Assembly: GCA_017450695.1 (NCBI GenBank) | Contig: JAFSTA010000161.1 | Location: 1-41,190, forward strand | Direction of reading: 5' to 3' | Source: Kiritimatiellia bacterium | GTDB taxonomy: Bacteria; Verrucomicrobiota; Kiritimatiellia; RFP12; UBA1067 | Length of the DNA: 41,190 nt | Part shown: positions 1 to 41,190 of the stretch, piece by piece | Layout: every line of letters begins with the position of its first letter | Numbering within the stretch: the stretch's first letter is position 1 | Made by a program: the position numbers and the translations under genes | The notes under the pieces: model-generated | The model's input: the letters and a program-made list of their open reading frames with translations, nothing else | Told to the model about the DNA's origin: nothing | Databases searched by the model: none

Positions 1-925
1 ATCGCCCATTGGAATAGCTGATGCACCGTGTCGTCAGGCCTGTGGACGGACGATCCCACCAAAGCCGACCATACACATCCGTATGCCCGGTGTATTTCTT
101 CTTTTTCTTCCCGTCCTTGGTCTTGATGCTCGTATGGCACTTCAGTCTCAACCCAGAATCGCTCGGCCACGACTTCCGTCCACCACCATCATGAGGCGTC
201 GCTTGAATTCGCTTCAGATTCTTCTTGCTGAGTGCCGCAGCCCGATGGTTCTTAATCTTCCCAGTCGGATCAACATATTCTGTCCCAGCGGAAATCGGTG
301 GAAGATTCGCAATGACTTGACGAACTGTCCGATAATGTTGCTTGCCGTCTTCGTTGCCATGCGTGGCTTCAGGAATACACGCCTCACCATGCAAACTGGC
401 AAGGAAAATGAAACGATGCCGAATCTGTGCAGCTCCGTAATCTTGCGCAGCAACAACACTTCCAGGAGCTTCATATTCATATCCAAGTTTATCTATGACC
501 GCAAGAAACGATTTGAAAGGACTCTCCTCATTGTCACGTGGCTTCTGTACCCCAGGAACATTCTCCACGAAGACAAAATCAGGACGAATTGCTTTTATTA
601 AACGGGAGAATGAAAGTAAAAGCTTGCTTCTAGGATCGCCCTTAAGTTTAGTGGTCTTTTGCTTAGTGAATGGTTGGCAAGGTGCACATCCACAGAACAA
701 TATCAAATGGTCAGGGTATTTCTCGACCTCTCGCCTCAGTTCACTGACCTTCAACTTATTTACGTCCATTTGCCTGAAGACCGCTTCCGGGAAATTCTTC
801 TTATATGTGTCAGCTGCGGCAGAATCTATGTCAAGGGCCCAAGCAATATCCATACCGGCCTCTCGAAACCCCTCACTGGTTCCGCCACAACCACAGAAGA
901 AATCAAAGACGGCAATCCGCTTCAT
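1..925 (-). CDS. DNA (cytosine-5) methyltransferase, N-terminal part (runs off window)
   Basis: Transfers a methyl group from S-adenosylmethionine to carbon 5 of cytosine in a specific DNA site. I translated the minus strand from ATG at 925 to the window edge: 308 codons, no stop. Motif I is DFFCGCGGTSEGF near residues 8-20. The catalytic motif IV is GCAPCQPF near residue 76, with the nucleophilic Cys in PCQ. Motif VI ENVPG lies near 116, and motif VIII-like QIRHRF near 162. The C-terminal part starts to show the SNGR of motif IX/X before the sequence ends. The segment with lysine-rich KDGKKKKKY probably belongs to the target-recognition region. No restriction endonuclease or Vsr gene is visible on the side present, so whether it is an orphan or part of a restriction system cannot be told. 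The reading frame is also open for 57 codons upstream of the ATG. Confidence 0.9.
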   Translation of the reverse strand, partial: MKRIAVFDFFCGCGGTSEGFREAGMDIAWALDIDSAAADTYKKNFPEAVFRQMDVNKLKVSELRREVEKYPDHLILFCGCAPCQPFTKQKTTKLKGDPRSKLLLSFSRLIKAIRPDFVFVENVPGVQKPRDNEESPFKSFLAVIDKLGYEYEAPGSVVAAQDYGAAQIRHRFIFLASLHGEACIPEATHGNEDGKQHYRTVRQVIANLPPISAGTEYVDPTGKIKNHRAAALSKKNLKRIQATPHDGGGRKSWPSDSGLRLKCHTSIKTKDGKKKKKYTGHTDVYGRLWWDRPSTGLTTRCISYSNGR

Positions 926-1096
926 TCCAAGTGCCCCTGTTCCTAACACACGGACATAGGGTGCGGCCTTTCCGCCCCGTCCATGTTTTCGATGAAAACA
1001 ATGTCTGCAAAAACCTGTCTTAACATCAGATTCACCAATTACACCATTCTTGCAACCGACCAGCCGATCCTGTCGGCCCCCGGATGGCGGTGCTCG
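926..1096 (-). other. In-frame open extension upstream of the methyltransferase ATG, Cys/His-bearing
   Basis: Between a TGA at 1099-1097 and the ATG at 925 the methyltransferase frame stays open for 57 codons. It would encode a basic segment with a C..C-x2-C-H pattern (VGCKNG, then GFCRHCFHRKHG). It has no ATG; only a GTG ten codons before the ATG could start it, and that GTG has no good ribosome binding site. It may be a lost N-terminal module whose start was cut off by the TGA, or chance. Confidence 0.3.
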
Positions 1097-1104
1097 TCAT
1101 CCGG
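1080..1104. repeat. Stem-loop, 7-bp arms CCGGATG/CATCCGG
   Basis: Perfect 7-bp inverted repeat around an 11-nt loop, with no following T-run in either direction, so it is not a standard terminator. It lies at the point where the upstream methyltransferase frame closes. Confidence 0.5.
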
Positions 1105-1252
1105 CGATAGGGTTTCATCCATTCCTGAACGAAACGCAAGAATTATAGATGAATCGAAAGGAATCTCCAAGCCAAAAATAAGTTACACCCACGGCTCGGC
1201 TGGTAGCTTGCCTACAAGTTCAACCTGAATTCCTCTGGTGGAGAATTTGAAA

Positions 1253-1341
1253 AACCACGGAACACACGGAATACTCAGAAAATCACCAGTTTCTTGGGAC
1301 GTCGATTCCGTGAGTTCCGTGTGTTCCGTGTGTTCCGTGGT
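1253..1341. repeat. Long inverted repeat with 9-nt periodic arms (ACCACGGAA family)
   Basis: The left arm runs ACCACGGAAC, ACACGGAAT, ACTCAGAAA. The right arm is TTCCGTGAG, TTCCGTGTG, TTCCGTGTG, TTCCGTGGT. The arms are complementary and each is built from imperfect 9-nt units. A second copy lies at 35160-35231. Confidence 0.75.
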
Positions 1342-1531
1342 GAATCATGGCGCGTTGAAATTTTGCGGCTTTCCCCATTTGGGTGAATTCGCTTTCAGCC
1401 GTAATGTGTGTGTCTCGGGGCGAAAGTCCCTGTCTTCAACACTTTCTCTGCGTACTCTGCGCCCTCCGCTTCTCGGCGTGAGGCAAAACAAAACTTACAT
1501 GCATACACATCTCCGTGCGTGATACGCGGAG

Positions 1532-2194
1532 CTAACGCGCTGGAGACGTTGGTACCTCGTCGTTCAGCAGGAGTGCCCGCAGTTCGCGCATGGAATCGAC
1601 GACGGCAGTGTATGGTTCGTGGCGCGGATCCCCGAATCCGAAACGGCAGTAGCAACTGCGAATCCCCGCGCGTTTCGCCGCTTGCAGGTCGGTGAAGTTG
1701 TCGCCGACCATCCAATCGGTCGCGTCCAGACGGACGGACATCCGTTCCGCCGCCAAGAACAGGGATTCGGGGTCGGGCTTGAGCGTCGGCGCGTCCCCGC
1801 CACCGATGATGACATCCAAGAGCGGGGCGAGACCGAGACCATCCACAATCTTTCCCGTGAGTTCGGCTGGCTTGTTCGTTACCAGCGCCAGTTTCCATCC
1901 GGCGTCGCGCAGAGCGTGAAGCGTTTCCTGCGTATCGGGGTAGAGGCGGGTCTTGTCGAGACAATGCGCGGCATAGTTGCGCTTCTGCGCCGCGAGCAGT
2001 TCGTCGAGTCGATCCCGACATTCGGGAATCGTGCGCTGCACAAGGCTACGCATTCCCTCGCCGACGGCATCGCGAACGGTTTCCTCGGGAATCGCGGGAA
2101 GCCCAAAATCGGCGCGTGTCAGGTTGATGGCGGCGGCGAGGTCGGGAACCGACGCGATCAAGGTTCCGTCCAGGTCAAAGAGAGCGGTTTTCAT
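1532..2194 (-). CDS. gph: HAD-family hydrolase, probable phosphoglycolate phosphatase
   Basis: A 220-residue HAD phosphatase, likely hydrolysing 2-phosphoglycolate or another small phosphate ester in the cytoplasm. All four HAD motifs are visible: DLDGT (nucleophile D7, acid D9), VTNKP with T106, KPDP at 139-142, and GDNFTD with D165 and D169. The helical cap lies between residues 15 and 90. Length matches Gph/PGP-type enzymes. The start at 2194 lies 7 nt after the stop of the EIIA-CBS gene, so the two are probably cotranscribed. Substrate assignment within the HAD superfamily is inference; a pyrophosphatase or nucleotidase role is possible. Confidence 0.85.
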   Translation of the reverse strand: MKTALFDLDGTLIASVPDLAAAINLTRADFGLPAIPEETVRDAVGEGMRSLVQRTIPECRDRLDELLAAQKRNYAAHCLDKTRLYPDTQETLHALRDAGWKLALVTNKPAELTGKIVDGLGLAPLLDVIIGGGDAPTLKPDPESLFLAAERMSVRLDATDWMVGDNFTDLQAAKRAGIRSCYCRFGFGDPRHEPYTAVVDSMRELRALLLNDEVPTSPAR

Positions 2195-2201
2195 AGGAGA
2201 G

Positions 2202-3137
2202 TTATTCGCGGAAAATCTTTTTCAGGAAATACGGCAGGTCAATCGTGCCGGCATACCGTTTCCCGTTCAGGACATAGCAATACGCCGTGTCGCGCTTCGC
2301 CAATTCCAACGCCACGTGGAGGGCGGGAGAGGACATCTGCACGCTGGCGAAGCGCTTCGTCATGACATCGGCGAGACAGAGCGACTCTTCCCCGTGCAGG
2401 AGGCGCGAGAACGACTCAAAGTTGATCCGCTTGGAGAGGTTGCGGAACCACAGGAAATGTTTCGGCAGGTTTTTCTCCAGAAGGGACTTGGCGCGGATCA
2501 CGCCCAGCATCTCGCCGTCCTCGTTGACAATCGGCAGCTCAATCTGCTGGCGCAGGATCAACCGGTCGATCGCGGTCTTCAGGCTTTCGGTGATCCGCAA
2601 CGGCTCGATTTGGTCGCTCATGATGTCGGCGGCGAGCAGGAAGTCGGGGAGTACCAGACCGCCTTTCTCGAAGAAGCGCATGATCTCGTCCGGATCTTTC
2701 ATACGGGAGACCGTATGGACGGTTTCGGTATCCTCAAAGAGCGAGGCGATCGCCTTGAGAATCTGGAGGTAGAGGGCCGGTTGTGAAGTCGGGATTAAGA
2801 TGAGAAACACCAAATGGACAGGCTCCATCTCGTCCGAAAAAGAAATACCCTTTTCCGAGGTCAGGACCCCGACGTAAGGCCGCTGCAGGTTGTCGATTCG
2901 CGTATGGGGCAAGGCGATTTCCTGGGGCACAACCGTGTCCGCAAAGGACTCCCGCTCAAGGATCGCCTGCTGGTACGAGATGGCGTCTGAGATGCCGTGA
3001 ACGGCAGCAAGACGATTCAGCAGCAGGTAAATCGATCGGTCTCGGTCGCAGTCATCATCTGCGACCACGATATCATCCGCGCTGAAGAAAGAAGTAAGGT
3101 CTAAACTTTTTCTGTTGTTTGAGTGCAAGTGAAACAT
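2202..3137 (-). CDS. PTS EIIA (type 2, PtsN-like) domain fused to a CBS-domain pair
   Basis: 311 residues. The N-terminal 160 form a nitrogen-PTS type EIIA domain with the phosphorylatable His in IALPHTR (H78). The C-terminal half carries two CBS domains (about 170-220 and 256-305; ADIMSD and ADVMTK mark their starts), which normally bind adenine nucleotides. No sugar-specific EIIB or EIIC is present, which points to regulation. The start at 3137 was chosen because GGAAGGA lies 5 nt upstream; a longer frame to 3209 would include the promoter. It sits next to an antiporter that also carries an EIIA domain, so both probably respond to the same phospho-relay. The gph gene follows after 7 nt. Confidence 0.85.
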   Translation of the reverse strand: MFHLHSNNRKSLDLTSFFSADDIVVADDDCDRDRSIYLLLNRLAAVHGISDAISYQQAILERESFADTVVPQEIALPHTRIDNLQRPYVGVLTSEKGISFSDEMEPVHLVFLILIPTSQPALYLQILKAIASLFEDTETVHTVSRMKDPDEIMRFFEKGGLVLPDFLLAADIMSDQIEPLRITESLKTAIDRLILRQQIELPIVNEDGEMLGVIRAKSLLEKNLPKHFLWFRNLSKRINFESFSRLLHGEESLCLADVMTKRFASVQMSSPALHVALELAKRDTAYCYVLNGKRYAGTIDLPYFLKKIFRE

Positions 3138-3181
3138 GATTCCTTCCTGGAATGGCTTCCGTGTTTCGTTTACGGAAGACA

Positions 3182-3209
3182 AGTATAAGGAAAAAACGGA
3201 GCAAGTCAA
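3182..3209 (-). promoter_or_regulatory. Sigma70-type promoter of the EIIA-CBS gene
   Basis: On the minus strand TTGACT (3209-3204) and TATACT (3187-3182) are separated by 16 nt. The -10 is about 45 nt upstream of the chosen start codon at 3137. Confidence 0.65.
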
Positions 3210-3322
3210 CCTAAATTCCTTTGTCGGGTGGTGGCGGGTAGCCAGACGGTTAGGTGGTTGGGGGGCGGGTGGCTGGTAGCTGTTAGCCCCCGCTCACGCG
3301 TTGTGCGAGTGGTTCGATTCAG

Positions 3323-3451
3323 ATAACTTCTCCGATTGTTCACAATTGGCACAATTGTCATCATTGCCACAAATACAAATTGAAATGGCATTGTGATTTG
3401 TGACATTGTTGGCATTTGTGAACATTTGAGATTTGTGAACAATGAAGTTAT
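3323..3451. repeat. 129-bp AT-rich inverted repeat, MITE-like
   Basis: Outer arms ATAACTTC/GAAGTTAT and next arms ATTGTTCACAA/TTGTGAACAAT are perfect. The interior consists of CACAAT/ATTGTG words repeating about every 9 nt in opposite orientation on the two sides. No coding capacity seen. It could fold as a long hairpin in RNA. Confidence 0.7.
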
Positions 3452-3500
3452 AGACGAGCTGGGCAAGCGTGTTCAGCTGGGTATTCCGGATACGCATTGC

Positions 3501-3520
3501 GGACGCGACGGAGCGCGTCC
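3501..3520 (+). repeat. 20-bp hairpin element, copy 1 (compensated arms)
   Basis: GGACGCG-ACGGAG-CGCGTCC followed by CTCCC. Compared with the commonest copies (GGTCGCG...CGCGACC), the third base of the left arm and its partner in the right arm are both changed, so pairing is kept. Confidence 0.7.
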
Positions 3521-3576
3521 CTCCCCTTCTCTGCGTGAGGCAATCCTATTGCTTTCCGCCGCAGCTGCCGCCACCA

Positions 3577-5811
3577 TCACCCGACGAGGAACTGGCGCAT
3601 GGATTCTGGCGTTGTGCAGGATACGAACTTCTCCGCGCTGGTGGAGGGATTGGTCAACAGGGCGCTGAGATAGGCCTGGACGCGCAGGTACGGACCTGCC
3701 GCCGCCACCGGGGAGATCGTCAGGATAACCACCCTGACAGGAAGATGATCCATTGTTTCATAGCCGGGCACACCGTCCGGCGATCCGATGGTGGCGACGG
3801 CTCCGACCAGCTTCTCCACCGCGTCCGTACGCCCGTGCGGCACCGCGATTCCGTGCTGGAGTCCGGTGGACTGTCCATGCTCGCGCTCCTGAATCGCCGC
3901 GCGTGATCTGTCGAGGTTGCGGATCAACCCCTTCTTGTACATTTCCCCGGTCATCACGTTGATCAGCTCGCGGAAGGAGGAGACCTTCAGGTTCGGCAGA
4001 TAGAGGAACTGGTGAATGAGACGGACGGCTTCATCCTTGTGCGGCGGAACAATCTCGTTCTTCTTGGGCTTGATCATCGTGGCGATCTGGCCGGTCTTGA
4101 TCGGCTGCGCCAAGTCATGCGCGAGCGTGTTCAGAGACGCCACCACCTCGTTGATGGCCATCGCGATGAACTGGCGGTCTTCCGGCTGGCACTCGAAGAT
4201 CAACTTGTTGCCCTTGCGGGAGCAGGTGATTTCCGTCTCGTTCCGGGAGACTTGCCAGATGTCCTCGTCGGGATTCAGCAGCGAGGTGAAGAACCCTTGC
4301 GAGCGGAATACCTTGATCAGGTTCTCCATCATGAGCGTAGCGGCGGATTCTGTCGGCATGGCGAAGGACAGCGGCGCGGAATCCTTTCTACGGTCGGACT
4401 CCTGGTTTCGGACACCGCCTCGCTTGACATCGAACAATCCCACGAGGCAAGGCGGCGCGACCACGGTCGTAACCAGCGTCATCAAAATGCCGATTCCGAA
4501 AATCTCGGAGGTGAGGTAGCCCGAGGAAAGCCCGATACCCGCGATAATCAGGGCGACTTCGCCACGGGGAATCATCCCGGCACCGATCCGAAGGGAGCCG
4601 AGCGTATTGAACCCGCAGAACAGGGCGGGGACGGAACACCCGATCACCTTCGCGGCGACTGCCAGAAGCGTGTAGATGCCGCCGAAGATCAAGACCGGTT
4701 TGGAGATCAGCTGGTGGCAGTCCACCATCATGCCCATCACGCAGAAAAAGACGGGCACGAGGAAGGTGTAAACGGACTGCAGGTTTTCCTGCACGACATA
4801 CCGGATGTCGGTGCGGGAGAGGGCCAGCCCCATCACATACGCGCCGATGATCAGCGTCAACCCCATCGCCTCGAAAAAGCCCGCGACGATCAGGGAGAGT
4901 CCGAACGCCAACGTCGCGACCGCGAGGGGCGACTTGAAGAGCTTGAGAAGCCAAGAGATGCGGCGAGCCGCAAGAATCCCGATGACCGTTCCACCCAGCC
5001 AAATGCCGAACGCCTGCGCGGCGATCTTTCCGATCGGTCCCCAATTCACGGCACCGCCCGATCCTGTCGCGCCCTTCGCCTGAATGATTCCCATGCCGAT
5101 CGCCAGCACAATGATACCCAGCACATCGTCAATGACAGCCGCCGCCATTGTCGAAACCCCCTCTGCGGAATCCATCACCTTCCGTTCCGAGAGGATGCGG
5201 GCCGTGATGCCGACGGAGGTCGCGGTACTCATAATGCCCATGAACAGCGCGGCCGGATGGAAAATCGAGAGGGTTTCGTTCGCGAACGAGGGAACCAGTT
5301 TCGGAAGCAGGTAAACCGCGCAAAGGTCACCCAGAAAGAAGGACGCCAACACGCCGCCGACACCGATCATCGATCCCGCGAACGCATAGCGGAGGAACAT
5401 CTTCAGATTGGTTTCGATGCCGGACAGGAAAAGCAGGATGACGGAGGCGATGGTGCAAAGCCCATAGAGTTCGGGAGTGACGGGCACGCCGCTACCGGCC
5501 GCCGGCAAAGGAAACACGCCGTGCGAGAAGACCCCCGAACCGAATCCCAGTCCGCCCAGCGCATACGGACCAATCGCAATGCCAGAGGCAAGCTCGCCCA
5601 AGACACTCGGCATCCGCAGCTTGGTGGCGAACATTCCGCCAAGTTTCGCGACAAACATGATGCACCCCACCTGCAACGCCAGGAAGAGCATCTTTTCCGT
5701 CAGCGTCTGTTGTCCCGCTCCCGTCCCCGGCGCGACCTCGCCCGCGAAAGCGGGGACTGCCAACAGAAACACGGCGGAAAGAAGCCAAAACAACCGATAA
5801 CCTTTTTTCAT
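3577..5811 (-). CDS. Kef/NhaP-type cation:proton antiporter (CPA2) fused to C-terminal PTS EIIA domain
   Basis: 744 residues at the inner membrane. A signal-like segment ends near residue 23 (AVPAFA). About a dozen hydrophobic helices with CPA2 features (MPSVLGELASGIAIGP; MAAAVIDDVLGIIVLA near 225) run to about residue 465. A soluble linker (470-590) follows, then a type-2 EIIA domain with GIAVPHGRTD, whose His is residue 659. The antiporter exchanges Na+ or K+ for H+; the EIIA domain presumably lets phosphotransferase state set its activity, as PtsN does for K+ transport in enterobacteria. AAGGA lies 7 nt before the ATG. The EIIA-CBS gene downstream has its own promoter. The ion transported cannot be told from sequence. 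Confidence 0.88.
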   Translation of the reverse strand: MKKGYRLFWLLSAVFLLAVPAFAGEVAPGTGAGQQTLTEKMLFLALQVGCIMFVAKLGGMFATKLRMPSVLGELASGIAIGPYALGGLGFGSGVFSHGVFPLPAAGSGVPVTPELYGLCTIASVILLFLSGIETNLKMFLRYAFAGSMIGVGGVLASFFLGDLCAVYLLPKLVPSFANETLSIFHPAALFMGIMSTATSVGITARILSERKVMDSAEGVSTMAAAVIDDVLGIIVLAIGMGIIQAKGATGSGGAVNWGPIGKIAAQAFGIWLGGTVIGILAARRISWLLKLFKSPLAVATLAFGLSLIVAGFFEAMGLTLIIGAYVMGLALSRTDIRYVVQENLQSVYTFLVPVFFCVMGMMVDCHQLISKPVLIFGGIYTLLAVAAKVIGCSVPALFCGFNTLGSLRIGAGMIPRGEVALIIAGIGLSSGYLTSEIFGIGILMTLVTTVVAPPCLVGLFDVKRGGVRNQESDRRKDSAPLSFAMPTESAATLMMENLIKVFRSQGFFTSLLNPDEDIWQVSRNETEITCSRKGNKLIFECQPEDRQFIAMAINEVVASLNTLAHDLAQPIKTGQIATMIKPKKNEIVPPHKDEAVRLIHQFLYLPNLKVSSFRELINVMTGEMYKKGLIRNLDRSRAAIQEREHGQSTGLQHGIAVPHGRTDAVEKLVGAVATIGSPDGVPGYETMDHLPVRVVILTISPVAAAGPYLRVQAYLSALLTNPSTSAEKFVSCTTPESMRQFLVG

Positions 5812-5840
5812 GTTTGCGTCCTTACCATTCGAAAAGAACT

Positions 5841-5869
5841 AGTATGCGCCAAAACAGGCGCGGTTTCAA
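5841..5869 (-). promoter_or_regulatory. Promoter of the antiporter-EIIA gene with a dyad in the spacer
   Basis: Minus strand TTGAAA (5869-5864), 17-nt spacer, CATACT (5846-5841). The spacer carries the dyad GCGCC-TGTTTT-GGCGC, a position where a bound regulator would block polymerase. No regulator is assigned. Confidence 0.5.
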
Positions 5870-5900
5870 GCCGAATTTCCCTCCCGCGCCCCATGCGCCG

Positions 5901-6959
5901 TCAAACGAACTGGATACAGACCGGGCGATAGGTCTCGTATGCGTTCTGCAGCGGAGTCATGGTGCCGTTCTCGCGGTCGTAGGCGTAGGTCATCAGGTTG
6001 TTCGACATCTTGTGCCCGACAACCAGGAACTTCTCGCCCGGCATGAACGTGAAGTCGCGCGGGAACTTGCCGACCAACTGGTTGATGGTCAACAGCGTTA
6101 GCGCGCCGGTTTCGGTGTCGATGTCATACACCGCAATGCTGTTGTGACCGCGGTTGGAGGCGAAGAGGCGCTTCCCGTCCGCCGAGACCTTGATGGCGGC
6201 CGCTTTCGTGTCGCCCTGAAATCCTCCCGGCAGCATGGAGATTGTCTGGACCGGCTCGAAGCGTTTGCCGTCGTAGCGGAACGAGGTGACCGCGTTGCCG
6301 AGCTCGTACACCAGAAACGCCAGCTTTCCGTTCGGATGGAAGATGAAGTGGCGCGGGCCGAGTCCGGGAGCGGTGCGGATCGTCACGTCCTTGCATTCGT
6401 TCAGACCGTTCGCCCGGTTCTTCCAGTCGAAGACCTTCACCGCGTCGATACCGAGATCCACGATGCAGAGGTAGTTCCCGTCCGGGGAGACCACCGAGCA
6501 GTGCGCGTGCGCCTTGTCCTGACGCGGCTTGTTCGGACCGTCGCCGGTATTCTGTCCCGCCGTCACGCGCCCCAGCGCACCGTTCGCGTCCAGCGCGAAA
6601 CAACCGTAGGTGGCGTTGACGTATTCCGCCCAAACAACCCCGGACTCCGCCGGATCCAACGCCACGTAACAGGGCGGCGTAACCGGACCGACGGAAACGC
6701 GGTTCAGAAGTTCCAGCTGGTCGCCGCGCATCGAATACGCCGCCACCGCGCCGTTCTTGCCTTTGTCCGGATTGGAGGGATCGCGAAGCCCTGCGTACAG
6801 ACGGGTCCGCGCCCGGTTCATGCAGAAATAGGTCGAATCAATGGTTTCCGGAATGTCCCGGATTTTCGTGAACTTTCCGGTTTCAGTATCCGCGTCGAAA
6901 AACTGGATACCCGCATTCGTCCCGTTCGTGTAGCTGCCGACAATCATCAACGTCTTCAT
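5901..6959 (-). CDS. pgl: Lactonase, seven-bladed beta-propeller (6-phosphogluconolactonase Pgl/YbhE family)
   Basis: 352 residues, no signal peptide, so cytoplasmic. It opens with MKTLMIVGSYTNGTNAGI, typical of the propeller lactonase family, and shows repeated blades ending with motifs such as HFIFHPNGKLAFLVYEL and ISADGKRLFASNRGHNSIAVY (near 270-290). The expected role is hydrolysis of 6-phosphogluconolactone in the oxidative pentose phosphate route, although family members also act on other lactones. The start at 6959 was chosen over an in-frame ATG at 7199: GAGAGG lies just upstream, and the extra 80 codons would be translated intergenic repeat. It stands alone between the antiporter and aldolase genes. 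Confidence 0.85.
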   Translation of the reverse strand: MKTLMIVGSYTNGTNAGIQFFDADTETGKFTKIRDIPETIDSTYFCMNRARTRLYAGLRDPSNPDKGKNGAVAAYSMRGDQLELLNRVSVGPVTPPCYVALDPAESGVVWAEYVNATYGCFALDANGALGRVTAGQNTGDGPNKPRQDKAHAHCSVVSPDGNYLCIVDLGIDAVKVFDWKNRANGLNECKDVTIRTAPGLGPRHFIFHPNGKLAFLVYELGNAVTSFRYDGKRFEPVQTISMLPGGFQGDTKAAAIKVSADGKRLFASNRGHNSIAVYDIDTETGALTLLTINQLVGKFPRDFTFMPGEKFLVVGHKMSNNLMTYAYDRENGTMTPLQNAYETYRPVCIQFV

Positions 6960-7216
6960 GATGCACCTCTCTTCAAAACGCCCTCCATCATAATACGGAA
7001 TTCCCCGCTTGTCGAGTCTGTTTCCTCCGTAATTGGCAGGTGGCTGGTAGGTGGTAGCTGGTAGGTGGTGGCTGATAGCCCGCCACCCGTGCCGGCCGAG
7101 AGGCTGAGGAGAAGGGATACACCAGGGACGCGCCTCGTCGCGTCCGCAATGCTTACCCGGCTTAACACGCCCAAGCAGCTTACCCGGCTTAATGCGCAAC
7201 CGCCCGAAATTGCGGC
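6960..7216. repeat. Intergenic low-complexity tract with GGTAGGTGGT units and hairpin copy 2
   Basis: 7029-7080 is a run of GGTAGGTGGTAGCT-like units with a period near 14. The 20-bp hairpin element lies at 7126-7145 in minus orientation (GGACGCG-CCTCGT-CGCGTCC), again with compensating arm changes. 7150-7195 contains two copies of GCTTACCCGGCTTAA. No gene seen. Confidence 0.6.
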
Positions 7217-7245
7217 TTGCCCTCTCGCCGTAAAATAACTATAAT
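7217..7245 (+). promoter_or_regulatory. Promoter of the aldolase gene
   Basis: TTGCCC (7217-7222), 17-nt spacer, consensus TATAAT (7240-7245). It predicts a leader of about 75 nt before the ATG at 7328; the leader contains a small ACGGG/CCCGT hairpin. Confidence 0.65.
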
Positions 7246-7327
7246 CAAGCGCATTCGTTTTACGGGCATCCCCGTCTGTGGGTACAGGCTGGAGATTCCC
7301 TTGAGCAAGGAAACTGGAGTCACAATC

Positions 7328-8272
7328 ATGATCGTCACAACCAAAGAGCTTTTCAAGCTTGCCTACGGCAAATACGCAATCGGTGCGTACAACATCAACA
7401 ACCTGGAGCAGACGATGGGGCTGTTCGAGGGCAACGTCCGGAGCAAGGCTCCGTTCATCGTGCAGCTTTCCAAGGGCGCGCGCAGCTACACGCACAAGAA
7501 GATGCTTGAAGCCCTGATGAAGACCGCCGACGAGATTTTCCCGGAAGCGATTTTCGCGGTTCACCTGGATCACGGCGATGAGGCGACCTGCATGGACTGC
7601 ATCGACTCCGGCGTGTATTCCTCCGTGATGATCGACGCCTCCGCATTCCCCTACGAGCAGAATGTCGAGATCACCAAGCGCGTCGTGGATGCAGCGCACG
7701 CAAAGGGGTTGGTCGTGGAAGCTGAACTCGGTCAGCTGAAGGGCGTCGAGGAAGACGTGAAGGCCGCCGAGCACGTTTACACGAAGCCGGAAGAGGTTGT
7801 CGATTTCGTCTCCAAGACCGGATGCGACTCCCTCGCCTGCGCGATCGGCACCTCCCACGGCGCGTTCAAGTTCTCCGGCGACCAGAAGCTCCGCTACGAC
7901 ATTCTCGAAGAGATCCAGCGCCAGCTTCCCGGATTCCCGCTGGTCATGCACGGCTCCTCCTCCGTTCCTCCGGGCGAGGTCGCGCGTATCAACGCCGCCG
8001 GCGGACAGATCCTCGGCGCGAAGGGCGTCGATGCGACGCAGTTCCTCGGCGCGGCCAAGCGCGGCGTGACGAAGATCAACATCGACACCGACGGTCGCCT
8101 GGTCTGGTGCCGTGTCCACCGCGAGCTCTTCCGCGACAAGCCGGCCGAGTTCGACCTGCGCAAGCCGGGCAAGATCTTCATGAAGGAGTACGCCGACTTC
8201 ATCTACGAGAAGAACTGCCTCCTTGGTTCCGCGTACCGTGCGGATGAGGTTCGCGCCGCTCTCGCGAAGTAA
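7328..8272 (+). CDS. fba: Class II fructose-bisphosphate aldolase
   Basis: 314 residues. Cleaves fructose 1,6-bisphosphate to dihydroxyacetone phosphate and glyceraldehyde 3-phosphate in glycolysis, and the reverse in gluconeogenesis, using zinc. Visible landmarks are the zinc site VHLDHGDEAT (D81, H82), IDASAF near 102, GTSHGAFKF with zinc ligand H177, the VMHGSS loop with H208, and the phosphate-binding NIDTDGRL. The ATG at 7328 fits the family N-terminus and has GGAG 9 nt upstream; an earlier frame start at 7217 falls inside the promoter. Single gene with its own promoter and terminator. Confidence 0.95.
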   Translation: MIVTTKELFKLAYGKYAIGAYNINNLEQTMGLFEGNVRSKAPFIVQLSKGARSYTHKKMLEALMKTADEIFPEAIFAVHLDHGDEATCMDCIDSGVYSSVMIDASAFPYEQNVEITKRVVDAAHAKGLVVEAELGQLKGVEEDVKAAEHVYTKPEEVVDFVSKTGCDSLACAIGTSHGAFKFSGDQKLRYDILEEIQRQLPGFPLVMHGSSSVPPGEVARINAAGGQILGAKGVDATQFLGAAKRGVTKINIDTDGRLVWCRVHRELFRDKPAEFDLRKPGKIFMKEYADFIYEKNCLLGSAYRADEVRAALAK

Positions 8273-8297
8273 CCAGCGACGCGCAAACCCATTGAAG

Positions 8298-8343
8298 CGT
8301 GTGAACCGCGATGCTCCGGCATCCTCCGATTCACACGTTTTTT
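8298..8343 (+). terminator. Intrinsic terminator after the aldolase gene
   Basis: Arms CGTGTGAA (8298-8305) and TTCACACG (8330-8337) enclose an inner GATGC/GCATC hairpin and are followed by six T residues. Confidence 0.8.
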
Positions 8344-8455
8344 GTGGTTTGCCCGCCGCTCATCGCGTGACCCCCTTGTCTCGCTTTCTATTCCTTGACT
8401 TCTGAACGCCCTGGCCTTTCAGCATCTTCCCCTACCGCAGAAACCCAGAACTCCC

Positions 8456-9238
8456 ATGTCGATCAAATTCACAGTACAAGGCTTGCTGATCTATTGCACG
8501 TTCGCCTGTTTTCTCCTCACGCTTCTTTCCTGGCGTCGCGTCAAGCCTTCCCGTGTCTTTTGGTTCGCCGGGTTTCTCGCCGCGTGCCTTTCCCTTTGCT
8601 GGCGTGGAATCCACACCGGACACCCGCCGATGCAGAACCTCTTCGAGTTCTTCCTCTGCATGGCGGTGGTCTTCTGGCCGCTCTCCCAATGGAACCGCTG
8701 GAAGAACGGACTGGACACGCGACTTTCCGATGCCGCGCTCGGCGTCTTGATCCTCTTCCCCGCCGGATTCGTTTTCGACGAAAGCGTGCGGCTGTTGCCG
8801 CCCGCCTTGCAAAGCCCCATTTTCGTCCCCCACGTCGGCAGCTATGTCGCCGCCTACGTGCTGCTCGCCCGCGCCACCATCCTGGCTTTTCCCTTTTGGA
8901 AAGCGACGGACGCCGCGGATGCCGCCCTGCAACGCCGTGCCGATGCTGTACACCAGACGGTCGCCTGTGGCTTCTTCCTGATGACGCTGGGACTCTTGCT
9001 CGGATCCGTTTGGGGACAGCTCTGCTGGGGGCATTACTGGGCATGGGATCCGAAGGAGATGTGGTCGCTCGCGACCTGGATGATCTACGCCGCCTATTTC
9101 CATTACCATCTGCAACACGGCATCACCCGTCCCCGCCCCCTCTTCCTGCTGTTGGCGACAGGTCTGCTCTTCATCATCCTCACGTTGACGTGGATCAATC
9201 TCTCCCGCCTTTTCACCGGAATGCACAGCTACGCCTAA
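8456..9238 (+). CDS. ccsA: Cytochrome c biogenesis protein, CcsA/CcmC family
   Basis: 260 residues with about eight membrane helices. It belongs to the haem-handling family that presents haem at the periplasmic face for attachment to c-type cytochromes. The tryptophan-rich WWD signature is clear at 186-207 (WGQLCWGHYWAWDPKEMWS). Flanking conserved histidines are H126 (FVPHVGSY) and H257 near the C-terminus, probable haem ligands. The usual partner CcsB/ResB is not adjacent, and no cytochrome gene is nearby. No strong Shine-Dalgarno lies before the ATG, so the start is moderately sure. It converges with the metallophosphoesterase gene. Confidence 0.88.
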   Translation: MSIKFTVQGLLIYCTFACFLLTLLSWRRVKPSRVFWFAGFLAACLSLCWRGIHTGHPPMQNLFEFFLCMAVVFWPLSQWNRWKNGLDTRLSDAALGVLILFPAGFVFDESVRLLPPALQSPIFVPHVGSYVAAYVLLARATILAFPFWKATDAADAALQRRADAVHQTVACGFFLMTLGLLLGSVWGQLCWGHYWAWDPKEMWSLATWMIYAAYFHYHLQHGITRPRPLFLLLATGLLFIILTLTWINLSRLFTGMHSYA

Positions 9239-9239
9239 G

Positions 9240-9256
9240 CGCACATCCTGTGTGCG
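9240..9256. terminator. Hairpin between converging genes, possible weak bidirectional terminator
   Basis: CGCACA-TCCTG-TGTGCG in the 61-nt gap between two converging genes. There is no T-run, so termination would be weak or Rho-assisted. Confidence 0.35.
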
Positions 9257-9299
9257 ATTGCGTATTCAGCGGCGCGGCAGTGACTATCGCGTTCCGTCC

Positions 9300-10715
9300 C
9301 TACCCGACCACGCGAACGCAAAAGATTTCCTTGTTGAACTGTTCGTCCAGCGCCTGCACCAGCACATCGCCCGGCTCCTGCGCTAAAAGAACACCTTCTG
9401 CCTCCGCGATCGTGGCATGCTTGGTGAAGAAGGTGTAACGCTTTTCCGGCACCTTCTCCTTGTCCGTCTGAACACAGTCGTCGCCGTCGTAACAGCACCA
9501 ACGGATCTTGCCTTTCATCCCCGTGGCGAAGGTCAGTCGCTCGCCCTTCTTCACGGTTCGCGGACCGGTGTGGTAGATGCGATCCTGCCCACCGCCCACA
9601 CGCGTGGCGTAGAGCGTACCGTCTTCCGCCAGCTGGTAGATGTCGAACGTCTGCTCGTAGATCGTGCCCCGTTTCTTGTCTGGCAAGGTCCCGCAGAATG
9701 TCGAACCGATCTTGTAATCGGCGTAGGCCGCGTCACATGCCCCCGTGACATACAGGATGCCGTCGCAGAATGTCTGGCGGTCGGCGTGACGGTGTCCGGT
9801 CAGGTCCATCACGATCCGTCCGCGCGCCCCCGTGTAGTCGAACTCTTGACCGCACAGCTGCAGTTTCCGTCGGTTCTGGTAGGCGTCGAGAATCTTCCGC
9901 AGGAACTCCTGCACCTTCCGCTCCCCCGCGCTGGGCGTGACGATCGGCGCACAGGGAATGTGGTGCATGACAACAACGGAGTACCCTTCCGGAATCGTCG
10001 CGAACGCGACGGAGGCGAGCCATTCTGCCTGCGTCTCGTGGATGCCGTACCTCACACCCCAAAAAGACTCGTGTCGTTCGGTCGCGGTGTCCTGCGAGTC
10101 CGCGACGATATACCGCATTTTCGCCTCGGGGAAATCGACATAGAAATAACACGCCGTCGGATCCTTCGCGTTCGTGACCCCCTTCCGGTTGCCGCTCCAC
10201 GACATCAGGAAGTCGCGCGCCTCGCAGGAAGTGTAGGTCCATCCCTCATCCACATGCCAGTCCTTGCGGATGGTGAAATCGTGGTTTCCCTTCGCCGTAT
10301 AGACGATCCCCCCCGCCGCCTCGATGGGGTCCAGCCAGAACGTACGATAGTCCCGTAACGTGGCATCGATCACCGCCTTGTCTCCGAACGCGCACGGGAG
10401 GTCGCCGCCGCACAGCACCTTGTTGATCCCCGTCGCCCGGATAAGATTGGCGATCATTTTGCCGGAACGTTTGGCGTTCGCGGGGATGTGCGGATCGGTG
10501 ATGAAGAAGAAACTGTCCGTCACCTTCGCCCGCTGGCGGATCGAGGCAACCCGGTCTGCGATTCCCCGCAGATACCCGTCGTAAAACTCGGGCAGCGGAT
10601 CACTCCCCTGCTCTGCCGCGAGAGACGTGACGGAATTCAGTACGCCGGAAACGGCGGCAACGCCGCCCAACAGGAAAGAACGACGCTTCAACTCGACAAT
10701 CGGATCGTGATTCAT
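9300..10715 (-). CDS. Exported calcineurin-like metallophosphoesterase
   Basis: 471 residues. The N-terminus has a twin-arginine-like signal (KRRSFLLGG, residues 10-18), so export in folded form is likely. The binuclear metal site motifs of the family are present in order: DPH (D74, H76), GGD (103-105), GNHD (143-146), MHH (250-252) and GHRH (307-310). A C-terminal region of about 130 residues is beta-rich. Substrate unknown: phosphomonoesters, nucleotides or phospholipid head groups are all possible. Its start codon overlaps the stop of ridA (ATGA), so it is translated as the second gene of a two-gene operon. Confidence 0.85.
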   Translation of the reverse strand: MNHDPIVELKRRSFLLGGVAAVSGVLNSVTSLAAEQGSDPLPEFYDGYLRGIADRVASIRQRAKVTDSFFFITDPHIPANAKRSGKMIANLIRATGINKVLCGGDLPCAFGDKAVIDATLRDYRTFWLDPIEAAGGIVYTAKGNHDFTIRKDWHVDEGWTYTSCEARDFLMSWSGNRKGVTNAKDPTACYFYVDFPEAKMRYIVADSQDTATERHESFWGVRYGIHETQAEWLASVAFATIPEGYSVVVMHHIPCAPIVTPSAGERKVQEFLRKILDAYQNRRKLQLCGQEFDYTGARGRIVMDLTGHRHADRQTFCDGILYVTGACDAAYADYKIGSTFCGTLPDKKRGTIYEQTFDIYQLAEDGTLYATRVGGGQDRIYHTGPRTVKKGERLTFATGMKGKIRWCCYDGDDCVQTDKEKVPEKRYTFFTKHATIAEAEGVLLAQEPGDVLVQALDEQFNKEIFCVRVVG

Positions 10716-11104
10716 TTGTCCTCCTTTTCCGCCGGCAGCCCCGCAATCACCTCCACCTCAATCTGCGCTCCCGCCGGAAGCGCGGATACCGCCACGCAAC
10801 TACGCGCGGGAAGGCTGGTGAAATACCGCGCATAGAGCTGGTTGATCTCCGGAAAGACAGTCATGTCCAACAGAAAAACCGTCGTCTTCACCACGTGGCC
10901 GTACCCTGTTCCGGCGGCATCGAGAATCGCGCCGATATTGCGAAAGATTTGCTCCGCCTGTTCCAACGCGGTCTTCCCCGTGATCTTCCCGACAGCCGGA
11001 TCAATCCCGATCTGACCGGAGAGAAAAAGGAAGCCGTTCACGGAAACCGCTTGGCTGTATGGCCCGATCGCGGCGGGCGCGTGACTCGTGTGAATCGTTT
11101 TCAT
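10712..11104 (-). CDS. ridA: RidA family enamine/imine deaminase
   Basis: 130 residues, the typical length of RidA/YjgF trimers, which hydrolyse reactive enamines and imines released by pyridoxal-phosphate enzymes. Family signature: AIGPYSQAV near 12-20, FLSGQIGIDP near 28, and the substrate-binding arginine in PARSCVAVSALPAGAQIEVE near 100-118. AAGGAG lies 8 nt upstream of the ATG. The 3' end overlaps the metallophosphoesterase start by 4 nt, which indicates coupling, though no functional link is known. Confidence 0.93.
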   Translation of the reverse strand: MKTIHTSHAPAAIGPYSQAVSVNGFLFLSGQIGIDPAVGKITGKTALEQAEQIFRNIGAILDAAGTGYGHVVKTTVFLLDMTVFPEINQLYARYFTSLPARSCVAVSALPAGAQIEVEVIAGLPAEKEDK

Positions 11105-11160
11105 GTCCGAAACTCCTTGCTTATCAGTTCAAAGTTAGGTGGTTTACTTGGGTGGTTAGG

Positions 11161-11197
11161 CGATCGATTGCAGTCGATCGCATTCGATAGCTATCGA
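11161..11197. repeat. Two adjacent CGATCG-type palindromes
   Basis: CGATCGA-TTGCAG-TCGATCG (11161-11180), then the perfect 14-bp palindrome TCGATAGCTATCGA (11184-11197), in the gap upstream of ridA. Similar CGATCAC..GTGATCG DNA occurs at 23008-23029. Confidence 0.6.
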
Positions 11198-11279
11198 TTC
11201 TTTCCTGTTCCCTACTGTCTCAACTTACCCTCATTTCCATTCCCGTGCAAACGCGGGCGGCGGGCTAACCACCTAGAGG

Positions 11280-13244
11280 CTACTGGATCATCGCATATTC
11301 GCCCGTCGTTCCTTTGTCACGCGACCGATACTTCTTCCAGATCGCCGCGTCGTACAACGCGGGAATGAAGACGCCGCCGATGACGCTGCGAGCGATGAAA
11401 CCACGAAACCGCCCGTTGTCCGCCCAGTACCAATCGGTAAACGGAATACGGTCGGGCGTCTCGTTGACGAAGCGGTAGAGCGGCGCAATCAGGGCCTCGA
11501 AGTCCTCGCGTTTCCCGGTCAGCGTCGCGGACCAAACCGTCCAGTCCGCCTTGGTGTAGTTGAGCCGGCTGTCGAGTGGCAGCCCATACGGAAGGAGTAG
11601 CTGGCGGTAGGCGGCAACCTCCCGCTCGGCAATCTCCTTCGGGAAGAGGTTCAAGCCGAGGATGCGGTCCCAAACGAGATTGTACTTCTGCGCCCACGTG
11701 TCCTGCGGATGATGGCAGGGGCCGAGAACCAGCTTCGCCGCGCCGTGGCGGCCGCCCTTCGCGGCCGCGATCCACTGCGGCACCATACCCTTCGCGAGCG
11801 AGGCGTATTTCGCCGCCGTCTCCCGTTCGCCGCGCATCTCCGCGAGACGGGCGTAGCACGCGAGAGCCACGATCGACTTGACGGACAAATTTCCGTTGTG
11901 CGCGAGATGCCCCGCGAAGTCATCCGTGCAGAGCTGGTTGCCGGGATCGTAACCGAACTTCGTCAGGTACTCCGCCCACTTCGTCACCTCTCCCCACCAG
12001 CGGCCCGCAAAGTCCGCGTTCCCCTCAGCCGTCGCCACCGCCGCGAGCGAGATGAGCATGTTGCCGCACTCCTCCACAGGCATCCGGAACGTGTCGTCCG
12101 TGCCGCCACCCACAGCCTGTCCCTTCTTCATGCCGTAGAACTGTCCCTCCGCCACGGGATAGACTCCGAGGTCATGCGGCGCGTAGGGATAGGGCCATTT
12201 CTCGGACGCGGCGTAGATGCATGTGGGGGCAAGCGTCGCCTTCGCGAGCGAGGGACTCGTCAGCAACAGATGCGGCATCTGCGGGTAGAAGACATCCGTC
12301 GTGCCGATCAGGCCGCCGGAACCGTTCTCCTTCGAAAAGTAGAAAGGCTGCCCGTTCGCGTCGGCAACAAGTTTGCAGGCGGCGAAGGACTGCCGGTAGG
12401 ACAACGCCGCTATCCGCGCGTATTTCTCCCCGCCGAGTTTCCGCATGTCCGCCGTGAACTCGGCATCGAAGGCATCCAGCTTTGCCAGAAGCGTTGCGTA
12501 ATCCTTCTCCGCCTGTTCCAGCATCGCCGTGAAGGAAAGACCGTTCCGATGCCACCACGCCGGCAAATCTTTGCCGAAGAACCGAATGGATTTCACATCG
12601 TCATACGCCAAGATGAAATGCGACTCGCCCCCCTTCACGGCGGAGGGACCGACCAACCACGCGTACCCCCAGTTGCAGCGGACGCGGTCTCCGATCATGC
12701 CAAGCGGCTTTTGCTCGGCGCGCCCGATCGAAACCGCTTGCATTCCGGCTACGGTTGCCGTATTCGTCACCACCGGTGCCTTGTCATCGTTCGTCGCCAA
12801 GGCGGGCGAAATGGACGGCACCAGTTTCCACTCCTTCGCGCCGGAGACACGCGCGGTCACGTAGGTGACGGGGCGAGAGAAAACATCCAGGTCGTCCGGC
12901 AGTTTCGCCGTCGAGAAACGCAGTTCAGCGGAGAGCGAACCGTCTTTGAACGTACAGACCGTCTGCGTGGGACGCACATCCAGCGAAGCCTGCGGCAACG
13001 CCGGAACGCCCGTCGGTTCCAATCCGCACAACCGCCATGTCTTCCCGTCCGCCTCCAGCAGGATCGAAATCGGCTGCCGCACCCCCGTCCAGTGCGTCGT
13101 TTCCACATCCGTGAGACGGTCCGCCGCGCTCCACACGCTGAAGAAAGGATCACACTGCACCAGCGGAACGGCGGGCGGACGGAAATCCGCACGGCACCAA
13201 ACCGACACACAGAGAACCACACCCGTCAACAAAATCCGCTTCAT
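11280..13244 (-). CDS. Secreted glutaminase A-like protein (GtaA family, DUF4965/DUF1793 type)
   Basis: 654 residues with a signal peptide (MKRILLTGVVLCVSVWCRA). The body resembles the GtaA-like family found in fungi and in Bacteroidetes/PVC bacteria: an N-terminal beta-sandwich starting RPPAVPLVQCDPFFSVWSAAD, then an alpha/alpha-toroid C-terminal half (DVFYPQMPHLLLTSPSL; VEECGNMLISLAA; YTKADWTVWSATL). Fungal members hydrolyse L-glutamine; for bacterial members the substrate is unproven, and the toroid resembles glycoside hydrolases. The start at 13244 was taken because AAGGA is 7 nt upstream; a longer frame to 13328 adds a non-signal segment. Isolated gene, no visible operon. Confidence 0.75.
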   Translation of the reverse strand: MKRILLTGVVLCVSVWCRADFRPPAVPLVQCDPFFSVWSAADRLTDVETTHWTGVRQPISILLEADGKTWRLCGLEPTGVPALPQASLDVRPTQTVCTFKDGSLSAELRFSTAKLPDDLDVFSRPVTYVTARVSGAKEWKLVPSISPALATNDDKAPVVTNTATVAGMQAVSIGRAEQKPLGMIGDRVRCNWGYAWLVGPSAVKGGESHFILAYDDVKSIRFFGKDLPAWWHRNGLSFTAMLEQAEKDYATLLAKLDAFDAEFTADMRKLGGEKYARIAALSYRQSFAACKLVADANGQPFYFSKENGSGGLIGTTDVFYPQMPHLLLTSPSLAKATLAPTCIYAASEKWPYPYAPHDLGVYPVAEGQFYGMKKGQAVGGGTDDTFRMPVEECGNMLISLAAVATAEGNADFAGRWWGEVTKWAEYLTKFGYDPGNQLCTDDFAGHLAHNGNLSVKSIVALACYARLAEMRGERETAAKYASLAKGMVPQWIAAAKGGRHGAAKLVLGPCHHPQDTWAQKYNLVWDRILGLNLFPKEIAEREVAAYRQLLLPYGLPLDSRLNYTKADWTVWSATLTGKREDFEALIAPLYRFVNETPDRIPFTDWYWADNGRFRGFIARSVIGGVFIPALYDAAIWKKYRSRDKGTTGEYAMIQ

Positions 13245-13652
13245 CATTCGTTCCTTTCTCATTTTCCGGTCATGCCGACCCACAGCATACCAAACACGAA
13301 ACCACTCTAACAAAATCTCCCATGCCAAGCAAGGTCAAAGCGGTTCCGCCAAGAGTAACTTTTCGGCACCAGCTACGCGGGAATGAAAATGAGAGAAAGT
13401 TTGTTTTGCACAAAGAACACAGAAGGAAACAAGTCGCCCAATCGGGGAAGCGACAGTTGTCGCTTTTGCGTGGCAACAGAACAGAATGAAGCGGCAGGAG
13501 TGCCGCTTCCCCGAAAGCCGACGGCGAAGGCACCGCCGCTACGCAGCGGTCGCGACGGGGCGCGACCCTCCCCTTGCGGCTCTGCGTAAGGCAAAGGAAA
13601 ATTTTCCACACTTGCTCATTCCGTGAGTTTCATTGCACTCTGGTTTTCCGCA
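13245..13652. other. Intergenic region with a five-hairpin array
   Basis: No gene seen. Hairpins follow one another at 13448-13465 (AAGCGAC-AGTT-GTCGCTT), 13488-13509 (GAAGCGGCA-GGAG-TGCCGCTTC), 13522-13538 (CGGCG/CGCCG), 13536-13549 (CCGCT-ACGC-AGCGG, overlapping the previous one) and 13548-13567 (GGTCGCG-ACGGGG-CGCGACC). The last is hairpin element copy 3. Confidence 0.65.
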
Positions 13653-13681
13653 TTGACTTATGTACGCCATTGGCGTATAAT
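13653..13681 (+). promoter_or_regulatory. Near-consensus sigma70 promoter of the toxin-antitoxin operon
   Basis: TTGACT (13653-13658), 17-nt spacer, TATAAT (13676-13681). Only 6 nt separate the -10 from the toxin ATG at 13688, so the transcript should begin at or next to the start codon. Confidence 0.85.
13663..13677. promoter_or_regulatory. Palindromic operator inside the toxin-antitoxin promoter
   Basis: TACGCCA-T-TGGCGTA: perfect 7-bp arms around one central base, overlapping the spacer and first two bases of the -10. This is the expected place for autorepression by the HTH antitoxin. Confidence 0.75.
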
Positions 13682-13687
13682 GTCACC

Positions 13688-14017
13688 ATGATTTTCGTTG
13701 AAACAAGCTTATTCACGCGCCGTATTGTCCAGCTAATGGACGATAATGTGTATCGTGAACTGCAGGAACACTTGGCAGTACATCCTGAAGCCGGATCGCT
13801 CATTATAGGTTCTGGCGGAGTTCGAAAGATCAGGTGGCGGGGATCAAACAGGGGAAAACGTGGCGGATCAAGACTCATCTACTACTGGGATAATGGCAAT
13901 CAGATACTGATGTTGTACGTCTATCTGAAAAACGAACGAGAAAATCTGACGCCAGAACAGGTTTCGATGATGAGAGAAGTGGCAAAGGAGTTCAAGAATG
14001 AACAAGAAGAACTTTGA
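13688..14017 (+). CDS. higB: RelE/HigB-type toxin
   Basis: 109 residues. Resembles the HigB/RelE superfamily of ribosome-dependent mRNA interferases, especially the group paired with NadS/HigA-like antitoxins: TRRIVQLMDD at the N-terminus, the core GSGGVRKIRW, a basic patch GKRGG and the strand RLIYYWDNGNQILMLYVYLKNER. The start at 13688 is the ATG directly after the promoter, with no ribosome binding site; an upstream in-frame ATG at 13574 precedes the promoter and is rejected. The toxin comes before its antitoxin, the usual HigBA order, and overlaps it by 20 nt. Confidence 0.88.
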   Translation: MIFVETSLFTRRIVQLMDDNVYRELQEHLAVHPEAGSLIIGSGGVRKIRWRGSNRGKRGGSRLIYYWDNGNQILMLYVYLKNERENLTPEQVSMMREVAKEFKNEQEEL

Positions 14018-14315
14018 GATGCTGTTGGGAAGCATGCGTGAGGGTGCGCAGATTCTTCGCGGAGAACGTACGCCAACCCGACAGTTTGAAGTGTCGAAGA
14101 AAGAAGATGTGCGATTCGTGCGCCAAACGTTTCATGCGAGTCAAGGCGCATTTGCAAAGATCATGGGCGTAAGTGTAAGCACCTTGAGGAACTGGGAACA
14201 GGGACGACGCCGTCCAACTGGTGCAGCCCGGGTACTTCTCAAAATCGCCTTACGGCAGCCGGATCTTTTTCGAGCGGCAGTTCAAGAAGACTGTCCTGAA
14301 CTGGCGTTCAAATAA
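13998..14315 (+). CDS. higA: HTH antitoxin, HigA/NadS-like
   Basis: 105 residues with a C-terminal Cro/C1-type helix-turn-helix (VRFVRQTFHASQGAFAKIMGV, then SVSTLRNWEQGRRRPTGAAR). It should neutralise the upstream toxin and repress the operon through the palindrome at 13663-13677. The start lies within the toxin 3' end; GGAG is about 7 nt upstream of the ATG. Confidence 0.88.
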   Translation: MNKKNFEMLLGSMREGAQILRGERTPTRQFEVSKKEDVRFVRQTFHASQGAFAKIMGVSVSTLRNWEQGRRRPTGAARVLLKIALRQPDLFRAAVQEDCPELAFK

Positions 14316-14617
14316 CCCCTCCCCTTGCGGCTCTGCGTGAGACATGCGACACGCGACATGCGACGTGCGATATGCGCGAGGACATTCCGACTTTTCGACA
14401 CGCGCCTACCGCGTATCCCTATCTTTTCTGCTTCTCAGCTGGCGGCGGACTAACCACCCCACCACCTAACCACCCCACCACCTAACCACAAGACCACCCA
14501 ACCATAGAGCTTATAGGCTAAGCGTGTTCAGCTTTGCGGTCGCGACGGGGCGCGACCCTCCCCTGTTCGACTTTGCGGTCGCAACGGAGCGCGACCCTTG
14601 CGGCTCTGTCGCGCCGT
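14316..14617. repeat. Intergenic repeat block: 7-nt and 8-nt tandem tracts plus two hairpin elements
   Basis: 14341-14377 is a heptamer run (ATGCGAC, ACGCGAC, ATGCGAC, GTGCGAT). 14451-14505 is an octamer run built from ACCACCCC and ACCACCTA. Hairpin element copies 4 (14538-14557, perfect) and 5 (14577-14596, one mismatch) follow. No gene is seen. Confidence 0.7.
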
Positions 14618-16621
14618 TCAGCCGCCGACCTCGTCTTGCGCTTCCGCCTGTTGGCGTTGCAAGTCGTCCAGACGGGAGGCATCGCGTTCCCATTCCTCGT
14701 TGAATGTGTCAAGCCGGTCTTGAATCCACTTCAGGCGTCTGTTCAGCGTACCGAAATCGGTTTCGGGCGTCGGGTTGAAGAGTTCGGAGGAGACCTCCTC
14801 CAGTTCCGCTTCCAGGGCATTGATTTCGGCTTCTTCCTTCGCCACCTTCTCCTTGAGACGCCGAATCTCCGGCGCAAACCGCTCGCGCGCGGCGGCGCGC
14901 GCCTTGCGCAGTTCCTTGCCGACCAAGCGCGGCGTGGCGGAATCCGACGGGACCTCCTCCTTCGCCGGAAGCGCGGAAGGCTCGACCACACGCGCCGTGT
15001 CGCTCATGCCCCCCGTCTTCTCCAGATAGTAGTCGTATCCGCCGGGATACCGCCGGATCCCCTCCGGCGTGATTTCCAAAATCGCTTCGGCGGTGTTGCG
15101 CACGAACTCGATGTCGTGGCTGACGAGACAGACCGTGCCCGTGTAGAGCTTCAACGCCTTTTCCAACGTCTCGCGTCCTTCCAAATCCAGGTGCGTGGTC
15201 GGTTCGTCCCGCAGCATGAAGTTCGGCGGATCGAGGAAAAGACGCAGGAACGCGAGGCGGATCTTCTCCCCACCGCTCAACACGCCGGAGAGCTTGGTCA
15301 CGTCATCGCCCGAAAAGCCGAATGCCGCAAGCTGGTTGCGCAAATCCTTTTCCGGCAGATTCGGAGCGCATCGCTTGGCGCACTCGAAGACCGACACGTC
15401 GGGCGGAATCGTCTCGGAGAACTCCTGCGAGAGGTACCCGATCTTGACCTGGTGTCCCAGCGTGCAGGTCCCCTGCGTAGGCTTTCGCGTCCCCGCCAAA
15501 ATCCGCAGCAGCGTGGTTTTTCCCATGCCGTTGAATCCGATGATCGCGATCCTCTCCCCGCGCGCGATGGAGAAGTTGACGTCGTGCAGGACATTGCGTT
15601 TCCCGTCGTAGGAAAAGAAGAGGTTCTCCGTTCTTGCCGTCTCGACCCCGGAATGCGGCGCGGCGGGAAGTCGCAGGTACCCCGCCGCCTGACTGCGACG
15701 CGGCAGGACGACCGCCTCCGCCTGAATCTTCTCGATCATCTTGATGCGGCTCTGCGCCTGCGCGGCCTTGGTCGCCTGGGAACGGAACTCATCGACAAAC
15801 CGCTGGAGCTGTTCGATCCGCCGATCCTGATTGGCCTTCGCCGCCACCAGGTTCTGGTAGCGGATTTCCCGCTCGCGCAGATAGAAATCCAAATCGCCGT
15901 TGTAGCGCGTCGCGGTCTGCGCATCAACCTCCACCGTCACGGAGGTCAGGGTGCGGAGCAGGTAACGATCGTGGGAAACCAGCACCAGCGTCCCCTCGTA
16001 GTTCTTCAGGAACCGCTGCAGCCACGCGATCGCGGGCAGGTCCAAATAGTTCGACGGCTCGTCCAGCAACAGCAAATCCGGTTTCGCGGCGAGAACGCGA
16101 GAAAGTTCCGCGCGCATCTGCCACCCGCCGCTGAAGCTGGCAAACGGTTTGTCGAAATCCTCCACGGGGAATCCCAGTCCGCCCAGCGAGACTTTGACGC
16201 GCGCCTCCAGGTCATACCCGCCCAGGTGCTCGAACTTCGTCTGAAGCTCCCCCACCTGACGCAGAATCCGATCGCGTTCCCGCGCATCCGCCGCAGTCGG
16301 CAGACTATCCTCCAGCCGATGGATCTCGGCCTCCATCTCCGACAATCCGGCGATTCCGCGCATGGCATATTCCAGCAGCGTCTCTCCGGGCGTGTCGGGA
16401 TGCAGATGCTGGCGGACATTCCCGATGCGCGGATTCTCGTCGATGATGACATCGCCGACATCCGAATCCGTCTCGCCCAAGATTAAGCGGAACAGGGTAG
16501 ATTTCCCGGAACCGTTCGGTCCCACGATCCCGACACGTTCTCCCCGGTTGATCCGGAAGTTCACATGCTCCAGCACGACCTGCGTACCGTAGCGGACACC
16601 GATTTCGCGAAATTCAATCAT
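14618..16621 (-). CDS. ABC-F family ATPase (Uup/EttA-like)
   Basis: 667 residues, two ABC domains in one chain and no membrane segments, as in ABC-F proteins that act on ribosomes. First domain: Walker A GPNGSGKS (34-41), signature FSGGW, Walker B LLLLDEPSNYLD. A charged interdomain linker follows (EREIRYQNLVAAKANQDRR). Second domain: GFNGMGKTT, LSGGEK, Walker B with an unusual Arg (FMLRDEPTTHLD). The C-terminus is a long coiled coil (about 560-667), as in Uup, which binds branched DNA or ribosomes. The start at 16621 fits the family N-terminus; an in-frame ATG at 16648 is possible, and neither has a strong ribosome binding site. It lies 77 nt downstream of the GH50-like gene. Confidence 0.9.
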   Translation of the reverse strand: MIEFREIGVRYGTQVVLEHVNFRINRGERVGIVGPNGSGKSTLFRLILGETDSDVGDVIIDENPRIGNVRQHLHPDTPGETLLEYAMRGIAGLSEMEAEIHRLEDSLPTAADARERDRILRQVGELQTKFEHLGGYDLEARVKVSLGGLGFPVEDFDKPFASFSGGWQMRAELSRVLAAKPDLLLLDEPSNYLDLPAIAWLQRFLKNYEGTLVLVSHDRYLLRTLTSVTVEVDAQTATRYNGDLDFYLREREIRYQNLVAAKANQDRRIEQLQRFVDEFRSQATKAAQAQSRIKMIEKIQAEAVVLPRRSQAAGYLRLPAAPHSGVETARTENLFFSYDGKRNVLHDVNFSIARGERIAIIGFNGMGKTTLLRILAGTRKPTQGTCTLGHQVKIGYLSQEFSETIPPDVSVFECAKRCAPNLPEKDLRNQLAAFGFSGDDVTKLSGVLSGGEKIRLAFLRLFLDPPNFMLRDEPTTHLDLEGRETLEKALKLYTGTVCLVSHDIEFVRNTAEAILEITPEGIRRYPGGYDYYLEKTGGMSDTARVVEPSALPAKEEVPSDSATPRLVGKELRKARAAARERFAPEIRRLKEKVAKEEAEINALEAELEEVSSELFNPTPETDFGTLNRRLKWIQDRLDTFNEEWERDASRLDDLQRQQAEAQDEVGG

Positions 16622-16653
16622 GGCGTCATCAACCCAAATTCCACCCAACCTTT

Positions 16654-16685
16654 CTAGACATCTAGGCTTCTAGAATCCTAGACGC
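16654..16685. repeat. Four CTAG octamers in exact 8-nt phase
   Basis: CTAG occurs at 16654, 16662, 16670 and 16678: CTAGACAT, CTAGGCTT, CTAGAATC, CTAGACGC. CTAG is normally rare in bacterial DNA. The tract lies between the GH50-like and ABC-F genes. Confidence 0.7.
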
Positions 16686-16698
16686 GACCAGCCAACAC

Positions 16699-18795
16699 CT
16701 ATTTCTCACGCGAATAGCGGATGCGGTACATTTCCGCGCCGACCTTCCGCGCCGCCTCCACCAGTTCCGGATACGGCTGGTCGCAGACATCCAGAAAACC
16801 GATCTGGTAATTCTCGCCGTCAAAGCGCCCGGTGACCGGCTGGTCCTGCCACTGGAACCAGTGCGTGCCAATGTAACGCGGATGGCGCAGGGCGCACTCC
16901 ACATACTTGCGGTAACAGGACGCGCGTTCCTGCTGGCTCGTCGTGAAAACAAGCCCCGTGTGGAGCATCCCGCGATCCAACGCACCGAAGTGGAACTCCC
17001 CCACAATCATCGGCCTGTCCACGCTCCCTTCCGGCAAATCGCGTTCGGGCTTGAACTTGTAGGTGTTGACACTGACCACATCGCAATACTTGGCGGAGGC
17101 GCGGAAAACGCTCTCGCGTCCCCATGCGATGCGGCACCCCAGGTAGAGGCGATGCGGGGCGACGGAATGAATCGCGTCCGCGATCGTCTTGAAGTACTTC
17201 TCGGCGACAACCTGATGGAACGCCTCCAAATCCGACACGCAGAGCTTGGCGGCGGGAACATTGGTGCTGTCCATCATCTCCGCCCAGCCCCCGTATTTCG
17301 TCTCCCACGCGGCGTTGAGTTTCTCCGTCGTGCCGTATTTCTCCTGCAGCCAGAGCAGCATCCGCTGTTTCGCGGGTTGCTTCGCGGGCGAGCAGAGGGT
17401 CGCGCGTCCCAACGAGTCCTCCCCGTCCCCCCACGAGAGTTCGTTATCGACAAAGAACCCGATGCACCACGGATCGTCCGTCGTGCCGTCCTTGCGCTGC
17501 TTCTCCACCTCGGCCTTCAGGGACTCCTCGAACTCCTTGCTGAACGGATCGCGGAACTTTCCCCAGTATCCGACCGATCCCTCAATCATCGGCCCGTGCG
17601 GCGAGAAGGTGACGGTATAAGGCGTCTGTCGCATCAGATACACCTTGGGATTCGACCAGTTCGCGACCGTGTTGACACCCCACGCATTCAGACGGCGGTG
17701 GGCACGTGCGCAAAACTCCTCCAGCCAGCCGTCCCCGTACATGCGCATCCGGTTCGCCTTGTGGAAATCGTAATTGCTGTGTCGGGTTCCCGCCTTGTAC
17801 ACGCCCTTGGTTCCCCAGCCCCATCCCGTTCCGTAGCAGGACTTGAAGGGGCCGTTCGGATCGGGCAAGGACTCGAAGTATTTCTCGCGAAGCCCGACGC
17901 CCGTCTCCTGTCCCAGCCCGACGCAATCAATCCCGTGCGAGAAGAAAAGCCGTCCGTCCGGATCGACCAGCCACCACGTCCCGTTCACCTTCTGCGTCCG
18001 AAAGAACCCCGTCGCCTCCAGCTTCGGCCCTTTCGCCCAGCCGCCCCACTTGTCGCGGTCCGGGAAGTCGTTGCCGTGCCGGGCGAGCCACTCGTCCTCG
18101 CGCGCCTTCGCCTGTTTCAGCTCCGTCTCGTTGTGAACCTTGCCCGGCCACTCCCCGTGCTTGAACTGGCCGAACTCATCGACGAACGGGAAGAAGGTAT
18201 CCGCCTTCAGCATGACTTGCGGTTCGACACGCCCGGTCGCCGCCATTCCCAGCAGCGCGAAAGACTTCGCCTCTTTCGGTTCGTTGACAAACACATGCAC
18301 GGAAGCGATGCTGTCCGCGCGAAAACTGGCATCCGTGACGGCCCTGGGATACCCGCGCATGTGTTCGATCTCAAGCGGCTTGTCCAGTACGAAATGGTCA
18401 TACTGGATCGGGGCTCGCACGATTCCGAATCCGTGCGGCGGCAGCTCCACGCTCGAATCGCGCTGTCCGTGCGGATGGCTCTTCACGCTCACGCAGACGC
18501 GTACCGGCTTGTCCGAGAGGTTGGTGACAGCCGTCATCACCTTCGCGAATACACTCAAATCTTTTCTGTCGGGGAAAGCGACCGTGATGCCTGGCCATTT
18601 TTCCTTCGAGCCAGGCTTCTCGCCGACCCGCACGCAAACGCGATCCCCGTCCACCGTGATCGTACTGTCCGAATGGGCTGAAACCTTGCTCGCGTCAGAA
18701 GGCCAGAGAATCAGCTTTTCCGCCGCCTGTGTCACCATGCAAAATCCAACCGTCGCCAGCGCAGCGGCCCACGCCACATCTGCAATCCTTTTCAT
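16699..18795 (-). CDS. Secreted glycoside hydrolase, clan GH-A, GH50 agarase-like
   Basis: 698 residues with a signal peptide (to about residue 24, VTQAAE). An N-terminal beta-sandwich of about 200 residues precedes a TIM-barrel. The catalytic residues can be placed: acid/base E452 in FFVDNELSWG and nucleophile E600 in MIVGEFHFGALD, a spacing normal for clan GH-A. GTWWLVDPDGRLFFSHGIDCVG near 272-293 is typical of GH50 beta-agarases and related beta-galactosidases. Expected to cut beta-linked galactose-type polysaccharides outside the cytoplasm; true agarase activity is not shown. GGGGAG lies upstream of the ATG. No transporter gene is adjacent. Confidence 0.75.
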   Translation of the reverse strand: MKRIADVAWAAALATVGFCMVTQAAEKLILWPSDASKVSAHSDSTITVDGDRVCVRVGEKPGSKEKWPGITVAFPDRKDLSVFAKVMTAVTNLSDKPVRVCVSVKSHPHGQRDSSVELPPHGFGIVRAPIQYDHFVLDKPLEIEHMRGYPRAVTDASFRADSIASVHVFVNEPKEAKSFALLGMAATGRVEPQVMLKADTFFPFVDEFGQFKHGEWPGKVHNETELKQAKAREDEWLARHGNDFPDRDKWGGWAKGPKLEATGFFRTQKVNGTWWLVDPDGRLFFSHGIDCVGLGQETGVGLREKYFESLPDPNGPFKSCYGTGWGWGTKGVYKAGTRHSNYDFHKANRMRMYGDGWLEEFCARAHRRLNAWGVNTVANWSNPKVYLMRQTPYTVTFSPHGPMIEGSVGYWGKFRDPFSKEFEESLKAEVEKQRKDGTTDDPWCIGFFVDNELSWGDGEDSLGRATLCSPAKQPAKQRMLLWLQEKYGTTEKLNAAWETKYGGWAEMMDSTNVPAAKLCVSDLEAFHQVVAEKYFKTIADAIHSVAPHRLYLGCRIAWGRESVFRASAKYCDVVSVNTYKFKPERDLPEGSVDRPMIVGEFHFGALDRGMLHTGLVFTTSQQERASCYRKYVECALRHPRYIGTHWFQWQDQPVTGRFDGENYQIGFLDVCDQPYPELVEAARKVGAEMYRIRYSREK

Positions 18796-19325
18796 GCCAT
18801 TCTCCCCTGTTGAATCATCAGAAGCGCCTGTATTCTCTCACAAAGAACGCCTCTTGGCAAGCCTACCACGAAACAAACGAAGGGAACCGTACCGTCCGGG
18901 TTTTACGGTTGGTTGTCCCCGCGAGGCAAGTTCGTCCGATGCGAGGCACTGCCCAGTCTCTCAGCTTCCCACTTCTCAGCAGGCACGTCGGGTTCTTCTT
19001 AACACGCTTACCTAGCCTGACACGCCTTGACTATACGTTGGCAGGTTAGTCCATGCCCGCGCTCACGCGGAAATGTACCTGCGGATAAGATTGTCTCACA
19101 CAAAGAGGGGAATTTGTACCACAGAGGCAAAAGGCTCTCTTTGCAAAAGGACAACAACTGGAACAACGGATAGACAACTCGCCTGTGGTCTTCGCGCAAC
19201 CGCGCGGCGTTTCCTATCCGTCCCGCGGTTGCAAGCCGTCCATCCTTACGTTGTTTCAAGTTGTCTGTGTTGTTTCCCAATCCATGCGTGACCGCATTCT
19301 TTTTGGTCGGCCTTGACCAAGTTAC
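18796..19325. other. Intergenic region, 530 nt, no gene seen
   Basis: Low-complexity DNA with fragments of the repeat words seen elsewhere (CTCTCAGCTTCCC near 18958; ACACGCTTACCTAGCC near 19003). One imperfect stem, GCAACCGC (about 19197) with GCGGTTGC (about 19224), stands out. Short open frames on both strands lack ribosome binding sites and recognisable motifs. Confidence 0.55.
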
Positions 19326-20105
19326 TCAGTACACACCACGCTGGCTTGCCGAGAAGAATTGGAGAAGCGTCTGGATTTCAGGAATCGGCTCAATTTCGAG
19401 ACGGATCCGTTCCAATGCCTGCGAGTGGTTCAGTCCTTCGCGGTAGAGCAGTCGGAAGGCATCTTTCAGAATCGCACGCGTTTCCTTCGAGAATCCGTGC
19501 CGGTCGAGTCCCACGAGGTTCGGGCTGCGAATCGCCATGCCCGTGTCTTTGCCCTCCGCGATCATGTACGGAGGGCAGTCCTGACGAACCGCGCTGGCTC
19601 CGCCGATCATCGCATAGGTGCCGATTCGGCAGAACTGGTGGACCGCCGTCAAACCGCCGATAATCGCATAGTCGTGTACCTGCACCTCGCCCGCCAGCGT
19701 GGCGGCGTTCGACATGATCACATGGTCGCCCACGCGGCAGGCGTGCGCGATATGGCAGTACGCCATGATCAGGCAGTGCGAACCGACATGCGTCACCTCG
19801 TTCGCCCGCGTTCCCAGATGCACGGTCGAGAACTCGCGCATCACGGTGTCGTCTCCGATCTCCGCGTAGGTGATGTCACCTTCCTTGTATTTCAAATCCT
19901 GCGTCTTCATGCCGAGCGCGGCGAAGGGGAAAATCTGGCAACGCTGTCCAATCGTCAGGTGTCCGCCCAAATAGGCGTGGCTCTGCACAACCGTACCCGC
20001 ACCGATCTTCACGTCGGGTCCGATAACCGCGTAGGGACCGACCTCGACATCGTCCGCCAATTCCGCATGGGCGTCAACAATTGCAGTGGGATGAATCTTT
20101 GACAT
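19326..20105 (-). CDS. lpxA: Acyl-[ACP]--UDP-N-acetylglucosamine O-acyltransferase LpxA
   Basis: 259 residues, the normal LpxA length. Catalyses the first step of lipid A synthesis in the cytoplasm, moving a 3-hydroxyacyl chain from acyl carrier protein to UDP-GlcNAc. The N-terminal two thirds are left-handed beta-helix hexapeptide repeats. The catalytic His is H121 in CHIAHACRVG, equivalent to E. coli H125. The C-terminal helical domain starts near 195 (GLDRHGFSKETRAILKDAF). It lies 31 nt after an LptF/G permease gene, joining two steps of LPS biogenesis in one probable operon. Confidence 0.95.
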   Translation of the reverse strand: MSKIHPTAIVDAHAELADDVEVGPYAVIGPDVKIGAGTVVQSHAYLGGHLTIGQRCQIFPFAALGMKTQDLKYKEGDITYAEIGDDTVMREFSTVHLGTRANEVTHVGSHCLIMAYCHIAHACRVGDHVIMSNAATLAGEVQVHDYAIIGGLTAVHQFCRIGTYAMIGGASAVRQDCPPYMIAEGKDTGMAIRSPNLVGLDRHGFSKETRAILKDAFRLLYREGLNHSQALERIRLEIEPIPEIQTLLQFFSASQRGVY

Positions 20106-20136
20106 AGTCCGTTTTCCTTTCTCCAGTTCAGTTCCG

Positions 20137-21276
20137 TCAGAGGTTTTTCGGTATCAGGTAACACGCCAAAATCCCGCAGATCAAGACGGGGACCCAAACC
20201 AAAACGTACGGTTGCAGGGCGGGCTGTTTGTCCAGCGCCTGCGCCAAAATCACGAAGAGGTAATAGACCAGTGCGACGACGAGACTGACCGCCATGCCGA
20301 TGGTCGATTCTTTCCGCTGGGTCTTGATGCCGAGCGGCACGCCGATCAGGATGAAACAGATGCAGGCGGCGGCATAAACCAACCGAATATGGAACTCCGT
20401 TCTCGCCTGGCTGAGATTCCGTCGCGCCTTGGTGCGGAGCTTACGGTAGTCCCCATCCGCCAAGATGGAGGAATCTCGATCCTTGCGTAACTGCTCCAAT
20501 TCCTTCCGGAACGAGTCAATCTTGTCCCGCAGCTCGTAGAAATGAAGGTCCTTCAGTTTTCTGCGAATGTTCTTCACTGTCATCGCATGAGGAATCGTGT
20601 GCTGGAAATGATCGGCACGCGCCATACCGGGATGCCCGATTTCAATCGGATCCATCGTCACCTTGTGCATATCCAGCACAATGTCCGTTCCGTTGGTGAA
20701 GACGAGCGTCCGGTCCGCGCTGATCACCCGCGTCCCTTTCGGATTGGAGAGGTCGAAGATACGCAGGTCGTAGAGCCAGTTCCCCTCCTTGCGGTCGAAG
20801 AAGATCTTGACCTTCTCGAAATCATCGATCATCTTGCGCGGCTCCAGCAGGTCCAGCCCGACATCCACACTGATGAGCGACTTGATGTTTTGCTGCGTCT
20901 CATGGCTGCGGGGCACGATCTCGTTGTTCACGTACACGCACAGCCCCGTACAGAGGATCCCGACCAGAATCGGCCATCGCATGATCTGCAAAAGGTTGAC
21001 GCCGCACGCCCGCATCGAGGAGACCTCGCTGTCCGCCGAAAGGCGGCTGAAGACGAGCAGTGCGCTGACCAGCAGACCGATCGGAATGGTGAGGAAGAGC
21101 GTTCCGGGGAAGCTGACAAGCACAAACTTCCCGATTGCCTCCGCCGGCATCCCTTCGATCATCAGCTCGACAATTTTGACCAGTAGTCCAATCGTCAAGA
21201 CAAACGAGAGAATCATCCAGGACAGGAAGAATGCCGTCAGGAAGGATTTCAGAACGTATTTTTCGAGAATCTTCAT
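20137..21276 (-). CDS. LPS export permease, LptF/LptG family
   Basis: 379 residues of the YjgP/YjgQ family, the inner-membrane half-permeases that with LptB extract LPS for transport to the outer membrane. It opens with MKILEKYVLKSFLTAF, has three helices in the first 110 residues, a large periplasmic beta-jellyroll (about 130-300), then three helices at the C-terminus. LptF and LptG cannot be told apart safely by eye. The start at 21276 matches the family; an in-frame ATG at 21345 would add a basic non-homologous leader. Neither start has a clear ribosome binding site. Followed by lpxA. Confidence 0.9.
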   Translation of the reverse strand: MKILEKYVLKSFLTAFFLSWMILSFVLTIGLLVKIVELMIEGMPAEAIGKFVLVSFPGTLFLTIPIGLLVSALLVFSRLSADSEVSSMRACGVNLLQIMRWPILVGILCTGLCVYVNNEIVPRSHETQQNIKSLISVDVGLDLLEPRKMIDDFEKVKIFFDRKEGNWLYDLRIFDLSNPKGTRVISADRTLVFTNGTDIVLDMHKVTMDPIEIGHPGMARADHFQHTIPHAMTVKNIRRKLKDLHFYELRDKIDSFRKELEQLRKDRDSSILADGDYRKLRTKARRNLSQARTEFHIRLVYAAACICFILIGVPLGIKTQRKESTIGMAVSLVVALVYYLFVILAQALDKQPALQPYVLVWVPVLICGILACYLIPKNL

Positions 21277-21368
21277 GCGGGAGAAGTGTTCGTACCGACC
21301 TGCGTGTCGGTCGCGCCGGGAAGAACGGGGACCTTCCCGGCGCATCCGAGTCCGAGACCACGCGGGTG

Positions 21369-22640
21369 CTAGTGTTTGAAGCTCCGCTGACCGGTGAAGA
21401 CCATGGCAACGTCAGCATCGTTGCAGCAGTCGATCACATCCCAGTCGCGAATCGCGCCGCCGGGCTGGACGATAGAGGTGACGCCTTCGCGGATTCCGAC
21501 CTCCGCACCATCGCGGAAGGGGAAGAATGCATCCGAAACCATCGCGGCCCCGACCAGTCCGCCGTGCGCGGCACGGGATTCTTCATCGACTTCCTGCTGC
21601 CGCTTCTTTCCCTCGTCGCCGAACTTCAGCACCAGCTCGTTGTAGGGCGTCTGCCATCTCTCCCAAGCCAGCCAGTCGGCGTATTTGCGGTACGCCTTGT
21701 CGCGCGCGATTTCCGCCACGCCCACGCGATCCTGCTCGCCCGTTCCGATACCAACCGTCATACCGTCTTTGATGTACAGCACGCTGTTGCTGGTGACACC
21801 CGCTTCCACGAGCCAGCCGAAAATCAGGTCCTCGTACTCTTTGGCCGTCGGCAGGCGCTTGATCCTGTGGACGGTTCCGTCCTTCGTCGTACACTCGGCG
21901 GGAATCAGCTGTTCCGGCTTGCGGGCCAGCGGCAGGAATGACCACTGTGCCACGATACCGCCGTCGATCAGCGACTTGAAATCGATCACGCGTGTACTCT
22001 CGTACTGCTGCAGATGCGCCATGTTCCCGATGCGCAACACGCGCAGGTTCTTTTTGGTCGCGAAAATGTCCATCACGCCCGGTGCGAATTCGGGGGCCAC
22101 GACGACCTCCGCGTAGTTCTCCGCAATCAGCTTCGCCGTCTCCATGTCGCATTCCCGGTTCAGGGCGATGCATCCTCCGAAGGCCGCGAGGCGGTCGCAC
22201 TTGTTCGCGCGGAAGTAGGCATCCGCCAACGTCGTTCCCTTCGCGACACCGCAGGGGTTGTTGTGCTTCACGATAATCGCGCAGGGATCCGCGGTGAGAT
22301 AACGCAGGATATTCAACGCGTTGTCGGCATCGGTCAGGTTCGTCTTGCCGGGATGCTTTCCGGACTGGAGGAGTTCAGGTTCCGAGGCGAGGGGAAGTCC
22401 GGGCTGGATGCAGGAGACCTCTCCCAATGTGAGGTTCCCGTTCGTCAGTTTGTACATCGCGGCTTCCTGACCGGGATTCTCGCCGTAGCGAAGCCCCTTG
22501 TGAACCCCGTCGATCACCCACGTCACCTTTTCATAGTGAAGGGTCTGGCGGGAATTTCCGTCGATGAAAGAAATCTCCATCTCGGACGGGAAATGATCGT
22601 CCATGATGGTCCGGTACGCTTGTTTGAGATCTACTGCCAT
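21369..22640 (-). CDS. purH: AICAR transformylase, stand-alone (PurH without IMP cyclohydrolase domain)
   Basis: 423 residues. Transfers a formyl group from 10-formyl-tetrahydrofolate to AICAR in purine synthesis. The catalytic Lys-His pair is K125-H126 in VKHNNPCGVA. RYGENPGQEAA near 51 and the C-terminal FRDGAEVGIREGVTSIVQPG followed by VFTGQRSFKH are AICARFT landmarks. The usual 190-residue N-terminal cyclohydrolase domain is absent, so IMP formation must be encoded elsewhere. GAGGAAA lies upstream of the ATG. First gene of a possible purH-lptF/G-lpxA transcript; the 92-nt gap leaves that open. Confidence 0.9.
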   Translation of the reverse strand: MAVDLKQAYRTIMDDHFPSEMEISFIDGNSRQTLHYEKVTWVIDGVHKGLRYGENPGQEAAMYKLTNGNLTLGEVSCIQPGLPLASEPELLQSGKHPGKTNLTDADNALNILRYLTADPCAIIVKHNNPCGVAKGTTLADAYFRANKCDRLAAFGGCIALNRECDMETAKLIAENYAEVVVAPEFAPGVMDIFATKKNLRVLRIGNMAHLQQYESTRVIDFKSLIDGGIVAQWSFLPLARKPEQLIPAECTTKDGTVHRIKRLPTAKEYEDLIFGWLVEAGVTSNSVLYIKDGMTVGIGTGEQDRVGVAEIARDKAYRKYADWLAWERWQTPYNELVLKFGDEGKKRQQEVDEESRAAHGGLVGAAMVSDAFFPFRDGAEVGIREGVTSIVQPGGAIRDWDVIDCCNDADVAMVFTGQRSFKH

Positions 22641-22667
22641 AGTGCGTTTCCTCTTGTTGAAGGTTCT

Positions 22668-22676
22668 ATTATGCCA
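22668..22676 (-). promoter_or_regulatory. Extended -10 promoter candidate for purH
   Basis: Minus strand TGGCATAAT, an extended -10 with no good -35, about 28 nt before the ATG at 22640. Confidence 0.35.
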
Positions 22677-22775
22677 TATTTCCCCTCGGTTTTCTATCGG
22701 AAAATTTTATATCCTTCCAGGGCTGGAAGAGCGTACCTCCGTTTTTCACCCTTGCACATGAGAGGGTACAGGAAA

Positions 22776-22867
22776 GATCGCGCTCCGTCGCGGTCACGCA
22801 GCGCCGGAGAATGGGAGGGGCAACGTCCTCGTTGCCCGAATCGGGAGGGTCGCGCCCCGTCGCGACC
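22776..22867 (-). repeat. Hairpin cluster: element copies 9 and 6 with a related hairpin between
   Basis: Copy 6 (GGTCGCG-CCCCGT-CGCGACC) and the middle hairpin are both preceded by GGGAGG, so they look like members of one family with different, still complementary, arms. Confidence 0.65.
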
Positions 22868-23007
22868 GCATCATTCCCCATCCACTATCTCCGTTCGGTT
22901 GGTGTCCATTCTATCGCTCTGGCGATCAATCAGGATGGGTATCGCTTGGGAGGGCAGTCGTCCCCGGCCGCCGAAAACACGGCGCGTAAAGACACGCGCC
23001 CCCCCTT

Positions 23008-23029
23008 CGATCACGATCGATTGTGATCG
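23008..23029. repeat. 22-bp near-perfect palindrome
   Basis: Halves CGATCACGATC and GATTGTGATCG pair at 10 of 11 positions. A regulator site or a repeat relic; no gene start lies close. Confidence 0.55.
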
Positions 23030-23292
23030 CTCAGTCCCCGGAACTCGCAGCATGACAGTTGACCCCCATCATCAGAAGAATCGGCGGTGAATTACAGAGA
23101 TGCGCCCTTCCGGGCGGGATTGAATCTCCGGAATTTAACAAATACCAGCAGCGCCGAGACCATGGGGATTTCAGAATCACGAAGTCATGGAGATACGGAA
23201 CCGGGAGTCTATTCAGGCAGAATGAGATTGAAAGCGATACAAGGAATCCAAACGATTGATTTGCGACCGGGGAAGCAAAGGAAGATTCGCTA

Positions 23293-23940
23293 TCAAGCCC
23301 CGAACTCGGAACTCAGCCCCCGGTACAATCCGTGAACCTCGATGTATCGGGACACGACGGGTGGAACCAAGGAATCAATCGGGAGTCCCTGCGCGATCCG
23401 GCTGCGGATTTCAGAGGAGGACACATCCAAAAATTTTCCCCGAATGACATTCGCGAGAAGGCGTTTCGCGACCGCTTCGGGAAAACCCAACTCCTGCCAT
23501 GTCGGTAACGTCACGCCGGGGCGAGCCAGAGTGATGAACTCGCAGAGCCGCAACAGTTCGGCGGATTCCTTCCACAGATGCACACCCAGCAAGGAGTCCA
23601 TCCCGACAATAAAGAACAACGTGGTGTCGGGGAATTGCGTCTTCAAGGTACGCACACTATCGACCGTGAACGAGACGCCGCCTCGTTCCAGCTCGATTCC
23701 GCAATAGGAGAAAAGCGGATCGCCCGAAATCGCCAGCTTCACCATCTCGGCCCGGTCCTCCGCCGACGCATAAACGAATCCGGGATCCGTCTTGAACGGG
23801 GACAGGAAGGCGGGCATCATCAGGACACGCTCCAACCCAAATGCCTCTGCCGCCGAACGTCCCATTTCCAGATGCGCCCGATGAATCGGATTGAAGCTGC
23901 CGCCCAAGATTCCAATTCTCACTTGCCGATCTTTCGTCAT
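23293..23940 (-). CDS. nadD: Nicotinate-nucleotide adenylyltransferase NadD
   Basis: 215 residues. Joins ATP and nicotinate mononucleotide to make deamido-NAD in NAD synthesis. The nucleotidyltransferase motif GGSFNPIHRAHL is at residues 12-23 and the second ATP-binding motif DVSSSEIRSRI near 185. FFIVGMDSLLGVHLWKE is the family substrate-binding stretch. The start at 23940 was chosen for GGAAGGG directly upstream; a longer frame to 24108 would run through the promoter and towards the tRNA gene. Transcribed divergently from tRNA-Gly. Confidence 0.93.
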   Translation of the reverse strand: MTKDRQVRIGILGGSFNPIHRAHLEMGRSAAEAFGLERVLMMPAFLSPFKTDPGFVYASAEDRAEMVKLAISGDPLFSYCGIELERGGVSFTVDSVRTLKTQFPDTTLFFIVGMDSLLGVHLWKESAELLRLCEFITLARPGVTLPTWQELGFPEAVAKRLLANVIRGKFLDVSSSEIRSRIAQGLPIDSLVPPVVSRYIEVHGLYRGLSSEFGA

Positions 23941-23980
23941 TTCCCTTCCCGTTCGCGTATCTCCCCTGAACACGAAATCC

Positions 23981-23989
23981 AGTATAGCA
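23981..23989 (-). promoter_or_regulatory. Extended -10 promoter of nadD
   Basis: Minus strand TGCTATACT, with no clear -35. It predicts a leader of about 35 nt. Confidence 0.55.
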
Positions 23990-24051
23990 CACCAATCTCC
24001 GCTAGAAAACACTATTTCCCCACCCGGACCAAATTTTCCCAAAAAACACAC

Positions 24052-24080
24052 TTGACGGGGGATGGGAAAAACGGTATAGT
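24052..24080 (+). promoter_or_regulatory. Promoter of tRNA-Gly
   Basis: TTGACG (24052-24057), 17-nt spacer, TATAGT (24075-24080), 13 nt before the mature tRNA 5' end. Confidence 0.85.
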
Positions 24081-24093
24081 TTGCTTGTTTTTT

Positions 24094-24167
24094 GCGAGCG
24101 TAATTCAATGGCAGAATAGGAGCTTCCCAAGCTTCTTACGGGGGTTCGATTCCCCTCGCTCGCTCCA
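24094..24167 (+). tRNA. tRNA-Gly (anticodon CCC)
   Basis: A 74-nt cloverleaf including an encoded 3' CCA. The acceptor stem GCGAGCG pairs with CGCTCGC. The anticodon stem GGAGC/GCTTC encloses loop TTCCCAA, giving anticodon CCC (reads GGG). The T arm has GGGGG-TTCGATT-CCCCT. Single tRNA with its own promoter and terminator. Confidence 0.97.
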
Positions 24168-24173
24168 CTTTTA

Positions 24174-24200
24174 CCGCAAGGCTTCCCTTGCGGTTTTCTT
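24174..24200 (+). terminator. Intrinsic terminator of tRNA-Gly
   Basis: Perfect 8-bp stem CCGCAAGG-CTTC-CCTTGCGG followed by TTTTCTT. Confidence 0.92.
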
Positions 24201-24317
24201 ATTCCGTCTTCGACGGAGGACGGCTGATAGCCCGCCGTGTGCGTGAGCCGACAAGGCAGTCAAGTTTTGCCACGCGCTGTCCCCAGCGCGGAAAGCTGAA
24301 CGTATTGAAGAACGGGA

Positions 24318-24346
24318 TTGACTAGCGGGTAGCATTATGCGATAGT
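24318..24346 (+). promoter_or_regulatory. Promoter of the ACT-domain/transporter operon
   Basis: TTGACT (24318-24323), 17-nt spacer, GATAGT (24341-24346), about 37 nt before the ATG at 24383. Confidence 0.55.
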
Positions 24347-24382
24347 TTTCCCGTCTTTCGTTTCAATGGGTAGGTGAGTGGA

Positions 24383-24982
24383 ATGAGTGTGAGTCAAGCT
24401 TCCAACAAACGGTATATCATTTCCGTCTTGGTTCCGGACCGGGTCGGGCTGCTGTGCGATATCACGGGTGCGGTTTTCGCCCTCGGCGCGAACATCGGCG
24501 AGATTCGCCAGACGGTTGTCGATGGTTTCTTCAACCTGGTTTTCACCGGCGATTTCCCGCCGAAGGTTTCTTCTTCGACCGTACAGGCGTCGATCGCGCT
24601 GAAGTTGACGGACATCGACGAACCCGTGATTTCCGTAACGGACTTTCCGTCGCTTCCCCCTACCCCGCCCGTCGAATCGGGTTCGCGGTTCATCGCGATG
24701 ACGGCGGGCGTGGATCGTCCCGGCACGATTTTCGCGATCACCTCGTTCCTCGTCGGGCACGGGGTGAACATCGAGGACTGGACGGTCTCGACGGAGGGTG
24801 ACCATGTGATTTACATCGCGCAGGTCGCGGTTCCCGTCACAGTCGATTCGCGGCTTGTGCAGTCCTCCTTCAAGGAAGAAATGGGAAAGATCGGGCTGAC
24901 TGCGGTGCTGTGCCACGAGAATATCTTCCGCGCGACGAACGAGATCGGCCCGATCAAGGCGTTGCTCGATCAACAACAATGA
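24383..24982 (+). CDS. Two-ACT-domain protein, GcvR-like
   Basis: 199 residues, cytoplasmic, made of two ACT domains: about 8-80 (YIISVLVPDRVGLLCDITGAVFA) and about 100-180 (IAMTAGVDRPGTIFAITSFL). This layout matches the GcvR family, whose members bind amino acids and modulate partner proteins without binding DNA. The ATG at 24383 was preferred to an in-frame GTG at 24374 because AGGTGA lies just upstream of the ATG. The stop codon overlaps the next start (ATGA), so it is coupled to the transporter fusion. What ligand it senses is not visible. Confidence 0.85.
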   Translation: MSVSQASNKRYIISVLVPDRVGLLCDITGAVFALGANIGEIRQTVVDGFFNLVFTGDFPPKVSSSTVQASIALKLTDIDEPVISVTDFPSLPPTPPVESGSRFIAMTAGVDRPGTIFAITSFLVGHGVNIEDWTVSTEGDHVIYIAQVAVPVTVDSRLVQSSFKEEMGKIGLTAVLCHENIFRATNEIGPIKALLDQQQ

Positions 24983-27513
24983 GAGTCCCTTTCGTCCAGA
25001 TCCTGATTTCACCATTGGGTTTCCTCCTTGCGTGGAGCGCGGTCGCCGATCCTGTCGCCGTCACGTTCCTGCAGGGGTACGATCCAGATCATCCGGAAGA
25101 CGCCTCCACGCGGCAGATTCTGAAACTGGCGGAGAAGGAATCCGCCCTGAATCCACAGAAATGGGGCGGTCTCTCCCTTCCCGGTGCGGGCGGTCGCGCC
25201 CCGTTCATGCTCTCGCTCGCGGGCGGAACGGCGCCGGACATTTACAAGTGCTGGTTCCACATCATGCGGCACGATATCGACCAGGGGTTCTGCTATCCGC
25301 TGAACGAATGGATCGGGGAGGATACGGACGGGGACGGTCAGATTTCCGACGCGGAGGCGAAATGGCCGGGATGGAAAGATGTCCCTCCCCTCTGGCGGCA
25401 GGTCGCCACAAAGGACGGCAAGGTCTATGGGATTCCGCAGGCAGGTATCTGGTACTACGGCATTGTCTATCGCAAGGATCTGGTGCGCCAAGCGGGAATC
25501 GATCCGGAGTATGTGCCCGGCACATGGGACGAGTTCTTCCGCTGGTGCCAGCGCCTCACCTTCCCTCGCAAGACGGTGGCGGGCGCGAAAGTGCAGCGCG
25601 GACAACGCGCGTTCGGTGCGGAGAACCGCCCGTGGGGCTGGCTGCCGTGGGTACAGTCCGCCGGGGGCGAACTGATCGTCCAGTCCAACGGCGTGTGGCG
25701 CGCGAACTTCGATTCGCCCGAAGCGATCGACGCCGCCGGCTTTTTCCACAAGCTGGCGTGGGCGCCGTGGATTCGCGATCCCGAAAGCGGCGAACCCATC
25801 GATGTGACGCCCGAGGACGTCGCGCAGGGACGAGTCACGGTTACCGGTACGGGACGTGTCGTGACATTCCGTCCAGATGACGTGATCAAGGGCGTCGTAC
25901 GCGCGTTGCCGCGCCTGACGACGGACCTGCCCCAGCTTTTCGCGCAGGGCGAGGTCGTGGCGCTGTTCTCCGGCGCGGAACTGGTGGAGCAGCTGACGCA
26001 GGACTCGAACCTGCCGCCGGACATGGTGGGGATTATGCCGTTCCCCGCCAAGGACGCCTCGCACAAGCCCGTCCTGCAGGCGCACAAGCATTTCTACAGC
26101 ATGACGGAAGGCGTGGGGCGTCGTCCGAAAGCCGAGCGGGATCTGGTCTGGAAATGCGTGGAACAATTGGCGAGCCAGAGCGTCAACGACGAGGACGTGA
26201 AGGAAAAGGTACTGGAGGGACAGGCGCGTTGGTGTACCCCGAACGACCTGCGCCGGCTGGGTTTCACGGATTATCTCGAAGAGGTGCCGGGAACGATCCG
26301 GCGGATGTACGAGCGATTGGAGTCCGGCGACGTGAACCCCTGCACGGAACCCTTCGCGGGCTTCTGGCAAGCCGTCTCCGATCTGGTTTCGCGACGGCTA
26401 TTGGGATTGTTGCTGGCGGACAGTGGAGAACATCTGGACTGCGCGGCGGCGTTGCGGAGCATCAATGACGACGCCAACCGTGGCTTGATGTTCAAGGTTC
26501 CGGAAAGTGTCCTGCAACGGCAGCGTCCGCTGGCGCGCGTGATTTTCGGGATCGTCCTGATCGTCGCCTGTGTCTGCGCGGGAATCGCATGGAAGCGCAA
26601 CGCGGGCAAGGAGAAGGCGGCAGGTGGCGGCAAGCAGCGCGTCGCGTGGCTCCCGTGGCTGTTTCTGGCTCCGGCGGTACTCAGCATCGCGGTCTGGTCC
26701 TACTACCCGCTCTTCCGGGGTGCCGTCATGGCGTTCCAGGAGTACAAGATCGTCGGCGAGACGCAGTTCGCGGGACTCGACAACTTCATCACGGTTGCCA
26801 CGGACGCGGGATTCTGGAAGGCGTGGATCCGTACCGCGCAGTACGTCGTGATCACCTTGCTGCTGGGATTCCTCTCCCCGATCTTTCTCGCCATTCTCCT
26901 CTCCGAAATCCCGAAAGGAAAGATCTTTTTCCGGACGCTTTACTTCCTGCCTCACCTGACCAGCGCACTCGTCATCGCCCTGCTGTGGAAAATGATGTAC
27001 GACCCAACGGAAAACGGAATGCTGAACCAGATCCTCGCGGTGTTCGGAATCGCCAAGCAGAGCTGGCTGCAAGACCCCGCGCTGGCGATGGTCTGCTGTA
27101 TCCTGCCGGGCGTGTGGGCGAACGCGGGGATGGCGAGCCTGATCTACATCGCGGCGCTACACTCCCTGCCCGCCGACTATTACGAGGCTGCCGCCATCGA
27201 CGGCGCGGGCATTCTCTCCCGCTTCCGGCACATCACCTTCCCGCAACTGCTGCCGCTGATGGTGATCAATTTCGTCGGTGCGTTCATCGCCGCCTGTCAA
27301 GGAATGGGAAACATCTTTCTGCTCACCTTCGGTGGACCGGGCGATGTAACGAACGTGCTCTCCCTCGCGATCTGGAAGGAGGCGTACAACAACCTCCGGT
27401 TTTCCACCGCCACAACGATGGCTTGGTTCTTGGGTGTCGCGCTGATCGGTTTCACCTACCTGCAAATCCGCATCCTGCGAAACGTCGAGTTCCGCCAAGC
27501 GCAAACCAATTAG
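24979..27513 (+). CDS. ABC sugar transporter fusion: family 1 solute-binding protein joined to a MalF-type permease
   Basis: 844 residues. A signal peptide (to about 22) leads into a periplasmic family-1 solute-binding domain (about 25-500) with MalE-like features (GGTAPDIYKC, GIPQAGIWYYGIVYRKDLV). Inside it, residues 115-126 (DTDGDGQISDAE) form a canonical EF-hand calcium loop. A membrane helix (518-540) and a basic linker precede a six-helix permease from about 556 (WLPWLFLAPAVLSIAVW), with the ATPase-contacting EAA loop EAAAIDGAGILSRF at 736-749. It should import an oligosaccharide, but neither a second permease (MalG type) nor an ATPase gene is adjacent: only tandem repeats and a GH172 gene follow. 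It begins with a 4-nt overlap with the ACT gene. The fusion looks genuine, since the frame is continuous and both halves are intact. Confidence 0.88.
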   Translation: MRVPFVQILISPLGFLLAWSAVADPVAVTFLQGYDPDHPEDASTRQILKLAEKESALNPQKWGGLSLPGAGGRAPFMLSLAGGTAPDIYKCWFHIMRHDIDQGFCYPLNEWIGEDTDGDGQISDAEAKWPGWKDVPPLWRQVATKDGKVYGIPQAGIWYYGIVYRKDLVRQAGIDPEYVPGTWDEFFRWCQRLTFPRKTVAGAKVQRGQRAFGAENRPWGWLPWVQSAGGELIVQSNGVWRANFDSPEAIDAAGFFHKLAWAPWIRDPESGEPIDVTPEDVAQGRVTVTGTGRVVTFRPDDVIKGVVRALPRLTTDLPQLFAQGEVVALFSGAELVEQLTQDSNLPPDMVGIMPFPAKDASHKPVLQAHKHFYSMTEGVGRRPKAERDLVWKCVEQLASQSVNDEDVKEKVLEGQARWCTPNDLRRLGFTDYLEEVPGTIRRMYERLESGDVNPCTEPFAGFWQAVSDLVSRRLLGLLLADSGEHLDCAAALRSINDDANRGLMFKVPESVLQRQRPLARVIFGIVLIVACVCAGIAWKRNAGKEKAAGGGKQRVAWLPWLFLAPAVLSIAVWSYYPLFRGAVMAFQEYKIVGETQFAGLDNFITVATDAGFWKAWIRTAQYVVITLLLGFLSPIFLAILLSEIPKGKIFFRTLYFLPHLTSALVIALLWKMMYDPTENGMLNQILAVFGIAKQSWLQDPALAMVCCILPGVWANAGMASLIYIAALHSLPADYYEAAAIDGAGILSRFRHITFPQLLPLMVINFVGAFIAACQGMGNIFLLTFGGPGDVTNVLSLAIWKEAYNNLRFSTATTMAWFLGVALIGFTYLQIRILRNVEFRQAQTN

Positions 27514-27587
27514 CCGAGATAGGCAGTGGGCGGGCGCTTCGCACCACGTAAGCCGCCCACTTTCCGCGCAGGAACGTTCATCTCAAT

Positions 27588-27695
27588 AACCATCCAACTA
27601 CCCAACCACCTAACCACCAAACCACCTAACTACCAAACCACCTAACCACCAAACCACCTAACCACCTAACCACCAAACCACCTAACCACCTAACC
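27588..27695. repeat. Octamer tandem tract AACCACCT/AACCACCA
   Basis: About 13 copies of AACCACCT or AACCACCA in 8-nt phase, with few variants, between the transporter fusion and the GH172 promoter. The rest of the gap back to 27514 shows no gene. Confidence 0.85.
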
Positions 27696-27721
27696 TTGAC
27701 TCTCAAGCCGTGATTTGATTC

Positions 27722-27750
27722 TTGACACGGGAAAGGGGGTATACTACACT
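27722..27750 (+). promoter_or_regulatory. Promoter of the GH172 gene
   Basis: Consensus TTGACA (27722-27727), 17-nt spacer, TACACT (27745-27750); the leader is about 60 nt. Confidence 0.65.
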
Positions 27751-27816
27751 CTGTTCGTTGTCAATGGTCATTCTAGTCAGGTCACGGATTCGTCAAACAA
27801 ACCAAGGAGAAAACGA

Positions 27817-29967
27817 ATGAAGACAATACCGGTTACGTTTCTCGCGTTGGCGGTGGCGGGATTCTCGCTTGCCGCGTCGGCATCTGGACAGGTGACGCTG
27901 AAATCCCTGCTCGAAGAGATGTCCAACCCCGATGCCAACACCTATCTCCCGTCACCCCGCTTCACGGCGCGGCTCTGGTCGAGCCACGACCGCAAAACAA
28001 CGACACCCGAAGCAGATGGCTGGTTTGCAAATGCAGACTTCTCCCAATTCCTCCGTGAAGAAAACAACGAGGAGCGGCGGGAACAGGTGATGCTCGATGC
28101 CCAAGGCCCCGGCGCGATCACGCGCTTTTGGGTAACGGTCGCCCGCACGGACGGAAAAGGCATCCTGCGCATTTACATCGACGGCAAACTCGCCGTGGAG
28201 GGAGAGGTCCTCAAAATCCTGAGCGGCGGCATGTTGTGCGGCGCCCCGCTCTCCGACTCCGTCTCGCACGAGTCGCCTTACCTGAACCGCGGGCACAACC
28301 TTTACCTGCCCATTCCTTACGCAGAGAGTTGCAAGGTGACATACGAAAGTCCCACACTCTTTCCCAAGCCGCCCGCTGGCGGCGGAAAGCCTCCTGCGCG
28401 AGAGTCATTCTACTATAACGTGGAGACGCGGAGTTACGCAAGCGGAACGCAGGTGGAGTCCTTTTCGATGGACGTGCTGCGGCGTGAAAAGGCGACGGTT
28501 GACGCAACCAACTGGAAACTGGAACGCCGCTTGAACGGCGCGGACAAGGTACCGGGCGAGACATGGACATTCGACGGCGAGATTCTTCCCGGACAGTCCG
28601 TCACTCGCACGGTTACGCGCACGGACGGCGGTGCAATCCGTCGTCTGGCGATGGCGGTCGCGAGCGGAAAGGTACCGAATGCCTTGCGTTCAACCGTGCT
28701 GGAAATCTCCTTCGACGGTGAGCGCACGGTTTGGGTACCGGCAGGCGAGTTCTTCGGTTGCGGCTACACCTACGAGGCGTATTCGAGTTGGTACACCTCC
28801 TGCACGGGCGCGGGCCGAATGGAGAGTCGCTGGACAATGCCGTTCGAGAAGACATGTACCGTCCAGGTGTGGAACTGCGGGACAACCCCCGTGACGCTCT
28901 CGCTCACAGCGATCGAGATCGGCGACTACAAATGGGATTCCGCACGAAGTCTCCACTTCGGCGCGTGTTGGCACGAGTATGCCGACGCCCCGTCGCGCAA
29001 GGACGCAAACAAAACGCAGTACGATTACGACTACGCCGAGCTGGAGGGAGAAGGTCTCTTCGTGGGCACGACGCTGGCGCTTTGGCAACCGGATACGCGC
29101 TGGTGGGGTGAGGGTGATGAAAAGGTCTTTGTCGATGGCGAGAAGACGCCCTCCTTCATCGGTACCGGCACGGAGGACTACTACGGGTACGCCTGGAGTC
29201 GTCCCCAGCCCTTCGACCATCCCTTCCTGACGCAACCGATCGGTATCGGACAGGGACATCCACTGCGCGAGGACTTTGCGCGCCGCAACGCGGTAAACGT
29301 GCGCAACCGCGCACTCGACGCGATCCCCTTCACGAAATCAATCCGGTTCCACATGGAGATGTGGCATTGGGCGGAGGACAGCAAACTCGATTTCGCGCCG
29401 CTCGCCTGTTGGTATATGCGCCCGGGCGGCAAGGTGAACCACGGTGCGGATCCCGCCGCTGTCCAGCGTCCGGTACGGGTCGATATGCCGCACATCCCCG
29501 TCACGTTGCCGAAAACCGCCACGCTGTTTGAGGACTTCGAGTCCGGCACCTACGGTTCCTGGAAGGTGGAGGGCGAAGCCTTTGGTACCGCACCGGCACG
29601 GGGTATCCTGCCTTTCCAGAATCCAGTAACTGGCTATAGCGGACGGTATCTCGTCAACACCTACTACGGCAAGGATGACACGAAGGGGACGCTCACCTCG
29701 CCCGAGTTTACGATTGAGAAACCGTTCATCAACTTCCTTGTGGGAGGCGGCAACTACAAGGGGGAGACCTGTGTGAACCTCGTCATCGACGGAAAGACGG
29801 TTCGCACGGCGACCGGAAAGAACGCGGAGAGGCTGGAGTGGACACACTGGGATGTCCGCGAGTTTACGGGCAAGACCGCGACGATCGTGATCGTCGATAA
29901 CCGCACCGGACATTTCGGTCACATCAATGCCGACTGTTTCCACTTCGACATCACCCCGCGCAAGTAA
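27817..29967 (+). CDS. Secreted GH172 (DUF2961) glycoside hydrolase with levanase-type C-terminal domain
   Basis: 716 residues with a signal peptide (cleavage near 24). Residues 30-545 are a GH172 domain; the hallmark FIGTGTEDYYGYAWS is at 447-461. E432 (in WWGEGDEK) and E453 (in GTEDYY) lie 21 apart, which I recall as the spacing of the catalytic pair in a characterised family member. GH172 enzymes act on alpha-fructofuranosides, arabinofuranosides and difructose anhydrides. The C-terminal 150 residues (FEDFESGTYGSWKVEG; INFLVGGGNYKGETCVNLVIDG) resemble the extra domain of GH32 levanases, suggesting fructan or furanoside binding. AAGGAG is 7 nt before the ATG. A sugar kinase gene follows after 57 nt. 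Confidence 0.88.
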   Translation: MKTIPVTFLALAVAGFSLAASASGQVTLKSLLEEMSNPDANTYLPSPRFTARLWSSHDRKTTTPEADGWFANADFSQFLREENNEERREQVMLDAQGPGAITRFWVTVARTDGKGILRIYIDGKLAVEGEVLKILSGGMLCGAPLSDSVSHESPYLNRGHNLYLPIPYAESCKVTYESPTLFPKPPAGGGKPPARESFYYNVETRSYASGTQVESFSMDVLRREKATVDATNWKLERRLNGADKVPGETWTFDGEILPGQSVTRTVTRTDGGAIRRLAMAVASGKVPNALRSTVLEISFDGERTVWVPAGEFFGCGYTYEAYSSWYTSCTGAGRMESRWTMPFEKTCTVQVWNCGTTPVTLSLTAIEIGDYKWDSARSLHFGACWHEYADAPSRKDANKTQYDYDYAELEGEGLFVGTTLALWQPDTRWWGEGDEKVFVDGEKTPSFIGTGTEDYYGYAWSRPQPFDHPFLTQPIGIGQGHPLREDFARRNAVNVRNRALDAIPFTKSIRFHMEMWHWAEDSKLDFAPLACWYMRPGGKVNHGADPAAVQRPVRVDMPHIPVTLPKTATLFEDFESGTYGSWKVEGEAFGTAPARGILPFQNPVTGYSGRYLVNTYYGKDDTKGTLTSPEFTIEKPFINFLVGGGNYKGETCVNLVIDGKTVRTATGKNAERLEWTHWDVREFTGKTATIVIVDNRTGHFGHINADCFHFDITPRK

Positions 29968-30024
29968 ACCGCCCATTCACCTTCGGACAGCATTTTCGGC
30001 CAACGACAACACGAAAGGAAGAAC

Positions 30025-31428
30025 ATGAAAACGTATCTCGGAATCGAACTTGGATCCACACGCATCAAGGCCGTTGTGGCGGATGAATCTGGTCGCGTAC
30101 TGGCATCCGGATCAACCGCGTGGGAGAACAAAGCTCTCTCAGAGACTATCTGGACATACGACCTGGCCGACGCGCGCAAGGGACTCGCCGCCGCCTAGGC
30201 GGCCTGTGCGGACGATTACGCCGCAAAGCATGGCGCGCGTCCGACGCGCTTCGGCGCGATGGGGGTCTCGGCGATGATGCACGGATACCTCGCCTTCGAC
30301 GCCGAAGGGAACCAGCTCGCCCCGTTCCGGACCTGGCGCTCTACAAACGCCGCCCGCGCCGCCGAAAAGCTCTCCTCCCTGTTCGGCATCCACATCCCCG
30401 CCCGTTGGGCGGTCTCCCAGCTCTACCAGTCGGGAATGGACGGAGAAGAACACCTGCACCATCTTGCTTTTCAGACGACGCTTGCCGGTTACATCCACTG
30501 GCTGCTCACGGGAAGGAAGGTACTGGGCATCGACGACGCCTCCGGGATGTTCCCGATTCACCCGGAAACGAAAACCTACGATGCCCGTTGCGCGGCGATC
30601 TTCGAGGAGAAGACGGGGCTGGACGTGACGATGCTTTTCCCGCAAATCATGGTTGCCGGCGAGGATGCCGGCGAACTGACGGGGGAAGGCGCACGCTTGC
30701 TGGATCCCGCGGGCGCACTCCAGCCCGGTATCCCGTTCTGCCCGCCGGAGGGGGACGCGGGGACGGGCATGGTCGCGACGAACGCCGTCCGGCCGGGCAC
30801 GGGCAACGTTTCCGTCGGCACGAGCGTCTTCGCGATGGTAGTCCTCGAACGCCCGGTCGAGAAAACGAATCCGCATATCGATTTCGTCTCCACGCCGTCC
30901 GGCGATGATGTGGCGATGGTCCACTGCAACAACGGGTGCGGGGAACTCGACAAGTGGGTGGCTCTTTTCGGCGGCGATTACGACGCGCTGCTGAAAGAGG
31001 CGATGGCGGAGGGAGAACCCGATTGCGGCGGGGTACGCGCGACCAACTGGATTGCCGCCGAACCGCTGGCGGGCGTCGATGCACCCAACCCGTACCTGGC
31101 GCATACGCCGGATGCGCACCTGACGAGAGCGAACATCATCCGGGCGCAGCTCCAGGCCGTGTTCGCGACGCTTGCGAAAGGGATGGAGATTCTCAAGGCG
31201 CAAGGCGTGCGCATGGCCCGCTTCACGGGACACGGCGGACTCTTCAAGACGCCCGGCGTCGCACAGCAAGTGCTGGCGGAGGCGCTCCAGACTCCCGTTT
31301 CGTGTCCCACGGAAGCGGGCGAGGGCGGCGCGTGGGGAATCGCCCTTCTCGCGGCTTACCGCGACCACGTGCGTACATGCGGTGGTAACTCGCTGGCGGA
31401 TTTCTTGGAACGCATTCACAAAAGCTGA
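30025..31428 (+). pseudogene. FGGY-family sugar kinase (xylulokinase/ribulokinase-like) interrupted by in-frame TAG
   Basis: The frame starts with ATG at 30025 (GGAAG just upstream) and reads MKTYLGIELGSTRIKAVV, the FGGY phosphate-binding start. It meets TAG at 30196-30198 (codon 58), then continues in the same frame to 31428, giving 467 residues if the TAG is skipped. Downstream features are intact: GVSAMMHGYLAFD, TLAGYIHWLLTGRKVLGIDDASGMFP, and ATP-site glycines in FTGHGGLFKTPG. Relatives as I remember them have an aromatic residue where the stop falls, so TAC to TAG would explain it. The product would phosphorylate a pentulose or hexulose, matching the GH172 gene upstream. An ATG at 30259 could make only an N-truncated, probably inactive protein. 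Confidence 0.85.
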
Positions 31429-31571
31429 GAGGTGGGAGGTGTCCGCCACCCGACTTGCCCATACGTTGGCTGGTTCAGCGTGGTAAGCCGGGAAAGCGTG
31501 GTAAGCCGGATTTTCCGGATAATCCGAGTAGGCGTTGCGGTCGCGACGAGGCGCGCCCCTCCAGCTCGGGA

Positions 31572-31751
31572 AAATTAAATCGCTGCGCTTTGAAATGGTT
31601 AAATGGTTAAATGGACGAGGCAGCGAAAAAGCGAGGCGGATCAGGTCGATTTAAAGCATCCGAAGGAGGCGATTTAACCATTTCACCTTTTAAAGACGCC
31701 CCGCGCCGATTTAAAGCCGCGCCAGCGGCGATTTAACCATTTAATTTTTAA
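31572..31751. repeat. 59-bp repeat family, locus 1 (two diverged units)
   Basis: Units 31634-31692 and 31693-31751. Each has GATTTAAA, a GC hairpin, then GATTTAACCATTT. The hairpins differ (GCATCC-GAA-GGAGGC and GCCGC-GCCA-GCGGC) while their flanks are kept. The left flank matches that at 40961-41021. Confidence 0.8.
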
Positions 31752-31793
31752 CCATCCAAAGGTCGCGCGTAGCGCCCCTTCCCCGCCAAGTCA

Positions 31794-31853
31794 ACTTAGG
31801 GGCGCAGCCCCATTTAGGCCGTAAGGCCACTTAGGCGGCTCAGCCGCCACTTA
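31794..31853. repeat. Three successive hairpins separated by ACTTA/ATTTA
   Basis: ACTTA, GGGGC-GCA-GCCCC, ATTTA, GGCC-GTAA-GGCC, ACTTA, GGCGGC-TCA-GCCGCC, ACTTA. Stems are 5, 4 and 6 bp, loops 3-4 nt, and spacers exactly 5 nt. Confidence 0.85.
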
Positions 31854-31877
31854 TCCGCTTCTCAGCCTCTCAGCTTT

Positions 31878-32783
31878 TCAGCTTCCCCGCTGGCGCGTAG
31901 CGCCAACGCTCCGTTTGAGTACGGCCTCGATTTCGCGGATGCCGTCCAAGATGCGGGGACCGGGACGGACTGCGCGATCGATGTCAGGCACGGTAAAGAC
32001 ACGCCGATTGCGAACGGCGCGGAGTGTCTTCCATCCGGGGCGCTCGGAGAAGAGCGCGGTGTAGTTTTCGTACCCGTCCGTCGAATGCCCCGTCTGATGA
32101 AAGAGGCAAAGGATCACATCGGGCTGGTGCAAGAGCAACCATTCCATCGAGAGGTGATAGTAGTCGGCGGTCGCCCGCTCCGCGATATTCGTTCCACCGG
32201 CGAGCGTCACCATTTCCGAGATGAAGGTATCCGGACCGACTGTGATCGGCGCGGATGAATCGACCAACACCAGTACGCGAGGCGGTTCGGCGTTCGATTG
32301 CGCGCGCTTCCGCGCCTCCGCGATTCCCCGTTCCAGGCGAGTCGCCACTCGATCCGCCGCCTCCTCGTGACGCGAAAGTTTGCCGAGCTGACGAAGTGCG
32401 GCCGGCACCTCATCCATTTTCGCGCAAGGGACGGTCACGACCGCGACGCCCAGTTCACGGAACTTCTCCCGCACCGATTCATCCAACCACGAGCACTCCA
32501 CGATGTGCGTGGGGGCTACGCCAAGCGTCGCCTCCAGAAACGGCTGGGCGAACTTGCCGGTGACAGGAACCGCCTTGACCGAAGGCGGGTAATCGCACAC
32601 GTCCGTCCGTCCGACCAACTCCCCTTCCGCTCCAATCGCGCAGAGGCATTCGGTCAAACCGGGTGCGGCAGAAACAATCCGCACGCCGTCGCCATCCGGC
32701 GACGACGTGCGGGAACATCCGAGGAAGAAAGAGACGACGAACACCCCGATCGCCCGAATCACGATACCAGCGCGTTGTCTCAT
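31878..32783 (-). CDS. btuF: Cobalamin ABC transporter substrate-binding lipoprotein, BtuF-like
   Basis: 301 residues. The N-terminus ends in a lipobox (FFLGC, Cys 23), so it is anchored in a membrane facing the periplasm. The fold is the helical-backbone metal-chelate receptor type: IVSAAPGLTECLCAIGAEGELVGRTDVCDYP near 36-66, then AQPFLEATLGVAPTHIVEC and IAERATADYYHLSMEWLL. The cobalamin assignment rests on the preceding TonB receptor under a cobalamin riboswitch, 30 nt upstream; by sequence alone a siderophore could be its ligand. BtuC/BtuD permease and ATPase genes are not in the window. Confidence 0.87.
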   Translation of the reverse strand: MRQRAGIVIRAIGVFVVSFFLGCSRTSSPDGDGVRIVSAAPGLTECLCAIGAEGELVGRTDVCDYPPSVKAVPVTGKFAQPFLEATLGVAPTHIVECSWLDESVREKFRELGVAVVTVPCAKMDEVPAALRQLGKLSRHEEAADRVATRLERGIAEARKRAQSNAEPPRVLVLVDSSAPITVGPDTFISEMVTLAGGTNIAERATADYYHLSMEWLLLHQPDVILCLFHQTGHSTDGYENYTALFSERPGWKTLRAVRNRRVFTVPDIDRAVRPGPRILDGIREIEAVLKRSVGATRQRGS

Positions 32784-32813
32784 CCCGTTCTCTTTCCGCC
32801 TTGCCGTGAACGT

Positions 32814-34880
32814 TTAGAACTCGTAGCTGATGGCAACCTTCCAGAAGCGTCCGGCAGCCGGATAGTAGTACGACGAAGCCGCGGAATACGCCGACGCGGG
32901 CGAATACCCGGCGTAGTCGCAGTACTCCTTGTCAAAGACATTATCAACACCGCAGAGCAGCTTGAGTCCTTTGACGACTTCATAATGCGGTTCATAGCGC
33001 ACGCCGAGATCGAGGAGACCGTAGGCATGGATCTTGTTTCCCTCGTTGAGGAAGTCACTGCCCAGCACTTGATCCGACACCGCGCGGACATGGGCGAAGC
33101 AGGAGAGGTCATTCAGCACGTAGAGCTCGCCGTTCAACGTCACCGTATGCTGCGGCACAAGCGGAATATCCTTGTCCTCATAGGCGCCATCCGTGAACTC
33201 GGCGATCGTGTAATTGTACAGCAGGCCGACCGATCCGACCTTTTCGCGCGACCAGCCCGCACGCAGTTCGATTCCCTCGCGCTGCGACTTGGACGGGGCG
33301 TTGAGGTTCTGGTAGGTGTACGGATTGTAGTAAATCTCATCCTCCATCCACATGATGTACAGCGACGCGCCCGCCGTCCACTCCTTCGCGAGTTCCACGT
33401 CTCCGCCGACATCCAGCGAGTACCCGCTTTCGGGGTCGAGCGAGAAGTTCGGTTCGCCGGACCCGGCGAAAATCTCGTCGATAAACGGCAAGTGGTAGAA
33501 GCGGGAACCGCGGATGTAGGTCTTGGAGTTTTCGGTCGGGCGATAGATCATCGCCAGCTCGTACGCGACATCCGAGACCGTGTCGCTCTCATCGACGCCC
33601 TCCCGGCTCTTGACGCGGCTCTCCGACCACGCGCCGCGAACGCCCGCGACGATCGAGAGTTCATCCGTCAGGAAGAACTCGTCGTGCAGGTAGGCCGCGA
33701 GGCTGGCGCGGTCAAAGTCCCAGCTGTAAAGGGACCAGCTGCTGTACCAGCGCGACAGATAGACGTAATCCGAATCGAATTTCGTGGTGTCGTAGTAGAA
33801 GTCCAGGCCGCCCGTGAACCGGTTCTCGAAACCGGCGATCGGCGTTTCCAGCTTGTAGCGCGGCAACACGCCGAACGAATCGATCGTGCTGTTGTAGAGC
33901 GAGTTCCAATCCGCGCCGAGCCAGTTGGAACGGACCTTGCGCTCATTCGCGAAAGCGTCCAGATGCAGCACACCGTCCTCGCCCACCTTCACTTCGCCTT
34001 CCATCCGTCCCGTCCAGCTCTCCTGCTTCGCGCGGTCGTCCGGATTGTTCGTCTGGCGACGGTCGCGGCGCATCTCGCCCTCGGACAGCGAACCGGGAAG
34101 ACCGTAGTCGGAGTGGTTGTATTCCGCACCGAACCCCAAGTAGCGGTTCTCGCCCCACGCCTTGCGGATCGCCGCGTTCGCGTTCCACAGCTCGTAGTCG
34201 CCGTTGTCGCGGTAACCGCGCGACTTCTCCCAGTCGCCGTTCCCGCGCCAGGTGATCCCCTCGTCCGCCCATCCGCCGGTCGTGCCGATGTGCGCGGCGT
34301 AGGTGTCATACGAACCGATCATGCCGGAAATAACGGTCTTGGGTTCAACCGTGGTGTCATCGGTGATGATGTTGATCACGCCGCCGACCGCGTTGTCGCC
34401 ATGCAGCACGGTCTGCGGTCCGTGGATAATCTCCACGCGGTTGATCGCGCTGACGGGAATGCGCGAGAGGTTCGGCGCGGCCATATCCGGGTTGTTGATC
34501 CGGACCCCGTTGAGCAGGACGAGCACGCGCCCGAAGGAGTTTTCGCCGAACCCGCGCATACTCAACTGGGAAAGAATCGGATTCCCGTTCAACGTGCGGG
34601 CGAAGATACCGCCCGCCTTCTCCAGCACATCCTTGGCGGAGGTGTAACCCGCGTCGGAAATTTCGCGCTGGGTGATCACCTGCACCTGCGCGGGCATCTG
34701 CCTTGCGGTCAGGTCCTCGCGGCTCGCCGACACAACAATCGGCGGCAGGTTGGTGGAAGGCATCGTTTCGGATTCCGCCGTTTCCACGGCGGGTGTCTCG
34801 GCCGCAAACGCAACGAGAGACGAAGACAGACAGGCGGCAAAACCAAACGCGGCCTGTACTGCCGGATACAGTTTACTCAT
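32814..34880 (-). CDS. btuB: TonB-dependent outer-membrane receptor, BtuB-like cobalamin transporter
   Basis: 688 residues: signal peptide (to about 26), plug domain (about 45-165; IVVSASREDLTARQMPAQVQVI, GGIFARTLNGNPILSQLSMRG, HGDNAVGGVINI), then a 22-strand beta-barrel ending in the aromatic F of VAISYEF. It imports a scarce ligand through the outer membrane with TonB energy. The ligand is almost certainly a corrinoid, because the leader carries a cobalamin riboswitch and BtuF follows. The start at 34880 is set by AAGGAG 9 nt upstream; an in-frame start at 35027 would overlap the riboswitch. Confidence 0.92.
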   Translation of the reverse strand: MSKLYPAVQAAFGFAACLSSSLVAFAAETPAVETAESETMPSTNLPPIVVSASREDLTARQMPAQVQVITQREISDAGYTSAKDVLEKAGGIFARTLNGNPILSQLSMRGFGENSFGRVLVLLNGVRINNPDMAAPNLSRIPVSAINRVEIIHGPQTVLHGDNAVGGVINIITDDTTVEPKTVISGMIGSYDTYAAHIGTTGGWADEGITWRGNGDWEKSRGYRDNGDYELWNANAAIRKAWGENRYLGFGAEYNHSDYGLPGSLSEGEMRRDRRQTNNPDDRAKQESWTGRMEGEVKVGEDGVLHLDAFANERKVRSNWLGADWNSLYNSTIDSFGVLPRYKLETPIAGFENRFTGGLDFYYDTTKFDSDYVYLSRWYSSWSLYSWDFDRASLAAYLHDEFFLTDELSIVAGVRGAWSESRVKSREGVDESDTVSDVAYELAMIYRPTENSKTYIRGSRFYHLPFIDEIFAGSGEPNFSLDPESGYSLDVGGDVELAKEWTAGASLYIMWMEDEIYYNPYTYQNLNAPSKSQREGIELRAGWSREKVGSVGLLYNYTIAEFTDGAYEDKDIPLVPQHTVTLNGELYVLNDLSCFAHVRAVSDQVLGSDFLNEGNKIHAYGLLDLGVRYEPHYEVVKGLKLLCGVDNVFDKEYCDYAGYSPASAYSAASSYYYPAAGRFWKVAISYEF

Positions 34881-34917
34881 AAAAAAACTCTCCTTACGCG
34901 GGATTTGTTTTTTCCAA

Positions 34918-35058
34918 GCACGGATTCGTCTTCTGGCTTCCAGCTTGCCTCCTCCCCCACCTTCTCCCCGCACTCGCGGGAATGGCAAACGGGGGAATTG
35001 TGTCTGGTTACAGCGGCGCGACCGCATCTGATTCTCACAGATTTCCGTTCATCCGTGC
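34918..35058 (-). promoter_or_regulatory. Cobalamin riboswitch upstream of btuB
   Basis: The 141-nt leader on the minus strand is closed by P1 arms GCACGGAT and ATCCGTGC. It contains the conserved core GTGAGAATC, then GCGGTCGCGCCGCTGTAA, then GCCATTCCC...GGGGAGAAGG, and the receptor segment AAGCTGGAAGCCAGAAGAC. It should shut off btuB-btuF when cobalamin is plentiful. Between the element and the ATG lies only the ribosome binding site, so control of translation is more likely than termination. It is compact for the class. Confidence 0.92.
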
Positions 35059-35069
35059 CAACGCCATCC

Positions 35070-35098
35070 AGCATAATGAAGAAAACAGCAAGGGTCAA
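35070..35098 (-). promoter_or_regulatory. Promoter of the btuB-btuF operon
   Basis: Minus strand TTGACC (35098-35093), 17-nt spacer, TATGCT (35075-35070), placing the transcript start a few bases before riboswitch P1. Confidence 0.8.
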
Positions 35099-35159
35099 TG
35101 AAAAAGAACATTTCGTCACACCGGAGCCAATTGCAAAACCTCCCGCCTATCGATTGTTC

Positions 35160-35231
35160 AACCACGGAACACACGGAATACACGGAAAATCGTGTGTTTC
35201 AGAAACGGGCGATTCCGTGTATTTCGTGGTT
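35160..35231. repeat. ACCACGGAA inverted repeat, copy 2
   Basis: Left arm ACCACGGAAC, ACACGGAAT, ACACGGAAA; right arm TTCCGTGTATTTCGTGGT. Same outer sequence and 9-nt periodicity as 1253-1341 with a different centre. Confidence 0.75.
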
Positions 35232-35316
35232 TTGAAATTACCTCACCGACCAGAGGCGCATCCGTACATGCATCCCTGAACCGACGAGGTTTCACCGTCA
35301 GCCGCGAACACGGGAG

Positions 35317-35410
35317 GGGCGCGCCCCGTCGCGACCGGTTGCGTAGCGACGGCGCCCTCGCCGTCGGGCGACAGGCGGGCTCGGGCGACAGGCGGGCTCG
35401 GGCGACAGGC
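35317..35410 (-). repeat. Hairpin element copy 8, related hairpin and 17-bp tandem repeat
   Basis: Copy 8 is GGGCGCG-CCCCGT-CGCGACC with one arm mismatch, preceded by GGGAG. GACGGCG-CCCT-CGCCGTC follows, then the 17-bp tandem units. Confidence 0.65.
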
Positions 35411-35496
35411 TAACCGATCACGTAGCCGGACAAGCGAGTTCGGTTGAGCGGGCGTTGGGAGAACGGGCTGCCACCCCGTTCAGGAAGCGATAACAG

Positions 35497-35525
35497 TTGC
35501 CGTAAGGATGTGATTTTGGTAGAAT
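35497..35525 (+). promoter_or_regulatory. Promoter-like element before Rhs fragment 1
   Basis: TTGCCG (35497-35502), 17 nt, TAGAAT (35520-35525). The DNA from 35515 to 35552 recurs at 40156-40193 with the same spacing of -35 and -10 elements. Confidence 0.5.
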
Positions 35526-36975
35526 GAATCGCGTGATGACGAGAACCAGACACAGACAGACTAACGCCGCGTTCACGGTCGCGAGGGACTGCGACGGACT
35601 GGGGCGGGAGGTGTACTCACTCGTCACCAACCGCGTGGAACGGGAACGCCTCGGCTACCTCCCGACACTGACGGGGTACGACATCCTGGGGCGCGTCGCC
35701 ACGAAGTCCGACCGTCCCGGAAACTGGACGCGTACAGGGGACTCCCCGGACGGGAACGTGGCGACAACCACCTACCCGAACGGATCAACCCGCGTCGTCT
35801 CGAACATCTGGGGGCGGGCGGTCTCCGTCACCGGCACCGCCGTCACGCCGGAGTTCTACACAGTAACCACAAACGGTCTCCGCTGGACGCGCACCATGTA
35901 CCGCGACATCCCGGGGCGGATTGTCAGGGAAGACCGCAGCGGCTGCAACGGATCCACACTTACGGACAACAAAGAATACGACAGATTTGGAAGGCTTCTG
36001 AGAGAAAGAAAGGCTGGCAAACCGATACTGGAAATCACATATAATCAGTACGGCTTACGTAACTCCTATGTTGAGCATGTCGGAAACGAGTGGTGGTCAA
36101 CGAATATCGAAAAACATAAACAGATTTACGAATCTTACGCGGGTATGGGTATGGATTTGACTTACGAATCATCAGGGTGTAACTTGGATGATGTACGAAA
36201 GCAAACACATGAAGGTTTGCGTGAAATGGCAACTGCAATTATGAACGAAAGGATTGAGTACATTGAAAAGCTAAATGCCGGTTTTGATGCTGAAACGAAT
36301 CACGGGGGGGCGCGCAAGGTGTGTACTTGCCGGATTTGTAATCGAGAGGAAAGTCCAATGTTGCGGTTACTGTTTCAATTCTTTCTGTTCCCGGTCTTTC
36401 TCCAAGCGGGGGACATCCCCGTAACGGGGGAACAAGATGTTGACACCGACCTTGAAGTGTTGGCCTCTTCGACTTCGGCTTGCCTGACATCGAACACGGT
36501 CACGATAAACTGGACGCTTACGAACAAGACTGAGCGTGCGGTAGCAGTCCCAGTGCGATTTTGTTCGAAAAGCTTGTTGGTTTTAGACCCAAAAAGCGGG
36601 AGTGCCCATTTCGGCCATCTTTTCGGCGGAGGATTGATGAGACGCAGGCACGGTTGTCAGGGTCCGATGTTTGATAGACAATTCGAGTCCGGTGTGGAGG
36701 TTGTTCCCGCGCACGGGGAAAGGGCTTTTTCGTTTTCCCGACAGGTTGATTTCCCGACGGGTGTTTTGGAAGGCGGGGCGAAAATCTTTTTCAGCATTAT
36801 GTTTGACCCTGAAAAAGAATACGTGAAGTGTCCCGAGGCTATGCAGAAACTGGAGAACTTATATCAGGATGTCCTGTTTAAAAAACTGGACATTGAGTTT
36901 TATGTAGATTGTTTTCCAGATTGTTCGCACAAGGAATCCCTACGGTATTCCGGAAAGGAACAGAATGAAGGGTGA
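35524..36975 (+). CDS. Rhs/YD-repeat core fragment with toxin-like tip, reading in frame into the next gene
   Basis: 483 codons in one open frame, but composite. Residues 1-165 are Rhs core: YD-type repeats GYDILGRVATKSD, YPNGSTRVVSNIWGRAV, YRDIPGRIVREDRSG and EYDRFGRLLRERKAG. Residues about 165-260 are a variable tip, helical and charged (IEKHKQIYESYAGMGMDLTYE; LREMATAIMNERIEYIEKLNAGF), of unrecognised fold. GC falls from about 67% to 40% in sampled 60-nt lines at the core-tip border near 35955. A G7 run at 36304-36310 follows. With one more G the tip would end at TAA 36339-36341, directly before the ribosome binding site of the next gene; as written it reads on through that gene. There is no signal peptide and no complete core, so this is probably an orphan tip module and not a full Rhs protein. 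Start uncertain (ATG 35524 or 35536). Confidence 0.65.
   Translation: MNRVMTRTRHRQTNAAFTVARDCDGLGREVYSLVTNRVERERLGYLPTLTGYDILGRVATKSDRPGNWTRTGDSPDGNVATTTYPNGSTRVVSNIWGRAVSVTGTAVTPEFYTVTTNGLRWTRTMYRDIPGRIVREDRSGCNGSTLTDNKEYDRFGRLLRERKAGKPILEITYNQYGLRNSYVEHVGNEWWSTNIEKHKQIYESYAGMGMDLTYESSGCNLDDVRKQTHEGLREMATAIMNERIEYIEKLNAGFDAETNHGGARKVCTCRICNREESPMLRLLFQFFLFPVFLQAGDIPVTGEQDVDTDLEVLASSTSACLTSNTVTINWTLTNKTERAVAVPVRFCSKSLLVLDPKSGSAHFGHLFGGGLMRRRHGCQGPMFDRQFESGVEVVPAHGERAFSFSRQVDFPTGVLEGGAKIFFSIMFDPEKEYVKCPEAMQKLENLYQDVLFKKLDIEFYVDCFPDCSHKESLRYSGKEQNEG
36358..36975 (+). CDS. Secreted protein of unknown function, probable immunity partner of the tip
   Basis: 205 residues starting at an ATG with GAGAGGA about 7 nt upstream, inside the longer composite frame. 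The N-terminus MLRLLFQFFLFPVFLQAGD is a signal peptide, so the product acts in the periplasm. The body looks like a beta-sandwich (TVTINWTLTNKTERAVAVPVRF; HGERAFSFSRQVDFPTGVLEGGAKIFFSIMF). No family recognised. Its position directly after an Rhs tip is where immunity genes sit; the function is inferred from this alone. It overlaps the next gene by 11 nt. Confidence 0.6.
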   Translation: MLRLLFQFFLFPVFLQAGDIPVTGEQDVDTDLEVLASSTSACLTSNTVTINWTLTNKTERAVAVPVRFCSKSLLVLDPKSGSAHFGHLFGGGLMRRRHGCQGPMFDRQFESGVEVVPAHGERAFSFSRQVDFPTGVLEGGAKIFFSIMFDPEKEYVKCPEAMQKLENLYQDVLFKKLDIEFYVDCFPDCSHKESLRYSGKEQNEG

Positions 36976-37462
36976 ACTTCTGAATTTCTTCGATGCATTC
37001 GGTATGATGCCGGCGGGAAACTACCCTGATTGGGGAGGGGGACCCGCATGGTCGCCATATCTTGAAATTCCGACGAAAGGGAATTGCTGGCGCTATGCCT
37101 GCAATGACCCTGCGGTGAACGGGGAACAGGCAAGGGTAAATCCTCCGGAGACGCCCCCGAACATAGACTGTAAATCGATTATGAGAGGCGTTACAGATAT
37201 AAGCGGTGCGCAAACCGGTGAAAAAGAAAAGCCGTGCCCAAAATGCCATTATAAAGTGTTGTTGGTGACCAGACCACATTATGATTACCACTGGTACAGA
37301 CAGGACGATGATGGTCGATGGAGCCATAAGCGTGGCGATATGTCGGTTATTACCTGGGTTGATGATCCGGAAAAGAATGCGAAAAATTACCATTACGACA
37401 CTCGATGCGGATACTTGTGCTTTCCGGACACAGGTCTCGATGCGGATAAAACAAAGAAATAG
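36965..37462 (+). CDS. Small Cys/His protein with NCWRYA and DYHWYR motifs, possible papain/NlpC-like enzyme
   Basis: 165 residues, AAGGA 5 nt before the ATG, no signal peptide. GNCWRYACND near residue 39 and HYDYHWYRQDDDGRWSHKRGD near 104 recall a widespread family of small proteins whose conserved Cys and His could form a catalytic dyad as in NlpC/papain folds; this is from memory and unverified. Additional cysteines occur in CPKCHY and CGYLCF. It may be a toxin tip cut off from its Rhs core, or an accessory effector. Overlaps the previous gene and is followed 14 nt later by a secreted small protein. Confidence 0.6.
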   Translation: MKGELLNFFDAFGMMPAGNYPDWGGGPAWSPYLEIPTKGNCWRYACNDPAVNGEQARVNPPETPPNIDCKSIMRGVTDISGAQTGEKEKPCPKCHYKVLLVTRPHYDYHWYRQDDDGRWSHKRGDMSVITWVDDPEKNAKNYHYDTRCGYLCFPDTGLDADKTKK

Positions 37463-37476
37463 GACTGGAGGTGCTC

Positions 37477-37896
37477 GTGAAATCCTTCCGTTTGTTTTTT
37501 TTGAGTTGTTTCATGATGCTTGGCAGTTTGATTCCGGGTATTCCCCGTAGATTAAACGTCTCTGACTACTTTTTTCAGGGAAAGGGGAATTGGGTTTATT
37601 ACTTCAGTGTCTATGATAGCTACGAACGAAAAACTATTTTTATCCTTGTCCCTCATTTAAACAGGGTGCTGTTTCTTGAAGATGACCTTGATAAATACTA
37701 CCGCTTTCCTACCTTTGAGGATGCGAAACGATTTGTGGAAGATTATATCCCTGATCTCACCTTGCTACCGTATCCTGAAACAGTGAAATCAAAATCTCCT
37801 CGCTATCAACAAATTGTCTGCCCTTGCAATTCGAATAATATGGTGGACCACATTTCATGGAAGAAATGGATTAAGCATGAACTTTTTACGGAGTAA
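37477..37896 (+). CDS. Small secreted protein, probable immunity protein of the Cys/His protein
   Basis: 139 residues from a GTG start with GGAG 6 nt upstream (another GTG at 37471 is too close to it). The N-terminus KSFRLFFLSCFMMLGSLIPG is a signal peptide. The rest is mixed alpha/beta and aromatic-rich (NWVYYFSVYDSYERKTIFILV; FEDAKRFVEDYIPDLTLLPY). No family recognised. AT-richer than the surrounding chromosome, like the two genes before it. Confidence 0.6.
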   Translation: MKSFRLFFLSCFMMLGSLIPGIPRRLNVSDYFFQGKGNWVYYFSVYDSYERKTIFILVPHLNRVLFLEDDLDKYYRFPTFEDAKRFVEDYIPDLTLLPYPETVKSKSPRYQQIVCPCNSNNMVDHISWKKWIKHELFTE

Positions 37897-38917
37897 AATA
37901 TTGATTTCGATGGGTTCACAAGCTGTTTTTCGTTGTGATTACCGCGATTCGGGCGGCGTCCTGATCGCCGAACGCGCCTACGCGTACGCCTACGACGCCG
38001 TCGGCAACCGCGTCTCCGCGACGGAGACCACGAACAACTGGGCGTACACCGCGAACGCCCTCAACCAATACACGTCGATCATCGGGAACAACGACGGGAC
38101 GTTCATCCCCGAATACGACGAGGACGGACATCAAACGAGCGCAAAGCCCGAGACCCGGCCGACGGGCGACCGCGATTTTATCGCCGTCCAGCAGGGACGG
38201 AGCGGGGAGCGGCATCCCGCGACGCGGCGGAAACTGCACCAGCACCAGACGCTAGTGAAGACGGAGACCTGCGTGTGGCGCGTCGCCGACTACCGTATCG
38301 GCTGGTCTTCCGAATACTTTGATCGTGAATTGCGATGCCATTATTATAACTATCGACACCTTATACAAGGGGTAGCCAGATGGTCGGCTCTGGCCCCGGA
38401 AGACGAAGAGACGGGATACAGGTTTCTTGAAAACAATGCACAGAACAATGTCGATGAGCTTGGGCTGAAACAGGTTGGCCCTCCAATAGTATGCGGCGGC
38501 TGTTTGATCTGCATCGACAATGATTCCCCGAGCGGGGACGGGAACGGTTACAAGATTCACTGGAACTGCCGTAAACGCAAGTGGGCGACGACTTGCAGGG
38601 GTGGGGGTACTGCCCATTGGCCGTCCGGGCGGGGATCGCACGGGGCAGGCGGGGAGATTCCACCTAAAAATAAAAAGTGCCTTGATGGCACACGGTGGGA
38701 AATCCATCCTGAAAAAGTCAAGGAGGAAAGAACCCCGTGCTGCGAGGAGAATGAATACCGTGTTCTCAAGCCTGCGGTGGCGGGCGCGGGAGGGTGCGTA
38801 CTCGGTTACGTCATCTACAAGACAATAAAGGTGTGCGGTGGGGGGACGGCCGGCTTTTTTATTGCGGGGCCAGCGGGGGCGGCCGCAGGGATTTCGATAT
38901 GTGTCGCGACGCCATGA
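37877..38917 (+). CDS. Degenerate Rhs core fragment 2 with Cys-rich, glycine-zipper C-terminal tip
   Basis: One open frame of 346 codons; the start is uncertain (ATG 37877 or 37910, neither with a ribosome binding site). After about 20 residues it enters Rhs core (AYAYAYDAVGNRVSATETTN; YTANALNQYTSIIGNNDGTF). A stretch without normal core features follows (about 38150-38300), then the canonical core end in altered form: SSEYFDRELRCHYYNYRHL, RFLENNAQNNVDELGLK, which normally marks the tip boundary. The tip (about 140 residues) has more than ten Cys and ends in two Gly/Ala-rich hydrophobic segments (AVAGAGGCVLGYVIYKTI; AGFFIAGPAGAAAGI), a glycine-zipper pattern seen in membrane-acting peptides. 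The stop overlaps the WG-repeat gene by 4 nt. Confidence 0.65.
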   Translation: MNFLRSKILISMGSQAVFRCDYRDSGGVLIAERAYAYAYDAVGNRVSATETTNNWAYTANALNQYTSIIGNNDGTFIPEYDEDGHQTSAKPETRPTGDRDFIAVQQGRSGERHPATRRKLHQHQTLVKTETCVWRVADYRIGWSSEYFDRELRCHYYNYRHLIQGVARWSALAPEDEETGYRFLENNAQNNVDELGLKQVGPPIVCGGCLICIDNDSPSGDGNGYKIHWNCRKRKWATTCRGGGTAHWPSGRGSHGAGGEIPPKNKKCLDGTRWEIHPEKVKEERTPCCEENEYRVLKPAVAGAGGCVLGYVIYKTIKVCGGGTAGFFIAGPAGAAAGISICVATP

Positions 38918-39897
38918 CCGAAATGCGAAGAGGGGAAATACTGCTTCCGTGGCGGGAGACTGGGAGCGGCAGATGGGGATATGCCTCCCGCTTGGCGCGG
39001 GAATGGGCCATCCCACCCCGCTATGAAGGAGCTTCCTTCTTTTCAGATGGAATGGCTGCCGTCAGGCTGGAAGGCCTTCGCGGGTACATCACGGGCGCTG
39101 GCATTTTTGCCATCCGCCCGCAGTTCCGTGATGCGGAAGATTTTGATTCGGGGTATGCGGTTGTCCACGACGGTGCCGAGTATGGTGTGATAGACCGTTC
39201 AGGGAAAGCCGTCCTGCCGTTTTCTTTCGATTTTATTTTTCAGGATTACGGTTATCCGTTCCCCGCGTTCGCCACGCATGAGGATGGGGGGAAATGGGGG
39301 GTCAGGAACCTTGCAGGGGAGACGCTGGTCCCTTTCCTGTTTGATGACCTCAATGGATTTGACGAATACGGCTGGGCGCTTGCCCGGCTGGACGGCAGGA
39401 ATGTATTCATCGACCGGGCGGGAAAGACGGTTCCGGGGTTTGAATCCTGCGGGAATATCAGGATGCCGTTTTCCGACGGGCTCGCCGTCGTGGAGAGGGA
39501 CGGCAGGGAGGGGTGCGTAGATAGGTCCGGCAGAATCGTCCTCCCGGCCGTTTATGATGAGGTCTCCGCCTTTTCGGAAGAACTCATTCCGGTCAGGGAT
39601 GGCGCTGAATGGTTCTATATCGATGAAGACGGACGGCGTCCGTTCCGGACTGTCTTCGACAATGCGGTCCCGTTTGAAAACGGTTTTGCGTTTGTGGAAA
39701 AGGGCGGCGCGTGGGGAGTGATCGACCATAAAGGCGCGTATGCGCTAAAGCCCGACATCTCGGATTTCGGCCCGTCGTGTTCTGGATTTGTCAGGCTTTT
39801 CCGCGGAGACGAGATATCGTATTTCGATACGGTGCAGGGCAATGAGATATTTTTGAGAGGGCTGACAAAGGAATCTTCGTGTAGAATATCCGATTGA
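38914..39897 (+). CDS. WG-repeat protein, probable immunity protein for the glycine-zipper tip
   Basis: 327 residues without a signal peptide. Built from WG-type repeats of about 30-50 residues (GRWGYASRLAREWAIPPRYE; EYGVIDRSGKAVLPFSFD; KWGVRNLAGETLVPFLFD; GREGCVDRSGRIVLPAVYD; AWGVIDHKGAYALKPDI). Such repeats form beta structures, and WG proteins are found next to Rhs and other polymorphic toxins. The start overlaps the stop of the Rhs fragment (ATGA), so expression is coupled. The immunity role is inferred from position. Confidence 0.8.
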   Translation: MTEMRRGEILLPWRETGSGRWGYASRLAREWAIPPRYEGASFFSDGMAAVRLEGLRGYITGAGIFAIRPQFRDAEDFDSGYAVVHDGAEYGVIDRSGKAVLPFSFDFIFQDYGYPFPAFATHEDGGKWGVRNLAGETLVPFLFDDLNGFDEYGWALARLDGRNVFIDRAGKTVPGFESCGNIRMPFSDGLAVVERDGREGCVDRSGRIVLPAVYDEVSAFSEELIPVRDGAEWFYIDEDGRRPFRTVFDNAVPFENGFAFVEKGGAWGVIDHKGAYALKPDISDFGPSCSGFVRLFRGDEISYFDTVQGNEIFLRGLTKESSCRISD

Positions 39898-39922
39898 GGC
39901 GGGTATCGAGGATGTGAACGGG

Positions 39923-40141
39923 ATGATCGCCAGGATAAATCCGTTTCTCGCATGCATTGCGGCTGTCTGCATTTTGATAGGCTTTTGTTTCTCGCCTTTG
40001 AAGAACACGGACCGGGCGGAGAAGCCGCCTCCTCCGCCCGTGCCCGCCCCTGCCGCCCTTCGCGCCCTCGCTGCGACCAATACCGACGAACGCCTCTCCG
40101 CCGCGCTACCGCAGTCATCGCAGTCATCGCAAACGGATTGA
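39923..40141 (+). CDS. Short secreted-protein leader with proline-rich linker, truncated
   Basis: 72 residues: MIARINPFLACIAAVCILIG is a signal or anchor helix, then a linker (KPPPPPVPAPAALRALAAT) and a Ser/Gln tail, then TGA. It looks like the N-terminus of an exported protein, perhaps an Rhs protein, cut off early. A GTG at 39914 is an alternative start; GAGGA lies 10 nt before the ATG. Confidence 0.45.
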   Translation: MIARINPFLACIAAVCILIGFCFSPLKNTDRAEKPPPPPVPAPAALRALAATNTDERLSAALPQSSQSSQTD

Positions 40142-40166
40142 ATGGAGACGGACGGTTTGGTAGAAT
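40138..40166 (+). promoter_or_regulatory. Promoter-like element, second copy
   Basis: TTGAAT (40138-40143), 17 nt, TAGAAT (40161-40166). The following DNA matches 35520-35552. It would drive the short frame at 40165-40260 and the gene at 40318. Confidence 0.5.
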
Positions 40167-40193
40167 GAACCGCGAGATGACGAGAACGGGACA
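40156..40193 (+). repeat. 38-bp direct repeat, shared with 35515-35552
   Basis: Both copies read TTTGGTAGAATGAA, a variable base, CGCG, a variable base, GATGACGAGAAC, two variable bases, GACA: 34 of 38 positions identical. They bracket about 4.6 kb of the Rhs locus. Confidence 0.8.
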
Positions 40194-40260
40194 GACCAGG
40201 ATACCGAAGACGCACCGCGACGGTGATACCTACGGCGCGGTCGCCGCCCCTTGTTCCTAA
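40165..40260 (+). other. Short open frame (31 codons) after the second repeat copy
   Basis: Begins like Rhs fragment 1 (MNREMTRT against MNRVMTRT) and stops at TAA 40258-40260. Probably a remnant of an Rhs 5' end left by recombination. Confidence 0.35.
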
Positions 40261-40317
40261 GCCTCTGAGAGCGGGAAGGAACAGCGGAAAGTAATCATAA
40301 TCCCCAGGGGTGAGACC

Positions 40318-40917
40318 ATGAGAGAATTTCCATCCTACATCGAGATGTCCGATTCGTTAAGAACTTGGATTGGCGAAACATTTGAGCTTTGCGAGCCTTT
40401 GGGCGTTCGTCTGCGCGGCATTGTCGATTGGAATGTGCCGCGTGTCGGGTGTTTTGCGGAATATGTCGATTCTTCGCAACCGATTCATGCGGGGAGCGGG
40501 GCGTACAGGGAGGAGGGAAAACTTTACGGGTATGTACTCCGACGCCTGCGCGAATTGCGGTCGCCCGTCTTATGTTACGGGTGGGAAATACGCGAGAGCG
40601 ACGAATGGATTTCCAGTTGCGGAAGGTCCGATACAAGGTTTTTCTTTGTGTATGTAAATAGCCATGTCTTTCTTCTGCCCAGCGCACTTCAGAACGAAGA
40701 ATGCGTAGATGCCGCATTCCGTTATGCGAGCGCCCCTGTGCATGAGCTTGCGCTTGTGACAAGTGGACTGGGAGATTTTTTCCATCCGGATATGTCTCTT
40801 TCCGCCCCGGATGTGGATCTGCTCGTCAGCCGAACTGTGGAACTCATCATCGGCTGCTATGACGGCGAATCCTGGTTTGTCTTGCCGACGAGGAATCATT
40901 ATCCGGAGCCGATTTGA
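40318..40917 (+). CDS. Cytoplasmic protein of unknown function, orphan immunity-like
   Basis: 199 residues, no signal peptide or membrane segment. AGGGGTGAG lies just upstream of the ATG. Alpha/beta composition with conserved-looking blocks PLGVRLRGIVDWNVPRVGCF, FFFVYVNSHVFLLPSALQ and LSAPDVDLLVSRTVELIIGC. No family recognised. It follows Rhs remnants with no intact toxin beside it, as retained immunity genes often do in such loci. Confidence 0.6.
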   Translation: MREFPSYIEMSDSLRTWIGETFELCEPLGVRLRGIVDWNVPRVGCFAEYVDSSQPIHAGSGAYREEGKLYGYVLRRLRELRSPVLCYGWEIRESDEWISSCGRSDTRFFFVYVNSHVFLLPSALQNEECVDAAFRYASAPVHELALVTSGLGDFFHPDMSLSAPDVDLLVSRTVELIIGCYDGESWFVLPTRNHYPEPI

Positions 40918-40960
40918 ACCGAACCCACATATTCAAGATTCTGGAATTGATAAAGAGGGA

Positions 40961-41190
40961 AAACTAAATCGCTTCACTTTAAATGGTTCAAATGGTGAAA
41001 TTGACGAGCCGACGAGAAACGAGGCGGATCAGGCCGATTTAAAGCCTCCGAAGGAGACGATTTAACCATTTAATCTTTTAAGGCGGATCAGGCCGATTTA
41101 AAGCCTCCGAAGGAGACGATTTAACCATTTAATCTTTTAAGGCGGATCAGGCCGATTTAAAGCCTCCGAAGGAGACGATTTAACCATTTA
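40961..41190. repeat. 59-bp tandem repeat array, locus 2, running off the window
   Basis: Units 41022-41080, 41081-41139 and 41140-41190 (cut by the window edge) are identical over the part seen. Each contains GCCTCC-GAA-GGAGAC between GATTTAAA and GATTTAACCATTTAA. The left flank 40961-41021 matches 31572-31633. Confidence 0.93.

Follow-up and report, generated by a model that had tools for sequence, protein, structure and literature searches.

The window analyzed here is a stretch of 41,190 nucleotides (contig JAFSTA010000161.1, C59 in our numbering) from a Kiritimatiellia bacterium whose genome assembly (GCA_017450695.1) comprises 5.0 Mb in 287 contigs and is 97.7% complete. Between positions 35,524 and 40,917 lies a row of partial Rhs genes, C-terminal tips, and small partner genes, which we divided into module 1 (35,524–36,975), module 2 (36,965–37,896), module 3 (37,910–39,897), and module 4 (39,914–40,917). 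Their features are collected in Table 1. The open reading frames had been listed in a previous reading made from the letters alone (the sequence-only reading) and were confirmed. Upstream of 35,524, on the opposite strand, is a TonB-receptor-like gene, and no main rhs gene was found upstream; the TonB-receptor gene was not found in three congeneric genomes. The contig terminates in a tandem repeat, and the row of modules may extend beyond the contig end.

Table 1. Features of the Rhs locus (coordinates are positions in the window).
Feature	Coordinates	Strand	Remarks
Head repeat	35515..35552	+	Conserved short sequence that precedes truncated Rhs pieces; second copy at 40156-40193, 89% identical
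Fragment 1, middle Rhs core piece (YD repeats)	35524..36090	+	GC-rich to ~35955, AT-rich beyond; delimited by alignment to G060
Putative tip 1	36091..36357	+	~90 residues; shares an open frame with fragment 1; no stop before next gene
Exported-looking small protein, candidate immunity of tip 1	36358..36975	+	205 aa; own ATG; hydrophobic N-terminus
Severed Rhs tip 2	36965..37462	+	Conserved motifs with Cys (NNCYxYA) and, further on, His (DYHWYRxDDDGxWSxKxG); homologous to C-terminal tips of Rhs proteins
Exported small protein, candidate immunity of tip 2	37477..37896	+	GTG start behind GGAGG; hydrophobic N-terminus
Fragment 2, Rhs core end with internal deletion	37910..38473	+	71% identity to contig C231 over 76 aa
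Dispersed 108-bp element (114 bp here)	38128..38248	+	Inserted in frame in fragment 2 core
Tip 3, Cys-rich, hydrophobic C-terminus	38474..38917	+	37-42% identical to Rhs tips of G060 and G062
WG-repeat protein, candidate immunity of tip 3	38914..39897	+	Pfam WG_beta_rep, 2.9e-40
HEAT-repeat gene remnant, internal deletion	39914..40141	+	Middle missing; last ~28 codons match C87, C24, C13, and C190
Rhs head remnant	40145..40260	+	72-82% identical to heads in C13, C87, C24, and C190
Orphan immunity-like gene	40318..40917	+	199 aa; no signal sequence; named from position only

Putative tip 1 had no family match in Pfam, NCBIfam, or PHROGs and no relatives in 144 genomes. The gene behind it, whose ATG has a ribosome-site-like GAGAGGAA just upstream, gave no database match and no homologue in the same 144 genomes; its position and exported N-terminus make the product a candidate immunity protein. 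The head repeat with which module 1 opens is not confined to this locus: a longer repeat of head and HEAT-gene end has 10 matches in the source genome, and the head sequence together with the HEAT-gene end occurs also in C13, C87, C24, and C190.

The two core fragments were compared with a long Rhs open reading frame (1684 residues, its first part probably out of frame) from a genome of the same family, G060. In BLASTP searches fragment 1 aligned to residues 632–826 (35% identity, E 5e-26) and fragment 2 to residues 1277–1350 and 1482–1647 (9e-29). The window lacks the 450 residues of the G060 protein that lie between the two fragments, and fragment 2 itself has lost a further 131. Fragment 2 also matched the Rhs_assc_core model TIGR03696 at 6e-7, with a score of 29.9 that falls just under the curated cut-off of 32.5. 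The locus thus has a YD-repeat core with an RHS-associated core end, as expected of the Rhs/YD-repeat family, and the matches to TIGR03696 (fragment 2) and to the full-length Rhs (fragment 1) bear out the sequence-only reading in placing Rhs/YD sequence on both sides of an AT-rich block. That reading had further taken the fragments to be consecutive parts of one core, with a toxin block lodged between its halves. They do not join end to end on the full-length G060 protein, and because they occupy non-adjoining segments of it, the model of two halves is unsupported; each fragment looks instead like the leftover of a different module.

A two-breakpoint fit placed the edges of the AT-rich block at 35,960 and 37,950. 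GC content is 65.3% in 35,524–35,955, 45.4% in 35,956–37,905, and 59.6% in 37,935–38,473, and GC at third codon positions follows the same course (0.83 in fragment 1, 0.43–0.55 in the AT-rich block, and 0.71 in fragment 2). The block is compositionally foreign, since all 1950-bp windows within positions 1–35,000 have at least 52.2% GC (mean 59.3%, sd 2.2). The break proposed previously is therefore real, but the values given for it (near 40% against 67%) were slightly exaggerated. Because the homology of fragment 1 runs through its residue 189 (about position 36,090), some 130 bp into the AT-rich block, the break at 35,955 sits within the core and not at the border of core and tip. The earlier suggestion that GC-rich and AT-rich sequence were joined inside the core accordingly holds, and such a break would be in keeping with two Rhs genes, one GC-rich and the other AT-rich, having exchanged sequence within the core.

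Module 2 has as its first gene a tip severed at its core boundary, which overlaps the preceding gene by 11 bp and opens with MKGELLNFFDAFGMMP. It begins in the remains of a core/tip boundary (NFFDAFG), because the same domain directly follows Rhs core ends in viral contig L069 (...SRWLTVDLWWPEE...YFDTNGSRP...NNCYSYACD...DYHWYRQDDDGYWSNKPG) and likewise in two tips of G274. What had been described as a Cys/His protein is itself an Rhs tip with homologues on Rhs cores elsewhere. Three distant members share Cys41, His109, and about 26 further positions without change, and the tip is a putative Cys/His enzyme, papain-like or similar; structure prediction of the tip with one homologue gave a pLDDT of 36, too low for use in fold searches. 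The domain also forms the end of a secreted-looking protein (G249) and of a Rhizobium plasmid protein without Rhs. In L069, L074, and L076, homologues of the tip stand directly behind Rhs core ends, each with an exported or membrane-anchored partner after it, and the 37,477 protein has a signal-like N-terminus as these partners do. Exported partners suggest that the candidate toxin would act in the periplasm.

Module 3 has a degenerate core end (...ARWSALAPEDEETGYRFLENNAQNNVDELGL), to which the Cys-rich tip 3 is attached; a profile of this tip found no relative in a viral search. The ATG of the WG-repeat gene overlaps the TGA of the tip (ATGA). Given how common WG repeats are, the WG match would carry little weight on its own; the argument for a pair comes from shared position. 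A tip of this kind with an adjacent WG gene recurs in G060 and G062 (L041 and L042), which belong to another genus of the family, so that the pair is present in three genomes in total. The tips of G060 and G062 are 71% identical to each other and the WG proteins 54%, with the copies in the window more distant from both. In G062 the tip sits on a 673-residue partial core behind another Rhs gene, itself an orphan-like arrangement. Tip 3 and the WG-repeat protein are the best-supported candidate toxin/partner pair at the locus, judging from these sequence comparisons. The other pairs are candidates by virtue of position and exported N-termini.

In module 4 remnants of a HEAT gene and an Rhs head precede the last gene. 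Because the HEAT gene precedes the next Rhs gene in relatives (the order behind the long Rhs gene of G060 is WG gene, HEAT gene, CcdA/DsbD-like gene, and next Rhs start), this module looks like a cassette that has lost its Rhs gene and tip. The 40,318 protein, which we call immunity-like from its position, had no homologue among 144 relatives or in the PDB, and structure prediction of it alone gave a pLDDT of 36. PDB sequence searches returned nothing significant.

Arrays of core, tip, and partner are common in the Kiritimatiellae family of the source genome. Of 57 family genomes, 41 had matches to a core-end query, often with several on one contig. The query matched 16 places in the source genome, and the frames listed there are all shorter than 450 residues; C13 and C166 bear more rows of Rhs modules. 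G274, a single-contig genome from the same phylum, presents such a row in a cleaner form: across 42 kb (482–524 kb) no fewer than 24 core-end/tip modules follow one another head to tail, all in one direction, and five further core-end modules lie at 584–595 kb. No Rhs N-terminal region, and no complete carrier with an N-terminal export region, turned up in a search of the source genome within the limits of its incomplete assembly. With its 287 contigs, the assembly breaks at repeats, and a complete Rhs carrier could be missed for that reason.

We interpret 35,524–40,917 as four orphan Rhs-CT/immunity modules in an array that has decayed, rather than one core split by an insert, with a probability of about 80%. 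The locus has the marks of such modules, namely truncated core with variable tip and, for tip 3 and the WG gene, an adjacent partner conserved with the tip. Each module would represent what is left of an Rhs gene at its 3' end, a variable piece of core plus its tip, together with the partner gene that follows. Acquisitions and deletions in turn within conserved core and head sequence could have produced the differing core lengths. The modules probably form a silent store, in which immunity proteins would be made and from which homologous recombination within the core could transfer tips to a complete Rhs carrier. The sequence-only reading had likewise seen a mosaic Rhs locus with several unrecognized toxin and immunity families, and to that extent it is upheld, the toxin/immunity-like modules being of families absent from Pfam, NCBIfam, and PHROGs.

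The array could instead be a functionless graveyard of Rhs gene ends, kept merely because they have not yet been deleted. The internal deletions, the HEAT and head remnants, and a tip 1 without a stop codon are what such a graveyard would contain, and the full-length carrier was not found in the source genome, which also speaks against a store, as there may be nothing to load the tips onto. Neither the missing stop of tip 1 nor the loss of about 130 core residues from fragment 2 separates the two readings, both suiting decay as well as storage. Yet the 36,965 tip, tip 3, and all the partners are open frames with ribosome-site-like sequences or overlapping starts, and two genomes from a different genus of the family have conserved the tip 3/WG pair. 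We therefore consider a graveyard unlikely, though it keeps a substantial chance. The insertion model, in which one GC-rich Rhs core took up an AT-rich toxin/immunity block that its two halves now flank, would account for the sharp GC change at both edges and for Rhs core sequence of matching orientation and order to either side. It is very improbable, however, given the 450 residues that separate the halves on the long Rhs protein and the core homology that extends into the AT-rich block; in addition, fragment 2 has close paralogues in the source genome (pieces 71–82% identical), whereas fragment 1 has none beyond the head. Similarly improbable is an assembly chimera in which AT-rich sequence of another organism was joined into a metagenome-assembled contig, for which fragmentation into 287 contigs and the repeat at the contig end give some room, but core homology crosses the 35,955 break in one reading frame, and comparable rows of modules lie on other contigs of the genome and in a single-contig genome.

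A decayed array of orphan modules has known counterparts; orphan rhs-CT/immunity modules are a known kind, and it is the tips that are unfamiliar here. In enterobacteria, orphan rhs-CT/rhsI pairs inhibit growth, and an orphan toxin becomes active through recombination of its pair with the main rhs gene (PMC3967940); toxicity and neutralization have been demonstrated for several pairs (PMC3150448). Like the modules of Salmonella, Dickeya, and other enterobacteria (PMC3967940, PMC3150448), those in the window consist of core fragment, tip, and small partner in a row, with core remnants that vary in length and core identity usable for recombination. They differ in belonging to another phylum with no main rhs gene seen, in the exported-looking partners of two modules, in tips without database match, and in a 108-bp core element. 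CdiA-CT/CdiI orphan modules (PMC3150448) are also displaced C-terminal toxin/immunity pairs in tandem, but there the carrier is CdiA and not a YD-repeat Rhs protein. The locus would carry the idea of orphan toxin/immunity modules, developed in enterobacteria, into a little-studied and presumably ruminal lineage; among the papers searched, none named both Kiritimatiellota and Rhs. It also supplies unfamiliar candidates: a Cys/His tip seen on Rhs cores, in a viral contig, and, without Rhs, on a plasmid of Rhizobium, as well as a Cys-rich tip with its WG-repeat protein.

The 108-bp element in fragment 2 has four intact copies and one truncated copy in the source genome, all in Rhs cores, with the intact ones at three different sites. 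Relative to empty sites the length gained is 114 bp in the window (against C231), where a 6-bp duplication apparently lengthened the copy, and 108 bp elsewhere (C13 against C87 by codon alignment; C166, C17, and G001 against the empty copies in G001:C72 and C90). At each of the three sites the element is preceded by GG and followed by AA(C/T)-like sequence, within a Gly-Asn or Val-Asp-Asn stretch; it is read in two forward frames, both open. Searching the genome for the pattern with up to three mismatches added only two matches, both with three mismatches; only three named genome contigs match the pattern. Like Rickettsia palindromic elements (reviewed in PMC10969869), it is a dispersed short repeat lying in frame within protein-coding genes, here at three sites and read in two frames. 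It differs from them in its few intact copies, of which there are four, each within an Rhs gene, and in a fold no better than that of shuffled sequence (z-score -0.03), so no strong palindrome was found. An integron attC-like hairpin was dropped as its identity for the same reason, and a search of viral contigs for signs of phage spread gave no exact pattern match.

In-frame insertion at three independent sites could be chance (about 1 in 27), and confinement to Rhs genes is judged from five copies. We would propose only doubtfully that this is a mobile element of Rhs genes in this Kiritimatiellae family, entering in frame between GG and AAC-like sequence of YDxxGN repeats, adding 36 codons open in at least two frames, and perhaps giving extra identity for recombination between modules. 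If confined to Rhs genes, such an in-frame element would add a new case to the selfish DNA that is tolerated within proteins. Among relatives, good matches occur in the congeneric genome G001 and in G007, in Rhs genes in both, and in G019, where the copy lies at a contig end outside any Rhs frame and is an exception to that confinement.

In two genomes of the same family but another genus (loci L041 and L042, which hold relatives of the window's Rhs tip 3/WG-repeat pair), two genes stand before the next Rhs gene, one with HEAT repeats and one CcdA/DsbD-like; taken with the Cys-rich tips, this arrangement suggests that thiol handling may be linked. Another Rhs tip, at locus L012, has a sequence reminiscent of JAB-like or DUF4329 domains.

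Coordinates of features in the window and in related loci
Feature	Location	Source
HEAT-repeat gene and CcdA/DsbD-like gene, upstream of next Rhs gene	L041 1356-3424; L042 6876-9266	G060; G062
Rhs core end, tip containing HTHPEPNSFSASDRQW	L012 3667-4497	
Rhs core end, Cys/His tip, lipoprotein-like partner	L069 3632-4516	viral contig IMGVR_UViG_3300001918_000026
Secreted-looking protein, C-terminal Cys/His domain as in the 36965 tip	L072 676-1956	G249
Tandem repeat, units ~59 bp	41022-41190 (contig end); 31568-31751	window
Dispersed GC-rich repeat GTTGCGTAGCGACGGCGCCCTCGCCGTCGGG	35311-35368	window

The L069 set lies at the end of its contig, which is classed as viral, and adjoins a DNA adenine methylase-like gene; the L072 protein is without Rhs repeats. 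In the single-contig genome G274, of the same phylum, a 42-kb stretch (G274:C1:482000-524000; L083, L078, L079, L084) holds at least 24 Rhs core-end/tip modules arranged head to tail. Behind many of them comes a small protein that is exported or membrane-anchored, and five further modules lie at 584-595 kb.

Copies of the ~59-bp-unit repeat in the window away from the contig end are 83-94% similar, and the GC-rich repeat recurs at about 13518, 14537, 22842 and 31538 and on two other contigs of the same genome (C13 and C17).
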